DNA of 64,000 bases, taken from positions 186,001-250,000 of the forward strand of contig JAJEIE010000018.1 in assembly GCA_022827625.1 (NCBI GenBank), in the 5' to 3' direction. Below are positions 1 to 64,000 of the stretch, one piece after another; position 1 is the first letter of the stretch; the number at the start of each line of letters is the position of its first letter. Below the pieces are notes generated by a model. It did no database searches and was not told where the DNA came from. It worked only from the letters and a program-made list of their open reading frames with translations. The stretch comes from Candidatus Poribacteria bacterium (GTDB lineage Bacteria; Poribacteria; WGA-4E; WGA-3G). A program made the translations under genes and the position numbers.

Positions 1-764
1 GTTAAAACCTCACGATATCTTTTACCGAAGGTTGTATCTGGATATGGAATGCGTGCACCGCCCTCTTTCCCCATACCGATTGTATAAACCTTAATTCCAA
101 GGGAGCGCGCGAGCGTAGCTGCGGTCTCTGGGTCTATACTACCAGCGTTGTTTTCTCCATCGGTCAAGAGGATGACAACCTTTGTTTGCGATTCCGAGGT
201 TTCTAACCGATGCGTGGCAGTTGCGAGAGCATCACCGATAGCTGTACCGTCCTCTAACTGCCCGATTTCTACATCACGGAGCAATTCTATTAGGACTGAA
301 TAATCCAACGTGAGTGGACAGAGTGTGAAACTCTCACCCGCAAAAATAACTGAACCGATGCGATCATTTTCGCGGTGGGACAGAAAGTCGTTGATGACCG
401 ATTTCGCGATCTGGATACGGTTCACGCCTTTAAAGTCTTCCGCCCGCATACTCTCCGAGATGTCGAGTACTAAGAGAATATCAATGCCTTCCGCAAATTT
501 ACGTTCCTGGCTTTGGGTGAGTTGCGGACGAGCGAGTGTAAAAATAAGAAGGGCGAGAACGATAAATCTCAGAATGCTAAGGGTCGGTAGGACTTTGACC
601 GAGAAGGTCTCCCGCATCTGTTGGATACCTGCTGCGAATCCCTGTCTGAAGTCAGAAAAATGGACGACGGGGACGATCGCCTGTTTGCGGAACCATCGTA
701 ACACAAATATTAGCGATGGCAGAACAATCAGCAGGACAAGAAAGAGGGGAGAAACTAACTGCAT
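1..764 (-). CDS. BatA-like VWA-domain membrane protein (3' end cut by window)
   Basis: The minus-strand frame is open from an ATG at 764 to the window edge, so about 254 residues are visible and the C-terminus is missing. Hydrophobic segments lie near residues 3-24 and 60-78. A von Willebrand A domain follows with the metal-ion-dependent adhesion site DISES at residues 101-105, then FAGESFT and LLTDGENNAG, both typical of BatA/BatB proteins. Such proteins sit in the inner membrane with the VWA domain outside and usually accompany MoxR, DUF58 and BatD genes; those would lie beyond the window start. It begins 5 bases after the stop of the upstream membrane-protein gene, so the two are probably cotranscribed. 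The domain assignment is firm; the cellular role is not. Confidence 0.85.
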   Translation of the reverse strand, partial: MQLVSPLFLVLLIVLPSLIFVLRWFRKQAIVPVVHFSDFRQGFAAGIQQMRETFSVKVLPTLSILRFIVLALLIFTLARPQLTQSQERKFAEGIDILLVLDISESMRAEDFKGVNRIQIAKSVINDFLSHRENDRIGSVIFAGESFTLCPLTLDYSVLIELLRDVEIGQLEDGTAIGDALATATHRLETSESQTKVVILLTDGENNAGSIDPETAATLARSLGIKVYTIGMGKEGGARIPYPDTTFGKRYREVL

Positions 765-769
765 ACCCG

Positions 770-1855
770 CTACACCCTTTCTGACCAGGAGATATTTCTG
801 CGCGAGTCTTGCGGCAACATCGCGCGAATACTGCCCAACACACATAATCCGATACCGATCGCGTTGATGAGGAGAAAGGTCACCCAGTCAATATACGGCA
901 GGGCTGTCGCCATGAAATAGAGAATATAACTAAAAATTACGCCGAGAGGTCTCAATCGTCCTGAAAAGAGTGTACTACCGAGCGTGAGGAAAATCACTGT
1001 TTTCCCAAAGACTGCCAGTGGCACCAAGAGGACGAATACCAACAGCATGAACGGGATGCCAATTATTGACAGGGTCAGTAACGTCAGGATTAGCGGTATC
1101 ACAGGCACCATCAGGATCCCAAATAAAATACTACCGATCGGTCTGTGCACCAGCAAATCACTCATCGCGTTTATCGGTTTTAAAAATAAGAGTGCTATCA
1201 ACAGGTACATCAGGACGGAAAACCCAGACTTTGCCAAGGTTAACCGTAAATTCCACTGCTTATCGGGGGTTTCCCAGAAAATGTAGGGGTGCATTACAAG
1301 TTTTACCGCAGCAGGCACCACCTCCCAGTGATTGCTTATTTGAAGGTCGGCTACGCCGTCTGTGTGTCCTGACACCTGCCCACCTATAATCTGAAGTGTC
1401 CCCTTCACTTGTGATTCTTGTGTCAGGGTAACATCTCCACCAAAGACCAACATATTTCCAGTGACAGTCCCTTGTAGTCTCACGTCACCAGCAATGACGA
1501 TGAGTGCCGTTAGCACGTTATCCGCCCTCAGTTCATAATCGGTGGCGATTCTTAGGATACGCCGCTCCCTTTCGTTGGGAGAGGGGTTTGTTATCTCAAT
1601 GTGCTGTGGGTCAGTCGTTTCAACTTGTGGCGTTGGTTTGTCAGAGTGATTTTCCGAGATTGATTCTGTTATAGGTGGGGTTTCTGACGCTTGTCCTGTT
1701 TCGCTTTGGGCAATAAGAAGGTGGTCTGCCGGTTTTTCATGTCTGAAGTCAGGGTGTTGCGAGTCTGAAACTCGCAGATCGCTATTTGAAGTGTGCCCGA
1801 ACACTGGCAGGACGCTAAAGATTAAAAGAAAAAAAATAATTTCTATGTGTTTCAT
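770..1855 (-). CDS. Bactofilin-like (polymer-forming) domain plus multi-TM membrane protein
   Basis: The 361-residue product has an N-terminal signal sequence (residues 1-20), a Ser/Thr/Glu-rich linker to about residue 95, and a short beta-helical stretch with the bactofilin-like pattern 'VIAGDVRLQGTVTGNMLVFG' (about 115-165). The last third (about 205-345) holds four to five hydrophobic helices. Beta-helix plus C-terminal membrane domain is the arrangement of proteins annotated as polymer-forming cytoskeletal membrane proteins. A role in envelope organisation is inference. The gene lies just upstream of the BatA-like gene on the same strand. Its own upstream region (1856-2098) also carries a promoter that faces the opposite way. 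Confidence 0.7.
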   Translation of the reverse strand: MKHIEIIFFLLIFSVLPVFGHTSNSDLRVSDSQHPDFRHEKPADHLLIAQSETGQASETPPITESISENHSDKPTPQVETTDPQHIEITNPSPNERERRILRIATDYELRADNVLTALIVIAGDVRLQGTVTGNMLVFGGDVTLTQESQVKGTLQIIGGQVSGHTDGVADLQISNHWEVVPAAVKLVMHPYIFWETPDKQWNLRLTLAKSGFSVLMYLLIALLFLKPINAMSDLLVHRPIGSILFGILMVPVIPLILTLLTLSIIGIPFMLLVFVLLVPLAVFGKTVIFLTLGSTLFSGRLRPLGVIFSYILYFMATALPYIDWVTFLLINAIGIGLCVLGSIRAMLPQDSRRNISWSERV

Positions 1856-1953
1856 ACTTTCTTATGTCTTAGATGAGGATAAATGTCTGGATAAATTATA
1901 AATGGAACTTTCTTTGATGTCAATGCTTTTTTCTAATTGCTTGGTTTAATTCC

Positions 1954-1982
1954 TTGACATCTACCCGCGAATTTGGTATGAT
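1954..1982 (+). promoter_or_regulatory. Sigma-70-type promoter for the LamG gene at 2099
   Basis: TTGACA at 1954-1959 and TATGAT at 1977-1982 are separated by exactly 17 bases. The predicted transcript starts near 1989, giving a leader of about 110 bases before the ATG at 2099. Confidence 0.7.
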
Positions 1983-2098
1983 AAATACAAGATGATATTT
2001 TGGCGACGGTTTACGCTTTGCCACGATCGTGTGTCCGTGTAAATCGTATGTTGTACGTATAAGGTCTTTGAACGTGTAGTATCGAATGGGAGGTAAAA

Positions 2099-2926
2099 AT
2101 GGATTTTGGTACTGTTTTTTCTCGTAGGTTTTGGCTTGCGGGTTTAGCCTTTGTGTGTTGCAGTCTCTTTTTTATCGGGGTCTTGTGTGTTTCCACCGCC
2201 TCTGCCAAGATTGATCCTTCTACCGTTATGGGGTTGTGGCTCTTTGATGAAGGCAAGGGAAAGATTGCAACCGATGCGTCTGGAAATGGTCTGGACGGTG
2301 ATCTTGAGAATAGTCCAAAATGGGTCGAAGGTAAGTTCGGAGAAGGGCTTGAGTTCGATGGTGCCGGCGCGCATGTCGTCATTCCAGACCATGCGAATCC
2401 GACAGATGCGATAACTGTTACGATTTGGGTTAAAAGCAATACCGATACTTGGAATCAACACGGGTGGATGGTCGAAAAAAGGAATGCCTATATTATCCAT
2501 CCCAACCAAGGCACGAACAATGTTTCATGGCCCATTTGTAATGGCGGCTGTTGGAATAAACCGGGTGGTTGGCGCGATGGCGAAGTCGGTCCGAAAGATA
2601 TTACCGAGTGGCACATGTACACCACTACCTATGATAGCGATACCGGTGAGTGGTACATCTATATTGATGGCGAAGAAGCGAGCGCGATGGACCTAACTAA
2701 GAATCCGATTGATCCAGATAACGGTCCCGTTTACATCGGCAACGATACCTGTTGTGCCGGACGCTTCGCTGATGCTGTTGTTGATGAAGTCGCAATCTTT
2801 GATGTCGCTTTGGAACCGGATGATATCAAGAGCCTTTATGAGAATGGACTCTACTTCGCAGTCTTGGCAGTTGAACCCGCTGACAAAATGACAACCACTT
2901 GGGCGGACGTGAAAGTCAAATACTAA
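2099..2926 (+). CDS. Secreted LamG/concanavalin-fold protein with C-terminal TTTW tag
   Basis: The 275-residue protein starts at an ATG behind the Shine-Dalgarno-like sequence GGGAGGT (spacer about 6). Residues 1-36 form a signal peptide ending in an ASA motif. The mature part has hallmarks of LamG/Laminin_G_3 domains: 'GLWLFDEGKGK', 'DASGNGLDGDL', 'FDGAGAHVVIPD', 'TVTIWVKS', 'GEWYIYIDGE' and 'DEVAIFDVALEPDDIKSLY'. This fold usually binds glycans or acts as a surface module. The protein ends in AVEPADKMTTTWADVKVKY, one of seven related C-termini in this window. It is probably exported across the inner membrane; whether the tag directs it to the surface is inference. It is transcribed from its own promoter. 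Confidence 0.85.
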   Translation: MDFGTVFSRRFWLAGLAFVCCSLFFIGVLCVSTASAKIDPSTVMGLWLFDEGKGKIATDASGNGLDGDLENSPKWVEGKFGEGLEFDGAGAHVVIPDHANPTDAITVTIWVKSNTDTWNQHGWMVEKRNAYIIHPNQGTNNVSWPICNGGCWNKPGGWRDGEVGPKDITEWHMYTTTYDSDTGEWYIYIDGEEASAMDLTKNPIDPDNGPVYIGNDTCCAGRFADAVVDEVAIFDVALEPDDIKSLYENGLYFAVLAVEPADKMTTTWADVKVKY

Positions 2927-2961
2927 GGCGGTTGGCAAATTCCTGATATTGGAAATTATGA

Positions 2962-3068
2962 AGTAGCCGTCGGCTATCGGTTATCGGCTTTCAGGGTGGT
3001 GGGTGTTGTGTTTTTTCTCTCACAAGCCGCTCTTGCTGACTGCTGATGGCTGATAGCCGACAGCCGTT
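2962..3068. repeat. Dispersed palindromic repeat, family C (CTGTCGGCTATCAG type)
   Basis: Two arms, GCCGTCGGCTATCGG and GGCTGATAGCCGACAGCC, form a long imperfect inverted repeat that fills the gap between two genes. The same sequence family recurs at 3676-3806, 42490-42575, 50900-50996 (inside pbpC) and 61647-61874. Confidence 0.7.
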
Positions 3069-3092
3069 AAAAAACAGAAAACGGAGAGATAG

Positions 3093-3674
3093 ATGCTATT
3101 GAACTATAATCAAACAGATGATTTTGATAATGAACCCCAGGAGTTATTGCCAGATGAGGCGGATGATTTTGGCGACGATCTCTTTGAGGATGAAGATTCT
3201 CCTGAAACAGAATCCGAAGTAATAGAAACACAAGGTGATGACGATGATGACATCAGTACAGCTGACCCGTATGAGCGCATCGCCGAGATGCTCGGTAAAG
3301 GCGAATTAGAAGAAGTCTCAGCACCGTTGGCTGCAGCACCACAAGGGAGTGCGCTTTTTCATCTCTATGAGGAGAGCAGTCATGCCTATGCAAACGCTGT
3401 CACAGCCTATTATGAGGAGAAGGATTATCAACAGGCAATCGAAAAATTTGACGAAGCTATTGAAAACGCTTCCGAACGCACAGCAGACGACCTAACCGAG
3501 GAACAAGCCAACGAAATCGTAGCGAAATCCATGTACTGGCAGGCAGAGGCTTACATCAAAACGGAAAATATTCCGCAAGCCATTGAGACTTTCAAGTCCC
3601 TTATCCAAAATTGCCAGGGGCATTATCTCACATTAGCTGCAGAACGTAGATCGGACGAATTGAAAATGAAATAG
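3093..3674 (+). CDS. Acidic N-terminal, TPR-like protein of unknown function
   Basis: The 193-residue product has no signal peptide or membrane helix. The first 60 residues are very rich in Asp and Glu (for example DDDDDIS). Residues 105-190 form two to three tetratricopeptide-like helix pairs ('AYYEEKDYQQAIEKFDEAIE', 'MYWQAEAYIKTENIPQAIET'). TPR units usually mediate protein-protein contacts. The ATG at 3093 follows a GGAGAG site. The gene is isolated between two family C repeats, so the neighbourhood gives no clue to its partner. I do not recognise a specific family. Confidence 0.65.
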   Translation: MLLNYNQTDDFDNEPQELLPDEADDFGDDLFEDEDSPETESEVIETQGDDDDDISTADPYERIAEMLGKGELEEVSAPLAAAPQGSALFHLYEESSHAYANAVTAYYEEKDYQQAIEKFDEAIENASERTADDLTEEQANEIVAKSMYWQAEAYIKTENIPQAIETFKSLIQNCQGHYLTLAAERRSDELKMK

Positions 3675-3675
3675 C

Positions 3676-3806
3676 AATCGGCAATCCGCGTCAGCGGTCA
3701 GCGACGAGGTGCCTTGTAACATTTCACCACTTCACTGGAATACGCCAAGTCGAGAATAGATTGTTACGAAGGGTTCTTAACTGATGACTGACGGCTGATA
3801 GCCATA
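3676..3806. repeat. Dispersed palindromic repeat, family C
   Basis: The arms GCGTCAGCGGTCAGCG and CTGATGACTGACGGCTGATAGC flank about 90 bases. This is the same family as the repeat at 2962, so the TPR-like gene between them is bracketed by related repeats. Confidence 0.6.
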
Positions 3807-3827
3807 AGAAAAAGGATTAATAAATTT

Positions 3828-5669
3828 GTGGAAACCTTAAAAAACCTTCTCAAACAAAAGGCAACCAATTTACGTATTCATTCCATTGTCTCTACATCGG
3901 AAGCAGGCTCCGGGCACCCAACCACGTGTCTCTCTGCTGCGGATATCGTTTCTGCGCTCTTTTTTCACGCAATGCGCTATGACGCTACCGACGCACAGCA
4001 TCCGAACAACGATAGGTTCATATTATCCAAGGGACATGCCGCACCGCTCCTTTACGCTGCTTATGCCGAGGTAGGTATCATTCCGGCGGATGAACTGCAC
4101 ACACTCCGACAAATTGATAGCATCTTGGAAGGGCATCCGACCCCACGGTTCGAGTGGACAGAGGTGGCAACGGGCTCCCTCGGACAAGGCTTATCGCTTG
4201 GGCTCGGTATGGCACTCAACGGTAAATACTTAGATAAGTCCGATTACCGGGTCTACGTCCTTCTCGGTGATGGTGAGACTGCTGAGGGGGGCGTGTGGGA
4301 AGCCGCCGCTTTGGCATCTCATTACCAACTCAATAACCTGATCGGAATTATTGATGTCAATGCACTCGGTCAGAGTCAGCGGACTATGCACGCCTTCGAT
4401 ATTGACACCTACTGCCGACGTTTCGAGGCGTTCGGGTGGCAAGCTATTGGTATTGATGGACACGATTTTGACGAAATTCTACCGGCACTCGCCGAAGCGA
4501 AAGCCGCAACCGATAAACCTACGATGATTGTTGCTAAAACCTTTAAGGGCAAAGGCGTTTCGTTCCTTGAAAACGCAGATAACTGGCATGGAAAAGCAGT
4601 CGCCAAAGGTGAAGATCTTGATAAGGCGTTAGCCGAGTTGGGTTCCCTGCATACAGATGTTCCCGTTCAGATTGAACCACCGAATCCGGTAAGGGTAAAT
4701 AGCGCGACATCAACCGAATGTGAGCCACCAGACTATTCACCGGACGAAGAGGTCGCAACACGCGGCGGTTACGGCACAGGACTCGCGAAACTCGGTACTG
4801 CGAACCCGGCTGTCGTTGCGCTTGATGGCGATACAAAAAACTCCACCTATGCCGAGCAATTTATGACGCTCTATCCAGACCGATACTTCGAGATGTTCAT
4901 CGCCGAACAAAATTTGGTCGGTGCCGGCATCGGTTTAGCGAAACGTGGGAAAATCCCGTTTGTCTCCACATTCGCGGCGTTTTTATCGCGCGCTTACGAT
5001 CAGATTCGGATGTCCGCTATTTCGCAAGCGAATATTAAATATGCCGGATCACACTGCGGGGTCTCAATTGGTGAAGACGGACCTTCGCAGATGGGTTTAG
5101 AGGACCTCGCCATGTTCCGAGCGATTCCGGGAGCAGCCGTACTCTATCCGAGTGATGCGGTCTCTGCTGAACGCCTTGTCGCAGCAGCGGCAGCACACCA
5201 GGGTATCGTTTATCTCCGAACCTCGCGTCCACCCACCCCGATCCTCTATGATGCCAATGAAAGTTTTCCCATTGGTGGCTCTAAGGTGCTACGTGAAAGC
5301 GATGCGGATAAGGTAACCGTCGTTGCTGCGGGTGTAACCCTTCACGAAACGCTGAAAGCACAGGAAATACTTGCTGCAGATGGCATTGCTATCCGTGTGA
5401 TTGACCTCTACTCCATTAAGCCGATTGATAAGAAGACACTACGAGCGGCAGCAGCAGAGACTAACAATACTTTAGTTACTGTTGAGGACCACTATCCTGA
5501 AGGCGGTTTGGGAGATGCTGTGTTGGACGCTGTCGCACCTGACGGCGTTTGTGTCCATAAGCTTGCGGTTACGGGGATGCCACGTTCAGGGAAACCAGAG
5601 GAACTCTTGGAACGTCATGGGATTAGTGCAAACGCTATTGTGCAGAAAGTGAAAGAACTGCAGCTATAA
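3828..5669 (+). CDS. tkt: Transketolase
   Basis: The 613-residue cytosolic enzyme transfers two-carbon ketol units between sugar phosphates in the pentose phosphate pathway, using thiamine diphosphate. All three domains are in one chain. The N-terminal domain has 'SGHPTTCLSAADI' and the cofactor motif 'LLGDGETAEGGVWEAAA'. The middle pyrimidine-binding domain has 'ATRGGYGTGLAKLG' and 'MFIAEQNLVGAGIGLA'. The C-terminal domain has 'VVAAGVTLHETL' and 'TVEDHYPEGGLGDAV'. It is shorter than the roughly 660 residues of Escherichia coli TktA and resembles the shorter archaeal/animal-type forms. The start is GTG at 3828, preceded by AAAAAGGA with a long spacer of 11 bases. Confidence 0.93.
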   Translation: METLKNLLKQKATNLRIHSIVSTSEAGSGHPTTCLSAADIVSALFFHAMRYDATDAQHPNNDRFILSKGHAAPLLYAAYAEVGIIPADELHTLRQIDSILEGHPTPRFEWTEVATGSLGQGLSLGLGMALNGKYLDKSDYRVYVLLGDGETAEGGVWEAAALASHYQLNNLIGIIDVNALGQSQRTMHAFDIDTYCRRFEAFGWQAIGIDGHDFDEILPALAEAKAATDKPTMIVAKTFKGKGVSFLENADNWHGKAVAKGEDLDKALAELGSLHTDVPVQIEPPNPVRVNSATSTECEPPDYSPDEEVATRGGYGTGLAKLGTANPAVVALDGDTKNSTYAEQFMTLYPDRYFEMFIAEQNLVGAGIGLAKRGKIPFVSTFAAFLSRAYDQIRMSAISQANIKYAGSHCGVSIGEDGPSQMGLEDLAMFRAIPGAAVLYPSDAVSAERLVAAAAAHQGIVYLRTSRPPTPILYDANESFPIGGSKVLRESDADKVTVVAAGVTLHETLKAQEILAADGIAIRVIDLYSIKPIDKKTLRAAAAETNNTLVTVEDHYPEGGLGDAVLDAVAPDGVCVHKLAVTGMPRSGKPEELLERHGISANAIVQKVKELQL

Positions 5670-5684
5670 TCAAGGAAAACTGTT

Positions 5685-5954
5685 ATGCCATATTCGGATT
5701 ATCCGCCTGGAACTATCGCTGCACGCGGGAAAGAGATTTATTCGCAGCAAGTTCGGCACAAAGTTGAACCGCAATACATAGGTAAGATCGTGGCCATTGA
5801 CATCCAAACAGGCGACTATGAAATTGGCGATAATGATCTGAAAGCCATAAAGCATCTGCTTGCCAAGCGTCCTGAGGCCATCATTTACAGCTTGCGAATC
5901 GGCGTTGGACCAGTCTATGGAATTGGTTTTAACTTTAGGACAAATATGCCGTGA
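5685..5954 (+). CDS. Small conserved-looking protein paired with the aspartic protease
   Basis: The 89-residue soluble protein contains the run 'VAIDIQTGDYEIGDNDLKA' and a C-terminal 'YSLRIGVGPVYGIG'. It is preceded by AAGGAAAAC. Its TGA overlaps the GTG start of the next gene (GTGA at 5951-5954), which indicates translational coupling. From memory, proteins of this type are often found next to a small retropepsin-like protein, but I cannot name a characterised member. Function is unknown; a two-gene module with the protease is likely. Confidence 0.65.
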   Translation: MPYSDYPPGTIAARGKEIYSQQVRHKVEPQYIGKIVAIDIQTGDYEIGDNDLKAIKHLLAKRPEAIIYSLRIGVGPVYGIGFNFRTNMP

Positions 5955-6319
5955 TAACCGGAAAAATTACAAGCAATCTGGACGCTGTCATTGAAGTGGA
6001 AGTTGTCGGGTCAGACCAGAAAGAGAAAATTGCGGCTATCATTGATACCGGTTTCTATGGCTTCTTGATACTACCCAGTGATTTAATAAACCGTCTCACA
6101 CTCCAACGCATTGGCAACCAACCTGCTTTCCTGGGTGATGGGAATGAGGTAGACTTTAATGTTTATCTTGCGAAAGTATTATGGGATGGCGAAGAACGCG
6201 AGGTGACAGCATTAGAGTCAGACGCTGGACCGTTAATAGGAATGTCTCTACTTTATGGAAGTTGCGTGATATTGAACGTTATAAACGGCGGTGACGTAAG
6301 CATTAATGCCCTGCACTAA
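5951..6319 (+). CDS. Retropepsin-like (clan AA) aspartic protease homologue
   Basis: The 122-residue protein carries the catalytic triplet in 'AAIIDTGFYGFLILP' (DTG near residue 32) and the companion motif 'GPLIGMSLLYG' near the C-terminus, the pattern of single-domain retropepsin-like proteins that act as homodimers. The GTG start overlaps the stop of the 89-residue partner. No signal peptide is present, so it is probably cytosolic. Substrate is unknown. The overlap suggests that the partner protein is a substrate, an inhibitor or a toxin-antitoxin mate; none of these is shown by sequence. Confidence 0.75.
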   Translation: MITGKITSNLDAVIEVEVVGSDQKEKIAAIIDTGFYGFLILPSDLINRLTLQRIGNQPAFLGDGNEVDFNVYLAKVLWDGEEREVTALESDAGPLIGMSLLYGSCVILNVINGGDVSINALH

Positions 6320-6356
6320 CGCAGGCGATGTTTCGGGAGATAAGATTCACTCACAG

Positions 6357-6725
6357 ATGCAAAACACAATTGTCTGGCTTGTTGTTTTAGGGGTTATTCT
6401 TCTTGTAGGTGTTGGGATGATTTATGCATTACGCGTGCCGCGCGGCGCACCGAAAACCTATCCAGCGGATCAGGGACCTAACTTTATTGATGTGAGTGCC
6501 TATTCACCTGAAATGCAGGAGGCTTACGAACTTTTTACCCGTAAATGTAGTCGATGCCATACCGTTGCGCGTCCGATTAATTCTACCTTCACACCCGAAG
6601 AATGGCGAGCGTATGTCTATAAAATGATGAAAAAACCGGGGTCGGGTCTTACACCGAAAACCGTTGACCAGATCATTGAATTCCTCGTTTACGATTCACA
6701 GCATAGAGAGAAACAGACACAATGA
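6357..6725 (+). CDS. Membrane-anchored monoheme cytochrome c
   Basis: The 122-residue protein has one N-terminal membrane helix (residues 4-24) and a periplasmic domain with the heme-binding motif CSRCH (residues 64-68). The segment 'EMQEAYELFTRKCSRCHTVA' resembles other small c-type cytochromes. It likely carries electrons in the periplasm. An in-frame upstream ATG at 6306 would overlap the previous gene; the ATG at 6357 puts the membrane helix at the N-terminus, so I prefer it, although the Shine-Dalgarno match is poor for both. Its TGA overlaps the ATG of the next gene, a thioredoxin-fold protein, which suggests that the pair acts together. Confidence 0.8.
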   Translation: MQNTIVWLVVLGVILLVGVGMIYALRVPRGAPKTYPADQGPNFIDVSAYSPEMQEAYELFTRKCSRCHTVARPINSTFTPEEWRAYVYKMMKKPGSGLTPKTVDQIIEFLVYDSQHREKQTQ

Positions 6726-7861
6726 CCATTGCAATGTCGGATTGCAGAATGCACTATACACTGAAGTTTTTCATCTTTACAGTCCTGTTCTGTGTAATGG
6801 GGATACAGATGGGAAATACCCAAGAGGGTGACATGAAGAGTACCGATTTTCAGATTTCAATAGATACCCGCCGTATCGTATTTACCGTACCACCTATCTT
6901 AAAAGATGGGGTCTGGTTGGTGCCTTTGGAGGATTTCGCGAAACGACTCGGATTAAAAGTGGAATACCCAGAAGGCGAAGAAATGGCGGTTCTCTGCGGA
7001 GAAACGGAAGCGGAGCTCTGTGTACCCCTCCGATTTCAAGATGGCAAAAACGGGGTTGTGGAGGTGAAGGGTGTGACCTATGCACAACCTGCAAGCGTCA
7101 CAGCACCTTTTGGGTTTGAAATTTATAGCATATCATCAAACAAATTGGAGGTTATTCAACCGATGCATCTTGCTCCCGAATTCACGCTTCCCGATCTGCA
7201 GGGTACGCAAAGACATTTACGAGATTTTCGAGGCAAAAAGACGCTCCTCTACGTTTGGGGGTCTTGGTGAGGGTGTCGAGAACAACTGCCGGGCTGGCAG
7301 CAATTTTACAGCGAATACCGTGAGAAGTTAAACCTTATCTCTATTGCCCTCGACGCACAAGGTGTCTCTGTCGTCCGTCCTTGGCATGATGCCGCGAACG
7401 CCGATTTCTTCACACTCGTTGATACACAGAATATCTTTGGCACCCGTTACAACCTTAAAGCTATTCCTTATGGCGTCATGATTGATGAAGTGGGTCGTAT
7501 GGTGAAAGCACCTTTTAGCATCAATGTCGCTGATAAAAAGACCCTGATGATGCTGGAAAAATGGATCTCCGATCCTGACTATAACGCAGTGCTGCTTCGT
7601 GATATGCAACGATCAGATGAATCGGTTACCCAAACGCTTACTGAAGCGACTGCCCGTTTTCAACTCGGTCTCATCTTGCTGGAAGGCGGTAAAAAACAGG
7701 AAGCGATGGCTGAATGGCGAAAGGCACTCGCATTGGATCCGCGAAACTGGATTATTCATAAGCAAATTTGGGCAGTGGAGCATCCAGATAAATTTTATGA
7801 CGGGGGCGTTGATTACGGATGGCAGAAAACACAGTTGGAAGCAGAAAAAAGTGAACAGTAG
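6722..7861 (+). CDS. Probable selenocysteine-containing TlpA-like redoxin with TPR-like tail (UGA at 7268-7270 read through)
   Basis: The frame from ATG 6722 reaches a TGA at codon 183 and then continues open for 197 more codons. Read through, it gives a 379-residue protein: signal anchor (residues 10-32), a copper-amine-oxidase-N-like segment ('VWLVPLEDFAKRLGL'), a redoxin domain starting at 'HLAPEFTLPDLQGTQRHL' and a C-terminal TPR-like unit ('KKQEAMAEWRKALALDP'). The TGA lies exactly at the thioredoxin-fold active site, 'LYVWGSW-U-GCREQLPGWQ', where TlpA-like proteins have a redox cysteine, so the motif becomes U-x-C. A hairpin with a GGG-starting loop follows 20 bases later. The gene overlaps the cytochrome c gene (ATGA). 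Known: UGA plus a nearby downstream hairpin specifies Sec in bacteria. Inferred: a periplasmic thiol oxidoreductase. The alternative is a nonsense mutation or sequencing error. Confidence 0.75.
7268..7300 (+). promoter_or_regulatory. Candidate Sec codon and bacterial SECIS hairpin
   Basis: UGA is at 7268-7270. The perfect 5-bp stem CTGCC (7286-7290) / GGCAG (7296-7300) encloses the loop GGGCT. The loop begins 20 bases after the UGA, within the spacing accepted for bacterial SECIS elements, and it starts with guanines as SelB-recognised loops do. The stem is short. Confidence 0.6.
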
Positions 7862-7994
7862 CAGCTTCTATCTAAGCGCGTGCTGTGTTCTACTTTTAAG
7901 CGAACACGGCTTCCAATCACTTTGTCCTAAAATGTAAAGGTAAAAGAGAGTTGTTAGGGTTTCATGGATCGTGGATAATATAGGTGGGGGGAGA

Positions 7995-10900
7995 ATGATG
8001 AATACGAGGGAAGGTTACGCGGAATTACAAGCGAGAATTTTGGCTGCGCGACGCGTGTGGAAACGTAGTCTCTTCTGGACAGGGTTTGCTATTGTCCTGA
8101 CAGGCGTTATCGCTTTATTTGTCGGTGAAGCCATCGTTGATTGGCTGATGCCGCTCCCAAGTCCTATCCGCATTGCATTGTTAACAATCGGTGTAGGCGT
8201 TACGGGTTACTTACTGTATAAATATCTCGTTCGACCGCTCCGAGCGTCACTCACACTCCGGGATGTCGCCCTTAATGTTGAACGAAATCATCCGGACCTT
8301 GAAGATAGATTGGTCAGTGCGATTGAATTCGGGGACCGCGAATCAGCGGATCCAATTGAAGCGCACATGCTCCAACGCTTATTGGAGGATACCACACAGC
8401 GAACGGAAAGTATTGATTTTAAAGCCACGATTGATCACAGTCGCACTCGCAAACATGTTGGCATTGCGGTTTTGGTTTTTGTGGGTTGTTGTGTCCTCTC
8501 ACTCGTATTTCCGAAGGAAATACAGACCAGCCTCCTCCGCGTGTTCACACCTTGGGAAAAAACCGACCCGATTCTAACGACGCACCTCACTGTTGAGCCA
8601 GGAAACGCTCGTATCCTTCGGGGCAAGAGTTTACCAATTCATGTCACCGTCACCGGTAAGTCTACTGAAAAGGTTGTTCTCGCTTACCAGGATACTCGTG
8701 CGTCAGCTGCCGCTACAGCGGAAACCGAAATAACCGAGCAACGGATTAATATGTTACGAAATCCGAGCGACAAACGAGGGTTCGCTTATGAGATTTTCAA
8801 TATTGATGCCGATATGGAATACTACATCGCCGCGAACGATATTGCCTCGGAACGCTATACGGTCGAAGTCTTTGATATGCCGAGGGTCGCTGAAATATCT
8901 GTTGCTTACACGTATCCAGCCTATACCCGACTTAAACCTGTCGTGCAAACAGGGACAGGTGATATTCAGGCTGTTGTCGGCACGCGCGCAGCACTCAAAA
9001 TCGTAACAAATAAAGCCATTCAGACCGCAAACTTTACACTTAAAGCGGATACAAGGCAGGATTCTTTCTTTCAAAAATTAACAGAGACGTCGGAACCCGA
9101 GACAACACAAATGGTTATTTCTGATGGGAACACACTCACAACAACCATAGATGTCGTTGCGGACGGGAGCTATACCGTTGAACTCCTATGTATTGATGGG
9201 TTCAACAACGAGATACCGATTGAATACAACATTAAGGCTATTCCCGACGCTGCGCCTGAAGTTGTCATCAAAGAACCCGGGCGCGATATTAAAACCACAA
9301 AGTTAGGTGAAGTGGAAATTATTGCTGAGGCAACGGATGACTACGGGCTTGCTGAATTAAAACTCAGATACCACTTTGGGGTCGGTGAATCGCAAGAGGT
9401 TGTCCTTAATGCCAATGCTCCACCTTTGAGTGCGATTGAAGAAAAAGCGGCAGACGATTCGTTTGTGCATCGTGTTTTAAATGGGAGCTACACTTTCTAT
9501 ATCGAAGAGTTTGACTTAGAACCGGGTGATGTTATCTCTTACTACGCCCATGCCACTGATAATAATACGCAGACCGGTCCTGGTGAAGCCAGCAGCGACA
9601 TTTACTTCATCGAAATCCGACCCTTTAACGAGGATTTCCACGAAGGTGAAGGAGAACAAGCGCAAGCACAAGCTGAACCAAATCCACTCTCGGGTATCAT
9701 TACCTCTCAGAAGCAGATTATCCGAGACACTTGGCAGCATACGAACGCGCAATCTACAACCAGTGAAGAATATCAGTCGGCTGTCAAGCAAACTGCTGAC
9801 AAGCAAGCCGAGCTAAAGGATAAAACGCAAAAGTTCGTAGATGAGTTGAGCGTGGCGATACAGACAACTGCGCAGGTCTCACCTGAGATTCTGATGAACT
9901 TGGAAGACGCAATTGGCAACATGGGTGAGGCGACGGATCATCTGAATGCCATCGAACCAGCTGAGGCGATACCGCCGGAACAGAACGCACTCGAACTGCT
10001 CATCAAAGTCAACCTTGAAATCCCCAAGGTACTCATGCAGATGCGTAACAGTAATCCACAACTTGCTGAGGACTTTGAACTCGAAATGGAGGAATTGCAA
10101 AGCGAACTTGAGAATGAGCAGAATGAACTTGATATGGAAATGCAAGAGCAGACGCAAGAGATGTTAGATCAGGCGCGCCGAATGTTGACGGAACAACAGC
10201 AGCTCAGTCAACAGAGCCAGCAGTTGGGACGTGAGAGCCAACCTTCTCCAAGTGAAATGCAGCAGAATAGCCAACAGCAGGAGCAGTTATCACAACAGGC
10301 ACAGCAAATGGCACAGCAGCTCGGCACTATGCAACAGCGTGGACAGGGAACGCAAGGGGAACGCCTGAATCAAGCCGGTCAAGCGATGCAACAGGCGGGT
10401 GAACAGATGCAGGAAGCCTCGGAAGGCATGCAGCAACAGCAACCTCAGCTCAGTGCCGCTAAGGGAGAAAAGGCGGAAGAACGGATTGAGGAGACTATTG
10501 AGCAGCTGGAGCGGGTCGCCGCGGAATTCACAGAAGATGCACTTGAGAGAACCGCACAACAACTTCAGGAATTGGCAGAGGCGCAAGCTGAGGTCCAACA
10601 ACAGACGCAGGACCTCAGAAGCCGCTCGCAACAGTCAGAGATGCGTCCTGAAGATTTCCGACGGGCATCTGAACTCGCTAACCAGCAGCGTGAACTTCAG
10701 CGAAATTTGGAGACACTTGAGCGCGAGTTGCGGAATCTTCAAACGCAACTCAACCCGGAAAATCCGGAAGCAGCTCAAAACGTAGGGGATGCGACAAGAC
10801 GCTTGGCAGAAGAACAGACCTTGGAGGATATGTCAACCGCACAACGCGCCTTGCAATGGCGGAGTTTCCGAGCTGCCGACCAGAATCAGCAAGAGGCACT

Positions 10901-11486
10901 CGACGCACTCAATCAAGCGCAAGCCGATCTTCAACAGGCACAAGCCAATATGGCGAACACTGAGGAAGAACAGCTCGAAGCTGCGCTCCAACAACTGCAG
11001 CAAGCGCGTGAACAGATGGAGGACATCCAACGCGAACTTCAGGCGCTGGAGGGACAAGAACAGACGGAGGAACAACAACGCCGTCAGCAACAACTCGAAC
11101 AGCAGCAACAGCAGCTCCAAGAACGGCTTCAACAGGCACAACAGGCGCGGCAAAGGCAACAGAATCAGCAGCCGGGTCAGCAACCCGGACAAGACGGTGA
11201 AACCGAAAATCAGGAAGCACGTGCCGGGGGGAGAGAGTCTGACCGCGAAATTAATGAACTCTGGCTCGGTATGCTTGATACGATGGACGACCGTCCTGGA
11301 AATCGGTCAAACCCGTTCCCAAACTATGAATTTGTTATTCGTGACTTAAATAAACTTGAAGCCGCGCTTGAAGAACGGCTCAACACGCTTCAGGAGAAAA
11401 AGCGACTCACACAAGTTGCTAAAGAGGATGTTCCGCCTGAATACCGAGGACTCGTCGATAGCTACTACGAATCTTTATCCCAATAA
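7995..11486 (+). CDS. DUF4175-type large membrane protein with Gln-rich coiled coil
   Basis: The protein is about 1163 residues. Two hydrophobic helices lie near residues 28-70 and a third near 150-170. They are followed by a large region of beta-rich, Ig-like segments ('AEISVAYTYPAYTRLKP', 'YGLAELKLRYHFGVGE') and then a very Gln/Glu-rich coiled coil from about residue 590 to 1090 with runs such as QQLEQQQQQLQERLQQ. The order TM-TM-TM, beta domains, Q-rich coil is that of DUF4175 proteins, which often sit near BatA-like genes; one is 7 kb away here. Starts at ATG 7995 or 7998 both follow the strong GGGGGGAG. An upstream in-frame GTG at 7971 is less likely. Function is unknown; an envelope role is inference. 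Confidence 0.75.
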   Translation: MMNTREGYAELQARILAARRVWKRSLFWTGFAIVLTGVIALFVGEAIVDWLMPLPSPIRIALLTIGVGVTGYLLYKYLVRPLRASLTLRDVALNVERNHPDLEDRLVSAIEFGDRESADPIEAHMLQRLLEDTTQRTESIDFKATIDHSRTRKHVGIAVLVFVGCCVLSLVFPKEIQTSLLRVFTPWEKTDPILTTHLTVEPGNARILRGKSLPIHVTVTGKSTEKVVLAYQDTRASAAATAETEITEQRINMLRNPSDKRGFAYEIFNIDADMEYYIAANDIASERYTVEVFDMPRVAEISVAYTYPAYTRLKPVVQTGTGDIQAVVGTRAALKIVTNKAIQTANFTLKADTRQDSFFQKLTETSEPETTQMVISDGNTLTTTIDVVADGSYTVELLCIDGFNNEIPIEYNIKAIPDAAPEVVIKEPGRDIKTTKLGEVEIIAEATDDYGLAELKLRYHFGVGESQEVVLNANAPPLSAIEEKAADDSFVHRVLNGSYTFYIEEFDLEPGDVISYYAHATDNNTQTGPGEASSDIYFIEIRPFNEDFHEGEGEQAQAQAEPNPLSGIITSQKQIIRDTWQHTNAQSTTSEEYQSAVKQTADKQAELKDKTQKFVDELSVAIQTTAQVSPEILMNLEDAIGNMGEATDHLNAIEPAEAIPPEQNALELLIKVNLEIPKVLMQMRNSNPQLAEDFELEMEELQSELENEQNELDMEMQEQTQEMLDQARRMLTEQQQLSQQSQQLGRESQPSPSEMQQNSQQQEQLSQQAQQMAQQLGTMQQRGQGTQGERLNQAGQAMQQAGEQMQEASEGMQQQQPQLSAAKGEKAEERIEETIEQLERVAAEFTEDALERTAQQLQELAEAQAEVQQQTQDLRSRSQQSEMRPEDFRRASELANQQRELQRNLETLERELRNLQTQLNPENPEAAQNVGDATRRLAEEQTLEDMSTAQRALQWRSFRAADQNQQEALDALNQAQADLQQAQANMANTEEEQLEAALQQLQQAREQMEDIQRELQALEGQEQTEEQQRRQQQLEQQQQQLQERLQQAQQARQRQQNQQPGQQPGQDGETENQEARAGGRESDREINELWLGMLDTMDDRPGNRSNPFPNYEFVIRDLNKLEAALEERLNTLQEKKRLTQVAKEDVPPEYRGLVDSYYESLSQ

Positions 11487-11519
11487 TTGGTTTTTAAATG
11501 ATCGAATCTGAGCATCGTT

Positions 11520-11615
11520 CCACTACGTTTCACGATGGTTTCCGGTGAAGTCAGGAAATCTTTGAGCACCTAAATTGGGTTGGAATTAACCAAAAACCAC
11601 TGCGAAACGAAGTGG
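11520..11615. repeat. Inverted repeat in the 11487-11644 gap
   Basis: CCACTACGTTTC (11520-11531) faces GAAACGAAGTGG (near 11603-11615) with one mismatch, and TTGGTTTTTAA near 11488 faces TTAACCAAAAACCA near 11586. This is a weak candidate for a transcript end or a decayed repeat. Confidence 0.4.
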
Positions 11616-11644
11616 AGCAGGGACCAGATTTAATAGTTAAAAAT

Positions 11645-12457
11645 ATGGAACTTCAAGCGAAGAATGTTGTTATACCGGGTGAATTGGTCAATTTGGACGA
11701 TCACCCGCCCGAATATACGGGAATTTACGAGAAAAAGGGTCAAACCAAGAAAAGACTCAAAAAGTTAAATAAGCAGCTCCTGGAACTTCAGGGATTACTT
11801 TACGCTGAAAGCCAGCACGCTCTGCTCATCGTCTTGCAAGGCATGGATACATGCGGCAAAGATGGAACAATTCGGCGGGTCATGTCTGGTATCAACGTCC
11901 AAGGATGCGATGTTGTCAGTTTTAAAGTCCCAACTGCAGATGAACTTTCTCGTGACTTCTTATGGCGTGCCCATAGAGCTGTCCCGCCGAAAGGAAAAAT
12001 CGGTATCTTTAACCGTTCGCATTATGGAGATGTCCTCGTTGTTCGGGTGCATAACCTCGTGCCAGAATCGGTCTGGTCACAGCGTTATCGGCAAATCAAC
12101 GATTTTGAGAGAATGCTCGTTGAGAATGGAACGGTTGTCCTGAAATTTTTCCTTCACATCTCGAAAGATGAACAGAAAGAACGCCTTGAGTCTCGAATTG
12201 AAGACCCAACAAAACATTGGAAAATCGCGGCATCCGATATTCGGGAGCGTGCCTATTGGGACGATTACATGCAGGCGTACGAAGTTATGCTCCAAAAATG
12301 TAGTACGGAATGGGCACCTTGGCATATAATTCCCGCCAATAAGAAGTGGTATCGGAATCTCGTTATTACAGAGTGTATCGTTGATACGCTCAAAAAACTC
12401 GACATGAGGTATCCCGAACCCTCTGTTGATGTTACCAAACTCAGGATTGATGATTGA
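11645..12457 (+). CDS. ppk2: Polyphosphate kinase 2 family protein
   Basis: The 270-residue cytosolic enzyme belongs to the PPK2 family, which transfers phosphate between polyphosphate and nucleotides. Visible motifs are the Walker A loop 'LQGMDTCGKDGT', the Walker B region 'GIFNRSHYGDVL', the lid region 'KHWKIAASDIRERAYWDDY' and the C-terminal 'WAPWHIIPANKKWYRNL'. The length fits single-domain PPK2, and the N-terminus resembles class II/III enzymes. I place the start at ATG 11645 rather than GTG 11612 because the family begins near this point. Neither start has a clear ribosome binding site. The 17 bases ending at this ATG plus one G (AATAGTTAAAAATATGG) recur exactly at the start of the next gene. 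Confidence 0.92.
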   Translation: MELQAKNVVIPGELVNLDDHPPEYTGIYEKKGQTKKRLKKLNKQLLELQGLLYAESQHALLIVLQGMDTCGKDGTIRRVMSGINVQGCDVVSFKVPTADELSRDFLWRAHRAVPPKGKIGIFNRSHYGDVLVVRVHNLVPESVWSQRYRQINDFERMLVENGTVVLKFFLHISKDEQKERLESRIEDPTKHWKIAASDIRERAYWDDYMQAYEVMLQKCSTEWAPWHIIPANKKWYRNLVITECIVDTLKKLDMRYPEPSVDVTKLRIDD

Positions 12458-12511
12458 ACGAACACCTGCAAGGACAACGGACGCAGCAGCCCAGGAGCAA
12501 TAGTTAAAAAT

Positions 12512-13291
12512 ATGGTTTCAGAACAGCAGTTAGCACAATTTGAAGAAGAAGGGTATCTCCTCCTTTCAGGATTAATTCCGCAAGAGACTGTCACAAAAGC
12601 AGAGAAAGCAATGTGGCAGATGATGGGAATGGATGCAGAGGACCCAGACTCGTGGGGACAGTTTAAGCGTCCACACCTTGCCGGGTTTTACGTGGAAAAA
12701 ATGGCAGGTGGAAGGCGCATTGAACTTTACGGCGTTACCCATCCAGATGTCTTAGCGTGTTGCACACCCGATTATCTTACGATCCTCAAGCAACTCGCCG
12801 CCCGATACCCAGAAATTCCCTACTGTGAAAGTCAACGTCCGGATGGCATTTGGGCACTCAATGAATTTCCCATTTCTGCCGAGTGGAAAAGCCCGGCACC
12901 CCATTTAGATGGCGATTTTCGGGATTTCCGATTGGATCCTGGCACCTTCCGAGCAACCAGTCTCACCTACCTCACCGATGCCAATTCACACGGCGGGACG
13001 ACGGTGATATGGCCCGAAGGTCCACAACGGATTCGTGAATTTCGGAAAAAGAACCCAGAATTCTCCAACCATGTCGGTGATATGAAGGCTCAGTTTCCAG
13101 AGATGGATTTAGGCGAACCGATGGAAGTCGTTGCCAAACAGGGCGATGTCCTCTTTTTCCACCATCTTCTGCCCCATTCGGGTACAATGAATGTTGGAAG
13201 TTCCGCACGCTTCGCAATTCGGTTTATGTGTTTATGTCTCGCATGTCGCAAATGGGAAAAGAAAGGGGAGTGGAATCTCTGGATGCCGTAA
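12512..13291 (+). CDS. Phytanoyl-CoA dioxygenase (PhyH) family protein
   Basis: The 259-residue cytosolic protein belongs to the Fe(II)/2-oxoglutarate oxygenases. The N-terminus 'FEEEGYLLLSGLIPQE' is typical of PhyH. The metal triad is visible as HLD in 'PAPHLDGDF' and the distal His in 'FFHHLLPHSGTMN', followed by the 2-oxoglutarate-binding Arg in 'ARFAIRF'. The substrate cannot be told from sequence; related enzymes hydroxylate fatty acyl groups or small metabolites. The C-terminus (MCLCLACRKWEKKGEWNLWMP region) is unusual but plausible, see the rejected frameshift. AGGAG lies 13 bases before the ATG. Confidence 0.85.
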   Translation: MVSEQQLAQFEEEGYLLLSGLIPQETVTKAEKAMWQMMGMDAEDPDSWGQFKRPHLAGFYVEKMAGGRRIELYGVTHPDVLACCTPDYLTILKQLAARYPEIPYCESQRPDGIWALNEFPISAEWKSPAPHLDGDFRDFRLDPGTFRATSLTYLTDANSHGGTTVIWPEGPQRIREFRKKNPEFSNHVGDMKAQFPEMDLGEPMEVVAKQGDVLFFHHLLPHSGTMNVGSSARFAIRFMCLCLACRKWEKKGEWNLWMP

Positions 13292-13312
13292 ACAAAATGA
13301 ATGGAGAAAAAA

Positions 13313-14062
13313 ATGATTTATGATAAATATGGTGTTTTTGTCAAATGGCTTCTTTCAGGTGTTGTTATTACTTTGAACCTTGTTATTGTTCAGATTGCAA
13401 GTACACAAGAGGTCTTCGTACAGACCGGATTTGAGGAATTCGCTGTCGGCGATCCACCTGACGACTGGGAGGCGATCGGTGGGCAATTTGAAGTCTCGAA
13501 AGACACCGTCAAAACCGACAAACAGGCACTCGCTATCTTAGGCGGCGCAGACGGAGATGGACTCGGTATCCCTATAGAAACCGACAATCCGCTTATTTCA
13601 GCCGAATTCTGGATTTATGTTGAGGGGGGTGGACGCTCTTTGAATATCAAATTCGCTTCTGCCGATAACATTGGCGAAAACAACGGATGCACCTATATCA
13701 ACTGGGACGCAGATATGGTTCGCCTCTACGATGGAGGGGCGTGGCAACCGATTGGGGAATTTGAAACCGATACATGGAAATACGTACGCATCATCGCCGA
13801 TTTTGAAAAAAGTGAATTTTCGTTCGCCTTCGGAGACAGCAGGGACGACGCTTTGGGCGCCAAAGCAGAAGATGGACTTCCGTTTCGGAACCCCGCACTC
13901 GGTCCTACTGCCAAGTGGTTCGCTTTTTATACGTGGGGGATGGCAGCTCCGGCTTACTTCGATGATCTACTCGTCTACGAAGGTGCAGATGCCCTTGACC
14001 TCGCCGTTGATCCGAGCCGGAAACTCACCACATTTTGGGGACAGGTTAAACGTTCTTGGTAG
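13313..14062 (+). CDS. Secreted beta-sandwich-like protein with C-terminal TTxW tag
   Basis: About 249 residues from ATG 13313, which follows GGAG at a 6-base spacer; an in-frame ATG at 13301 is the alternative. A signal peptide with a hydrophobic core ('WLLSGVVITLNLVIVQI') ends near residue 32. The mature part, with 'VQTGFEEFAVGDPPDDWEAI', 'SAEFWIYVEGG' and 'YFDDLLVYEG', looks like a jelly-roll/LamG-like carbohydrate-binding fold, but I cannot assign a family. The protein ends in AVDPSRKLTTFWGQVKRSW, a member of the tag group. The last bases of the gene are part of a 55-bp tandem duplication. Confidence 0.78.
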   Translation: MIYDKYGVFVKWLLSGVVITLNLVIVQIASTQEVFVQTGFEEFAVGDPPDDWEAIGGQFEVSKDTVKTDKQALAILGGADGDGLGIPIETDNPLISAEFWIYVEGGGRSLNIKFASADNIGENNGCTYINWDADMVRLYDGGAWQPIGEFETDTWKYVRIIADFEKSEFSFAFGDSRDDALGAKAEDGLPFRNPALGPTAKWFAFYTWGMAAPAYFDDLLVYEGADALDLAVDPSRKLTTFWGQVKRSW

Positions 14063-14147
14063 GAGGGAACTCCGATTCCCGACTCTCGCGGTGGGACAGG
14101 TTAAACGTTCTTGGTAGGAGGGAACTCCGATTCCCGACTCTCGCGGT
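14038..14147. repeat. 55-bp tandem duplication overlapping the gene end
   Basis: Two near-identical 55-base units (14038-14092 and 14093-14147) each contain GACAGGTTAAACGTTCTTGG, that is the end of the tag coding sequence with its stop, followed by a family A element (GTAGGAGGGAACTCCGATTC). The first copy ends the upstream gene; the second is untranslated. Confidence 0.9.
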
Positions 14148-14189
14148 GGGAATAATTTGCCGAGTTCTGCATAAATCTGGAGGTAAGGA

Positions 14190-15008
14190 ATGAAAGATAG
14201 TGAGAAAATTTGCCTAACACCAGCACAGCGGCTCCATTTCGACATCTACGGCTTTGTCCTATTAGAGAACGTCCTGAGTAGCGACGAAATCGAGCGTATG
14301 AAAGGCGCACTCTACAGAATGAAAGCCGACGAAGACCTTGATGCCAAGCGCGTCTATGCCCGTCCTGGCGGTGAACACCATGTACTTTTCGGCAACCTTG
14401 TGGCGTATGATCCGGCGTTATTGGCATACGCAGCACATCCAAAACTCGTGCCACTTGTCGAGGAAGTCGTAGGTGGTGCCGTCCGTCTGGAAGAGACCGA
14501 AGCAATCATCAATAGTCGTAATCCTGAGACACCTCTTGATGAACTCCACAAACGCCGCTATAATCCGACCGGTTTTCATCGTGGCACACAACACGGGTGG
14601 GGGACCTACATAGAACAGAACAAGTTCCATTGCATCTTTGTTAAAACACTTGCCTACCTCACGGATGTCGGTCCCGACGATGGGGGGACGTGCGTCATAC
14701 CCGGAAGCCACCGATTGACATGGGATCAGCGAGAAATGATTGAAGCCGCACTCTCAGATGACAAACTCATCTACCAAGTCGAAGCGTCAGCCGGTGCTGT
14801 GCTGCTTTTTGCCGAGGCATTGATTCACAGCACGACTGCTATCCGTAGCGACAAGGAGCGTGTCATCCTTATCTCCGGCTACACGCCGCCGATGGTGCGC
14901 GAATGGCCCGGCAACGAAGTCAGTCCTGAATTTATTGAGACCTTACCGGAAGATATCCGTCCTCTCATTTCAGGCAGCGACAGTTGGCACTGGAAGCGAC
15001 GGTATTGA
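14190..15008 (+). CDS. Phytanoyl-CoA dioxygenase (PhyH) family protein
   Basis: The 272-residue protein is a second Fe(II)/2-oxoglutarate oxygenase. It begins with 'LTPAQRLHFDIYGFVLLENV', the usual PhyH start. A first metal ligand probably lies in 'PTGFHRGTQHGW' and the distal His in 'AEALIHSTTAIRSDKERVI', with the 2-oxoglutarate Arg in the last motif. The segment 'GGTCVIPGSHR' is the conserved PhyH loop. It shares little sequence with the PhyH at 12512, so the two are old paralogues. GGAGG lies about 6 bases before the ATG. It converges on the sulfatase gene, with 11 bases between the stops. Confidence 0.87.
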   Translation: MKDSEKICLTPAQRLHFDIYGFVLLENVLSSDEIERMKGALYRMKADEDLDAKRVYARPGGEHHVLFGNLVAYDPALLAYAAHPKLVPLVEEVVGGAVRLEETEAIINSRNPETPLDELHKRRYNPTGFHRGTQHGWGTYIEQNKFHCIFVKTLAYLTDVGPDDGGTCVIPGSHRLTWDQREMIEAALSDDKLIYQVEASAGAVLLFAEALIHSTTAIRSDKERVILISGYTPPMVREWPGNEVSPEFIETLPEDIRPLISGSDSWHWKRRY

Positions 15009-15019
15009 TTTGCTGCCCC

Positions 15020-16534
15020 TTAGGCACCCGCAGTCCTCGGCATCCACAACGGCTCTTTTCCCATCTCTGCGAACAGCAGCTTCATGGTTAAATCCGCCTT
15101 CAACTCGGCATGTTCAGTTGAATTCCACAGGTTATTGACTTCCCCAGGATCCGCTTTCAGATCAAACAACTCACCATAGTCTCGGTTATAATAGACCGTC
15201 AGTTTATAGCGATCATCAACGTAGGTTTTGACGTGTACCGTTGTCGGTTCATGACGGTTTTCAACGATAATATGGTCGCGCGCTTGCGCTTCTTGTCCAT
15301 ACCAGACAGGGGTCTGATCTACACCCGTCATTGGGCGCGGAATGTCAATCCCAGTCGCACTCAGGAACGACGGCGCCAAGTCTACCAACGTCTGCAACGC
15401 CTCCGACTGTCTCCCCGCAGGCACAACGCCGGGATACCGCGCAATAAACGGCACCCGTATGACATCTTCGTAGTGGAACGCCCCTTTAGCGACGAGTCCG
15501 TGTTGCCCATAAAAGTGTCCATGATCCGAAGTGAACACAACCAGTGTATTGTCTGCCAATCCGAGTGCGTCGAGTTTTGCCAAGATCTTTCCGATGTACT
15601 TGTCCATCAGACTCACCATCCCATAATAGACAGCAATATCTTTAGCGAGTTCATCTCGATCCCGTAGGTGTGAGTTGAATCCGTGGACTCCCTTTCCACT
15701 TTCGCGCCAAGCCGAGAAATCTGGTTTTTGTTGTTGCGTTAGCTGAAAGTGTGGTGGGTTCTTGTCGTGTTCCCCTTCTGTCACCGATGGCACTGTTAGT
15801 GCTGCCGGGTCATACATCGTATCCCACGGTTCTGGGACGAGATATTTCGGGTGTGGATCGAAGAAACTCGCCCAAAGGAAGAAGTTTTCACCGTTTTGTT
15901 GATACCCTTCCATGAGGGCATTCGTGCGTTCGGCGATCCATGTATCGTAATGATATTCCTCTGGGATCGGCCACTTCCGAAATTGACCGCTGGCGTTTCC
16001 TGTCGGTGGTGCGTAGTAGTCGCGCCAATTCGTCAAGCCGTTCTCTTCCATCCAGATAGCGTAGTGCTGCCCGACGTGTGCCTCATCGGCGTGATTCCGT
16101 GCCAGTTCAACGTGTTCAAACCCATAGAAGGGTTCATCAAAACTCCGCCAGAAGTCTAAATCTTGGAGGATCGGATAGGATTCGAGAGACGGAAATTCTT
16201 CAGTCCCGTGGAGCGGTTGAAAATGCGCTTTTCCGACGAGTGCCGTGCGGTAACCCGCATCCGTGAAATCTTCACCGACGGTATGTTCATCTTCAGAGAG
16301 TTTCGTTCCAAGGGACCAAGCACCGTGTTGACTCGGATACTTCCCAGTAATAATAGATGCCCGTGTCGGCGTGCAGGTCGGATTCGGGCAATAGGCTCTA
16401 TTGAAAAGCGTGCCTTGTTGTGCCAATGTGTCCAAATGCGGTGTCTGAATTTCCGGGTTGAGGCATCCGAGGGTGTTCCAATGTTGTTGGTCGCTGGTGA
16501 TGAGTAGGATATTAGGTCTGCTTTCGGTTCCCAT
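15020..16534 (-). CDS. Sulfatase (arylsulfatase/alkaline phosphatase superfamily)
   Basis: The 504-residue enzyme from ATG 16534 has the sulfatase signature C-T-P-T-R at residues 54-58 ('NPTCTPTRASIITGKYPSQHG'). The Cys is converted to formylglycine in active type I sulfatases. Metal-binding motifs include 'ILLITSDQQHWNTLG' and 'TLVVFTSDHGHFYGQHGL'. It hydrolyses sulfate esters, most likely on carbohydrates given the genomic setting. The frame stays open upstream to 16621, but that extension is encoded by a dispersed palindrome and lacks a ribosome site. No clear signal peptide is seen, so it may act in the cytosol on imported oligosaccharides. Confidence 0.92.
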   Translation of the reverse strand: MGTESRPNILLITSDQQHWNTLGCLNPEIQTPHLDTLAQQGTLFNRAYCPNPTCTPTRASIITGKYPSQHGAWSLGTKLSEDEHTVGEDFTDAGYRTALVGKAHFQPLHGTEEFPSLESYPILQDLDFWRSFDEPFYGFEHVELARNHADEAHVGQHYAIWMEENGLTNWRDYYAPPTGNASGQFRKWPIPEEYHYDTWIAERTNALMEGYQQNGENFFLWASFFDPHPKYLVPEPWDTMYDPAALTVPSVTEGEHDKNPPHFQLTQQQKPDFSAWRESGKGVHGFNSHLRDRDELAKDIAVYYGMVSLMDKYIGKILAKLDALGLADNTLVVFTSDHGHFYGQHGLVAKGAFHYEDVIRVPFIARYPGVVPAGRQSEALQTLVDLAPSFLSATGIDIPRPMTGVDQTPVWYGQEAQARDHIIVENRHEPTTVHVKTYVDDRYKLTVYYNRDYGELFDLKADPGEVNNLWNSTEHAELKADLTMKLLFAEMGKEPLWMPRTAGA

Positions 16535-16554
16535 AATTTTTACGTAATTTCTTC

Positions 16555-16577
16555 GTAGGGGCGAGGTTGCCTCGCCC
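16555..16577. repeat. Short palindromic repeat GGGCGAGGTTGCCTCGCCC
   Basis: GTAGGGGCGAGGTTGCCTCGCCC is a near-perfect hairpin just upstream of the sulfatase start. It begins with the same GTAGG as family A elements, so it is probably a relative. Confidence 0.6.
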
Positions 16578-16737
16578 AACAAAAAATCCTTTGTGTCGTA
16601 TTTGTTGGTGAAAATCAGCATAGCAGTTTACAAGGAATAATTCAAGCAGAATACTGTAGGAGCGATTTCCTAATAGCGACCGTTTACGCTGTTAAATTCA
16701 GTTGACCCCGTTCCGATAACCGACAACCAGCCACTAT

Positions 16738-19629
16738 CTATTTCCGAATCACCATCTTCCGCGTAGCCGACGATTCAGGGGTGTGCAACTCGTAGAAATA
16801 AACGCCTGAAGCCAGCCGTTCACCCACGTCATTACGTCCATCCCAGTAAGCCGCATGCGATTTACCAAGGTAGTAGCCCGCCTGCTGGAATCCGAGATCC
16901 AGATGCCGGACGATCTGCCCAGTTGCCGAATAGATACGAATCGTAACCTCAGCATCGTTTGCCAATTGATACGGCAACCACGTCTCTGGATTGAACGGGT
17001 TCGGGTAATTCGCAAGTAGGGCAGTCTGTTTCGGTATCAGGTCTGCCGGTGTGAGCCGAAGTTCGGTAAATGCCCGATGAATGTCTGCCGCACTGATTTT
17101 ATGCTGGCGTGTGCGGATGAGACTCCCGGTTGTATCGCGGACTTCAACCCTCAACACATCGCCGACAGAGACAACCGCTTGACGGTTCATATCTGCCCAA
17201 GCGGCATGGAAGTTGTTACTGGCAGCCGCCTCAGCGACTCTGGTGTGCCCATTGTAGACAGTTAGCGTCACACCGCTGATGCCTTCAAGTTCCGCACGTA
17301 AGACGAACGCCCATGTCTTCGGAATTGATGGCTGCGTCGGTGCCGCTGCTGTCGGGGTCGTGTTTTCCCATGCGCTACCGGTGAAACCGGCAATCTGCAG
17401 TGTAGTGACGTTGACAATGTATCCCATCCCACCTTCAATTGGGAAGCCGTCCCCTGTAGAATTTGCCGTAAATCCGGTAAACCCTTGCGTAGTCGGATCG
17501 AGTCTAATAACGGTAGTCGCGCCGATCTTTTCAAGGAATGAACGCGCTGTGTAAGGTGTGTTTGGCATAAGCGGTAAGCCGATCATGTTCAAACCTGGGT
17601 TGAGGACCATGACGAACGCTTCCTCGCTGGCGGGTGCAACCAGGCTGTCAGCACGGAAAGCAAGGTTCTGAATACGTTCGTCGCTTTCGGGACCGGCATC
17701 CGCTATGTCAAACGGTGTTTCACTAAAATTCGCCGCAAGATATTCCGCAAGCGCGTCTTGCTCTGTACCGGGCGCAGCGAAAGTCGCTTGCCCACCCGAC
17801 TGTTCCTCTGTCATCACTTCAGCAAGGTCAACGCGATGTGTATTCGGGAAATTACCGTACGGATAATCGTCTCCGCCGTCGACAAGGAAAGTGATTGTGA
17901 CCATTCGGAAAGTCCGAGCTGCATCTCCCACGATTTCACTGTTTTGTACAACGATATCCGTCGGGTTTCCATCGGCGTCGGTGATAACGAGTGATTGAAC
18001 CCTGTCACCTTCGGGGAGCGACGCATCAAAACTGAACGCCATTCCTGCAATTTGTGGAAAACGTCCAGGGGTTGAACCTTCACCTGACGCCGCAACTGTG
18101 TGTTCGATGACTGCCAGGAGTTCCGCCGCGCTTAAGGTCAAAAGTGTCAATCCATTGTTGAATCGGAGTGTATTTTCAATATCGATCTGCGAAATCTGAC
18201 CGGCTGCTTTACCTACCAAGGCGTTCGCGGGTGGCGGAAGCAGTTCTCCATACACCGTCAGACCAATCGGGGTGCGAATGCCGCCGCCATTTTTCAAAGA
18301 GACGACAACGCTTGGATCAACCTGTTGCCCAGCGGCGAGGTTTGCCTCGGCGATGAGGTTACCGGCATTCGTCTCCTCCGTGCGGATAGCACCCCGGTTA
18401 CCATTCAGATAGACGCTTGTCTGCCCAAAGATATTCCCGTCCTTGGCAAGCACAATATTCTGGACGGCTTCTGTGATTTCGACCACACGGGCTGCAGGTG
18501 CCGCATTACCCGTGTCTACCACACCTTGCGCGTCGGTGACAAAAGCACCGCTGACGACAGGGTCAATCGATTCAGGAATTAAGACACCTGCCGCGTCAAA
18601 ATCGACGACTAACCGTCCGACGTATCGGTAATTCCCATCTGTACCCACAATTGCAATCGGTTCATTCGTTGCCGATTGCGTCAAGATCGGATACGGACGT
18701 TCTGCGGTATCGCCGGGATGGAGCCTATCTGTTGCATCTGCGAGAAGCGTATTTGACCCACCGGCGATGATGATGTCAACATCTTTGACGTGCATCGCGA
18801 TTGCCTCATCGAGGCTAATCTGTTGAAGATGTCCTGTGAGAATAATTTTGTTGATGCCAGTGGCTGTTAGGGCATCAACGGATTCTTGGACGATGGCTGC
18901 CAATGCCGCCATATCGTTTGGATCTGCCGGTGCGATGCCGACATTCCCAGGGACAGAAAGGCTTCCGAGTAGTGGTGTTGTCATGCCGACAACCCCGATC
19001 TTTTCACCCGAAGGTGTGGTAATCACGACGCTTTTCGTGATACTGTTCGGAATCGTGCTCGCTTCCTGCCCCGGCTCGACAACAAGCGAAGCGAGACTGC
19101 TGTCGGAACTAAAGTCTAAGTTCGCGCTCAGGAACGGGAACGCTGTACCGACATAATCCCGATCCGGCGCAATCAGCCCCGCAAGCGTACCGGGACCTAA
19201 GTCGAATTCATGATTCCCCAAGGCACCTGTCATGAAGCCCATCGCATTGAGCATTAAAATGTCTGCGCGTCCTGAACCTTCTCGTCCTAACACTTCACGA
19301 AGGCTCCCATTATTCGCAGCTGCGAAAAACGGACCGGGAATGTAACTATCTCCAGCACCGATGATTACTGTATTTTCAACCTCGGTTTTGAGGGCATTCA
19401 GTACCGATGAGAAGCGTGGGGCGTTTTCGAGGGCTTCAATGCCGCCCTCCATGTCCGCCGCGTGGAGGAGTTGCAGCGTGGTTTTAGGCAAGGGGGCCTC
19501 TTCATTCTGCGAGAAAGCCGGTGTGCTAACTAACATAAGAGGGCTTAATAATAGGATTGAAAGAATTATCGTTGTAATATGGGCTTTACGCCCTACAGAA
19601 TTTGGAATAAAGCATTCCTTGTTGTTCAT
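16738..19629 (-). CDS. 5'-nucleotidase/2',3'-cyclic phosphodiesterase family protein with T9SS-type sorting domain
   Basis: About 963 residues from ATG 19629, which follows AAAGGAG. A signal peptide ends near 'LVSTPAFSQ'. The N-terminal metallophosphatase domain shows 'LLHAADMEGG', 'GAGDSYIPGPFF' and 'ALGNHEFDLGPG', and the following 5'-nucleotidase C domain shows 'SLKNGGGIRTPIG' and 'FSFDASLPEGDRV'. A beta-sandwich region then leads to a FlgD-like C-terminal domain with 'LLANYPNPFNPETWLPYQLA' and 'YWDGRNDVGERLASGVYFYE', the pattern of type IX secretion sorting domains. Likely role: cell-surface or extracellular phosphate release from nucleotides. It lacks the K-L-T-T-x-W tag, so two different C-terminal signals are used in this window. 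Confidence 0.9.
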   Translation of the reverse strand: MNNKECFIPNSVGRKAHITTIILSILLLSPLMLVSTPAFSQNEEAPLPKTTLQLLHAADMEGGIEALENAPRFSSVLNALKTEVENTVIIGAGDSYIPGPFFAAANNGSLREVLGREGSGRADILMLNAMGFMTGALGNHEFDLGPGTLAGLIAPDRDYVGTAFPFLSANLDFSSDSSLASLVVEPGQEASTIPNSITKSVVITTPSGEKIGVVGMTTPLLGSLSVPGNVGIAPADPNDMAALAAIVQESVDALTATGINKIILTGHLQQISLDEAIAMHVKDVDIIIAGGSNTLLADATDRLHPGDTAERPYPILTQSATNEPIAIVGTDGNYRYVGRLVVDFDAAGVLIPESIDPVVSGAFVTDAQGVVDTGNAAPAARVVEITEAVQNIVLAKDGNIFGQTSVYLNGNRGAIRTEETNAGNLIAEANLAAGQQVDPSVVVSLKNGGGIRTPIGLTVYGELLPPPANALVGKAAGQISQIDIENTLRFNNGLTLLTLSAAELLAVIEHTVAASGEGSTPGRFPQIAGMAFSFDASLPEGDRVQSLVITDADGNPTDIVVQNSEIVGDAARTFRMVTITFLVDGGDDYPYGNFPNTHRVDLAEVMTEEQSGGQATFAAPGTEQDALAEYLAANFSETPFDIADAGPESDERIQNLAFRADSLVAPASEEAFVMVLNPGLNMIGLPLMPNTPYTARSFLEKIGATTVIRLDPTTQGFTGFTANSTGDGFPIEGGMGYIVNVTTLQIAGFTGSAWENTTPTAAAPTQPSIPKTWAFVLRAELEGISGVTLTVYNGHTRVAEAAASNNFHAAWADMNRQAVVSVGDVLRVEVRDTTGSLIRTRQHKISAADIHRAFTELRLTPADLIPKQTALLANYPNPFNPETWLPYQLANDAEVTIRIYSATGQIVRHLDLGFQQAGYYLGKSHAAYWDGRNDVGERLASGVYFYELHTPESSATRKMVIRK

Positions 19630-19714
19630 CAAAATTACTCCTTTAAAATTAATTGGGTAATACTTATAGTATAATACCATACATACGCATAATAAGAGAA
19701 CCTATTTTTTCGAT

Positions 19715-19865
19715 AGGGTCATTTAGTTCTCCGATAAAAGCGAACATCAAATCGCGATATGCCATTGTAGGAGCGAGTGTTTTTGCTTGGGGTCTTTGCT
19801 TGGGTGTTTCTGCGGATTTCTTCATGCTCGCGATCTTCCAAAAATGACCCTGCTAAATAGCCCTA
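19715..19865. repeat. Element with AGGGTCATTTAGTT terminal inverted repeats (family G)
   Basis: AGGGTCATTTAGTTCTCC at 19715-19732 faces CTAAATAGCCCT at the far end (to 19865), with TGACCC just inside. Similar inverted ends enclose 28694-28964 and 54923-55043. It fills most of the 349-base gap 19630-19978; nothing else but a weak AT-rich promoter-like stretch near 19660-19690 is visible there. Confidence 0.55.
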
Positions 19866-19978
19866 TTTGCCTTGAAGAATTCATGGGCGCGTGTTATGCT
19901 TTAGATACAGTGCCGATTTTCTGGCACTAATATATGATGCCGATCATAGTGTTCAAGTAAATAAATTGGAGTATTTTG

Positions 19979-21397
19979 ATGTCTCGTTCAACCGAAAAAC
20001 GTCCCAACCTTGTCTATGTTTTTGCGGATCAACTCCGGTACCAGTCGTGTGGCTACGCCGGAGACCCTCGCGCCCGGACCCCTCATATCGACCGACTTGC
20101 TACAGAGAGTGCGAGTTTCTGCAACGCCGTCTCTGGGAGTCCGATGTGTGCGCCGTATCGCGCCTCGCTCTTCACCGGAAAATACGCCAGTAGCACCGGT
20201 ATGGCGATTAATGAGCTCCGAATGAACCCAAATCACGATTGCTTCGGGCATGTCCTCCATCGCAACGGCTACCAGACGAGTTACATCGGAAAATGGCATC
20301 TGTGGGCAAATCAATTGGGGCGGCACAGCGATCCGCGGAATTCTTACATCCCACCCGGACGGTATCGGCTCGGTTTCGATGGAGAGTGGTCGGCATATAA
20401 TTTTCATCATCTCTATTTTGACGCATATTACCACAAGGATTCACCTGAGAAAATCGTGATTCCCGGATATGAACCCGATGGGCAAACCGATTTGGCGATC
20501 GACTACCTGCAACGGGCATCGACAGCGGACGACCCCTTCGCGCTGTTCCTCTCAATCGGAACACCCCACGACCCATGGACACAAGATAACGTTCCAAATG
20601 AGGATTATGCATTGTTCCAGGATGTTGACTTCCCCCTCCCACCAAACTACCGGGACGAGAACGACCCGTATGGCGATACATGGGCAATTATGTCCGCCGC
20701 AGACCGTGCGCAACTCCCCGAATGGATGCGTGTTTATTACGCAATGACCACCAATCTGGATCGGAATATCGGGCGGTTGCTCCGTACTGTTGACGATTTG
20801 GGATTGCGCGACAACACAATTTTCGTCTTTACCTCCGATCACGGGGAGATGTTCGGGGCACAAGGTCGCCGCGCGAAAAACATCTTTTATGAAGAAGCGG
20901 TGCGTGTTCCGTTTCTGGTGCGATGGCAGGGACGGGTTCCAGAGGCGCATATCTCAGAGGCGTGCCTGAATACGCCTGACATCATGCCGACACTGCTCTC
21001 AATGATGGATCTGCCGATTCCCACGGATGTTGAAGGTGCGGACTTAAGCCGTGCCGCTTTTAATCAACCGACGGACGAACCCGACGCAGCATTTATGCAA
21101 GGCATGGGGTGTACGGCGAAATGGGAAGACGGATATGAGTGGCGGGCTCTCCGTACGCAGCAGCATACCTACGCTGTTCACCGTCCAGACAGGGGCGAGA
21201 AACTCTTTGATAATGTCGTCGACCCGTTCCAAACCCGTAACCTGATTGATGAACCCGCATCCGCTGAACGCCGAGATCAATTCCGAGCGATGCTAAAGCA
21301 ACGCATGGAGACACTTAACGACACTTTTGAAGCGTGTACATGGTATCGCTATAACTGGACTGAGGACCGGATCATCCTACGTACCGCAACGCTGTAG
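19979..21397 (+). CDS. Sulfatase
   Basis: The 472-residue enzyme has the signature C-A-P-Y-R at residues 57-61 ('SGSPMCAPYRASLFTGKYAS'). Other motifs are 'NLVYVFADQLRYQSCGYAG' at the N-terminus and 'TIFVFTSDHGEMFGAQGRR'. The start ATG 19979 follows TTGGAG with a suitable spacer. It differs strongly from the sulfatase at 15020, so it likely acts on another sulfated sugar. No signal peptide is seen. It lies alone on this strand, downstream of a family G element. Confidence 0.92.
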   Translation: MSRSTEKRPNLVYVFADQLRYQSCGYAGDPRARTPHIDRLATESASFCNAVSGSPMCAPYRASLFTGKYASSTGMAINELRMNPNHDCFGHVLHRNGYQTSYIGKWHLWANQLGRHSDPRNSYIPPGRYRLGFDGEWSAYNFHHLYFDAYYHKDSPEKIVIPGYEPDGQTDLAIDYLQRASTADDPFALFLSIGTPHDPWTQDNVPNEDYALFQDVDFPLPPNYRDENDPYGDTWAIMSAADRAQLPEWMRVYYAMTTNLDRNIGRLLRTVDDLGLRDNTIFVFTSDHGEMFGAQGRRAKNIFYEEAVRVPFLVRWQGRVPEAHISEACLNTPDIMPTLLSMMDLPIPTDVEGADLSRAAFNQPTDEPDAAFMQGMGCTAKWEDGYEWRALRTQQHTYAVHRPDRGEKLFDNVVDPFQTRNLIDEPASAERRDQFRAMLKQRMETLNDTFEACTWYRYNWTEDRIILRTATL

Positions 21398-21451
21398 ACG
21401 TATCACCAGAAGTTCTGGATGAAGTCTGTAAGCAGACTGAATCAAATTCAC

Positions 21452-21481
21452 TTGAAATCCTCTCAATAAACCTGTTATGAT
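21452..21481 (+). promoter_or_regulatory. Promoter for the DUF433/DUF5615 pair
   Basis: TTGAAA (21452-21457) and TATGAT (21476-21481) have an 18-base spacer. AGGAGA follows before the ATG at 21506. Confidence 0.5.
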
Positions 21482-21505
21482 TAAAAGAAAAAGGAGATAG
21501 ATGCT

Positions 21506-21718
21506 ATGGATAGAATCACTTTTAATCCTGATCAGTGCGGGGGCCGTCCTTGTATTCGCGGCATGCGGATTCGGGTAACAGATGTCTTAGATTTGTTGGC
21601 GAGTGGTCTCTCTTTTCAGGAAATTCTTGACGAAATGCCAGCGTTGGAATACGAAGACATTGTTGCTTGTCTTCAATTCGCCTCACGAAAAATTAACCAT
21701 CCTGTAATCGCCGCATGA
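21506..21718 (+). CDS. DUF433 antitoxin-like protein
   Basis: The 70-residue protein matches the DUF433 pattern: 'FNPDQCGGRPCIRGMRIRV' followed by a helix-turn-helix ('VLDLLASGLSFQEILDEMP'). DUF433 proteins are proposed antitoxins of VapBC-like systems. Its TGA overlaps the ATG of the next gene (ATGA at 21715-21718), so the pair is translationally coupled. It probably binds its own promoter together with the partner. Confidence 0.85.
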   Translation: MDRITFNPDQCGGRPCIRGMRIRVTDVLDLLASGLSFQEILDEMPALEYEDIVACLQFASRKINHPVIAA

Positions 21719-22056
21719 AGTTTTGGATTGATGTGCAACTTTCTCCTGCACTTGCCCCTTGGCTCAATGACACCTTTGGCGTACAGGCTTTTTCGCTTGA
21801 GTGGCTCGGGCTCCAAGGGGCTAGCGATAGGGGAATCTTCTCTGCAGCGCGCGAAGCAAACGCAGTTGTAATAACTAAAGATCAGGACTTTGTGCACTTG
21901 TTAAATCAGCTAGGTCCCCCACCACAGATTGTCTGGATAACTTGCGGCAATACCTCCAACGCTCAAATGCGTGAGATTCTGATACGGAATTTCCAAAAAG
22001 TCTTTTCGCTTTTGCAAGCGGGAGAGTCTTTGGTAGAAATCACTGCTATCTCATAA
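21715..22056 (+). CDS. DUF5615 PIN-like toxin
   Basis: The 113-residue protein has the DUF5615 PIN-like motifs: an N-terminal 'KFWIDVQLSPALAPWL' with the first acidic residue, and 'AREANAVVITKDQDFVHLL' with the central Asp pair. Such proteins are predicted RNases that pair with DUF433 antitoxins. The gene order and overlap fit this. Activity has not been shown from sequence. Confidence 0.85.
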   Translation: MKFWIDVQLSPALAPWLNDTFGVQAFSLEWLGLQGASDRGIFSAAREANAVVITKDQDFVHLLNQLGPPPQIVWITCGNTSNAQMREILIRNFQKVFSLLQAGESLVEITAIS

Positions 22057-22086
22057 ATCAGAGGCGTAGCTTTTCTGTACCAGATG

Positions 22087-24006
22087 CTACCGATACGTCT
22101 TAAACCCAGCTTCTACGCGCGTTTTGTGATAGAGGTTTAGCGTCCCACTCTCAACCCTTGCAGTCACCCGTCTCCCATCACTGAAAGTCACCTGAAATTG
22201 CGTATCAGAATCCTGCGAAATCTCTTCCGTCTTTGGCAACGGAATATCTTTCTCCGCTGCCCACGCCGTAATCAGTTTCGCGAGAGAATCGGCGTCACTG
22301 GGTGGCGGTGTTGCATCCTTCAATTCGATGCTGAAAGCAGGCATGCTCTTCTTCACATAATTAAACCAACGCGCAGTCCGCAGAAACGGCACAAGTGCCT
22401 GCAACGCTTCAGCAGTACCGATCCGACTCAACGCCTCCGACGAGAAACCCCGTACATACGCCGAGTCGCTCAGCAGTGCCTCACGCAACGCAGGAACCGC
22501 TTCAGTTGCGTCCGGTCCAATACGGGTCAATGCCTGTGCTGCAAAAAACGCTAAGTCCGTATCGTCGCGATCTTCCAGAACTCGCACCAACGCCGGAACC
22601 GTTTTCGACACCGGCACCTTAATCATACCCAGAGCCGAGGTCGCGTGCCGTCGTACCTCTTCCGATGCATCGGTGAGCAGTGCAATAAGTCCATCAACCG
22701 CTGCCGCTGCAACCGGACCCATCTCACCCAACGCATAAGCCGCTGAGGCGCGAACGTTCTCGCGTGTATCTTTCAATGCGGATACGAGTGCAGGCACCGC
22801 CGATGCACCGATCGCCGCGAGTCCGTGCGCTGGGTCGCAAATATGGAGAATCGGCTCCATCTCAAACGCCTCTTTTTCCGAATTAAGGGCGTCAATAAGC
22901 GGTTCAACTGCCGGTGTCCCAATCGCACCGAGCGCATAGATGGCGTTCCGACGCACAGGTTCATAACTGTCTTCAAGCGCATCGACGAGTGCGGAAGTGG
23001 CTTCTGCACCCTGGGTTCGCATAAACCCTAATTCGCTTGCTGCTTTCATACGAGTGGCTGCATCCCCAGTTTTTAACGCTTCAATCGCCGATGCTGCGTC
23101 TCTCGTGGTAGTTGGACGGTCGGTTTCATACAAATCGGTCTTTCCGTACATCCAATTCCATACATAGGTCCAGAGAATCTCAGCGTCGTAAGGGACATGA
23201 TTGATCTCTGGGGGTTGCCAAACTGAACTTTCGCTATGCCAAGACGGTGCCGTCGGCTGCTCCGTGCGCATAAAGACGAATTTCATGCCGTAGCGATTCA
23301 GTGAAATGTAGTTTTGAAGGAACGAATGCACCATGTCGAAGTGCATAATCCAGACGGTGCCGAGTTCACCAGACATCGGAACCAAGTTTCGGTTCAGGAA
23401 ATTCTCACGGAGCAATCGCGTGCCGTTTCCACCGGCGGCGTGCGCCTCGTGCCGTTCACGTTCACCGTCCAGCATAAATTCTCGGATGTATTGTGTCCCC
23501 GGAATAATACAGGTCGGTCCCTGCTCGGCGAGACAGGGCTGCGGATAATAGAAAAGGATTGCCCATCGCGGCGTGCGGTGCCGGGGTCGTTTCCCACCTG
23601 CGTGCCCATCTTTATGGAGCGGCATCATCAACCGTTCCTCGCCGTGTGGTGCGCGCTTGGAAAGCGCGCCTACCGGCGGCGTGGGTGTACTTCCGGCAAA
23701 ATTGGGATGGCAATGCCGATGCGGATGCATGACATACCCATTTCCCAAAAGACTCGTCAACGCGCCCCGGACTTCTGGAGACTCTAAGACGCTCTGGAGT
23801 TCCGGGACCAGCGGTAGGATATTATTGAGTGGGTTGTGTTGCCGATCGCCTCGGAAATCTATCGCACCGGCGAAGAGCTCGTCCGTTTTGTCGTAGATAG
23901 TTTCATGGATGTGCGTCGGCACGTCAGCGGTGACGTTGACGTATCCATTCACAATGAAATGGCGAATATCCTCGTCATTTAGAAGTTCCTGTTTAACGCT
24001 TGTCAT
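22087..24006 (-). CDS. PhyH-like oxygenase fused to HEAT repeats
   Basis: The 639-residue protein starts at ATG 24006, which follows GAGGGA; the frame is open 44 codons further but that part overlaps the downstream dehydrogenase gene. Residues 1-300 resemble PhyH ('FIVNGYVNVTADVPTHIHET', 'LMMPLHKDGHAGG', 'GPTCIIPGTQY', with a possible distal His in 'IMHFDMVHSFLQNY'). Residues about 320-550 hold six or more HEAT/PBS-lyase repeats, for example 'AIYALGAIGTPAVEPLIDAL' and 'AAYALGEMGPVAAAAVDGL'. A C-terminal region of about 80 residues is unassigned. An oxygenase joined to a protein-binding HEAT array is unusual; it may modify a protein or recruit partners, which is speculation. The gene ends convergent with the toxin-antitoxin pair. 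Confidence 0.85.
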   Translation of the reverse strand: MTSVKQELLNDEDIRHFIVNGYVNVTADVPTHIHETIYDKTDELFAGAIDFRGDRQHNPLNNILPLVPELQSVLESPEVRGALTSLLGNGYVMHPHRHCHPNFAGSTPTPPVGALSKRAPHGEERLMMPLHKDGHAGGKRPRHRTPRWAILFYYPQPCLAEQGPTCIIPGTQYIREFMLDGERERHEAHAAGGNGTRLLRENFLNRNLVPMSGELGTVWIMHFDMVHSFLQNYISLNRYGMKFVFMRTEQPTAPSWHSESSVWQPPEINHVPYDAEILWTYVWNWMYGKTDLYETDRPTTTRDAASAIEALKTGDAATRMKAASELGFMRTQGAEATSALVDALEDSYEPVRRNAIYALGAIGTPAVEPLIDALNSEKEAFEMEPILHICDPAHGLAAIGASAVPALVSALKDTRENVRASAAYALGEMGPVAAAAVDGLIALLTDASEEVRRHATSALGMIKVPVSKTVPALVRVLEDRDDTDLAFFAAQALTRIGPDATEAVPALREALLSDSAYVRGFSSEALSRIGTAEALQALVPFLRTARWFNYVKKSMPAFSIELKDATPPPSDADSLAKLITAWAAEKDIPLPKTEEISQDSDTQFQVTFSDGRRVTARVESGTLNLYHKTRVEAGFKTYR

Positions 24007-24028
24007 GGTCCCTCTTTTTTTCTCTCCT

Positions 24029-24991
24029 TTAATACCACGCCGCCTTGTTGACGACGTTCTGCAGCGGCGCGCCTTCAGCGAACCGACGGGCGTTTTCCAG
24101 CAGCACCGCAAATCGCCGTTCAGGAAGGTTCTCCGCATCTTTTACAGCGATATGTGGCGTTATTAACACATTCGGCAACTCCCACAATCGACTCTCCGCA
24201 GGTAAGGGTTCAACTTCAAATACGTCCAAACCGCACCCCGCAATAATCCCCTGTTCAAGTGCGGCAATAAGATCGGCAAGTTTCATCGTCTTACCGCGTC
24301 CGATGTTAACAAAGTACGCCGTGTTTTTCATCAAGGCGAAACGGTCTTTATGCCACATCCCTTCCGTTTCAGGTGTATGCGGGGTCGTCGCGATCACAAA
24401 GTCGGCGCGCGGCAGAAGCGAGTCTAACGCCGCGGGTTCATGTTTTTCTACGGAAGGCACCTCGTATTCCCACCTCGGATCAACACCGATGACTTCCATT
24501 CCGAATGCGTTACAGAGGCGTGCGGTTTCATGTCCGATACCACCGACGCCGACAATCAGGGCAGTCGCCGCCGCGAGGTCAACGTATCTTTTGCGAGCGT
24601 CTTTGTCCCAGTTCCCTTCGCGTTGTGCGTCCATATAGTAAGGCAGTCCACGCGAAAGCGCGAGCACGAACATCATGATGTGTTGTGCGATGTGGTCGTT
24701 GTAGATACCACGTGGATTACAGGCGACGACTGGGTGTTCAATCAATGCGGGATAGTAAAAACCCGGGAAGGGACCCGCAGCAGGATTCTGCAACCATTGT
24801 AGATTTTTCGCCAACGGCAATTGTTCCGGCGATACCCACCCGTAGACGGCATCGGCATCGGGGAGGTGTTCTGCGACTGCTGCGTCTGTCTCTGGCAAGA
24901 CAACGGTGTATACGGGCAATTCGTTCTGTAGGCGTTCCGCCCATTCGCGTAATTCAGCGTTCTGTGGCGGCATGATAATAAGTTTTGGCAC
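24029..24991 (-). CDS. D-2-hydroxyacid dehydrogenase (NAD-dependent)
   Basis: The 320-residue enzyme has the nucleotide-binding loop 'ALIVGVGGIGHETARLCNAF' and the catalytic elements of the family: Arg region 'TTPHTPETEGMWHKDR' and 'VNIGRGKTM', Glu in 'GCGLDVFEVEPLP', and His in 'LITPHIAVKDAE'. It reduces or oxidises 2-hydroxy acids; the closest family type looks like glyoxylate/hydroxypyruvate reductases. It lies directly upstream of the PhyH-HEAT gene on the same strand with a 22-base gap, so the two probably form an operon. The 292 bases upstream (24992-25283) show no feature I can name. Confidence 0.9.
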   Translation of the reverse strand: MPKLIIMPPQNAELREWAERLQNELPVYTVVLPETDAAVAEHLPDADAVYGWVSPEQLPLAKNLQWLQNPAAGPFPGFYYPALIEHPVVACNPRGIYNDHIAQHIMMFVLALSRGLPYYMDAQREGNWDKDARKRYVDLAAATALIVGVGGIGHETARLCNAFGMEVIGVDPRWEYEVPSVEKHEPAALDSLLPRADFVIATTPHTPETEGMWHKDRFALMKNTAYFVNIGRGKTMKLADLIAALEQGIIAGCGLDVFEVEPLPAESRLWELPNVLITPHIAVKDAENLPERRFAVLLENARRFAEGAPLQNVVNKAAWY

Positions 24992-25283
24992 GGGTTCTGT
25001 TCCTCTCTTTGGATAACTTTAGACAAGATGCCTATATCTTACCATAGTGGCATACCAAAATCAAGTCCCAGAAAAAATAGTCTTACACCGAAAATAAGCG
25101 TTGATTTTCAGACAGCAATGTAGTACAATAAGTCGTGTGAGCACGCAATACGTCAACTGGATATTAAGACAATTTTTAAGGAAATTCAGCGGGCACGGGA
25201 AACAGAATAGAGACTGGGTAGATCGTGGGAGAGAAGTAGCATGGGACAAGCTGCACACATTCTTGACATGCGTCTAATTTTTT

Positions 25284-25562
25284 TCACTTGACCCAAGTGA
25301 TGATGAGCCCAAGGAGGCTTCCAATACCAACAACAATACTGATGGCGAGGGCAATGTTCGCGCGGTGTGCTGAGGATGACTCAGAACGCCCTTCCATTTT
25401 TCCTTTTATCCAACCTACGTCCTGCTCAAGTGAACCCAGGCGATTCTCTACACGCTCAATGCGATCATCTACACGCTCAATGCGATTCTCTACACGCTCA
25501 ATGTGATTCTCTACACGCTCCATCCACTTTAAGACAAGGTTTTGGAATTCTTGATTATCCAT
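25284..25562 (-). CDS. Small coiled-coil protein with C-terminal membrane anchor
   Basis: The protein is about 92 residues from ATG 25562, chosen because GGAGTG lies 6 bases before it. A heptad coiled coil of the form IERVENR repeats four times (residues about 15-45), then a linker, then one C-terminal hydrophobic helix ('IALAISIVVGIGSLLGLIIT'). The heptads are also repeated at DNA level with a 21-base period, a sign of recent tandem expansion. The layout resembles other small coiled-coil tail-anchored proteins of unknown function. Confidence 0.65.
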   Translation of the reverse strand: MDNQEFQNLVLKWMERVENHIERVENRIERVDDRIERVENRLGSLEQDVGWIKGKMEGRSESSSAHRANIALAISIVVGIGSLLGLIITWVK

Positions 25563-25684
25563 GTTTAACACTCCATTTATGGTGAATTATGAAAATACAT
25601 TTACATTTCAGGGATACTTGTAGGAGGGATTTCCAAATCCCGACTTCCTCTACTTTTCCAAAATTTTAACATAATTCCACAGAG

Positions 25685-27097
25685 ATGTCAAGTTCTTTCG
25701 AGCAAAAAGCACGACTTATGGAAACACCCCTAAAAATCGACTTCGACAAAGGCACCCTCATCCTACAAAACGTCCCAGAGGCACTCCAGCCCGAGCTGCC
25801 TGACCTCCGATGGGACGAACGTACGCTCACCTTCCGAGCACCCGCCTATCGCTATCGGCACATCGTTTCCCAATTGCGCGCACACAACATCCCGTATCAA
25901 GACACCGCACGACAATTCACAACCGAACCCTTCACACTCCAAAAACAGATGGTGCCCTACCCTTACCAAACTGAATCTATCGACGCATGGCACGCGAACG
26001 GAAAACGCGGGGTCGTGAGCTTGCCGACAGGCGCAGGGAAAACTTTCATCGCAATCCTCCTCATCGCCGAGGTCCAACGTCCCACACTCGTACATGTCCC
26101 GACGATTGATTTAATGAACCAGTGGCAGACCGTCTTAGCAGAACACTTCGGGCAACCGGTCGGACTTTACGGCGGCGGCTATCACGAATTAGAGCCCCTC
26201 ACGGTGACGACCTACCAATCCGCTGTCATGCACGCCCCATACTACGGCAACCGGTTCGGGTTCGCTATTTTCGATGAATGCCACCATCTGCCCGGAGACC
26301 AGTACCAGTACGCCGCAATCAGCAGTATCGCCCCGTTTCGGTTGGGATTGACAGCCACACCCGAACGCGTTGATGGAAGGGAACGGCGGCTCTACGGACT
26401 CGTCGGTGAATGCTGCTATGAAGCGAAGGTACAGGAACTCTCTGGGAAAACGCTCTCTACGTATCGCGTTGTAACCATAGCCGTCGAGATGGAAGACACG
26501 GAGCGCGTCCAATACGAGGCAGCGCGCCGCACTTACCTAAGTTTCCTCAAGGGCTCGAAAATCAATATGGGAACGCCACGCGGATGGCAAACATTTCTCT
26601 GGAAAGCCTCACAGACCGATGAAGGACGCGCTGCCTTTAAGGCGTATCTCACGCAAAAGCAGCTCAGTTTTGCCTCTACCACGAAACAGGAGTGGGTCTG
26701 GAAACTGGTGCAGCGGCACCGGGGTGATCGGATCCTCATCTTTACGCAGGATAACGACACAGCCTACCAACTCGGCACGCGTTTCTTTCTACCGGTACTC
26801 ACGCATCAGACGAAACTCAAAGAGCGGAACGCCTTTCTAAACGGGTTTCGCGACGGCACCTATTCTATTTTGGTCACCTCGAAGGTGCTAAATGAAGGTG
26901 TAGATGTACCCGAAGCGAATGTCGCTATCATCGTCTCAGGGAGCGGAAGCGTCCGGGAACACGTACAGCGGTTAGGACGCATCCTCCGCAAGCGCGAAGG
27001 CAAACAGGCGGTGCTTTACGAACTCATCTCCAAACGAACCGGCGAACACTTCGTCAACAAACGGCGCAGACAACACCACGCCTATCGAACCACGTAA
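25685..27097 (+). CDS. XPB/Rad25-like superfamily 2 helicase
   Basis: The 470-residue protein has the compact layout of archaeal/bacterial XPB: an N-terminal damage-recognition-like region (residues 1-85), Walker A 'PTGAGKT' (114-120), Walker B DECH (197-200), motif III 'LTATP' (222-226) and the C-terminal helicase lobe with 'ILIFTQDNDTAYQLG', 'LVTSKVLNEGVDVPEA' and 'QRLGRILRKREGK'. XPB opens DNA at lesions. The Bax1/DUF790 nuclease partner follows 343 bases downstream. An in-frame ATG at 25718 is a second possible start; no strong ribosome site is seen at either. Confidence 0.88.
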   Translation: MSSSFEQKARLMETPLKIDFDKGTLILQNVPEALQPELPDLRWDERTLTFRAPAYRYRHIVSQLRAHNIPYQDTARQFTTEPFTLQKQMVPYPYQTESIDAWHANGKRGVVSLPTGAGKTFIAILLIAEVQRPTLVHVPTIDLMNQWQTVLAEHFGQPVGLYGGGYHELEPLTVTTYQSAVMHAPYYGNRFGFAIFDECHHLPGDQYQYAAISSIAPFRLGLTATPERVDGRERRLYGLVGECCYEAKVQELSGKTLSTYRVVTIAVEMEDTERVQYEAARRTYLSFLKGSKINMGTPRGWQTFLWKASQTDEGRAAFKAYLTQKQLSFASTTKQEWVWKLVQRHRGDRILIFTQDNDTAYQLGTRFFLPVLTHQTKLKERNAFLNGFRDGTYSILVTSKVLNEGVDVPEANVAIIVSGSGSVREHVQRLGRILRKREGKQAVLYELISKRTGEHFVNKRRRQHHAYRTT

Positions 27098-27157
27098 TGC
27101 TTTACACATTCAAGGTTTCTACTTGTACCGCATGTTAGTTTGCGACCCACATAGACA

Positions 27158-27401
27158 CAAACTAAATGAAGTTTCAGAAAATAATTGGGTAATAGACGGG
27201 CAATGAATTGCCCTACTACAAACGGTTTGGTTCGTAGTAGTGCGATTCATCGCACGTTGAGAAATTACCGAATTAATAAAAATAATTGGGTAATAGACGG
27301 GCAATGAATTGCCCTACTACAAACGGTTTGGTTCGTAGTAGTGCGATTCATCGCACGTTGAGAAATTACCGAATTAATAAATTAATCTTCATAAAGTTTG
27401 T
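27158..27401. mobile_element. MITE-like element with internal 101-bp tandem duplication
   Basis: The outer ends CAAACTAAATGAAG (27158-27171) and CTTCATAAAGTTTG (27388-27401) are inverted with two mismatches. Inside are two 101-base units (27181-27281 and 27282-27382) that differ only at the last base. Each unit starts with ATAATTGGGTAAT, ends with ATTACCGAATTAAT and contains the palindromes GGGCAATGAATTGCCC and GTGCGATTCATCGCAC plus a TACTACAAACGG...GTTCGTAGTA stem. It has no coding capacity and fills the gap between xpb and bax1. A related copy lies at 33797-34012. Confidence 0.8.
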
Positions 27402-27440
27402 GCTAAAAAGGATTTTTAGTCGCGTAGGGACGATATAGAA

Positions 27441-28685
27441 ATGCTCACGAAAGATCTCATTCGGTATAAAATTAAAAGCGGACACATCCTACCACAGTTT
27501 GTGAATCCCACCGATAGCCAGTTATTGGCAATCGCTGCGCAATTAATCGTCGTTTTTGAAGACGCGCCGGGTACACAACGCGCCACGCTTTTAGCAGCGA
27601 GCAAGCACATTATGGATAGCACGCCGGGGCCGCCGATCGTCAAGCGCGGACTCGAAAAGCTCCTGTTAGACCGCACGGAATTTGACACCGCCCCCAACGA
27701 GGCGTTAATCGCGTTCCGTCAAAAACTCTTCACAGAGACGAGCCGCCTGCTTTCACAAGAACCCTTCACGGATTATGCCGACTATCAGCGGAGAGTCGCC
27801 CAGATAACAGACGGCGCATTGCCACAAGACATGGGTCCTGGGGAGGTGCGTGAACTCGCAACCACGCTCTACGCAGATTTACCGAACTGCCAGCCCGTCC
27901 TCACCTTCAAAACCCTTTCTCCCGAACGACTCCTTCACCGCTACAACGCCGCACAAGTCCAAGGGCTCCTCCTGCATTGTAATACCCTGACATTGAAATT
28001 GGCGGATGCCATGACCGCCGAACTCCGTCAATTGTTCAAATATCTCAGATTCCACCAACTCTTATCTACAATTCGGAAAGACGAGGAGCTGTATCAGATT
28101 ACCGTGGATGGACCGTTGAACCTCTTTTACAAAACAAAACGGTACGGTATGAATCTGGCGAATTTCTTCATGGCAGTCCTCCATCAGCCGAAGTGGGAAC
28201 TCACCGCTGATATCCAGTTTCGGAACAGACAACCTGCTCGGTTGTTGCTTGATGAATCGTGCGGTATCAAACCGATTTCGCAGCAGTTCCTCGCGTATAT
28301 TCCTGAAGACATTCAACTCTTTCAGGCGATGCTCCGCAATAAGACGGAGGATTGGCAGATCCGCCCGGGAAGTCAATTCCTTCCGTTAGTCGGTGATTTC
28401 TATTGTTTCCCTGACTATCAACTCGTTCACAAGAGCGGTGTTGAGACCGCCATTGAACTCTTCCATCCGTGGCATCAAGGGCATCTCATCGCAAGACTGA
28501 ACGTGCTTGCTGACCAGACGGATGTCTCCCTCATCCTTGGCGTTTCAAAGACGTTAGCGAAGAAACCGATGATTGCAGAGGCACTCGCGGCATCTACATA
28601 TTTCTCGACGTTCGGCTTCACATTTCGGGATGTCCCGACCCTACGCGCCTTGCTCCCCATCCTAAATTCGCTTGTGTCGCTTTAG
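27441..28685 (+). CDS. Bax1/DUF790 family nuclease (XPB partner)
   Basis: The 414-residue protein starts 'MLTKDLIRYKIKSGHILPQF' and has family landmarks 'RYNAAQVQGLLLHCNTLTLK', 'FKYLRFHQLLSTI', 'ITVDGPLNLF' and 'KRYGMNLANFFMAVL'. The C-terminal nuclease-like region shows GDFYCFPDYQ (Asp 319, Asp 325) and VETAIELFHPWHQGHL (Glu 335, Glu 339), as expected for the restriction-endonuclease-like fold of Bax1. In archaea Bax1 binds XPB and cuts next to the unwound DNA. Its position after an XPB gene supports the same DNA-repair role. The 5' region is interrupted by the MITE-like element. Confidence 0.87.
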   Translation: MLTKDLIRYKIKSGHILPQFVNPTDSQLLAIAAQLIVVFEDAPGTQRATLLAASKHIMDSTPGPPIVKRGLEKLLLDRTEFDTAPNEALIAFRQKLFTETSRLLSQEPFTDYADYQRRVAQITDGALPQDMGPGEVRELATTLYADLPNCQPVLTFKTLSPERLLHRYNAAQVQGLLLHCNTLTLKLADAMTAELRQLFKYLRFHQLLSTIRKDEELYQITVDGPLNLFYKTKRYGMNLANFFMAVLHQPKWELTADIQFRNRQPARLLLDESCGIKPISQQFLAYIPEDIQLFQAMLRNKTEDWQIRPGSQFLPLVGDFYCFPDYQLVHKSGVETAIELFHPWHQGHLIARLNVLADQTDVSLILGVSKTLAKKPMIAEALAASTYFSTFGFTFRDVPTLRALLPILNSLVSL

Positions 28686-28693
28686 GACCCGGC

Positions 28694-28964
28694 AGAGTCA
28701 TTTAGTTTTCCAATAATTTTCGTTCTTTGTAGCACGATGCACATCGCATCTGGGCGAGTACGCCGCAAAACTGTTAGTTTGTGAGCCGTATTTCGCAAAC
28801 TAACAGTTTGCGGTACAAATGACAGAGCCATTCAGTTTTCCAATAATTTAGGTCCGGAAGCCCCAACTCGTTGGGGAAAAGTGTGCCGTCCCGAATAAAT
28901 TCGGGCTTCCGGAGACAGGAATCCTTTACATAGGTAAACTTATCTCTTAAAACTAAATGACCCT
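28694..28964. repeat. Composite repeat bounded by CATTTAGTTTTCC inverted ends
   Basis: AGAGTCATTTAGTTTTCC at 28694-28711 faces AAAACTAAATGACCCT at 28949-28964. Inside are family B pieces (GATGCACATCGCATCTGGGC, GCCGCAAAACTGTTAGTTTG), a second CATTCAGTTTTCCAATAATT and the hairpin CCCGAATAAATTCGGG. It occupies most of the gap between bax1 and the terminator at 29020. Confidence 0.6.
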
Positions 28965-29019
28965 ATACAAATGAGAAATCAAATTGCTATTTTTCTGAGT
29001 TTCGTGACTTTACTCTAAA

Positions 29020-29052
29020 TAACAAAGGCGCGGTTTTCATACCGCGCCTTCG
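29020..29052 (-). terminator. Intrinsic terminator-like hairpin
   Basis: The stem AAGGCGCGG/CCGCGCCTT (29026-29034 with 29043-29051), loop of 8 bases, is followed on the minus strand by TGTTATTT. It lies 66 bases after the stop of the coiled-coil gene at 29118. Confidence 0.65.
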
Positions 29053-29117
29053 TTTATTGTCAGAAACCCTTCTACCCGCTTTGACATACGTACATTGGAA
29101 GTTCTAACTGGGGACGA

Positions 29118-29498
29118 TTAGGTAAGCTTGAGTTTTCCTTTTTCGTCCCGCTTATATCCATAGTCAGACGTGATAATATCTACATCTTCTTTGACTTGTT
29201 TCACATCTGTCTTTATTTCGCTCACATCTGCTTTAAGGTTGCTCACATCTGCTTTAACTTGGGTCATGTCCCCTTTAAGGTTGCTCACGTCTGCTTTAAG
29301 GTTGCTCACATCTGCTTTAACTTGAGTCATGTCCTTTTTAAGGTTGCTCACGCCTGTTTGCAAAGCGTCCACCTTGTTATTAGTATGCGTGAGTTCTGCA
29401 TTGACGTAGTTTTCAACCTTCCGCGTTGAATCTGTTATATGGTCAAGAATCGTCTGTAAATCTGCCTTTGTCAATGATTCATTCCGATTTTCTTTCAT
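29118..29498 (-). CDS. Coiled-coil repeat protein of unknown function
   Basis: The 126-residue soluble protein is almost entirely coiled coil, with units VSNLKADVSNLKGDMTQVKA repeated from about residue 50 to 110. The repeats are nearly identical at DNA level with periods of 21 and 63 bases, so they expanded recently. The N-terminal part ('LTKADLQTILDHITDSTRKV') and the tail ('DYGYKRDEKGKLKLT') are unique. AAGGGACAG precedes the ATG. Similar small proteins are often near restriction or toxin-antitoxin genes, but no partner is visible here. Confidence 0.7.
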   Translation of the reverse strand: MKENRNESLTKADLQTILDHITDSTRKVENYVNAELTHTNNKVDALQTGVSNLKKDMTQVKADVSNLKADVSNLKGDMTQVKADVSNLKADVSEIKTDVKQVKEDVDIITSDYGYKRDEKGKLKLT

Positions 29499-29782
29499 TG
29501 TTCTGTCCCTTCCAAAAGTAGGTAATTTGACAAAAGTACGGATTCATGTATCCGTCCGGAACATCAAGTATTTTAACTGCTTTGTCCCTATTTGTCAAGT
29601 TAAGAATATTTTCCGACGCAATGTAGCGACAGAAGCCCGACAGCCCCCATCGCTACACTTGGTCAGTTCCGCGCATCACGCGCATGGCACCCTGACCGCC
29701 AGTATTTTAGTTTGAACTTAGGAGGTTAATGTCATCCTAAAAAGACAGGCTGAGTTTATCGCGTCATCCCAGGACGGGGTGT

Positions 29783-29946
29783 AAAGTTTCAAAGTTTGCA
29801 AGTGGTCTAAAGTCCGTAAAGTTGGTAGTCGTCAAGTCTCACTTTTAAACGATCACGTTTTGAACGGACAAACTTTCCTTTAACTCACATCGTTGATAGA
29901 CAGACACAACTTTGAACTTCGCAACTTTGAACTTCGCAACTTTTAA
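29783..29946. repeat. Dispersed repeat, family D (AAAGTTTGCAAGTGGTCTAAAG type)
   Basis: A left arm with AAAGTTTGCAAGTGGTCTAA faces a right arm with the duplicated unit AACTTTGAACTTCGC and ends in AACTTTTAAAA. Related copies lie at 44600-44726 and, within the reading frame of pbpC, at 50621-50742. The rest of the 29499-29782 stretch shows nothing I can name. Confidence 0.65.
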
Positions 29947-29985
29947 AAAAATAGAGACCCCACGACCGAAGCCGGGGATCCCTAT
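29945..29985 (-). terminator. Intrinsic terminator of the lamin-tail gene
   Basis: On the minus strand the stem ATAGGGATCCCC pairs with GGGGTCTCTAT (one wobble pair, one bulge) and is followed by a run of T. It lies 56 bases after the stop at 30041. Confidence 0.85.
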
Positions 29986-30040
29986 CTTGGTTTTAGGTTA
30001 GTTCAATTGTTGCATCCCTGAACAACCTTGGTGTCTGATT

Positions 30041-32704
30041 CTATTTACCAGACGATTTTAGCTCACCCCAACGCGTTGTGAGTTTACCACCCGCACTGAC
30101 ATTCCCACGCAGGTGCGTCGTGCGCAAGGTTGTCCGTTCGCCGTTCAGCGAGACATCCTCGATCTGATAGTAGTAAACAATGTTGGGTTTCGCAGTTGTA
30201 TCTGTGTACGTATACACATGCTTTTCAGATGTTGTGCCGTGTCCGGCGATGAGACCTTTGACGTTGATGACTTGGAATTCACTGTCTTTTGTCTCACTCC
30301 GCAGGATGTTGAATCCAGCGTTGTTCAACTCAGACTCGGTGACCCATCGAATCACAACTTCGCCAGTGGCTTTGTCGCGGACAGGACGGAAACTTGAGAG
30401 GCTAACCGGCACGGGGCTACCGTCACGATCACCCGGTGAACCCATATCATCACGGTGTCCGTAGTGACTCCGAGCACTTTGTGCCATGATCCAGGATGAC
30501 TCCATCGTGCCATCGTTCGCCATATCACGCGTGCCATCATAGGGTGCTTGCGTCCCGAACCCACGAATAATGGAATACCGCACATCGCCACCCGTCTCCG
30601 GCAATTCCCACGCAATACTGCGGCGCGGACCGTCGAGCATGACGTTACCCACTTCGTCCACTACGGTCGTTTTATACCTGAGTTCGAGGTGGAAACCGAC
30701 ACTGCTCAAGAGAATACTCTTACGGGCAGAGAGACCAAGATCATTGCGATGCTTCTGATAGAGATTGTAGACGCGGTTGTCCACAACATCGCTCGCACTG
30801 CTACGGTCGGAGACCAACAACAAGGTCTGGTTCGGTAGAATCACCGCGCCATCGAACTTGAACTTCGCATCGACGTAGGACTCGACATCCGTGTCTATGT
30901 TGCGAATCTCAAGTTCCCAATCGCCGTTCAGATGTGCCGATTTCGTGAAGGAACTATTGTAGAGTTCAATCCACTGCACGAGATTGCCGTTTTCACCCGA
31001 ATCATACATAATCTCACTGATAACGACTGTACCATCCGCGATGTCTGCGGGGTTGGCTTTCTGGGCATTGTGGGCATAACCCGGAGTTCCCGGTGCGACT
31101 GCTGAATCCACGTTCGGATCATAACCGAGTCCACCTGTGAACCCGACTTTTCTCCAGTCGTCTTTGTGCAGACGATTGTCTCGCGTTTTGTTATCCCAAC
31201 GGGTGTACGTATGACCCGCGTTCGGACTCAGACTTTTACCATTTGTGTCAAAGTCATCAGCGTCAGCACGATCCCCCGGTTGCGTCCACCCTCTCAGGGG
31301 CCAGACATCCGTCACGAGGTCGGCATCATTCACTTTAACAAAACCAGAACCCGTGATGTCTACGATCCCCTCATGACCAATGGGATCGCCATCACCGTTT
31401 CTCTGATTACTGTTTCTATCATTGCGGTTCCTGAGAACGAGCATCATGTCCTGATCAGGCAGGTTAACATCCGTGACGATAAACCGATGGGTCGCGCCTT
31501 TCGGGAACTCATTGCTATCCATGACGTTGACGCCTCCCGCCAAGACACTATCAGCCGGATGGGTGTTGGTGATAAGCAGATAGCCTTTGGCTAAAACCTT
31601 AACGTTATCACTGTCAGGCAGCACAAAAACTCTCTGATGTTCCGGATCATCATCAGCGTCAGGACCATCATTCCAAACGGCTTCCATTTCCCATTTCTTG
31701 ATAATGACATCAGCATCACTGGTGTTGTGAACTTCAATCCACCGCAGATCGTTTGGATCCGCACCACCGTTGTAAATCTCGTTAATGACGATAGCAGTCC
31801 CGGGCAGCGATGCCGGTGCTTTTGCAGAGGTGATTTGACTGGCGTCATCTTGATGCGGCGCGCCGGGTGTGCCGACGAAATTACCCGTTATGTTGATACG
31901 TCCAACGGAGGTAATCCACTGACCACCCTCGGTGCCATCACCGAAATTGGGAGTGCCGGTATACTCACTCTTATCAGCGTTCGTGCCACGCTTACGGTAC
32001 ATCGAAACCAGATTTTGCACGGGCAGGTTATTGGTGGTATCTACTGTCGTCCGACCACTCATACCTTTCAGTGCCCATCTGTTACCAAAGCGGTTAACCA
32101 CAGTCACACGATCAACGATTGTGAATGTAACATCATCGGTGTCGTCAGTTGGGGTATTCGGAGTATCCAAGGTCACCGTCTCATTCGTCGCTCGTTGGTT
32201 CGTGGTGAAGATAAGACGGACATCAGCTGTAGCAGCTAATGCAGCACCGTTGTTGTAGATCTCAATCCACTGAATGTTTGTCGCTGTTCCTGCTGGAGTT
32301 GCTGTTCCATCTGGGTTAGCATCAACACCCCACATAATCTCAGTGATGGCAAGCCGGTACATCGCTGCATCATCATCATTAATCGCCAATTCAATCGTTC
32401 CACCAAAGGTGAAAAGATCAGCGAGGTTTGGTAAATCAACAGCCGGGGTAGTTGCAGTTGCCGCTACAATATCAGCGGTAGCAGTAGCAGACGCTGCTGG
32501 GAGAGATATTCCGTTGGGACCTGCAGTCGCAGGAGTAACAACAGCAAAATTGTTCGCTCCCATAGGCGCAGCAGTCCCATCACCATCAACATCAAAGGCA
32601 CCGTTGATGTCAATGGTGTAACTTTGTGTCTGTGCAAGTGCTGGACCCGCAACGAGTGCTAACGTTAAAACGAAAACTAAGGAAAATGTCAATTTTGACA
32701 ACAT
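30041..32704 (-). CDS. Secreted multi-lamin-tail-domain protein with TTxW tag
   Basis: The 887-residue protein has a clear signal peptide ending 'LVAGPALAQ'. At least three lamin-tail domains are visible from their starts: 'LAITEIMWGVDANPDG', 'IVINEIYNGGADPNDLRWIE' and 'VVISEIMYDSGENGNLVQWI'. A fibronectin-III-like segment ('VPVSLSSFRPVRDKATGEV') precedes the C-terminal NVSAGGKLTTRWGELKSSGK, the tag. Lamin-tail domains in bacteria are surface or extracellular modules, often in adhesion or with nucleases. No catalytic domain is visible, so a structural surface role is likely. AGGAGG lies before the ATG, and a good promoter and terminator bracket the gene. Confidence 0.88.
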   Translation of the reverse strand: MLSKLTFSLVFVLTLALVAGPALAQTQSYTIDINGAFDVDGDGTAAPMGANNFAVVTPATAGPNGISLPAASATATADIVAATATTPAVDLPNLADLFTFGGTIELAINDDDAAMYRLAITEIMWGVDANPDGTATPAGTATNIQWIEIYNNGAALAATADVRLIFTTNQRATNETVTLDTPNTPTDDTDDVTFTIVDRVTVVNRFGNRWALKGMSGRTTVDTTNNLPVQNLVSMYRKRGTNADKSEYTGTPNFGDGTEGGQWITSVGRINITGNFVGTPGAPHQDDASQITSAKAPASLPGTAIVINEIYNGGADPNDLRWIEVHNTSDADVIIKKWEMEAVWNDGPDADDDPEHQRVFVLPDSDNVKVLAKGYLLITNTHPADSVLAGGVNVMDSNEFPKGATHRFIVTDVNLPDQDMMLVLRNRNDRNSNQRNGDGDPIGHEGIVDITGSGFVKVNDADLVTDVWPLRGWTQPGDRADADDFDTNGKSLSPNAGHTYTRWDNKTRDNRLHKDDWRKVGFTGGLGYDPNVDSAVAPGTPGYAHNAQKANPADIADGTVVISEIMYDSGENGNLVQWIELYNSSFTKSAHLNGDWELEIRNIDTDVESYVDAKFKFDGAVILPNQTLLLVSDRSSASDVVDNRVYNLYQKHRNDLGLSARKSILLSSVGFHLELRYKTTVVDEVGNVMLDGPRRSIAWELPETGGDVRYSIIRGFGTQAPYDGTRDMANDGTMESSWIMAQSARSHYGHRDDMGSPGDRDGSPVPVSLSSFRPVRDKATGEVVIRWVTESELNNAGFNILRSETKDSEFQVINVKGLIAGHGTTSEKHVYTYTDTTAKPNIVYYYQIEDVSLNGERTTLRTTHLRGNVSAGGKLTTRWGELKSSGK

Positions 32705-32914
32705 TCGTAATTTTCCTCCTAAATAAAATAAACTCTTTCTTTTTCCTTTATCACATCAAAAATAAGAATACGTATCCAGGGATTCGTATACGAATTCTTC
32801 CGTTTGAATCTAACCTTTATGCCGAGGCTTCTGCCTCAGCGGTGTGTTGAAATTGTCGTTTCGCCACTTCTTTATCCGTCGCAACACGCTCGTTATGACG
32901 CTGGAAAGTCGGAC

Positions 32915-32943
32915 TTGACAACCTCACACGTATTAATTATACA
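32915..32943 (+). promoter_or_regulatory. Opposing promoter-like sequence overlapping the lamin-tail promoter
   Basis: TTGACA (32915-32920) and TATACA (32938-32943) have a 17-base spacer and point away from the lamin-tail gene. No gene starts closely downstream. Confidence 0.4.
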
Positions 32944-32964
32944 CTATAATACGATAAAAATCAA
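32936..32964 (-). promoter_or_regulatory. Promoter of the lamin-tail gene
   Basis: On the minus strand TTGATT (32964-32959) and TATAAT (32941-32936) have a 17-base spacer. The leader to the ATG at 32704 would be about 225 bases. Confidence 0.65.
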
Positions 32965-33095
32965 GAAAAATTACAAAAAAATTACAAAAAACGCAATAAA
33001 TTAATAAAAAACGCAATAAATTCAGTAAAATTTTGCGATTTTTTGCGATTTTTACAAAAAATATCGCTTTTTTACGATTTTTTAATGTTTTATGG
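32945..33095. repeat. AT-rich low-complexity tract in a 718-base gene-free stretch
   Basis: The tract contains repeated AAAAAACGCAATAAATT and its opposite-strand counterpart TTTTGCGATTTTTTGCGATT, giving an imperfect inverted arrangement around 33020. The rest of 32705-33422 holds the promoters described, a family A hairpin at 33196 and a family G fragment near 33315. I see no gene. Confidence 0.45.
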
Positions 33096-33195
33096 GAAAA
33101 ACGCGACAATTGTTTCTAATGCCCTAATATCTGGAAGCCCGGATTTAGTCTATTCCCAGACTATAGTGGATTCTACAATTAGCTTTCCATCTGAA

Positions 33196-33262
33196 CTGTA
33201 GGAGGGAACTCCGATTCCCGACTCACATGGGTTGGGTCGCGATTCGGAGATCGCTCCTACAG
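33196..33262. repeat. Family A palindrome pair (GTAGGAGGGA type)
   Basis: CTGTAGGAGGGAACTCCGAT at the left faces GATCGCTCCTACAG at the right, so two family A units are arranged head to head and can form one hairpin. Confidence 0.7.
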
Positions 33263-33358
33263 AATATATGTAAACTTATTTACATCATTTACTATAAATT
33301 CGGGCTTCCGGCCCCAAATTATTGGAAAACTGAATAGCCCTGTGGGAATCTAAAGATT

Positions 33359-33387
33359 TTGACACTGCCTCCGAAATGTGCTATACT
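33359..33387 (+). promoter_or_regulatory. Promoter for the small gene at 33423
   Basis: TTGACA (33359-33364) and TATACT (33382-33387) with a 17-base spacer; AGGAGG follows before GTG 33423. Confidence 0.65.
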
Positions 33388-33422
33388 TTATATATATTGT
33401 CACTCTCATAATAGGAGGCACC

Positions 33423-33746
33423 GTGCGCTCAAATACGGAAACCTATAGGCGAGAAGCCCTCTCCATCGCACACTTCCCTGACAGTTCAAAAACGGAGGTA
33501 GAACCCATGGCAGAATCTATGGCAGAAGTTCTCATCGAACGAGGGGCAAAAGAGACGACGATTGAAAACATAGTGCTGTGCCTTGATACGCGTTTTCAAG
33601 CAAATACCGCAGCGACCCTAAAACCGACTCTTGCGGCGATTGACGACCTGCCGCGTCTGAAGCACTTGCTCCAAGCAGCGATCCAGACGCAAAGTCTTGA
33701 GGCTTTTATGACAGCCTTGAAAACCAATGGGGCTGCCACGCCCTAA
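33423..33746 (+). CDS. Small protein resembling the C-terminal part of Rpn/DUF4351-type proteins
   Basis: The 107-residue product starts at GTG 33423 behind AGGAGG. The C-terminal half, 'ERGAKETTIENIVLCLDTRF' followed by 'IDDLPRLKHLLQAAIQTQSL', is clearly related to the gene at 34824 in this window. This helical tail is known from Rpn (recombination-promoting nuclease) family proteins, but the nuclease domain is absent. It has a good promoter and ribosome site, so it may be expressed as a small protein; otherwise it is a remnant. Confidence 0.6.
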   Translation: MRSNTETYRREALSIAHFPDSSKTEVEPMAESMAEVLIERGAKETTIENIVLCLDTRFQANTAATLKPTLAAIDDLPRLKHLLQAAIQTQSLEAFMTALKTNGAATP

Positions 33747-33796
33747 TTATATGCGGACACCTAATTTCCGTTTTTTGTAGCACAAACTTTTAGTTT

Positions 33797-34012
33797 GTGA
33801 GCGATACGGTGTAAACTGAATGAAGTTTAAAAAAATAATTCGGTAATAAACGGGCAATGAATTGCCCTACTACAAACGGGTCTGTTCGTAGTAGTGCGAT
33901 TTATCGCACGTCCAGAAATTACCCAATTAATAAATTAATCTTCATTTAGTTTGTGAGCGATACGGTGTAAACTGAATGAAGTTTAAAAAAATAATTCGGT
34001 AATGTGGCGAGG
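33797..34012. mobile_element. Related MITE-like element plus a truncated second copy
   Basis: ATAATTCGGTAATAAACGGG from 33835, with the GGGCAATGAATTGCCC palindrome and a closing ATTACCCAATTAAT, matches the unit at 27181. The stretch GTGAGCGATACGGTGTAAAC is repeated at 33797 and 33953, so a second copy starts at 33953 and breaks off near 34004. Nothing else is visible in the gap 33747-34157 except a family B fragment near 34018-34060. Confidence 0.7.
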
Positions 34013-34157
34013 TTAGGAATGCACGTCGCATTTGAGCGAGTACGCTGCAAAACCTCGCCAGCGGTGGGATAGGGTTATTGCGGTGGGTAGGTTTATTTTT
34101 GGAAACCTTGCGAGTGGTGAAGGAACCTCGATCGGCTTGAAAACGGGTTTATTCGGG

Positions 34158-34607
34158 TTAAGGGGTTATCACTTGCCGTTGCTTCAAGGTTTCGACTTCC
34201 TGTTTGAGTGTTGTTATCTCGTTTTCGAGTGATCGATCTCTTGTGCCTCGCTTGTGTGCTAATATGCCCCAGATCGTTGCCCCTATTGCGAGAAATGCCA
34301 TGGGTATACCGATGCAGGCAATGATAATGTTATTTTGTCTGTCAAAGTTCTTTTGAACATTGTCAAAGCCCTTGTTCATTGCCTCGTTTAGATTTTTGAT
34401 TTCCGTATCACGAATAGCACCTTCCGTTTTTAGCGTGTTCATGGTGGCTGTTAGACGCTTTTCGGAATCCGCAATAATCAAGCGTATCTGTTTTTCGGAA
34501 TCCGCAACAATCAAGCGTATCTGGTTAAGATCGTCATCTGATAACGCACCGAGTGCCGGCATCGCGATGACACAGAATAGTATTGAGAAAAGCAAAAGAT
34601 ATTTCAT
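34158..34607 (-). CDS. Exported coiled-coil protein with one membrane helix
   Basis: The 149-residue protein starts at ATG 34607 behind AAAGGAG. It has a signal peptide ('LLLFSILFCVIAMPALG'), a periplasmic coiled coil with the 11-residue unit IRLIVADSEKQ repeated, a second coil ('FDNVQKNFDRQ'), one membrane helix ('IIIACIGIPMAFLAIGATIW') and a short cytoplasmic coil at the C-terminus. The hendecad repeats are also conserved at DNA level (33-base period). Function unknown. Layout resembles the tail-anchored coiled-coil protein at 25284. Confidence 0.72.
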   Translation of the reverse strand: MKYLLLFSILFCVIAMPALGALSDDDLNQIRLIVADSEKQIRLIIADSEKRLTATMNTLKTEGAIRDTEIKNLNEAMNKGFDNVQKNFDRQNNIIIACIGIPMAFLAIGATIWGILAHKRGTRDRSLENEITTLKQEVETLKQRQVITP

Positions 34608-34631
34608 GGCATGTGTCTCCTTTATAGAATT

Positions 34632-34660
34632 AGTAAATCATATCTTTATCTGGGTGTCAA
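34632..34660 (-). promoter_or_regulatory. Promoter of the exported coiled-coil gene
   Basis: On the minus strand TTGACA (34660-34655) and TTTACT (34637-34632) have a 17-base spacer, 25 bases upstream of the ATG at 34607. Confidence 0.5.
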
Positions 34661-34685
34661 TAGAAAAAATCTCCATATTATCAGT

Positions 34686-34714
34686 TTGCGATTTTTCTGA
34701 ACTGCGTGTATAAT
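34686..34714 (+). promoter_or_regulatory. Promoter for the Rpn-tail gene at 34824
   Basis: TTGCGA (34686-34691) and TATAAT (34709-34714) with a 17-base spacer. Confidence 0.55.
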
Positions 34715-34823
34715 ATTTGTATGCCCTACAGGGATGCGGGTAACCCTTTTATTTGGGCTCTCGCTTTTCGGGAGTCTGGTCCACCCATCAGATTTTTTTC
34801 AGAACCCTTCATTGGAGGCAATC

Positions 34824-35096
34824 ATGCAAGAATCTCCGTTTTACGAACACGTCATGGAGCGCGGCAAAGAGCAAGGTATAGTGCAAGGTATCGAACAGGG
34901 TATAGTGCAAGGTGCGCGTCAAACGAGTATTGAAAGCACGCTTGCGATCCTCAATGAACGCTTCCCCACCGCCGATGTCACCGCAGTCCGTTCGGTGCTT
35001 GAGGCGATTGGTGACCTTGACCGTCTGAAGCGTCTAACCCTTCAGGCTTCCATCGTGCCCAGTTTTAGGGCTTTCCAAGAACACTTAGACGCGTAA
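34824..35096 (+). CDS. Small Rpn/DUF4351-tail-like protein
   Basis: The 90-residue protein starts at ATG 34824 behind GGAGG with a 5-base spacer. It begins MQESPFYEHVMERGKEQG, continues with the repeated helix GIVQGIEQGIVQG and ends in 'TLAILNERFPTADVTAVRSV' and 'GDLDRLKRLTLQASI'. The charged 'GIEQGIEQG' helix plus this tail is the C-terminal region of many Rpn-family putative nucleases and DUF4351 proteins. The nuclease domain is absent. It is a paralogue of the gene at 33423. A damaged copy of its start lies at 35316. Confidence 0.65.
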   Translation: MQESPFYEHVMERGKEQGIVQGIEQGIVQGARQTSIESTLAILNERFPTADVTAVRSVLEAIGDLDRLKRLTLQASIVPSFRAFQEHLDA

Positions 35097-35099
35097 CCC

Positions 35100-35315
35100 G
35101 CTACGCCTTCTTGTACCGCGATGCACATTGCATGAATCAGAATCAACGGTATGAATGCCTTATTGGCATTCACCGGGTATTCAGGTTTCCTTATGGCATG
35201 AACCGGGTCGAGTACGCCGCAAAACTGTTAGTTTGCGAAGCGTAGACCACAAAAGACTGCCTTGTACCGTAAACTGTTAGTTTGCGAAGCGCACGCCAGA
35301 CATTAAGAGACCCTA
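35100..35315. repeat. Family B composite repeat
   Basis: It contains GCGATGCACATTGCATGAAT, the hairpin GAATGCCTTATTGGCATTC, CGAGTACGCCGCAAAACTG and two copies of CAAACTNNNAGTTTG-type palindromes. Related composites lie at 28730, 37335, 39255 and 42355. Confidence 0.65.
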
Positions 35316-35362
35316 CCCTTCATTGGAGGCGATCGGGCAAGAATCTCCGTTTGAGGAAAACG
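35316..35362 (+). pseudogene. Decayed duplicate of the Rpn-tail gene start
   Basis: CCCTTCATTGGAGGCGATCG and the following bases match 34805-34853 over about 48 bases. The ATG of the original has become GGG in this copy, so the start is lost. The duplicated stretch now forms the leader of the lipoprotein gene at 35364. Confidence 0.6.
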
Positions 35363-35363
35363 T

Positions 35364-35903
35364 ATGACTTTCTTATCTCAATTAGACAAACCGCACCTCG
35401 CCGCACTACTGTTAGTCATTGGGTCAGTATCTTGCCTAACCGCCTGCGGGCCGGAACCGATTCCCTATTCACAAGGCACGGATACCGCGGTGCTCAGTGA
35501 AGTTGCCGTCGCACACTACAATTGGGGAATGGCTTACGCAGACCAAGGCAACTTCGCCCAAGCGATTACGGAACTCACCTTGGCAATTCGGAGCGAACCG
35601 GGGTGGGTCCTGCCGTTTTTCACGTTGGGTGTTATCTATGGAAACCAAGGCGAACTCGATAGAGCCATTCAAGCCTGGGAGCGAGCCACACACCTGGACG
35701 CTGATTTCGCAAAGGCGCATTACAATCTCGCTGTTGCCTATTCACATAAAGCAGAGAAAACACTCTCAATCGCCGCCTTGCGTGAGGCGATTCGCGTAGA
35801 CGCAGCAGCACTGACCGCCGCGAAAACGGAACCCGCCTTCGACAGCATCCGTAACACACCCGAATATCAGGAACTGGAACGAGGCTCTCAACCTAAACAG
35901 TGA
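35364..35903 (+). CDS. TPR lipoprotein
   Basis: The 179-residue protein has a signal sequence ending in a lipobox (VSCLTAC, with Cys 28). The mature part carries about three tetratricopeptide repeats: 'AHYNWGMAYADQGNFAQAIT', 'PFFTLGVIYGNQGELDRAIQ' and 'AHYNLAVAYSHKAEKTLSIA'. It is likely a periplasm-facing lipoprotein scaffold. The ATG is not preceded by a strong ribosome site except GAGGAAAA. Its stop overlaps an upstream-extended frame of the next gene. Confidence 0.82.
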   Translation: MTFLSQLDKPHLAALLLVIGSVSCLTACGPEPIPYSQGTDTAVLSEVAVAHYNWGMAYADQGNFAQAITELTLAIRSEPGWVLPFFTLGVIYGNQGELDRAIQAWERATHLDADFAKAHYNLAVAYSHKAEKTLSIAALREAIRVDAAALTAAKTEPAFDSIRNTPEYQELERGSQPKQ

Positions 35904-35947
35904 GACCTTATACATTCAAACTAACTACTCATGAGGTGCAGCTTAAA

Positions 35948-36175
35948 ATGGCATACATTGATAAATGTAAGGAGGAAATTGGCTGGTTAAAGATAGTTTT
36001 CGCTATCTCAACTGCCACTGATCTTTCCTTAATCGCTTGGGTGATTCAAAACTATGGTAGAGCTAGACCGGTTCTTCTTATAATAGGAACACTCGGGGTC
36101 CTTTTGCTGACCACTATCATCATTTGGGTCAATCGAGTTGCATACCGAAAAATTAATAAGTTGGAGGAATTGTAA
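35948..36175 (+). CDS. Small two-helix membrane protein
   Basis: The 75-residue protein from ATG 35948 ('MAYIDKCKEEIGWLKIVF') has two hydrophobic helices (residues about 14-32 and 38-58) and a basic, charged C-terminus ('RVAYRKINKLEEL'). An upstream in-frame ATG at 35900 would overlap the lipoprotein gene. It is followed after one base by a 30-residue membrane peptide gene. From memory, such pairs occur in many bacteria without known function. A toxin-antitoxin or stress-peptide role is only a guess. Confidence 0.65.
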   Translation: MAYIDKCKEEIGWLKIVFAISTATDLSLIAWVIQNYGRARPVLLIIGTLGVLLLTTIIIWVNRVAYRKINKLEEL

Positions 36176-36176
36176 A

Positions 36177-36269
36177 ATGGAATGGCTCGCAGTATTCGCG
36201 TTAGTAACTGGCCTCGTAGGTCTTGGTATAGTCGTACGGGATGCGATAAGGAATGCCAATAAAAGTTAA
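36177..36269 (+). CDS. 30-residue membrane peptide
   Basis: ATG 36177 follows GGAGG with a 9-base spacer and encodes MEWLAVFALVTGLVGLGIVV plus the charged tail RDAIRNANKS. It is one hydrophobic helix with a basic end. It begins one base after the stop of the 75-residue membrane protein, so both are made from one transcript. Confidence 0.6.
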   Translation: MEWLAVFALVTGLVGLGIVVRDAIRNANKS

Positions 36270-36375
36270 CGTTCAGATGCTAATAACGTGATTTTGATAA
36301 AAGTCTTTGTAGCGCAAACTGTCAGTTTGCCAAAGCTCCGCACTCCAGTGGAGTGTCATGTTTATATAAAGGAAT

Positions 36376-37329
36376 ATGGCACGGTACACAACCCTTTCAC
36401 CTTCAGAACTCGCAGACATCGTCGCGCAATACCCGATCGGGACACCGTTGAAACTTGAGGAGATGCACGGTGGGTTTGGCAACAGCAACTTCAAATTGAC
36501 AACCACACACGGGGAGTTCCTGTTGAAAGTCTGCGACGAAAAAGATCCCACAGAACTCCAGATGCAAATCTCACTGTTGCAGCATCTCTCTGAACACGCC
36601 TATCCAACAGTCTATCCGATCCTCACGAAAGAGCAGAGACCCATCACGCACGAAACTGTCGGCAGTGTGATGCTTTACCCGTTCCTATACGGCGAGCAAC
36701 CCGAATCTTCACCAGGGACGCTTGCGCAGCTCGGTGAAGCACTGGCAAAATTACACCACATCCCGCCAATTGACGGGCTGCCTCGCTTTGCTATGGGTGT
36801 CTCACAGATGGTACCTTTTTTCAAGGAAGTGCAAGGCACACAATTTGCAACGCATCCATTTGTTGAGTTGCTCAAATCGCAAGTAGAATCCATGACCCCG
36901 CAACTCGAGGCATCACTGCCGATGGGGCTGCTACACGCCGACCTTTTTTTGGATAATACACTCTTCAATGGAGATCAGATGGTAGCGATCCTGGATTTCG
37001 AGGAAGGGTGTTATGATGTACTGCTAATCGATGTGGCTATGACGATTATTGGGTGTTGTTACACGCCGGCGCACGCATTGAATCTTAAGGCGACACACCG
37101 ATTTTTAGACGCTTACAACGCGCTGCGTCCGTTGACAGAACATGAACGCGAGCATCTCGACTGCTTCGTTCATTATGCCGCCCTCTCCATAGCGTTCTGG
37201 CGGTTCAGACAATTTAATATCCGGCGACCCGATGCGCACCGTGCCAATACATATCAGGAGATGCTAACGCGCAGCGAGCAGTGGGCAGCCGTTAACGATT
37301 CTCTACTGACCACTGATAGCCATCAATAA
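36376..37329 (+). CDS. Aminoglycoside phosphotransferase/homoserine kinase type II fold protein
   Basis: The 317-residue cytosolic kinase has the catalytic loop 'MGLLHADLFLDNTLF' (HxDxxxDN) and the metal-binding motif 'VAILDFEEGCYDVLLIDV'. The N-terminal ATP lobe shows 'MHGGFGNSNFKLTTTHGEFL'. The pattern fits homoserine kinase type II (ThrB2-like) and choline/ethanolamine kinase relatives of the APH family; substrate is not certain. It stands alone on the plus strand, 47 bases before a family B repeat cluster. Confidence 0.8.
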   Translation: MARYTTLSPSELADIVAQYPIGTPLKLEEMHGGFGNSNFKLTTTHGEFLLKVCDEKDPTELQMQISLLQHLSEHAYPTVYPILTKEQRPITHETVGSVMLYPFLYGEQPESSPGTLAQLGEALAKLHHIPPIDGLPRFAMGVSQMVPFFKEVQGTQFATHPFVELLKSQVESMTPQLEASLPMGLLHADLFLDNTLFNGDQMVAILDFEEGCYDVLLIDVAMTIIGCCYTPAHALNLKATHRFLDAYNALRPLTEHEREHLDCFVHYAALSIAFWRFRQFNIRRPDAHRANTYQEMLTRSEQWAAVNDSLLTTDSHQ

Positions 37330-37334
37330 TAGTA

Positions 37335-37480
37335 TTGACACAGCGATGCGATAATGCACATCGCATTTGGTCGAGTACGCCGCAAAATCGCATCACTACA
37401 AACAGGTGGCCCTTGGAAGAACAGATGTTTCTCAAAAGTAGCCCAGTTCGTAGTAGCGCAATTCATTGCGCGTTGCGTAA
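37335..37480. repeat. Family B repeat cluster
   Basis: GCGATGCGATAATGCACATC and GAGTACGCCGCAAAATCGCA lead into CGTAGTAGCGCAATTCATTG, a fragment of the MITE-like unit. The cluster lies just before the ABC-F gene. Confidence 0.55.
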
Positions 37481-37499
37481 GTCCTGAATAAACAAAAAT

Positions 37500-39236
37500 A
37501 TGTCTTTAATACGATTAGAACACGTCACTAAATTATACGATCCAGACCTAATCCTTGACGATATATCCGTCTCAATCGAACATGGAGACCGACTCGGGTT
37601 AATTGGGCGTAACGGAACTGGAAAAACAACGTTAATTAAAATTATTAACGGGATGCTTACCAATTTTAAAGGGAAAGTCGTTGCCGCCAAAGGACTGCGT
37701 ATCGGGTACCTGAGCCAAGAACCCGACCTTGACCGTGATTGCACCTTAAGGCAGGAGATGCTCAAGGTTTTTGAGAAGCGACGCGCCCTTGAAGATAAGA
37801 TGCTCTTGCTCGCAGAAGAGATGGAAATGCAGGAGGCGCCAGACCTCCTCACACGCTATGCCCACATTCAGGAACAGCACGAACGCCTCGGCGGCTACGA
37901 TTACGAGCATCAAATTAACCGGATCCTTGGCGGCTTGGGGTTCAACGAACTGGATTTCAATCTTCCAATCGGAGTCCTCAGCGGCGGTCAGAAAAGTCGA
38001 GCGACCCTCGCCAAGCTCCTCCTTGAACAACCAGACCTGCTCCTTTTTGATGAACCGACGAATCACCTTGACATCAACGGCATAGAGTGGCTCGAGAATT
38101 ACCTCAATAACGAATACAACGGCGCCGTCCTCGTCGTTTCTCACGACCGCTATTTTTTAGACAAGGTCGTCCGAAAAGTTTGGGAACTCGAAGCACATCA
38201 AATCAAAATTTATCGGGGGAACTATTCCAAATACATTGAAACCAAAAGGGTTGAGGAATTAGTCGGGGAACGCGCATTCAAAAAACAGCAGGCATTTATC
38301 GCACACGAAGAAGATTTTATTCGCCGGAACATCGCAGGACAGCGGACACGGGAGGCGCAAGGCAGACGAAAAAAACTCGCCCGCTTGGAACGCGTCGAAA
38401 AACCCAAACGCGAGGCGCCCACCTTCAATCTAACGTTCACACCTGAAACGCGCGGTGGAAACGATATTCTCCGATGCCAAGACGTGGGCAAAGCCTTTGG
38501 CGATAAAGTCGTTTTTACGGACTTGAACTTTGAGGTGTACCGCCGCGATATTATCGGAATTATCGGCGCAAACGGCACCGGAAAAACAACACTCTTCCGT
38601 ATGATTTTAGGCGAGGAGTCGCCCACCCACGGCGAAATGTGGGTCGGACCGACGCTCAAATTTGGACACTATGCCCAAGAACTTGAAGGACTCAACCCAG
38701 ATAATGAAATTATTAACGAAATCTGGGAGCTCCGTCCACAGCAGACCCAAGAGGAAGTCCGCTCCTTCCTCGGCAGATTCTTGTTCTCTGGCGATGATGT
38801 CTTCAAACGGATTGGAAACCTCAGCGGCGGCGAGCAGAGCCGTGTACTCCTCGCAAAGTTATTATTAGCGAATGCAAACGTTTTACTCCTCGATGAACCG
38901 ACGAACCATCTGGATATTCCAGCGCGTGAGGCACTCGAAGCAGCACTCGCAGAATATCCCGCAACGCTTTTCATTATTTCTCACGATCGCTATCTCTTGA
39001 GCAACCTGGCAACCAAATTGTTGATTTTTGACGGGAGACCCGGCGGCACCGCCGACCTCTTTGAAGGCAATTATACTGAATACGCCGCACACCAGCAACA
39101 GGCACTCCAAGAAAATCAACCATCGCCCGAAAAAGTCGAAGCGTCGGAACCTCTACAACCCGTTCAACCCAAACGGAAATCGAAGCCCAAGCGCAAGCGA
39201 AAGATAAAGGCACAGCGTCTGGTTGGAAGTAATTAG
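37500..39236 (+). CDS. ABC-F family ATPase
   Basis: The 578-residue cytosolic protein has two ATPase domains. The first has Walker A 'GLIGRNGTGKTTLIKI', signature 'LSGGQKSRATLAKLL' and Walker B 'LLLFDEPTNHLD'. The second has 'GIIGANGTGKTTLFRMI', 'LSGGEQSRVLLAKLLL' and 'VLLLDEPTNHLD'. They are joined by the basic P-site tRNA-interaction linker region ('EEDFIRRNIAGQRTREAQGR'). The C-terminus is a Lys/Arg-rich tail. ABC-F proteins act on the ribosome in translation control, or protect it from antibiotics. The type cannot be told here, but Uup-like proteins have a similar charged C-terminus. Confidence 0.93.
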   Translation: MSLIRLEHVTKLYDPDLILDDISVSIEHGDRLGLIGRNGTGKTTLIKIINGMLTNFKGKVVAAKGLRIGYLSQEPDLDRDCTLRQEMLKVFEKRRALEDKMLLLAEEMEMQEAPDLLTRYAHIQEQHERLGGYDYEHQINRILGGLGFNELDFNLPIGVLSGGQKSRATLAKLLLEQPDLLLFDEPTNHLDINGIEWLENYLNNEYNGAVLVVSHDRYFLDKVVRKVWELEAHQIKIYRGNYSKYIETKRVEELVGERAFKKQQAFIAHEEDFIRRNIAGQRTREAQGRRKKLARLERVEKPKREAPTFNLTFTPETRGGNDILRCQDVGKAFGDKVVFTDLNFEVYRRDIIGIIGANGTGKTTLFRMILGEESPTHGEMWVGPTLKFGHYAQELEGLNPDNEIINEIWELRPQQTQEEVRSFLGRFLFSGDDVFKRIGNLSGGEQSRVLLAKLLLANANVLLLDEPTNHLDIPAREALEAALAEYPATLFIISHDRYLLSNLATKLLIFDGRPGGTADLFEGNYTEYAAHQQQALQENQPSPEKVEASEPLQPVQPKRKSKPKRKRKIKAQRLVGSN

Positions 39237-39254
39237 AATTATCCTTAAAAGTCT

Positions 39255-39385
39255 CCCTTGTACCGCAAACTGTTAGTTTGCGAAGCGCACGCCACAAACT
39301 GACAGTTTTGCGGCGTACTCGCCCCGGTGAATGCCATTGAGGCATTCATACCGTTGATTCATGCGATGTGCATCGTGCTACACTT
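39255..39385. repeat. Family B composite repeat (reverse orientation)
   Basis: GCAAACTGTTAGTTTGCGAA, GTTTTGCGGCGTACTCGCCC, GAATGCCATTGAGGCATTC and GCGATGTGCATCGTGC follow in the reverse order of the copy at 35100. Confidence 0.65.
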
Positions 39386-39415
39386 TTGGATATTTAATAG
39401 TTCAAAAAGTTTAAC

Positions 39416-39444
39416 TTGACATTCCTTTAAAGTTAATGTATAAT
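39416..39444 (+). promoter_or_regulatory. Consensus promoter of the MarR-ferritin gene
   Basis: TTGACA (39416-39421) and TATAAT (39439-39444) match both consensus boxes with a 17-base spacer. This is one of the two strongest promoters in the window. Confidence 0.8.
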
Positions 39445-39468
39445 TATTATATCCTATACGACATAAAT

Positions 39469-39490
39469 AATATCCCATATAGGAGATATT
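39469..39490. promoter_or_regulatory. 22-bp palindromic operator candidate
   Basis: AATATCCCATATAGGAGATA and the closing TT form a 22-base palindrome with 18 of 22 symmetrical positions, starting 25 bases after the -10 box. A related half-site ATATCCTATA lies just before it (near 39448). It is a good candidate for binding of the MarR-type product of the next gene. Confidence 0.6.
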
Positions 39491-39600
39491 ATTTTCAATA
39501 GGTTTTGAACTTATACATTGTTTATTAACAAACCGGCATAGGAGTTATGCCCTGAATATCAACTTTCAACAACGCGTTTGGCTTGCGGGTGCCACAAGAG

Positions 39601-40479
39601 ATGTCTAAAGATCAAGAATTCCATAACGATATTGACATTATAATGCGCGTGATGCGTCATGCGCAGGCAGCCGTCAAATCCAGATTTATTCAGGAGATCG
39701 TTCCGAAGCGTCTGACGATTGTCCAGTTTAACGCCCTACAGCACCTGCATTGGTATGGACACGAAACGGGCATGTCGATCAGTGAGTTAGGCGAGCATTT
39801 AGGGCTTGCCCATAACACAACATCTGGCTTGGTGAGTCGTCTCGAACGACACGGGTGGGTCGTCCGTCGGCGGTGCGACCAAGATCGGAGACGCTCTCGG
39901 ATTAAACTCACACCCCAGTCCGAGGAACTCTTCCATGAGGCTGTGGACCACGCCACGAACTTTTGGCAGAGCACTTTTGGGCAGCTCACCACGCAAGAAC
40001 AGGAAAACTTGATTGACGGGCTAAAACGCTTGAAACAGATAATGGCGAAGCCGGTGTGGCCAAGTTATGCACAACTACACCCACGCGACGCCGATCACCT
40101 CAAAGAACGGTTTGAAGCCGATTTGGACGAACTCGCACAAGCAAAACTCAAACTCGTCGGCATGCGGTTGATTCTCGCACAGATTGCCGAGAAACGAGAT
40201 GAACATGAACTCGCAGCGTACCTGAACCAAGCCGCATCCGAAGAAATACGCCATACCAATCAACTATTGGTCCTCCTCGGCCACGGTGAAAATTTCAAGA
40301 CACTCCTCTCCACACTCGTCCAGGAAGACAGAGTCGTTTATGAGGAACTCTTAGCCTTGCTTGAAGCCGCACCCTACGCCGAAGATGATGAAGAATTAGT
40401 GCTCTTACAACAGATGGTTCAAGATAACCAGAGATATAGACGTTGGTTTCGCAGTGTCCACAAACAAACGAATCAGTGA
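39601..40479 (+). CDS. MarR-type regulator fused to a ferritin-like helical domain
   Basis: The 292-residue protein has a winged helix typical of MarR in residues about 20-140 ('MSISELGEHLGLAHNTTSGL', 'VSRLERHGWVVRRRCDQDRR'). Residues about 175-285 form a second, all-helical domain with 'ELAAYLNQAASEEIRHTNQL', an E-E-x-x-H pair typical of diiron ferritin/rubrerythrin helices. The second ligand set is not obvious ('QQMVQDNQRYRRWF'), so metal binding is uncertain. The fusion suggests a DNA-binding sensor for iron, oxygen or peroxide. I prefer ATG 39601 over the in-frame TTG at 39583; neither has a strong ribosome site. Transcription starts from the promoter at 39416 past the 22-base palindrome, which implies autoregulation. 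Confidence 0.8.
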   Translation: MSKDQEFHNDIDIIMRVMRHAQAAVKSRFIQEIVPKRLTIVQFNALQHLHWYGHETGMSISELGEHLGLAHNTTSGLVSRLERHGWVVRRRCDQDRRRSRIKLTPQSEELFHEAVDHATNFWQSTFGQLTTQEQENLIDGLKRLKQIMAKPVWPSYAQLHPRDADHLKERFEADLDELAQAKLKLVGMRLILAQIAEKRDEHELAAYLNQAASEEIRHTNQLLVLLGHGENFKTLLSTLVQEDRVVYEELLALLEAAPYAEDDEELVLLQQMVQDNQRYRRWFRSVHKQTNQ

Positions 40480-40579
40480 CTTCTATTTTGTCAACAGCCA
40501 TCAACGTTTCTAATTTTCTCAAGCATCCGTCTTGAAAAAACGAGACTTTTCCCCGGCTGATGACGCTTAAGAGGAGAAT

Positions 40580-41194
40580 ATGCAGTCCCAAAGCTCTGAA
40601 AAGGTTCCGCTAGACTGTTACGATGATACTGAGTTAATTGCGCAATTTCAAAACGGCGATAACGCCGCGTTTGACGCGCTCTTTACCCGCTACCAAAAAC
40701 GCACCTATCGACTCGTACAACGCTTCGTCTCTAACCCCGAAGATGCATCAGATTTGACGCAAGATGCCTTCATTCGAGCGTATCAGGGGTTGGGAGATTT
40801 CAAGAGTCAGTGCCAGTTTTACAGTTGGCTTTACCGGATTACGGTGAATCTCTGTATTGATTTCTTGCGGAAGAAATCGAGATCGGAAGTGCTGCTGTAC
40901 GACTCCGATGAATCTGGGGAGTTGCCGATGGCAAATATCGCTGATCCGCGCTCAGAGTCCCCAGCGAAAGCGGTGGAGAATAAAGAATTGAGAGCGCACA
41001 TCCGAAAAGCCGTCCGACGGCTACCGCCAAAGCAACGCCAAATCTTCATTTTGCGACACTGGAACGGCTTGTCGCTTAAGGATATAGCAGCAACGGTTGG
41101 TAGGTCGGATGGAACGGTTAAGGCGCATCTGCTGCATGCACATCGTAACCTTCGTAAACATCTCCGTCCGTATCTGCGAGAGACAGACCTCTAA
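40580..41194 (+). CDS. ECF RNA polymerase sigma factor (sigma-70 family)
   Basis: The 204-residue protein has region 2 ('AAFDALFTRYQKRTYRLVQR', 'DASDLTQDAFIRAYQGLGDF', 'SQCQFYSWLYRITVNLCIDF') and region 4 ('AVRRLPPKQRQIFILRHWNG', 'LSLKDIAATVGRSDGTVKAH'). It directs RNA polymerase to a dedicated promoter set. AGAGGAGA lies before the ATG. No anti-sigma gene follows; the next gene is on the other strand. It lies 100 bases after the MarR-ferritin gene and might share its transcript. Confidence 0.93.
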   Translation: MQSQSSEKVPLDCYDDTELIAQFQNGDNAAFDALFTRYQKRTYRLVQRFVSNPEDASDLTQDAFIRAYQGLGDFKSQCQFYSWLYRITVNLCIDFLRKKSRSEVLLYDSDESGELPMANIADPRSESPAKAVENKELRAHIRKAVRRLPPKQRQIFILRHWNGLSLKDIAATVGRSDGTVKAHLLHAHRNLRKHLRPYLRETDL

Positions 41195-41201
41195 CGCCCT
41201 T

Positions 41202-41291
41202 GGTCGGTGCGGTTTTGCGGCATACTCGCCTGCCCCCCTGATAAGGGGGGATCAAGGGGGGTTGCGACGTGCATTCCAACCGCACCGATCC
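41202..41291. repeat. Inverted repeat between convergent genes
   Basis: GGTCGGTGCGGTT (41202-41214) pairs with AACCGCACCGATCC (41278-41291). The interior holds CCCCCCTGATAAGGGGGG. It may end transcription from both sides, but no T run is present. Confidence 0.55.
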
Positions 41292-41315
41292 GATATAGGA
41301 ACTCAGCGGCGCGGT

Positions 41316-42308
41316 TTACGCCTTCTCACCCTCGCTCGTAAAGAGCGCCTCAACGAAATCCGCGCCCGCGAAGTCTCGTAAGTCGTCAATCTTCTCACCG
41401 ATCCCGATGAGTTTAACGGGTGCCCCGATTTCGGCGTTCACTCCGATGACGATCCCACCTTTCGCAGTGCCATCCAGTTTTGTGACCGCGACCCCTGTAA
41501 TTGGCACAGCGTCGTTGAAAATCTTCGCTTGCATCAGCGCGTTTTGACCGACTGTTCCATCCACGACAAGCAGCACTTCATGCGGGGCGTTTGCCTGTGC
41601 CTTCGCCATAACACGACCGATTTTCGAGAGTTCGTCCATCAGCGGTTTTTTCGTATGCAATCTACCGGCAGTATCGACGATGAGCACATCAGCGTTCCGG
41701 TGTTTTGCTGCGTGAATCGCATCGAACACAACCGAGGCAGGCTCGGCATTTTCGCCGCCCCGAATGAGTTCCGCACCCGCCCGCTCACACCAAATCGCAA
41801 GTTGATCCTCCGCCGCCGCCCGAAATGTATCGCCGGCAGCGACAACCACGCGATGCCCATCCGTAATAAATCGGCTCGCCAGTTTCCCGATCGTCGTCGT
41901 CTTGCCAGCACCATTGACACCGAGCACTAAAATCGTCCACGGTTTTTCGGCTTTGATCGCCAGCGGCACATCCTCACCCAGAAGGTTCAAGATTTCTGAT
42001 TTCAGCACCGATGCTAACGCTGAAGAGTCGCTTAACCCTTCTGCCTTCACCCGTTCTCTAACGTTATCCATTAACGTCAAGGTGGTATCAACACCTACAT
42101 CCGACTGGATTAAAATCTCCTCAATCTCTTCCATCAAATCTTCATCAATCTTTCTGCCAACGCCGAGGAGTCCTGACAACTGAGACAGGAACTGGTTCCG
42201 CGTTTTCGTCAACCCCGACTTGAGGCGATTAAACCAATTTTCCTGTGTGTCTCCGGCATCGGATTCAACATCATCTTTATCACGGCTTTTAAATAGGTTT
42301 CTTAGCAT
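41316..42308 (-). CDS. ftsY: Signal recognition particle receptor FtsY
   Basis: The 330-residue protein has a short acidic N-terminus, the N domain helices (residues about 25-100) and the GTPase G domain with 'ILVLGVNGAGKTTTIGKLAS', 'VVVAAGDTFRAAAEDQL', 'VLIVDTAGRLHTKKPLMDEL', 'GVAVTKLDGTAKGGI' and 'LIGIGEKIDDLRDF'. It docks the ribosome-SRP complex at the membrane. It is shorter than E. coli FtsY because the acidic domain is small, as in many bacteria. AAAGGAG precedes the ATG. Confidence 0.96.
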   Translation of the reverse strand: MLRNLFKSRDKDDVESDAGDTQENWFNRLKSGLTKTRNQFLSQLSGLLGVGRKIDEDLMEEIEEILIQSDVGVDTTLTLMDNVRERVKAEGLSDSSALASVLKSEILNLLGEDVPLAIKAEKPWTILVLGVNGAGKTTTIGKLASRFITDGHRVVVAAGDTFRAAAEDQLAIWCERAGAELIRGGENAEPASVVFDAIHAAKHRNADVLIVDTAGRLHTKKPLMDELSKIGRVMAKAQANAPHEVLLVVDGTVGQNALMQAKIFNDAVPITGVAVTKLDGTAKGGIVIGVNAEIGAPVKLIGIGEKIDDLRDFAGADFVEALFTSEGEKA

Positions 42309-42354
42309 TATTGCTCCTTTTTATTGTAAAGCCCATAATTAATTGGACACTCCT

Positions 42355-42575
42355 ATCGTACCGCGATGCACATCGCATCTGAGCGAGTACGCCGCAAAAC
42401 TGTTAGTTTGCGTGTTCTCCGGTCCCTGCACACAAACTAACAGTTTGTGCTACAAGTGTTTACATATTTTCGGGCTTTACTATAATAGGGTCGGCTGTCA
42501 AAAAGCGGCTGTTGGCAGGAAAAACGTTGGGAACTGCCTAACGATCTACCGAAAGCCGACTGCTGATCGCTGGTT
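42355..42575. repeat. Family B and C repeats in the 42309-42774 gap
   Basis: GCGATGCACATCGCATCTGA, CGTACGCC-like pieces and CAAACTAACAGTTTGTG are followed at 42490 by GTCGGCTGTCAAAAAGCGGC and CCGACTGCTGATCGC. A family G end (AAACTAAATAGCCCT) lies at 42628. Nothing that looks like a gene is present. Confidence 0.6.
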
Positions 42576-42774
42576 CCTATTCCTATGATACAGTAACGCG
42601 AGGCAGAAAGGCAAACTAATTTCTGCAAACTAAATAGCCCTGCAAATTTCCTTGCAATACTTGCTATTTTGTCGTAAACTAAAGGATACGTAAATACACA
42701 TTTGTAGTCACATGTTTATTTGGAAGTTTTACAAAATTTATTAGTTTTATATCCACAAGTTGAGGGGATTAATC

Positions 42775-43341
42775 ATGAAAACGCAAACGCAACACCAATT
42801 GCTACTGAATCTCGCAGTGATAGCCACACTGTGTCTATGCTTTTCCGCCTGCACCAGTGAACAGGCTTCGGAGGAGCTTGTTCAAACGCTACAGGAAGAG
42901 ACAACCGTCGTCGAGCCTGAAGAACCAGCGGTTCCACTGCCAGGACTCCCCGAAGATGTCGCGGGTTACACACAGTGGTTAAAACTAAATGCCGAACCTA
43001 TACCACCTGTTCCGGGTGGCGACCCACACAACGGCGATAAAAACGTTTACGTCAACAAAACACGAGAAACCATTGCACCCAATGGCGAACAGCAGTTCCC
43101 GTACCCTAATGGGAGTATTGTCGTAAAAGAGGCATATCGTCCCGGTAAGGATTATGTCGGACTCATCGCAATTATGCGGAAAAAAGCAGGCGTGAACCCG
43201 GATCATAACGATTGGGAGTTCATCGAGTATACCCGGAACGCCTCGGATGCCGATTTCGCCATCATAGCCAAAGATGGCGTCTGTTGGGGCTGCCACGCCC
43301 AAGTCGAAGATATCGACTATGTTTTTACAGAACTTGAATAA
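42775..43341 (+). CDS. Cytochrome P460-type heme lipoprotein
   Basis: The 188-residue protein from ATG 42775 (behind GAGGGGA) has a lipoprotein signal with the lipobox FSAC, Cys 26. After a Glu/Pro-rich linker it shows a cytochrome P460-like domain ('NPDHNDWEFIEYTR', 'SIVVKEAYRPGKDYVG') and ends with a heme-attachment motif CWGCH. Known P460 proteins oxidise hydroxylamine or nitric oxide, but many of this short type have unknown substrates. It is anchored to a membrane and stands 17 bases before the cytochrome-porin gene, so electron exchange between the two is likely. Confidence 0.85.
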   Translation: MKTQTQHQLLLNLAVIATLCLCFSACTSEQASEELVQTLQEETTVVEPEEPAVPLPGLPEDVAGYTQWLKLNAEPIPPVPGGDPHNGDKNVYVNKTRETIAPNGEQQFPYPNGSIVVKEAYRPGKDYVGLIAIMRKKAGVNPDHNDWEFIEYTRNASDADFAIIAKDGVCWGCHAQVEDIDYVFTELE

Positions 43342-43358
43342 AAAATAAGGAGGTCCTT

Positions 43359-44600
43359 TTGAATCCAGATTACAACAGCATTATGAGTTGTTCCAGCAAC
43401 ACCCTTTTACGAACAAACCCGCTGTATAGAAAAGCGGATACGGTCAAGCAGTCATTTTTACGGCTCTTACTCATGACCGGTGTTACAATGTGTCTCTTTT
43501 TGCCCAAAACAGCGGAGGCGCGTCCTGAATTTGCCACTGAACTTGGCAAAGAGTGTAGTTTCTGCCACATTGATCCGGCTGGCGGGGGTCCCCGAAATCG
43601 CGTCGGTGAAATCTTTGAGGAGAACTATTTTGAGTTTCCTGAAGATTTTGACATGGAAGCCGTAACCGAAGAGGCAAAGGAGGTCGTCAAACAACTCACG
43701 ACTTCGCTTGATTTGCAGACCGCATTTATCAAAACAACACATGTAGACGAAGGAGAGAACGCTATCGCTGGCTGCAATTCATGCCACTCTTCGATTGACA
43801 GATTTTTGCTCATGCAAGCAGAGGTCACCTTCAATGCACAAGCCTCCGAACACGTTCGGCTTACCCTTTCCAACAACGCTGGGACAACGATGAATGCATT
43901 TGCAACGATAGATGTCATTCCAAAACATCTCTACGTCAAAGTTGGACAGTTCCGACTTCCGTTTGCTATTAAACAGAAGGACCACAATATCCTCGTTCGA
44001 CAGGGTTACGGACTCGGTTCTAACAAACGGGATGTCGGTGTGGAACTCGGCGGGACCGCAGGCAGACTTTTTTATAATGCAGCTTTCTTTAACGCTCGCA
44101 ATGCGGCAGCGAAAGGCGGACTCGGTACAATAGGTGCCCAACTCGGACCGGTGCGTGCAGGGGTCTCCGGTATATTTGAAAAGCCTGGCGAAGATTGGGA
44201 ACGACTCATCGGGGCATTTCTCACTACCTCTTTTGCTGGACTGAGTCTTGAAGGCGAATTCAATTTTGGGAACAGCGGGGAAGTCGCCTCTTTCGCACCG
44301 GATGCCGTCGATTCAAAAGGATACTATATTGGGGCGAGATACCGACTCCTCCCACAACTCACGCTCGCCGGTCGATACGGGCTCTTTGACCCGGATAGAA
44401 CGGTGAAGGGAGACGCCAGCCAACGGGTGACGCTCACCGCTCAATACAACTTTATAGAAAATGGAGCGATCTCGCTATTTTACTGGGCGAACCTTGCGAA
44501 TGCAGACCGCAGCGCCGATGATACCTTCTCTGACAAAGGTGTATTGCGGCAACTCCAAGGCACCGATCAAATTATCGTCATGTCACACTTCTGGTTTTAA
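43359..44600 (+). CDS. Diheme cytochrome c-porin fusion (outer membrane)
   Basis: The start is TTG 43359, backed by a perfect AAGGAGGT 4 bases upstream; ATG 43383 is the alternative. The signal peptide ends near residue 54 ('LFLPKTAEA'). Two heme motifs follow: CSFCH (66-70) and CNSCH (139-143). From about residue 145 to the end there are amphipathic beta-strands typical of outer-membrane porins ('HLYVKVGQFRLPFAIK', 'GYYIGARYRLLPQLTLAGRY', 'RVTLTAQYNFI') and a terminal aromatic 'SHFWF', as needed for barrel insertion. The part 'VKVGQFRLPF' recalls OprP-type porins. Cyc2-type proteins, which oxidise iron at the surface, share this heme-plus-barrel logic but have a single heme. Function in extracellular electron transfer is inference. 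Confidence 0.8.
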   Translation: MNPDYNSIMSCSSNTLLRTNPLYRKADTVKQSFLRLLLMTGVTMCLFLPKTAEARPEFATELGKECSFCHIDPAGGGPRNRVGEIFEENYFEFPEDFDMEAVTEEAKEVVKQLTTSLDLQTAFIKTTHVDEGENAIAGCNSCHSSIDRFLLMQAEVTFNAQASEHVRLTLSNNAGTTMNAFATIDVIPKHLYVKVGQFRLPFAIKQKDHNILVRQGYGLGSNKRDVGVELGGTAGRLFYNAAFFNARNAAAKGGLGTIGAQLGPVRAGVSGIFEKPGEDWERLIGAFLTTSFAGLSLEGEFNFGNSGEVASFAPDAVDSKGYYIGARYRLLPQLTLAGRYGLFDPDRTVKGDASQRVTLTAQYNFIENGAISLFYWANLANADRSADDTFSDKGVLRQLQGTDQIIVMSHFWF

Positions 44601-44726
44601 AAAGTTTAAAAGTGGTCTAAAGTGAACTAAAGTTGAAAGTTGTGAAGAGGTGTGTGATGAACCAAAAGTCTCTTTCAACTTTAGCACACTTGCAAACTTT
44701 AGCACACTTGCAAACTTTTAAAACTG
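44600..44726. repeat. Family D inverted repeat
   Basis: AAAGTTTAAAAGTGGTCTAA at the left faces a right arm made of two tandem copies of ACTTTAGCACACTTGCAA ending in ACTTTTAAAA. The rest of the gap to 44948 is AT-rich without a clear gene. Confidence 0.75.
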
Positions 44727-44948
44727 TGTCTATATTTACACATAACGTCACCCAAAGACACCCTATGCGTCTTTAGCAAGTGCTGGCAAAGTTTAAAAAC
44801 CCACCTGGACTTGACTTCCCCGCTCTTAATCACATAAAAATAAAGCAAGATACGATTGGCATAAAAATTGCTATTAAAAATTGCTATTATTGTTATTGTA
44901 AAAATTGCCGAATTTACCATAGAACCTTAAGACGAAGGGAACATTCTC

Positions 44949-47900
44949 ATGGTAGCTAAACTTTCCAAGGACTTTTTAATCGGCGTGATTGGGCTAATGG
45001 CGCTAATCCTTGTTGCCTGTATTTTCTATATTGTACAGGATAACATGACGGCGCGGACACGGTACAGCGTTGAGACCTTCACACCGCAAGGAAAGGTGCC
45101 ACAATGGGTCGATTTTTCGATTACGTTTTCGGAGGCGATCATTGATAAGTCACGCATCGGCACCGAAATCCCAGCCGAAGCGTTTCGGTTTACCCCAGCC
45201 GTCCAAGGCACGGCACGCTGGGTCGCACGCGATAGAATCGGATTTTTCTTAAACGCACCGTTGGCACCCGCCGCACAATACACTGTCCAACTCACACCCG
45301 ACCTGAACCCATCTGAAACATTTTTACTCACCGGACAAAAAGAATTCAAATTCGCGACTGAACCCTTCACAGTAGAACAGACACGGGTGGAATTTACCAC
45401 CAATGAAGCACGGGAACAAGCAACAGGGGTCGGGACAATCGCGTTCAACTATCCTGTAACGACTGCTGACTTAAAGGCCCACCTCTCTGTTGAATTGGAT
45501 GATGGCACAGAAATCCCATATCAAATTGAGACCAACGCTGCCACCGCACGGACAGTCCGATTCAAAACACAACGGATAAAACGCGGCAGCGCAGACCGAG
45601 AGATAAAAGTTAAAATTGAGAGAGGCTTTAAATGCACTGGCGGACAAATCGGGCTTGAGAAACCACATGTTACACCCGTCATGCTCCGCGGGATAGGCAC
45701 ACTCGGGGTAACATATTCGGACGTGTGGGAAAGTGATGGCACACCCTATATTTCCGTCAGCTTCAGTGCACCGGTGCTCGCCGATACCATCCAACCCTAT
45801 CTCGAACTGACACCGACTGTCGCGTATCAAGTGGTCACCGATTACCGGAATATAGAAATACACGGCGATTTCGAGCGACGCACGACCTATACGTTGAAAA
45901 TTCAGCGGGGCCTGACGGCGCGAAATGATGCCGTTTTGAAGCAAGACTATATGACAAGGTTGAGAATCCCCGATATCCGCCCACAACTCCGATTCCTTGG
46001 TGACGGGTTCTTTCTCGCACGGGAAGGGCAGCTAAACCTCGGACTCGCAACGATTAACATTGCGCGCGTGAAACTTGATATCGAAAAAGTTTTCGCGAAT
46101 AACCTTATCTATGTCTCAAAATTGGAGCGATGGAGCCGCTGGAGCCGGAACTTAGGTAAATCTATTCATACGGAAGTACTTGACATCCCAGCGCAGTTGA
46201 ACCAAGAGGTAACCGTACCGATCTCCTTGGAAGACTACCTCTCAGACGAACATGTCGGCATCTTTAAGGTCGTGGCGCGCAACGCCGATCGGGAATGGGA
46301 CAGTGCCCATCAATGGGTCCTCGTTACGGATTTGGGTATCACCGCCAAACGCGCTGGCGATAGTCTCGCCGTTTGGGTAAAGTCCCTGGCTACCGGCGCA
46401 GCTGTACCGACAGCGCGTGTCAAACTCATCAGCGACAATAACCAGACGCTCCTCAGCGGGACAACCAACTGGGCAGGATTTGTTGAATTCAAGGAGGTCG
46501 CTGAGAGAACCGAAGGTTTCACACCCTTTATGATTACTGTCGCGAAACGCGACGATCTCGCTTTCGTTCAATTGGATCGACACGAAATCGCAACAGCAGA
46601 TTTTGATATCTCAGGTCCCGCCTATTTGCAAAAGGGATATGAAGCCTTTCTCTATACAAGTCGAGGGGTGTATCGACCCGGCGAGACTGTCGAACTTGCC
46701 GGGATCGTCCGCGCACCGAAACAGGCAACGCCAGGGTCGCTACCTGCCCGTATTGAAGTCCTCTCGCCAGACGGCAGAATCCTACGAGAATTGCGGCAGC
46801 AAACGACAAAAACCGGTGCCTGTGAAGCCAAAATTCCGATCCCTGACTACGCACAGACGGGGAATTATATCGCCAAAATGCTGATTGCCGATAAGGTCGT
46901 CGGAAGAACACAATTTCAGGTTGAGGAATTCATGCCGGACCGGATGAAGGTCGGCATCGCTACGGACAAATCTATCTATCGGCTTGGAGATGAGATCGAC
47001 ATTCAAGTGGAGGCTGTTAATCTGTTCGGTCCCCCGGCTGCGGGACGAAAAGTTCAGGTCTCCTGCGAATTGAGAGCCGTTTCCCTCGCAGACGCTGACG
47101 GCGTTTCATCACCTGATTTTGATATAACACAGTGGCGCTCCTTCGTTTTCGGCAACACTGAATCCAATTTTGCCAAACGGTTTGAAAGTCAACGCATTGA
47201 ACTCGGAGAAATCAAAACTGACCCCGCAGGTAAGGCGCGCTATCAATTCGCTATTCCTGCAGCCCTGAAGGCACCCTCGCTGCTAAATGGTGTCCTCACG
47301 GCAACCGTCAGTGAAATCGGGGGCAGAGCCGTCACGGCTTCACGCCGAGTTGTTATCCATCCCTATTCGCATTACGTCGGGCTGCGCCGCACAAATACGG
47401 CGGATGCTAAAATTCGTCAACCCGTTCGTATTGACTATGTAGCCGTCGATGAGGCTATGGCGGTCGCGCCTGGGCGCGCTTTGCGGTTAAGCCTCCACAA
47501 AGTCCACTGGAACACAATACTGCGGCAGAATACGGCTGGACGGTACGAATACGTTTCCGAACCGCAGACAACCGAGGTTGAGACACACGACTTAACTTCC
47601 GCAGAGACACCACAGACCATCACACTGACCCCTGCGGACTACGGTGAATATCGCCTCCGACTTGAGGACCTCAAATCAACGGCGACAGCGGAAATCGGAT
47701 TCTACGTTAACGGTTGGGGCAATACTTCGGTGTCTATGGAACATCCGACTCGCTTGGATCTGACGCTCAATAAACCTGCCTATCGGTCTGGGGAAACAGC
47801 GAAACTACAGGTCAAAGCACCGTTCCCCGGTACGCTGCTCCTGACTGTTGAGCGTGAGAAGGTCCTGAGTTACCGCACGATTGTCATGAAGGAAAATACC

Positions 47901-50609
47901 GCGACTTTGTCAATTCCAGTGCGATCGAGTTATAGACCAAACGTCTACCTTTCTGCGACACTGATGCGTCCGATGCCCCCGGATACTGTCCCATCGAACC
48001 ACTATCAACCGCTGCCGGCGCGGGCATTCGGCGTGATTCCCTTGAAACTTGATGCGACCCAGAGAAGGCTTTCGATAGACATGTTTCTCTCACAGCAAGA
48101 TGCGACGGGGGGATCTTCAAAGATGCCTCTTTCCAGGGATGAGACGCGCACCGTGGACGGGGAAAGCACTGAGGTAACCGTCCGACCGAACAGCAGTGTG
48201 GACATCACCTTCCAAGTACAAGGCAGGCGTTCATGGCAGAAATACGAGGTCTGTATCGCAGCGGTGGACGAAGGTATCCTTTCGCTGACGGATTTCCAAA
48301 CGCCTAATCCACACGATTATTTCTATCGGCAGCGCGGATTAAAGACGCGCTCCTTTGACCTGTATAGCGGGATTTTACCTGAGATTGCAGGGCTTACTGA
48401 TAACTCGAGCACAGGCGGTGATGCTGCACCCGACACAGCACGAGCGAAACGGCTTAATACCGGTAGCATCATACGGGTCAAACCCGTCTCGCTTTGGTCT
48501 GGATTCGTGCAAACCGATGGAAGGGGACGCGGTGCTGTTCAATTTAAGATTCCGCAATTCAACGGGAAATTACGATTGATGGCTGTTGCCTTCGCCGGAG
48601 CAGATTACGGCGCCACGCAAGCGTACTTGACCGTCCGTGAACCTATCGTCCTAACGCCGACCTTCCCGCGATTCTTGGCAGGTGGTGATAAACTCCGTGT
48701 ACCTGTTACCCTTTTTAACGGGACAGGTGAGAATGGAGAATTTACTGTCAAATTGCAAAAGAGAGGTGCCGTGCAGCTTCTGTCGGCAGATCCCGCTGTA
48801 GGAGGGATTTCCAAATCCCAACCATCCACTGTAGGAGGGATTTCCAAATCCCGACAATCCCCTATAGAAGAAGGCTCCCAATCCCGACGACTCTCTGTTG
48901 ATGCCGGGGCAGAAGCACTGGCATTTTTCGATATTCGCGTTCACGATGCGATAGGCGAAGTCGGTTTCAATCTGTCTGCGCACGGTAATGCTGAAACAAC
49001 CGAGATGGACGTGAAACTTCCGCTGCGTTCTACGGCACCACCCATCACGACAACAGGACAAGGCGTGGTCCGTGCTGGCGAACCGGTCGATTTCATTTTT
49101 CCGGCGAATTTGATACCGGATGCCTCGGAATTCAGCCTCACACTCTCGCCGTTTCCAAATATCGCTTTCGCCGATAGCCTCCGTTATCTGGTCCGTTATC
49201 CGTACGGATGTTTGGAACAGACGACGAGTCGGGTCTTCCCGCTCCTCTATTTCAGTGATCTGGCGCGAAGCGTTGAGCCGATGCTCGCTGGTGATGATTT
49301 AGTGGACCACTATATTACGTCAGGGATCACTAAATTAGAAAGCATGCTAACGGCAAGGAATCATTTCGCTTACTGGCCCGGCGGTACTTACGTCAACGCC
49401 TGGAGTAGTATCTATGCATCCCACTTCCTCGTTGAAGCTCGGAAAGCCGGGTATGAAGTGGCAGATCGCGTCTACGACGCAATGCTCGACGGTTTGCGGG
49501 AACGGGCGAAGTTCTCACTAAACGCAGAGGGGAGAGAGGGTTCTGAAAAAATCAAGACGGATATCGCGCTTGCGACCTATGCTGCGTATGTCTTAGCCGC
49601 CGCTGGACACCCGGATCGCGGAACGATGAATTATCTGAAGAATAGAGGGTTGAGTGGGCTTAGCGATTATAGCCACTTTCAACTTGCTGGCGCCTTCGCA
49701 CTGAGTGGCGAATTAGAAACCGCCCTGTCAATGCTTCCGGTTTCAGTAGCGTTAGGTGCGAATGAGAAAAACAGTGCGCGATGGGAGACGGGCAATACGT
49801 TTGACTCTCCAATTCGATCACAAGCGATCATGCTGGATACGCTTGCCGAGGTCAACGAAAATCATCCATCAATCCCTATGCTCGTTAAGAATCTCAGAGA
49901 CGCTGCATCCGACGGGAACCGATGGAGAACGACACAGGATAACGCTTTTGCTTTCCTGGCACTCGGGAAGATTATGAAGAAACAGATGGACAGGAACTAC
50001 ACCGGCACTCTCAAACTCAATGGTGAAGATTTCGCTGAATTCGATGCAACGGAGGTACGTTATACCGATGAAGCATGGGACGGCGTGCGCGTGCAGATTT
50101 CTGTCGAAGGTGAGGGCAGCTGCTACTATTACTGGAGCGCATTTGGTATTCAACGCGGCTCCTATGTTGAGGAATACGAACGTGAAATACAAGCGCGCCG
50201 TCGCTACTTCAATAAAGACGGTGAGGCGGTGGCTCGGCAGTTTGTACACGGCGATTTAATCGTCGCTGAGATAACCGTTAAAGCACTGACTGCTAATCTG
50301 GAGAACGTCGTCGTTGTGGATATGTTGCCTGCAGGATTTGAAATCGAGAACCCACGGCTGGAGTCTCGAGCGGGCATTCCGTGGTTGAAGGCACAGGACT
50401 TCAAGCCGGACTATCTCGACATTCGCGATGATCGGCTCATTTTCTTCGGCACCTTCCCACGTCAGCGTGAACGTAAATTCTATTACGCACTCCGTGCCGT
50501 CACGCACGGCGAATTTACCTTGCCACCCATCACTGCCGAAGCGATGTACGATGCAACGAAATCTACGGTAAGTGGTAGCGCGCGTATTGAAGTGGTTACA
50601 GAGAAATGA
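44949..50609 (+). CDS. Bacterial alpha-2-macroglobulin (YfhM-like) with thioester
   Basis: The 1886-residue protein has one N-terminal membrane helix (residues 9-28) and a large periplasmic part of macroglobulin domains. The bait-type region precedes the thioester motif 'YGCLEQTTSRVFPLLYF' with C1421-L-E-Q1424, so the thioester can form. The alpha-alpha barrel ('YWPGGTYVNAWSSIYASHFL') and C-terminal domain ('NVVVVDMLPAGFEIENPRLE') follow. The protein is proposed to trap attacking proteases in the periplasm. Its stop overlaps the pbpC start (ATGA), the usual arrangement of this pair. Residues about 1284-1316 are three 11-residue units encoded by a tandem palindromic repeat (48798-48896). Confidence 0.95.
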   Translation: MVAKLSKDFLIGVIGLMALILVACIFYIVQDNMTARTRYSVETFTPQGKVPQWVDFSITFSEAIIDKSRIGTEIPAEAFRFTPAVQGTARWVARDRIGFFLNAPLAPAAQYTVQLTPDLNPSETFLLTGQKEFKFATEPFTVEQTRVEFTTNEAREQATGVGTIAFNYPVTTADLKAHLSVELDDGTEIPYQIETNAATARTVRFKTQRIKRGSADREIKVKIERGFKCTGGQIGLEKPHVTPVMLRGIGTLGVTYSDVWESDGTPYISVSFSAPVLADTIQPYLELTPTVAYQVVTDYRNIEIHGDFERRTTYTLKIQRGLTARNDAVLKQDYMTRLRIPDIRPQLRFLGDGFFLAREGQLNLGLATINIARVKLDIEKVFANNLIYVSKLERWSRWSRNLGKSIHTEVLDIPAQLNQEVTVPISLEDYLSDEHVGIFKVVARNADREWDSAHQWVLVTDLGITAKRAGDSLAVWVKSLATGAAVPTARVKLISDNNQTLLSGTTNWAGFVEFKEVAERTEGFTPFMITVAKRDDLAFVQLDRHEIATADFDISGPAYLQKGYEAFLYTSRGVYRPGETVELAGIVRAPKQATPGSLPARIEVLSPDGRILRELRQQTTKTGACEAKIPIPDYAQTGNYIAKMLIADKVVGRTQFQVEEFMPDRMKVGIATDKSIYRLGDEIDIQVEAVNLFGPPAAGRKVQVSCELRAVSLADADGVSSPDFDITQWRSFVFGNTESNFAKRFESQRIELGEIKTDPAGKARYQFAIPAALKAPSLLNGVLTATVSEIGGRAVTASRRVVIHPYSHYVGLRRTNTADAKIRQPVRIDYVAVDEAMAVAPGRALRLSLHKVHWNTILRQNTAGRYEYVSEPQTTEVETHDLTSAETPQTITLTPADYGEYRLRLEDLKSTATAEIGFYVNGWGNTSVSMEHPTRLDLTLNKPAYRSGETAKLQVKAPFPGTLLLTVEREKVLSYRTIVMKENTATLSIPVRSSYRPNVYLSATLMRPMPPDTVPSNHYQPLPARAFGVIPLKLDATQRRLSIDMFLSQQDATGGSSKMPLSRDETRTVDGESTEVTVRPNSSVDITFQVQGRRSWQKYEVCIAAVDEGILSLTDFQTPNPHDYFYRQRGLKTRSFDLYSGILPEIAGLTDNSSTGGDAAPDTARAKRLNTGSIIRVKPVSLWSGFVQTDGRGRGAVQFKIPQFNGKLRLMAVAFAGADYGATQAYLTVREPIVLTPTFPRFLAGGDKLRVPVTLFNGTGENGEFTVKLQKRGAVQLLSADPAVGGISKSQPSTVGGISKSRQSPIEEGSQSRRLSVDAGAEALAFFDIRVHDAIGEVGFNLSAHGNAETTEMDVKLPLRSTAPPITTTGQGVVRAGEPVDFIFPANLIPDASEFSLTLSPFPNIAFADSLRYLVRYPYGCLEQTTSRVFPLLYFSDLARSVEPMLAGDDLVDHYITSGITKLESMLTARNHFAYWPGGTYVNAWSSIYASHFLVEARKAGYEVADRVYDAMLDGLRERAKFSLNAEGREGSEKIKTDIALATYAAYVLAAAGHPDRGTMNYLKNRGLSGLSDYSHFQLAGAFALSGELETALSMLPVSVALGANEKNSARWETGNTFDSPIRSQAIMLDTLAEVNENHPSIPMLVKNLRDAASDGNRWRTTQDNAFAFLALGKIMKKQMDRNYTGTLKLNGEDFAEFDATEVRYTDEAWDGVRVQISVEGEGSCYYYWSAFGIQRGSYVEEYEREIQARRRYFNKDGEAVARQFVHGDLIVAEITVKALTANLENVVVVDMLPAGFEIENPRLESRAGIPWLKAQDFKPDYLDIRDDRLIFFGTFPRQRERKFYYALRAVTHGEFTLPPITAEAMYDATKSTVSGSARIEVVTEK
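48798..48896. repeat. Three tandem 33-bp palindromic units inside the macroglobulin gene
   Basis: Units start at 48798, 48831 and 48864. The first two begin GTAGGAGGGATTTCCAAATC; the third has diverged. Each contains the palindrome GGGATTTCCAAATCCC and, being 33 bases long, adds 11 codons without changing the frame (VGGISKSQPST, VGGISKSRQSP, IEEGSQSRRLS). The same unit occurs between genes at 25620 and 54942. Confidence 0.95.
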
Positions 50610-53194
50610 AGAAGTCAGCGCGTAAAGTTTCAAAGTCTGTAAAGTGTTCTAAAGTCCGTAAAGTTGTGAAGAATTTCCGTTCTTTTAAGCAGAAACTTCT
50701 TGCAACTTCTCAACTTCTCAACTTTAGTACACTTGCAAACTTTTTTCCGTTCTTACTGATTGCCACTCTCTTTATCCTCGCCAATTGGTGTTTTCCGCTG
50801 CCGAAAGCACAACTCCACCGACCGGCATCTCCGATCGTTTTGGATAGAAATGGTGAATGGCTTCGCGCATTTTTGGCTGCTGACGGTATGTGGCGATTTA
50901 GCTATCAGCCGTCGGCTGTCGGCAGTCAGCAAAGACGCGAGCCTTATAAAACGTCTCTTTTCTTTCCTGAGAGCCGAGAGCCGAGAACCGACAGCCTTTC
51001 GCCATTATTACACCAAGCGGTCCTAACGTCGGAAGATAGGTGGTTTTACTACCACTTTGGTATTAACCCAATCTCCATTGCGACTGCCTTTTATGACAAC
51101 TTCACAGCAGGCAAGGTCGTACGCGGTGGATCAACTATTACAATGCAGCTCGCACGGCTAATGGAGCCTAAAGTTCGGAACGTCCCAAACAAATTGTGGG
51201 AGATGTTCCGTGCCCTCCAACTTGAACTCGCCTATTCCAAATCCGAGATTTTAACCTTTTACTTCAATATGCTCCCCTACGGTGGAAATATTGTTGGGAC
51301 GGCGGCGGCATCACGGTTTTACTTCAACAAACCGCAGTATGCGATGAGTCTCGGTGAAGCCGCGCTCCTCGCTGCAATTCCCAACGCTCCCGAACGCCTG
51401 CGTCCAGACAGATTCCCAGAAAATGCCAGAAAAGCACGAGAAAAAGTCCTGAACCGACTCCTCGCACACCGGCAGATTTCCGAACAGCAGTGGCGAGCGG
51501 CGTTGCAAGAACCGATTCCCACCAAACGCTATCCGCTCCCGTTCAAAGCACCGCACCTCGCACGTCTGCTCGTAAAGGGAAAAGGACGGCACGCCGGACC
51601 AACGACGGGGGGCAGGATATACACGACGATAGATGTCAAAGTTCAAGAAACGGCACGTCGGATCCTTCGAGAATACCTTGATGCTTCTTATGCAGGGGTT
51701 GCCAGCCATCGCTTACCAAGCACAGGGGCTGTTGTCGTTATGGATACGCAGAGCCGTCAGGTTTTAGCCATGGTAGGTTCCCACGACTTTTTCGACCGTA
51801 AGGCGTTAGGACAAGTAAACGGAACACTCGCACCCCGTTCTCCCGGCTCTGCACTGAAGCCTTTCGTCTATGCACTCGCAATAGAGCAAGGCTTGATTAT
51901 GCCGGAGACCCTCTTATTTGATGTCCCTGTTACCTATGCCGGATATGAACCCGTGAACTATGACGGCAAATACAGCGGTTATGTTACCGCACGTCAGGCA
52001 CTTGCCCGTTCGCTGAATGTCCCGGCTGTTAATCTTAACGCACGGCTGAAAAACGATACACTGCACGCTTTTCTCAAACAGGCGGGGATTTCAACCCTCA
52101 CAGGGGCGAAAAAGTATGGGCTTTCTATGGTGCTCGGTGGATGCGAAGTCAACTTGCTTGAACTCACAACACTTTACGCAGGGCTGGCAAATATGGGAGA
52201 ATTCGCACCGTATCAATTGACCCTCTCAAACCGCGAACCGCGAATAGCGAACCGCGAACACAGCCATTCCCGGCGTTTGCTCCGACAGGAAACAAGTTTC
52301 ATCATAACCGAGATGCTCACAACTTTACAACTTCCGGCGAATACCGTTAAGAATCCTGAAGCGTTTGAAAGCACGATGAATCTACCAAAGATTGCGTGGA
52401 AAACAGGGACCTCCTACGGACACCGGGACGCTTGGTGTATCGGATATTCACCGAAATTAACGATTGGTGTTTGGTTAGGAAACTTTGATGGGAAGGGATC
52501 GTCGCAGATGAGCGGAACAGACGCAGCAACGCCTATTTTATTCGCACTCTTCACGGCACTGACAGGGCAGGATACACACCGCTGGTTCACGAAGCCGGAA
52601 CAACTGAAAACACGAGATGTTTGCACGCTCAGCGGCGCCCCTGTTTCACCACACTGCCCGACCCGTAAAAGCGATCTATATATCTCTGGTGTTTCACCCG
52701 TTGCAACGTGTACGATGCACAAACGCATCTCTATTGATGCAGCGACCGGTTATAGCCTCTGCTCCCACTGTCGGAACCTTGACAAAACGGAGTCACAAAA
52801 TGGTTACAAGACTGTTAGTTTTGAAGAGTGGCCCGCAGCAGCAGCGACGTGGTTGACAGAAAATGGATTTGCTGTGCCGCTTTTACCACCGCATAATCCT
52901 TTGTGCAACGGCGCAATCGCAGGGACACCACCCGTGATCTTGTCACCTACGGAAGACACTGTCTATTACATTCGACCGGGGATACCCTTGGAGCACCAAA
53001 AAATTCGACTCTCCGCCTCTGCTTCTAACAGGACACAGGAACTTTTCTGGTTCCTCGATGGTGAGTTAATTTTCAAAGGGAACGCAGGGCAGCAGTATTG
53101 GCTTACACCTGTCAAGGGAAAACATCTACTGACCTGCGTGGATGCGGAAGGCCGCTCAGCAAGCCTCCCGCTTCACATTTCGATGATCCGATAA
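50606..53194 (+). CDS. pbpC: Penicillin-binding protein 1C
   Basis: The 862-residue bifunctional enzyme polymerises and cross-links peptidoglycan. A membrane helix lies near residues 46-68. The glycosyltransferase domain begins with EDRWF (143-147) and has 'GGSTITMQLARLMEPKVRN'. The transpeptidase domain has the active-site SALK (415-418), with Ser 415, and 'KIAWKTGTSYGHRDAW'. A C-terminal PBP1C domain follows ('GIPLEHQKIRLSASASNRTQ'). It is translationally coupled to the macroglobulin gene. Three stretches are repeat-derived: the N-terminal 45 residues, a piece before the glycosyltransferase motif (about residues 99-131) and a short piece near residues 541-551. All keep the frame open. Confidence 0.94.
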   Translation: MKKSARKVSKSVKCSKVRKVVKNFRSFKQKLLATSQLLNFSTLANFFPFLLIATLFILANWCFPLPKAQLHRPASPIVLDRNGEWLRAFLAADGMWRFSYQPSAVGSQQRREPYKTSLFFPESREPRTDSLSPLLHQAVLTSEDRWFYYHFGINPISIATAFYDNFTAGKVVRGGSTITMQLARLMEPKVRNVPNKLWEMFRALQLELAYSKSEILTFYFNMLPYGGNIVGTAAASRFYFNKPQYAMSLGEAALLAAIPNAPERLRPDRFPENARKAREKVLNRLLAHRQISEQQWRAALQEPIPTKRYPLPFKAPHLARLLVKGKGRHAGPTTGGRIYTTIDVKVQETARRILREYLDASYAGVASHRLPSTGAVVVMDTQSRQVLAMVGSHDFFDRKALGQVNGTLAPRSPGSALKPFVYALAIEQGLIMPETLLFDVPVTYAGYEPVNYDGKYSGYVTARQALARSLNVPAVNLNARLKNDTLHAFLKQAGISTLTGAKKYGLSMVLGGCEVNLLELTTLYAGLANMGEFAPYQLTLSNREPRIANREHSHSRRLLRQETSFIITEMLTTLQLPANTVKNPEAFESTMNLPKIAWKTGTSYGHRDAWCIGYSPKLTIGVWLGNFDGKGSSQMSGTDAATPILFALFTALTGQDTHRWFTKPEQLKTRDVCTLSGAPVSPHCPTRKSDLYISGVSPVATCTMHKRISIDAATGYSLCSHCRNLDKTESQNGYKTVSFEEWPAAAATWLTENGFAVPLLPPHNPLCNGAIAGTPPVILSPTEDTVYYIRPGIPLEHQKIRLSASASNRTQELFWFLDGELIFKGNAGQQYWLTPVKGKHLLTCVDAEGRSASLPLHISMIR
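50621..50742. repeat. Family D repeat forming the N-terminus of pbpC
   Basis: CGTAAAGTTTCAAAGTCTGT at the left and AACTTTAGTACACTTGCAAA at the right are the arms of family D. In frame they encode the basic start (SARKVSKSVKCSKVRKVVK) that precedes the membrane helix. Confidence 0.8.
50900..50996. repeat. Family C repeat inside pbpC
   Basis: AGCTATCAGCCGTCGGCTGT at the left and GAGAACCGACAGCC at the right are family C arms. In frame they add a segment beginning SYQPSAVGSQQRREPYK between the membrane helix and the glycosyltransferase domain. Confidence 0.8.
52229..52259. repeat. Short tandem repeat inside pbpC
   Basis: AACCGCGAACCGCGAATAGC and ACCGCGAAC repeat the unit AACCGCG, adding NREPRIANRE to the protein in the transpeptidase region. 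Confidence 0.65.
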
Positions 53195-53216
53195 GCACGT
53201 TTACGACGCAGCGCGC

Positions 53217-53981
53217 TTAAAACCTACCGGAATTGGACTTCAGTTTACCCCACGTTGTTGTCAGCTTACCCTCCGCCTGCACGGCGAGGGCTGTCGCCAT
53301 ATTGGCTTTGACTTCCTCTGCGGTGAGGGCTACACTCCAAATCTTAAATTCATCAACCATGCCGTTGAAGAAATTGCTGCCACCCGTATTCGCCGCGATA
53401 CACATACCTTCGGTGCCAAAATCCATGCGTGCATCGCCCCCGGCTTCCGCTTCAGCATCAAGTTCCCCGTTGATATACATCCACGCTGTTTTTCTGCTCT
53501 GAGACCCGACAAAATAGTACCATTCCGGCTCAAACTTATCATAGTTCGTAAGTGCTTCTAATTCTACACCTTGCGTCGCAAAGTAGAACCCGAATAATAC
53601 ACCGCCACGGTTGAAGGTAATGTGGGGCCGTCCACCACCATTCAAACGATATAGCAGATCAATACGGCCCCCACCCTCAATCTCCTCGTCGGGTTTGAAC
53701 CAAAATTCGATCGTCATTTCCTTCGGTTGGTCAATTTTGAGGGGGTCAAAGTTGACGCTTCCGTTATTGAAATGGAGTGCCTGCCCGACAACACCTTCTA
53801 CCCATTTGGCGTTTTCTATATCACCGACGAATCCGTTCGGAGATGTATCTTCCGCCTTATTGCCTTGTCCTTCATCAAAAGGCAGATAAATGAGTAAATC
53901 TGTCGCTGGGTCGGCTGCCTGTCCGAGCGTGGTGCTCAGTAAGAACAGCGCAGCTCCGAAAAAATATGCTAAATGTTTCAT
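53217..53981 (-). CDS. Secreted LamG-domain protein with TTTW tag
   Basis: The 254-residue protein has a signal peptide ending 'TTLGQA'. The mature part is a single LamG/concanavalin-fold domain with 'LLIYLPFDEGQGNKAEDTSP', 'QPKEMTIEFWFKPDEE', 'KTAWMYINGELD' and 'MVDEFKIWSVALTAEEVK'. It ends in AVQAEGKLTTTWGKLKSNSG plus RF, the longest tail after the tag in this window. It forms a probable operon with the tagged gene at 53992 (10 bases apart), and both are read toward the pbpC gene. Confidence 0.86.
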   Translation of the reverse strand: MKHLAYFFGAALFLLSTTLGQAADPATDLLIYLPFDEGQGNKAEDTSPNGFVGDIENAKWVEGVVGQALHFNNGSVNFDPLKIDQPKEMTIEFWFKPDEEIEGGGRIDLLYRLNGGGRPHITFNRGGVLFGFYFATQGVELEALTNYDKFEPEWYYFVGSQSRKTAWMYINGELDAEAEAGGDARMDFGTEGMCIAANTGGSNFFNGMVDEFKIWSVALTAEEVKANMATALAVQAEGKLTTTWGKLKSNSGRF

Positions 53982-53991
53982 CCTGTCCTCT

Positions 53992-54840
53992 TTAATGCGG
54001 AGATTTCAACTCTCCCCACGTTGTTGCTAATTTATCGATCGGTTCAACCGATAAAGTCTCTGGTAGGTAATAGTTAACGATGAATTCACCCATAATCTCG
54101 CCCCACGAGACACCCGGATGCGGGACATCGCCAACGTAGACCTGTATGAAGATACCCAGGCGACCCCCGGTGTCTGTGTTAAATAACACACCCGGATCAA
54201 CCCGTAAATCTTCCTTCGTATTTTCTGCCAGTGCGATCTCTAATTCCCACGGCGACTTGTCAAAATCTTCGACGTGGAGCGGATAAGACGTGTTATACTT
54301 CTTTAAACTCGGTATAAGGTCTTTGCCGTCCGGGGTCGGGGTCATTTCAACCGGATTGCCTTGCCAAGCGTCCGGACCTCTGCCCATCCACACGTGTGCT
54401 TCTGGGACATCAACGACATGACCTATTGCCACCTGTCCGTTCGTTTCTGCGGGGCCCTCCGATGTGTAGAACGTGTATTCGCCCGTGTTGAAAATCGTGT
54501 TACCGGCATCAAGGAACTCTTCGAGCAGTGAACCGTCAGGCTTGGCGTTGCCGATGGGATAAATCGTTGACGGCGTGATACCCGTCAGAATCAAGGTATT
54601 TCCGCCACCCTCCGTGTGCGCTGCAACCCAATCCGCTAATCCCTTAATGTCCTTAGGATCGAAAGCCGTCAAGTTTACCTTATTCTCAATAAGTTTAATT
54701 ACGGTGTCAATTTCCGCTTGCGCGCCTTTTGGATCTTCGCGTGCCCACGGGTGTGAATCCATGTGGATCGCAAAATTGTAATTGGCTTCCGCTTGACTGG
54801 AAACCAGAACTATTAGACAGAGAATAATTAGTTTCTTCAA
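53992..54840 (-). CDS. Secreted protein of unknown family with TTxW tag
   Basis: The product is 282 residues if it starts at TTG 54840, which follows GGAGG with a 7-base spacer and begins the signal peptide MKKLIILCLIVLVSSQAEA. An upstream-extended frame exists but lacks a signal peptide at its N-terminus. The mature protein has 'NTLILTGITPSTIYPIG', 'DAGNTIFNTGEYTFYTSEG' and 'GGRLGIFIQVYVGD', which hint at a Rossmann-like/ThuA-like fold, but I do not recognise a family. The C-terminus SVEPIDKLATTWGELKSPH is the tag. It is the first gene of a two-gene unit with the LamG gene. Confidence 0.75.
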   Translation of the reverse strand: MKKLIILCLIVLVSSQAEANYNFAIHMDSHPWAREDPKGAQAEIDTVIKLIENKVNLTAFDPKDIKGLADWVAAHTEGGGNTLILTGITPSTIYPIGNAKPDGSLLEEFLDAGNTIFNTGEYTFYTSEGPAETNGQVAIGHVVDVPEAHVWMGRGPDAWQGNPVEMTPTPDGKDLIPSLKKYNTSYPLHVEDFDKSPWELEIALAENTKEDLRVDPGVLFNTDTGGRLGIFIQVYVGDVPHPGVSWGEIMGEFIVNYYLPETLSVEPIDKLATTWGELKSPH

Positions 54841-54922
54841 CGTTTTGCCTCCAAATTGTGTCAGAATTGAGATTAGTTTATGCAAAAACGAATAATCTGT
54901 CAACCTTCTACTTACATCTCAT

Positions 54923-55043
54923 AGGATCATTTAGTTCTTCTGTAGGAGGGATTTCCAAATCCCGACGCTTCGTTGTAGGAGCGAGTTCTCATTCGCGACT
55001 CGCCCACTCAAATGCGCGAAAAACCTTAAAACTAAATAGCCCT
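54923..55043. repeat. Family G element enclosing two family A units
   Basis: AGGATCATTTAGTTCTTC (54923-54940) faces AAAACTAAATAGCCCT (55028-55043). Inside are two 33-base family A units beginning GTAGGAGGGATTTCC and GTAGGAGCGAGTTCT. This is nesting of one repeat type inside another. Confidence 0.7.
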
Positions 55044-55050
55044 GCACATC

Positions 55051-55422
55051 TCACATGCCTCGGATCGCGGCAACAGTCAGGCACCCCCATCCGATGATAA
55101 ATGCCAACCCACCGATTGGGGTAATCGCACCGAGCCACCGAATGCCTGTGAGGCTCAGTATGTAGAGACTCCCAGAGAAAATTAGAATGCCCGCAAAAAA
55201 GCACCAGCCCGCTGTCGTCGTGAGGTGATGCTGCCACTGTGATGCCGCCCACGCCGCACCGAGCAGCCCCAAACTGTGATACATCTGATACCGAACCCCT
55301 ACCTCGAACGTCTCAAGCATCTCTGGCGTGAGTGTCGATTTAAGGGAGTGCGCCCCAAACGCACCAAAAGCGACACCAAGTAGACCCAAACCCGAACCGA
55401 GGGCAAAGAAAAGATTTGGCAT
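55051..55422 (-). CDS. DUF423 family membrane protein
   Basis: The 123-residue protein has four hydrophobic helices and the family landmarks 'GVAFGAFGAHSLKSTLTPEM', 'VGVRYQMYHSLGLL' and 'GSLYILSLTG', then 'ITPIGGLAFIIGWGCL'. DUF423 (YgdD-like) proteins are inner-membrane proteins of unknown function. AAGGAGG precedes the ATG. Confidence 0.9.
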   Translation of the reverse strand: MPNLFFALGSGLGLLGVAFGAFGAHSLKSTLTPEMLETFEVGVRYQMYHSLGLLGAAWAASQWQHHLTTTAGWCFFAGILIFSGSLYILSLTGIRWLGAITPIGGLAFIIGWGCLTVAAIRGM

Positions 55423-55576
55423 GGATACCTCCTTTCAGAAATTGATAACTACATTCAATTATAACTTAAATCGCGCGAATCGTGTCTAATATTTTCCATG
55501 AACTCCTATTCAAAATCCGCGATTCAGACGACCAAAAACTTATAACTTATAACCCACCCCTCACAAAAATATTTTC

Positions 55577-55605
55577 TTGACATTTTTGACACGCTATGCT
55601 AATAT
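55577..55605 (+). promoter_or_regulatory. Promoter for the EF-G paralogue
   Basis: TTGACA (55577-55582) and TAATAT (55600-55605) have a 17-base spacer. A second TTGACA overlaps at 55586. Just upstream, AACTTATAACTTATAACC (near 55538) is a short form of the heptamer repeat seen at 63776. Confidence 0.5.
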
Positions 55606-55673
55606 GTAATTTTAAACGGCATAGCTCACTCTATTCCGTGTGGTTAACAGTAAAAGGAGAAAAATTAGGACGT

Positions 55674-57746
55674 ATGAAACAATACAGGACAGACGAGATC
55701 CGGAACATTGCAATTATCGCGCATTCAGGAGCAGGCAAGACCTCGCTCGTTGAAGCGATGCTTTACAACGGCGGTGCTATTGAGCGCATGGGGGCTGTTG
55801 ATAGCGGAAATTCTGTAGCTGACTATGCCGCTGACGAGATCGAACGCAGAACAACCCTCAACTGTTCAGTCTGTATCGCGGAATGGGAAGGACATAAACT
55901 AAATCTCATTGATACCCCCGGAGCGGAAGATTTTTATGGCGACCTCCATAGTGTGCTCCGAGTTGTAGACGCTGTTATCGTCGTTGTGGATGCAACAACC
56001 GGTGTTGAAGGTGGAACGGAAAAGGTATGGGAAGTCGCTGACAAATACGAACTGCCCCGCCTCATTTTTATCAATAAAATGGATAAGGAGAGCGCCGATT
56101 TTGAAAACGCACTCGCAAGTGTTGAGGAAATCTTAGAGACGCGCGCCGTGCCAATTCAACTGCCAATCGGTCAGGAGGACCAATTCGCCGGTGTTGTTGA
56201 TGTCATACAGATGGCTGCATATCTCGAACCCGATGGGAACAAACGTGCCGCGAAAGCCGAAATTCCAGCAGAATTGGAAGCAGAAGCCGAAGAGACACGC
56301 GAAGCACTCGTTGAAGTCGCTGCGGAAAGTGACGATGCGCTCATTGAGAAGTTTTTTGAAGGCGAATTGACCGATGAAGAGATTCAGAACGGTGTACAAA
56401 TCGGTATTCTCCAGAATCAGTTTACACCCGTGCTTTGCGGTGCCGCACTCAACAACGTCGGTGTGCAACAGTTGATGGATACACTCGTGACAGGCTGCCC
56501 GTCGCCTGTTGATGTCGGTCCCGTCGCAAGTGTTGAGGATGAAGAAGAGACGCGCCAACCCTCATCAGAGGCACCGATGGCTGCTGTCGTTTTCAAATCC
56601 ATCGCGGATCCCTTTGCTGGGCAACTCAGTTTTTTCCGCGTTTATTCGGGTATCCTGAAAGGCGATACGCAGGTCAGCAATTCGACGCGCGGAGAGGTCG
56701 AGCGGCTCGGAAAAACGGTCTTCATGAATGGGAAGGACCCGATTAGTACACCGCAGGTGGAAGCAGGCGATATCGGGGCGATCACTAAACTTTCGGCGAC
56801 CCAAACCGGCGACACGCTCTGCGATAGAGACGCACAAATCCAACTCGCCGGTATTGAGTTCCCTAATTCCGTCATTTCTTACGCAATCCGACCGACACGC
56901 GAAGGCGATGATGAAAAACTGATGACATCGCTCACACGCATGTCCGAAGAAGACCCGGCGTTCAGGATTGAACGCAACGACGTTACCAAGCAGCTCCTCG
57001 TCTCCGGACTCGGCGACTTGCACTTAACCATTAATCGTGAACGGATGAAGGATAAGTTTGGTGTTGAGACGGAAGTTGCCCCACCGAAAGTGCCGTATCG
57101 GGAAACGATTCGCCGGAACGTCCAGAGCATCAATGGACGCCACAAACGCCAATCCGGTGGGAGAGGGCAGTTCGGCGATGTGTGGATCAATATCGGCCCC
57201 TTACAACGCGGTGAAGGCTTTGAGTTTGTTAATAACATCGTTGGCGGTTCAATTCCACGTAACTATATACCCGCTGTCGAAAAGGGCATCCGTGAGAGAA
57301 TGGATAGAGGTCTACTGGCTGGCTATCCCGTTGTTGACATCCAGATCGACTTGTATGATGGCAAATACCATCCTGTCGATTCTTCGGATATGGCGTTCCA
57401 GATTGCGGGTTCCATGGCTTTTGCTGCCGCCGCTGAACAAGCCAATCCGGGTTTGCTTGAACCCGTCATGAATGTCGCAATCACTGTACCGGAACAGTTT
57501 ATGGGGAGTATCATTGGGGACCTGAATGGACGGCGTGGGCAGGTCATGGGAGTCGAGCAGATCGGGCGAAAGCAGGTGATTCAGGCGAACGTCCCGCTCT
57601 CGGAGATGCTCCGCTATTCGATTGATCTCAAGTCGATGACGAGTGCGAGAGGCAACTTCACGATGGAGTTCTCGCACTATGAGGTCGCACCTGACGATGT
57701 CGCACAGAAGGTGATTGCTGAGACAAAACAGGAAGAGGAAGAGTAA
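55674..57746 (+). CDS. Elongation factor G-like GTPase (EF-G paralogue)
   Basis: The 690-residue protein from ATG 55674 has the GTPase motifs 'IAIIAHSGAGKTSLVEAM' (residues 12-29), 'LIDTPGAEDFYGDL' and 'LIFINKMDKESADF', then EF-G domains II-V ('RVYSGILKGDTQV', 'DPAFRIERNDVTKQLLVSGL', 'ISYAIRPTREGDDEKLMTSL', 'VAITVPEQFMGSIIGDLNGR'). The P-loop is HSGAGKT rather than the HIDAGKT of the main EF-G, and the switch-like 'TERERGITI' motif is not seen. This points to the EF-G2-like paralogues, which have uncertain roles. It ends at a strong terminator. Confidence 0.9.
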   Translation: MKQYRTDEIRNIAIIAHSGAGKTSLVEAMLYNGGAIERMGAVDSGNSVADYAADEIERRTTLNCSVCIAEWEGHKLNLIDTPGAEDFYGDLHSVLRVVDAVIVVVDATTGVEGGTEKVWEVADKYELPRLIFINKMDKESADFENALASVEEILETRAVPIQLPIGQEDQFAGVVDVIQMAAYLEPDGNKRAAKAEIPAELEAEAEETREALVEVAAESDDALIEKFFEGELTDEEIQNGVQIGILQNQFTPVLCGAALNNVGVQQLMDTLVTGCPSPVDVGPVASVEDEEETRQPSSEAPMAAVVFKSIADPFAGQLSFFRVYSGILKGDTQVSNSTRGEVERLGKTVFMNGKDPISTPQVEAGDIGAITKLSATQTGDTLCDRDAQIQLAGIEFPNSVISYAIRPTREGDDEKLMTSLTRMSEEDPAFRIERNDVTKQLLVSGLGDLHLTINRERMKDKFGVETEVAPPKVPYRETIRRNVQSINGRHKRQSGGRGQFGDVWINIGPLQRGEGFEFVNNIVGGSIPRNYIPAVEKGIRERMDRGLLAGYPVVDIQIDLYDGKYHPVDSSDMAFQIAGSMAFAAAAEQANPGLLEPVMNVAITVPEQFMGSIIGDLNGRRGQVMGVEQIGRKQVIQANVPLSEMLRYSIDLKSMTSARGNFTMEFSHYEVAPDDVAQKVIAETKQEEEE

Positions 57747-57764
57747 ATTAGCGTAAAAATCTAT

Positions 57765-57820
57765 TGAAGGCGAGGTTTTTTGGGGAAACACCCAAGCAAA
57801 AACACCTCGCCTTTCTTTTC
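57765..57820. terminator. Bidirectional intrinsic terminator
   Basis: AAGGCGAGG (57767-57775) pairs with CCTCGCCTT (57805-57813), followed by TCTTTT. A GGG/CCC pair lies inside the loop. It can end the EF-G transcript on the plus strand and, with TTTTT on the other side, the dehydrogenase on the minus strand. Confidence 0.85.
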
Positions 57821-57823
57821 CGT

Positions 57824-59242
57824 TTAACTATCCAAATGGAAGATTGCCATCTTCAATTCGGTCATCTCTTCTATCGCGTACTTCGGTCCCTCCTTGCCCA
57901 TACCGCTCTCTTTGACACCGCCATACGGCATCAGATCCGCACGCCACTGTGTACCCCAGTTCACCATCAGATTACCAGATTCAACTTCACGGACAAACCG
58001 CATCGCCCAATCGACGTTCTGCGTGAAGATAGCGGCACTCAAACCGTAATTCGTATCGTTGGCAAGAGCGATAGCCTCGTCAATATCGTTAACTCGCGTC
58101 ACGCCGACAGCCGGTCCGAACACCTCGTCACAAGAGATTTTCATCTCCGGTTTCACATTCGCGAGGATCGCAGGCGTAACGAACTGGTCCTGCTTCTCAC
58201 CGCCAGTGAGGAGTTCTGCCCCGTCCGTAACGGCTTCCTGAATCCATTCAGCAACACGCGTAGCATCGCCTTCTCGAATCATCGGACCCATACGGGTCCC
58301 TTCTACGAGCGGATCGCCAGTGCTGATTTGCGAGACTTCGGCTTGGAAGGCATCCAAAAAATCACCGTAGATTTTCTCGTGTGCGATAACACGTTGCGTT
58401 GAAATACAGACCTGTCCGGCATTAGAATAACCGGATGCCGCTGCAGCGCGTGCGACCTTTTCTGGATCGGCATCGGGCATCACGATCAGCGGTGAATTCG
58501 ATCCGAGTTCCATCGTAACCCGCTTCAATCCTGCGACGCGACAGATATGTTCACCGACATCACGGCTACCCGTAAACGTAATCTTTCGGACGCGTCGGTC
58601 TGCGCAGAGCGTGTCACCGATTTCGCCACCGGGTCCCGTCACACACTGAATCGCCTCAGGCGGTGTACCGGCTTCTAAAAAGAGTTCGACGAGTTTCAGT
58701 GCGGAGAGCGGTGTATCCGTTGCGGGTTTAATGATAATAGCGTTTCCGCCAGCGATTGCAGGACCGGCTTTGTGGCAGACAAGGTGTAACGGGAAGTTAA
58801 ACGGGCTAATACCCGCAACGACGCCACACGGCATACGGACTGTAAAACCGAGTTTATCTTTAACACCCGGGGCACCTTCAAGCGGAATCGTCTCACCCGT
58901 GAGGCGTTTCGATTCCTCGGCAGAAAGCGCGATGATCTCGGCAGCGCGAGTCGCCTCAATCGTCGCCTCTGCTAAGATTTTCCCTTCTTCGCGGGTAATC
59001 ACCTCAGCGAGTTCTCCCGCCTTTTCCAGCATCAAGTCCGCAACTTTGCGCAAGATTTCGTAGCGTTCATAGCCTGTTAAGCCTGCCATGACCTTCGCGC
59101 CACGTTCTGCCGTCTGAATCGCGGTTTCGACATCGGCTGCGTTTCCTCTCGGAACGGTGTCAACAACCGAACCGTCGAAAGGACTCAGTACGTCAATTTT
59201 GTCGGATTTGTCAATCCATTCTCCACCTACGTGCATTTGCAT
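57824..59242 (-). CDS. NAD(P)-dependent aldehyde dehydrogenase
   Basis: The 472-residue enzyme starts at ATG 59242, behind GGAGAAAAA, in 'MQMHVGGEWIDKSDKIDVLS'. It has the family core: 'GVVAGISPFNFPLHLVCHKA', nucleotide-binding 'KITFTGSRDVG', catalytic Glu in 'VTMELGSNSPLIVMPDAD', catalytic Cys in 'YSNAGQVCISTQRV' and 'EVFGPAVGVTRVND'. It oxidises an aldehyde to an acid, most like lactaldehyde or succinate-semialdehyde type enzymes. It lies next to sugar-acid genes, so a role in their breakdown is likely. It converges on the EF-G paralogue at the terminator. Confidence 0.93.
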   Translation of the reverse strand: MQMHVGGEWIDKSDKIDVLSPFDGSVVDTVPRGNAADVETAIQTAERGAKVMAGLTGYERYEILRKVADLMLEKAGELAEVITREEGKILAEATIEATRAAEIIALSAEESKRLTGETIPLEGAPGVKDKLGFTVRMPCGVVAGISPFNFPLHLVCHKAGPAIAGGNAIIIKPATDTPLSALKLVELFLEAGTPPEAIQCVTGPGGEIGDTLCADRRVRKITFTGSRDVGEHICRVAGLKRVTMELGSNSPLIVMPDADPEKVARAAAASGYSNAGQVCISTQRVIAHEKIYGDFLDAFQAEVSQISTGDPLVEGTRMGPMIREGDATRVAEWIQEAVTDGAELLTGGEKQDQFVTPAILANVKPEMKISCDEVFGPAVGVTRVNDIDEAIALANDTNYGLSAAIFTQNVDWAMRFVREVESGNLMVNWGTQWRADLMPYGGVKESGMGKEGPKYAIEEMTELKMAIFHLDS

Positions 59243-59290
59243 AATGCGTTTTTCTCCATTTCCACTACGGCACACGGGTGTGCCTGATTT

Positions 59291-60088
59291 TTATTTTTTG
59301 GCTTTTAGCAAAGCCCAAGTTGTCGCCAATTTACCCGCTGCGTCAACAGCGGCATAACCGGCTAATCCATCGTCCATAACGTCATTGAGTTCATCTTCAG
59401 AGAGTGCTTCCGTAAAGAAGCCCACTTCGTCAAAGAGTCCAGTTGCCGCAACGTTGCCGGGACGCGCGCCTATCCAGATAGGAGATTCGCTCGTATCCAA
59501 CGTTCCACCGCTGGGTGCCTCTCCATCTAACTTACCATCAATGAACATCTGAACATTTTTGCCGTCATAGATTTTAGCGATATGATGCCATTCGCCATCA
59601 GCGACGATAGTTTTGCCGTCAATACGTCCAACGGTCCCCTTGACGTGCCACATAAACACTGGGTAGTCGGCATCGTGGATCCAGATGTCGAGATGCCGCA
59701 CATCTTCCGGTTCGGGCCAGACATCGCCGTTTCGCCAGACGACGTACTGCCACGATGCGGCTTCTAACTTGACCCACGCAACAAAGGTGTAAGGGTCAGA
59801 ATTGAAAACCTCGTCGTGATCGACACGGATGTAACTGTCGCCCTTACCCGGGAATTTCAAAGCACCGCCGAATTTACCGTCCTTCACCCAATCCAGTGTG
59901 CCCTTGATTTCACCGTCGTGTCCGCTGACGAGGTCTTTGACGCTTTTTCCACCGCCGTCCTCAAAGAGCCAAGCACTCGCTAATCCGAGTTTCGCAGCGT
60001 CCGCAGCGGTGCTGAACCCGACTGTAAGAATTAACAAACTCAAAATAATCGTGAAAACCTGCATTCCGTGAGTAATAAACACTTTCAT
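59291..60088 (-). CDS. Secreted LamG-domain protein with TTTW tag
   Basis: The 265-residue protein has a signal peptide ('VFTIILSLLILTVGFSTAAD') and a LamG domain: 'GLASAWLFEDGGGKSVKDLV', 'YTFVAWVKLEAASWQYVVWR', 'DGEWHHIAKIYDGKNVQMFI' and 'GLFDEVGFFTEALSEDELND'. It ends in AVDAAGKLATTWALLKAKK, a member of the tag group. GGAGAATA precedes the ATG. It stands 15 bases after the MR/MLE enzyme gene on the same strand, so the two are probably one transcript, which suggests that the glycan-binding and sugar-acid steps go together. Confidence 0.87.
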   Translation of the reverse strand: MKVFITHGMQVFTIILSLLILTVGFSTAADAAKLGLASAWLFEDGGGKSVKDLVSGHDGEIKGTLDWVKDGKFGGALKFPGKGDSYIRVDHDEVFNSDPYTFVAWVKLEAASWQYVVWRNGDVWPEPEDVRHLDIWIHDADYPVFMWHVKGTVGRIDGKTIVADGEWHHIAKIYDGKNVQMFIDGKLDGEAPSGGTLDTSESPIWIGARPGNVAATGLFDEVGFFTEALSEDELNDVMDDGLAGYAAVDAAGKLATTWALLKAKK

Positions 60089-60103
60089 GCTGTTTTATTC
60101 TCC

Positions 60104-61108
60104 TTAAACGCGGCAATTATCGAGGGCGTCCTCATCTAATTCAACGCCTAAGCCGGGTTTATCTGGAACCGTTGCGTATCCGTCAACAAGCGGGATCGTC
60201 GAAGGCGTGACCAGATCAAAAGCCCGCAGAGCATTTAGCGTAATCGCTGACAGGGTTGCGTTTGGCATGACTGCAGCGAGATGCGTGACGTAACAAGTCG
60301 TGATACCGAGCCCAACGATCTGTATCCAGACGGGAAGGTGTGCAGCGTCTGAAATAGTTGCTTCCCGTATGGCATTGGCAGCGCGCGAGTCGGGATAAGC
60401 GATAATAAACGAATCGTTCATTTTTGCCCGAATCGCTTCAATAGGGTCTGGATTCCCGAAATGGATTGTTATCGGTATATCGGTGTTTCGCTTGATTTCT
60501 TGGTAGCCAGCGATGTCCGCCTGCGGGATCGGGGTCTCAAACGACTCTATATTGTAGTCTTGGAGTTGACGTGCGACTTCAAGCGTGTGTGCCGGAGTCT
60601 CAAAGGAATCGTTTGCGTCGACACGGAGTCGGTAATCATCTGGCACAACTGCCGTAATCGCTGCCACTTGCGCAAGCACTTCAAACCAAGGGCGTGCTTT
60701 GATTTTATGGAGTCGGTAGCCGAGCGCATACGCGTGTTCTGCTTCTGCTGCCCATTCTTCTGGAGTCATGTCGATTGACCAGTAACCGAACGCTGTTTTA
60801 TCGTGAACTTTTTCGCCTAACAGTTGATGCACCGGTACGCCAAGTGCCTTCCCCATGATGTCGTAAAAGGCTTGCTGAAGTGGGGTCGGTGCCCAGCCGT
60901 TCATAAACGCAAATGGATCTCTACCGATATAGCGTTGAATAACATCATCCGATTGAAACGCACCGTCGCCAATCCCGATGAGTCCAGTGTCAGTGTGCAC
61001 CTTATAGACGTGATCAATCTGGTAGAGATTACGGCGTGTCATCAACGCATTGATGCCTTCATGATACGGGACTTTCACTTTGATAACATCGATATGGGTA
61101 ATCTTCAT
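60104..61108 (-). CDS. Mandelate racemase/muconate lactonizing enzyme (enolase superfamily)
   Basis: The 334-residue protein has the enolase-superfamily layout: N-terminal capping domain, then the barrel with 'GYRLHKIKARPWFEVLAQVA' (catalytic Lys region KIK), 'RLRVDANDSFETP' with the first metal Asp, and 'IESFETPIPQADIAGYQEIK' with the second metal Glu. The third metal ligand is probably in 'AYPDSRAANAI'. Such enzymes abstract a proton next to a carboxylate, as in acid-sugar dehydratases. The substrate is not clear. It shares an operon with the LamG gene at 59291. Confidence 0.88.
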   Translation of the reverse strand: MKITHIDVIKVKVPYHEGINALMTRRNLYQIDHVYKVHTDTGLIGIGDGAFQSDDVIQRYIGRDPFAFMNGWAPTPLQQAFYDIMGKALGVPVHQLLGEKVHDKTAFGYWSIDMTPEEWAAEAEHAYALGYRLHKIKARPWFEVLAQVAAITAVVPDDYRLRVDANDSFETPAHTLEVARQLQDYNIESFETPIPQADIAGYQEIKRNTDIPITIHFGNPDPIEAIRAKMNDSFIIAYPDSRAANAIREATISDAAHLPVWIQIVGLGITTCYVTHLAAVMPNATLSAITLNALRAFDLVTPSTIPLVDGYATVPDKPGLGVELDEDALDNCRV

Positions 61109-61152
61109 GCGTGTCCCCCGTCTTCATATAGGGTTGTTGGAGCCTTTAAGAG

Positions 61153-61605
61153 TTATTCATCACGCCGAATCCAGCTGACGACATCTTCCGCTTCACCGGT
61201 GCCACCTTCAACGCCGTCACTTCCGAAGGAGATAAGATCGTATCCGTATCGGTCGTGGTTGCCCGGACGGATATAGATATAAGGATTTCCCCAAGGGTCT
61301 TCTGTAATCGGAATTTGGATGTAGGGGGCCGTCCAGTTTATAGGACTTGGTGAAGCTTCCGGTTTCTCCCAGAGTGCCTTCAAACCTTGTTCAGTCGATG
61401 GATAATCGCCGTTATCTTTGGCATATCGATCCAAAGCGATACCGAGTGTTTCAATTTCCTCAGCGGCTTGTGCTTGTAAAGCACGTCCCGCCTGTCCGAG
61501 CAGCCGGGGTGCCAGAAGCACGGCTGCGATAATTCCGAGGATAACAACGACGACCAAAATTTGTATTGACGTTAATCCTGCTTGTTTAGAATCAATTGAT
61601 TTCAC
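61153..61605 (-). CDS. GspG-like type II secretion pseudopilin with altered prepilin motif
   Basis: The 150-residue protein starts at GTG 61605, which follows GGAGG with a 6-base spacer. The prepilin region is 'SKQAGLTSIQILVVVVILGI': the Gly before the cleavage site is present, but the residue at mature position 5 is Gln where the family nearly always has Glu. The rest is a GspG core ('ALDRYAKDNGDYPSTEQGLK' and 'DPWGNPYIYIRPGNHDRYGY' with 'LISFGSDG'). GspG is the major pseudopilin of type II secretion. No other gsp gene is in the window, so this one may be an orphan or part of a set elsewhere. Confidence 0.85.
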   Translation of the reverse strand: MKSIDSKQAGLTSIQILVVVVILGIIAAVLLAPRLLGQAGRALQAQAAEEIETLGIALDRYAKDNGDYPSTEQGLKALWEKPEASPSPINWTAPYIQIPITEDPWGNPYIYIRPGNHDRYGYDLISFGSDGVEGGTGEAEDVVSWIRRDE

Positions 61606-61646
61606 ACATTTCCTCCACAATCTATATACATGCACGCGTAAAAGAT

Positions 61647-61874
61647 GGCTGTCGGCTATCAGGGCGTTCCGCTACGCTCCACTCTCGGCTGTCGGCTATC
61701 AGTGGTCGGGTCGTTTCGCTGCGCAAATCAACAGTATGAATGCCTTAATGGCATTCCCCGCACTCTCAGTTGTCAGTTATCGGTAACTTTCTAAAGAAAG
61801 TCTCTTGGCTGATTGCTGAAAGGGTTTCGTAGAAACCCGCCCTGACTGCTGACTGCTTGTAACGCTGACAACCG
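61647..61874. repeat. Cluster of family C repeats and hairpins in the 61606-62015 gap
   Basis: GGCTGTCGGCTATCAG occurs twice (near 61647 and 61688), with GAATGCCTTAATGGCATTC between and GACTGCTGACTGCTTGTAAC at the far end. It lies upstream of the gspG-like gene and before the promoter at 61928. Confidence 0.7.
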
Positions 61875-61927
61875 TTTTTTTAAGTGTAACACATCTCTTG
61901 AATTGTGTCAATTTTATTTAAAACCTC

Positions 61928-61956
61928 TTGACACCCCTTATGACACGTCATATAAT
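61928..61956 (+). promoter_or_regulatory. Consensus promoter with operator-like palindrome for the gene at 62016
   Basis: TTGACA (61928-61933) and TATAAT (61951-61956) match consensus with a 17-base spacer. The spacer holds the perfect palindrome TATGACACGTCATA (61939-61952), well placed for a repressor site. Confidence 0.75.
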
Positions 61957-62015
61957 AATCTACTACAATGTAGCATAAACTGTTAGTTTGTGCATGTCAT
62001 AGGAGGGAAAATACC

Positions 62016-62801
62016 ATGATACATGATGTCCGAACGCGAATCATGTACGCTATAGGAATGCTATTCATTATTGTATTATTTGGGACCTCGACTGAAGCCG
62101 TTGAAGAATTAATGGTTTCTCAACTCAACGGTGGCGTTCAGTATTGGTGGGAAGTCGAGGAATTCGATGAACGGGACGAGGAAGTATTCTTTCTCAACGA
62201 TGAAAAGGGACACCTTGTCGATGATTTGAAAGGTGCCTCTGGAGACGCGTATCTCGTGCATAATTCACCGAATCCACCGAACAACCTACCTCCGGCAGAG
62301 GATGTCTTTTTTGCGAAGTATACAATTGACGGTATTGCGTCTGCCGGTACTTACTTTGTCTGGGCAAGGGCATCCTGGGATCGAAACCCGAGTGGGCGTG
62401 CTCATAACTCTTTCTTCGTTCAGGTGAATGGAACACCTGACCTCGGAAAATTCGATCGACACATCAACACGCTTGGCGATGCGACCTGGCTCGACAAGTG
62501 GGATGACAAAAACCCTTGGACATGGGCTGGGGATTCCGCACAACCGCAAGACTTGCAGGGGCAAGCTGGCGGAGGGCTCCAAAACGGTTGGGAAACGCGA
62601 CTCGATGCTGGCGAAAATACGGTGATAATCTATCATCGTGAAGGCGGACTGAATGCCCAAACCATGTGTTCCGATGTGTTGATGGTCTCGACGGTCGATT
62701 TTATACCCACAGACGACGATTTTGCCCAAGCAGCTCCATTGCCGGTCCAACCGAAGAATAAGTTAACGACAACTTGGGCACGAATGAAAACTGGAAATTG
62801 A
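62016..62801 (+). CDS. Secreted protein with TTTW tag, possible carbohydrate-binding module
   Basis: The 261-residue protein starts at ATG 62016 behind AGGAGGG. A signal peptide ends near 'FGTSTEA'. The mature part ('QYWWEVEEFDERDEEVFFLN', 'SAGTYFVWARASWDRNPSGR', 'GWETRLDAGENTVIIYHREG') resembles the beta-sandwich modules that follow glycoside hydrolases or act alone in glycan binding, but no family can be named. The C-terminus PVQPKNKLTTTWARMKTGN is the tag. It is driven by its own strong promoter and lies 43 bases before the epimerase gene. Confidence 0.8.
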   Translation: MIHDVRTRIMYAIGMLFIIVLFGTSTEAVEELMVSQLNGGVQYWWEVEEFDERDEEVFFLNDEKGHLVDDLKGASGDAYLVHNSPNPPNNLPPAEDVFFAKYTIDGIASAGTYFVWARASWDRNPSGRAHNSFFVQVNGTPDLGKFDRHINTLGDATWLDKWDDKNPWTWAGDSAQPQDLQGQAGGGLQNGWETRLDAGENTVIIYHREGGLNAQTMCSDVLMVSTVDFIPTDDDFAQAAPLPVQPKNKLTTTWARMKTGN

Positions 62802-62844
62802 TACCAATTCCATATTCAAAACTTTGATAAAGGAAAATGAACGT

Positions 62845-63660
62845 ATGGCTACACCCAAGCGCGTGCTTGTTACAGGCGCAACGGGACAGATTGGTTACAT
62901 GACATACAAACGGCTGGAGGAACAGCCGGAAAAGTACGATGCCTATGCACTCGACTACAAACGGGAGCCATCTGTGCGTGTTCCGGGGTCGTGGACGCTT
63001 GAAGTTCCAGATGAGAAATTCAGCCTGTGCGATATTGCTAATTATGATCAGGTACGGCAAGCCGTTGAGGGCATGGACGTTGTCGCACATCTCGCCGCAG
63101 ATCCCAGTGGCGAGAGTTGGGAGAGTTTGCTAAACAACAACATTATTGGGACTTACAATGTCTTTGAAGCGTGCAGAGTCGCCGGTGTTGCGCGTATCGT
63201 CGCCGCCAGTAGTATTACGGTTTCCCAGGGGCATCGCGATCAAGAGCCGTACAAGGCAATGATGGAACGTCGACATGCGGACATACCCGACGATGTCCAG
63301 ATGATTACGCCGGACATACCCGCGGAACCGAGAGGTCTATACGCCTCAACCAAAGTGTGGACGGAGTCTCTGGCGCGAACCTATGCCCATCGTCATCGAA
63401 TGTCATGTATCTGCGTCCGCATCGGTCAAGTCGAGCGAGATCGTCCGCGGCCGCCACAGGGCGCTGACATCTACGTGAGTCAACGCGATATCGTCCAGAT
63501 ATTCGAGCGGTGCATCAATGCCGATGATAGTTTGCGATTTGAGATTTTCTACGGTATGTCGAACAACGACTTACGTTGGGTAGACATCTCGAATGCGCAG
63601 CGAAAGGTCGGGTTTGTACCACAGGATCGAGCAGAAGATAACCACGACTATGACGCGTAG
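62845..63660 (+). CDS. NAD-dependent epimerase/dehydratase (extended SDR)
   Basis: The 271-residue enzyme from ATG 62845 (behind AAAGGA) starts with the Rossmann motif 'KRVLVTGATGQIGYMTYKRL'. It has 'DVVAHLAADPSGESWESLLN' and the catalytic Tyr/Lys in 'PRGLYASTKVWTESLARTYA' (YxxxK). The size and motifs resemble uronate dehydrogenase-like SDRs. It probably acts on a sugar or sugar acid, which fits the nearby MR/MLE and aldehyde dehydrogenase genes. Confidence 0.88.
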   Translation: MATPKRVLVTGATGQIGYMTYKRLEEQPEKYDAYALDYKREPSVRVPGSWTLEVPDEKFSLCDIANYDQVRQAVEGMDVVAHLAADPSGESWESLLNNNIIGTYNVFEACRVAGVARIVAASSITVSQGHRDQEPYKAMMERRHADIPDDVQMITPDIPAEPRGLYASTKVWTESLARTYAHRHRMSCICVRIGQVERDRPRPPQGADIYVSQRDIVQIFERCINADDSLRFEIFYGMSNNDLRWVDISNAQRKVGFVPQDRAEDNHDYDA

Positions 63661-63775
63661 GTGGGGCAAGAATGTAGGAGGGGTTTGGTGTTAAAGGTCC
63701 CATTTTCGTTTCTAAATTGTAGCACAAACTGTTAGTTTGGGGTACGAATAGAAATCTTTTATCAAACTCACGTTT

Positions 63776-63817
63776 AACTTATAACTTATAACCTATAACC
63801 TATAACCTATAACCTAC
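63776..63817. repeat. Heptamer tandem repeat (AACCTAT)n
   Basis: Six head-to-tail heptamers: AACTTAT twice, AACCTAT three times, AACCTAC once. They end 7 bases before the ribosome site GGAGGA of the next gene. A shorter copy lies near 55538. Confidence 0.9.
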
Positions 63818-63838
63818 AGCCAATGGAGGAATTCGGGG

Positions 63839-64000
63839 ATGGCGAAAACAGTTTGCATTGTTGGGACAATGGATACAAAAGGCATAGAATTCTCATTCAT
63901 CAAGTCGCAGATAGAATCAGCCGGGGTTTCAACGTGTGTCATCAATACAGGTATATTAGGAGAACCGCAATTAACACCAGACATTTCTGCAGATGAAGTC
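63839..64000 (+). CDS. Tm-1-like (UPF0261) protein, cut by window end
   Basis: The first 54 codons are visible: 'MAKTVCIVGTMDTKGIEFSF' followed by 'GVSTCVINTGILGEPQL'. The opening 'GTMDTKGxEF' is the mark of Tm-1-like ATP-binding/UPF0261 proteins. GGAGGA lies 8 bases before the ATG. The role in bacteria is unclear. The stretch from 63661 to 63838 carries a CAAACTGTTAGTTTG palindrome near 63724 and the heptamer repeat. Confidence 0.8.
   Translation, partial: MAKTVCIVGTMDTKGIEFSFIKSQIESAGVSTCVINTGILGEPQLTPDISADEV

Follow-up and report, generated by a model that had tools for sequence, protein, structure and literature searches.

The gene at positions 6722-7861 of the window, the 64-kb stretch of poribacterial DNA that we analysed, very probably encodes a genuine selenoprotein, whose U-x-C motif is unusual. 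Judging from the sequence, we put the probability of this reading at about 0.95. The translation of 379 residues has a sole interruption, a TGA at codon 183 (7268-7270), which we read as selenocysteine (Sec). The earlier note had proposed a U-x-C selenoprotein at this place, and the proposal is now supported by the invariance of the TGA among homologues, by the Sec machinery of the genome, and by compensatory change in a hairpin downstream of the TGA. If the TGA were annotated as a stop codon, the gene would come out split or truncated.

Gene and domain layout

The gene and the features described within it are on the plus strand. The TGA is preceded by 182 codons and followed by 196 sense codons and a TAG stop (7859-7861). 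This agrees with the single frame described in the earlier note, whose count of 197 codons after the TGA includes the stop. The TGA lies in the context WGSW-U-GCREQLP, the active site of a ResA/TlpA-type thioredoxin domain, and inside the AhpC-TSA/Redoxin domain found by Pfam at residues 150-259. Its assignment to the redox position of a TlpA-like redoxin was therefore correct. Cys185 (7274-7276), the presumed resolving partner of Sec183, is invariant. The thioredoxin domain is preceded by an N-terminal signal or anchor helix and a Cu-amine-oxidase-N-like domain (residues 47-97), and followed by a C-terminal TPR (residues 310-342) and a conserved tail; the Cu-amine-oxidase-N-like and TPR matches are just under the Pfam cut-offs. 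Cys92 and Cys100 in the N-terminal domain (window 6995-7021) form a nearly invariant pair, possibly a second redox or metal site.

Structure model and predicted function

The AlphaFold2 model, made with 16 sequences, has a mean pLDDT of 79.6, and its first 40 residues are poorly defined. A helix at residues 10-27 was taken as a signal or anchor, and the selenoprotein is predicted from the model to be exported. The thioredoxin domain resembles Bacillus ResA in fold (Z 18.5, rmsd 1.9 over 133 residues) and in extracytoplasmic location, which for the selenoprotein is a prediction. ResA acts in cytochrome c maturation. The fold of the TlpA/ResA class is present in the selenoprotein, whereas the CxxC active site of the class is absent and all orthologues have U-x-C instead. 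In the sequence alignment, Sec is aligned with the first Cys of the solved ResA-type proteins, and the motif lacks one residue relative to CxxC. The two proteins also differ in that ResA has no Sec and the selenoprotein has the extra N-terminal and TPR-like domains.

A disulfide-reductase role is the function we favour, with modest confidence. A Prx-like peroxidase function is possible but clearly less probable. AhpC-TSA and Redoxin rank first among the Pfam families, the model is also similar to peroxiredoxin Q structures (Z about 15), and the 2008 GOS survey filed 46 sequences as 'Prx-like (UGC-containing)' (PMC2398784). However, the best sequence and fold matches are ResA/TlpA proteins, and a second redox residue follows closely after Sec, as in disulfide oxidoreductases. 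For a disulfide reductase, the product would be exported and anchored by the N-terminal helix, carrying a ResA/TlpA-type domain in which U-x-C replaces the usual motif. The most likely chemistry would be an attack of Sec183 on a disulfide substrate and resolution by Cys185 via a selenenylsulfide, and the electrons would come from some extracytoplasmic donor.

The hairpin downstream of the TGA

A bacterial SECIS hairpin is located at 7286-7300, with a 5-bp stem (CUGCC/GGCAG) and the loop GGGCU. The limits for bSECIS elements are a loop of 3-9 nt with G in the first two loop positions, a stem of 4-16 bp, a distance of 16-37 nt from the UGA, and an MFE of -7.5 kcal/mol or lower (PMC13188914). The 5-nt loop, the stem, and the loop start 20 nt after the UGA are within these limits, and the energy is within them only with flanking bases (-7.8 kcal/mol with the neighbouring bases, -6.7 kcal/mol for the 15-nt stem-loop alone). 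The folding energy was not above that of shuffles (z = -0.23 for 64 nt), and an Rfam scan of the window gave nothing at gathering thresholds. Since the folding energy is unremarkable, the structural evidence for the hairpin is carried by codon use and covariation.

Codon choice is a fair test of the hairpin because the protein is conserved there. For the hairpin Leu codon, 62 of the 65 distinct homologous sequences have CTG and the other 3 have TTG, compared with a background of 246 CTG among 1772 Leu codons (~14%). The paired Gln codon is CAG in 62 of the 62 CTG cases and CAA in 3 of the 3 TTG cases, on a background where Gln is mostly CAA. The outer stem pair has changed from C-G to U-A in three lineages through these two synonymous changes, and the TTG/CAA sequences are spread over three families of the phylum (L060 and L068 in f8, L064 in f7, and L071 in f3). 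Because the outer pair switches by synonymous compensatory changes, the RNA itself must be constrained. In a covariation count with 25 sequences, 100% of the cells were paired and the score exceeded that of every one of 500 shuffles; only one of the five pairs showed double-sided change. In the distant relative L067, the residue encoded by the loop is changed from Gly to Val, yet GG is kept at the loop start. The hairpin with a GGG-starting loop 20 bases past the TGA, as the earlier note had described it, is thus confirmed: it fits the bSECIS model and shows synonymous compensatory change. It would recruit the Sec system to the UGA.

Selenocysteine machinery in the genomes

We located the sel genes by family searches. 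The genome of the window, which is 95% complete, has matches to selA (595 bits), selB (348 bits), and selD (362 bits), and a tRNA-Sec with a UCA anticodon (78 bits) that sits 160 bases from selB. All four genes suggested for checking in the earlier note (selA, selB, selC, and selD) are therefore present in the same genome. With this machinery, the ribosome would read the UGA at 7268-7270 as selenocysteine via the genome's own SelA, SelB, SelC, and SelD. The selD gene (L093, G000:C40:54720-55643, minus strand) has one in-frame TGA, which by eye is in the context C-A-G-U-A-S-K; the sequence about 17 nt further on could fold into a hairpin with a GGGG loop.

Readthrough of the UGA with an ordinary amino acid, through a reassigned code or programmed readthrough with the hairpin as its signal, is very improbable. 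The inserted residue is not nameable from sequence alone, which leaves room for such readthrough, but TGA is the stop codon of 6 among the window's 34 long ORFs, which shows that the code is not reassigned. The complete Sec system with its tRNA-Sec(UCA) also argues against ordinary readthrough, and selD likewise has a TGA within its frame and, beyond it, a sequence that could form a hairpin.

Among the Armatimonadota, in which selA occurs patchily, it was found in 9 of the 10 genomes bearing the selenoprotein gene and in 15 of the 40 without it (Fisher P = 0.0035, uncorrected for the relatedness of the genomes). Since selA is close to universal in the Poribacteria, the same comparison showed no association there and is uninformative (selA in 51 of the 59 genomes with the gene and in 21 of the 26 lacking it; P = 0.36). 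The eight gene-bearing assemblies without a selA match (G062, G015, G030, G033, G035, G049, G061, and G077) are mostly incomplete or fragmented; G062, however, is listed as 96% complete.

Selection after the TGA

Comparing the window gene with 14 relatives, we obtained dN/dS values of 0.05-0.14 after the TGA versus 0.12-0.45 before it. This strong purifying selection indicates that the part after the TGA is translated in the same frame as the part before it. Another explanation would be two products, in which the UGA terminates translation and the downstream half is made by reinitiation. An ATG at 7478 does open a 127-aa ORF. However, a break at the UGA would cut the thioredoxin domain at its active site, and the 69 codons from the TGA to this next in-frame ATG are constrained like a coding sequence (dN/dS 0.01-0.17 in nine comparisons, with dS saturated in two). 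We regard separate products as highly unlikely.

Conservation of the TGA among homologues

Scanning GTDB genome contigs for homologues, we obtained 43 loci. One is from an Armatimonadia MAG, and the other 42, which include a terminal fragment, have Poribacteria in their titles. The TGA was present in every homologue whose site was readable. Among all homologue loci fetched for comparison, the pattern W-x-S-W-x-[GA]-C-R had 114 matches, which reduce to 65 distinct sequences from Poribacteria and Armatimonadota. All 65 have TGA at the site; a sense codon was never found there. The gene occurs in 59 of the 85 genomes of the window's phylum (E <= 1e-30), with one TGA in every match spanning the site. 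The phylum to which the Armatimonadia locus belongs is represented by 291 genomes; ten of them have a match with a TGA, and an eleventh match covers the C-terminal part only. The motif is usually WGSWU[GA]C, and WASWUGC in relatives such as L063, L071, and L129-L136. The same TGA is seen in tens of independent assemblies. A sequencing or assembly error, of which the earlier note had warned, or a nonsense mutation that arose recently in a gene undergoing decay could be suspected from the draft assembly of the window and from ordinary TlpA relatives without a stop here, but this reading is already refuted by the conservation of the TGA, which includes several single-contig chromosomes (e.g. OX638316.1 and OY282374.1), and by the purifying selection after it.

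No Cys version of the selenoprotein was found among the 65 distinct homologues. No such version appeared even though one scan pattern, YVWGSWCG, had Cys in place of Sec and so was biased towards it. The Cys-containing relatives that we inspected are ordinary CxxC TlpA/ResA proteins with no stop at the site. The earlier note had suggested checking whether homologues have Cys at this position; every orthologue found has TGA instead. Matches in a plasmid search were all below 60% identity, and those listed are annotated as ordinary ResA, TlpA, or redoxin proteins. The absence of a Cys form among the sequences found makes the subfamily a test case for Sec sites that are never replaced.

Eight loci (L138-L145) were considered as possible Cys orthologues and rejected. 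Among them are six ordinary CxxC proteins, a different gene with a U-x-x-C motif (L141), and a copy of the TGA gene whose frame is broken (L144). L141 (G015:C19:8100-10200, position 861, plus strand) is a second TlpA-like gene; its frame of 492 codons contains a TGA in the context WASWUAGCRKHVP. In L144 (G035:C1) and L057, the selenoprotein gene is broken by a frame change after the TGA, possibly due to an indel error or a decaying copy.

Known relatives

The earlier note had called the gene a probable new selenoprotein. The selenoprotein part holds, whereas 'new' is too strong, since UGC-containing Prx/TlpA-like selenoproteins have been published since 2008 and the NCBIfam family NF041054 (ResA-like WAxxUGC) exists. 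NF041054 describes a ResA-like thioredoxin domain with U-G-C, and residues 95-273 of the selenoprotein match it (whole-protein E 1.3e-44). However, the score is 153 bits against a cut-off of 300, which none of the 85 genomes of the poribacterial phylum reached, and the usual motif here, WGSWU[GA]C, departs from that in the family name. The poribacterial proteins are therefore a related but unmodelled subfamily, below the NCBIfam cut-off, of a kind that is already known (ResA/TlpA-like with U-G-C). The published UGC-containing TlpA/Prx-like selenoproteins (PMC2398784; PMC9312934; PMC13188914) share the pfam00578/cd02966 domain and the UGC Sec motif; these examples, such as MDE0950781.1 and MBL6689828.1, were likened to the poribacterial protein by motif and domain description only. 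An entry 'UGC-containing TlpA disulfide reductase family protein' appears in a 2026 review (PMC13188914). Neither this review nor PMC9312934 mentions Poribacteria by name. Our literature search did not find 'Poribacteria' or 'Poribacteriota' together with 'selenoprotein', nor the term 'WAxxUGC'; 'Poribacteria' does occur with 'selenocysteine' in two papers.

Cytochrome neighbour

The ORF directly upstream (6306-6725, plus strand) encodes a c-type cytochrome with the haem motif CSRCH, and its end overlaps the selenoprotein start in an ATGA. Apart from the window, 39 of 42 loci examined have the overlap, with the haem motif CSRCH, once CSKCH. In the remaining three, the distant loci L055, L058, and L060, no cytochrome was found immediately upstream. 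Of the coupling to a cytochrome c claimed in the earlier note, the overlap is real and conserved, and translational coupling is suggested by it. The cytochrome and the selenoprotein may be made together and belong to the same respiratory or cytochrome-maturation context; this is the weakest step of the proposed mechanism. We tentatively consider, as a less probable reading, that the proteins form a distinct extracytoplasmic subfamily with obligatory Sec (no Cys form) and a ResA-type U-x-C, paired in Poribacteria with a dedicated c-type cytochrome for electron exchange or cytochrome maturation. The shortened U-x-C motif and the conserved cytochrome c overlap would connect selenium with respiration in sponge-associated bacteria in a concrete, testable way. 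The 3' neighbours of the selenoprotein gene encode a DUF4175 protein and PPK2.
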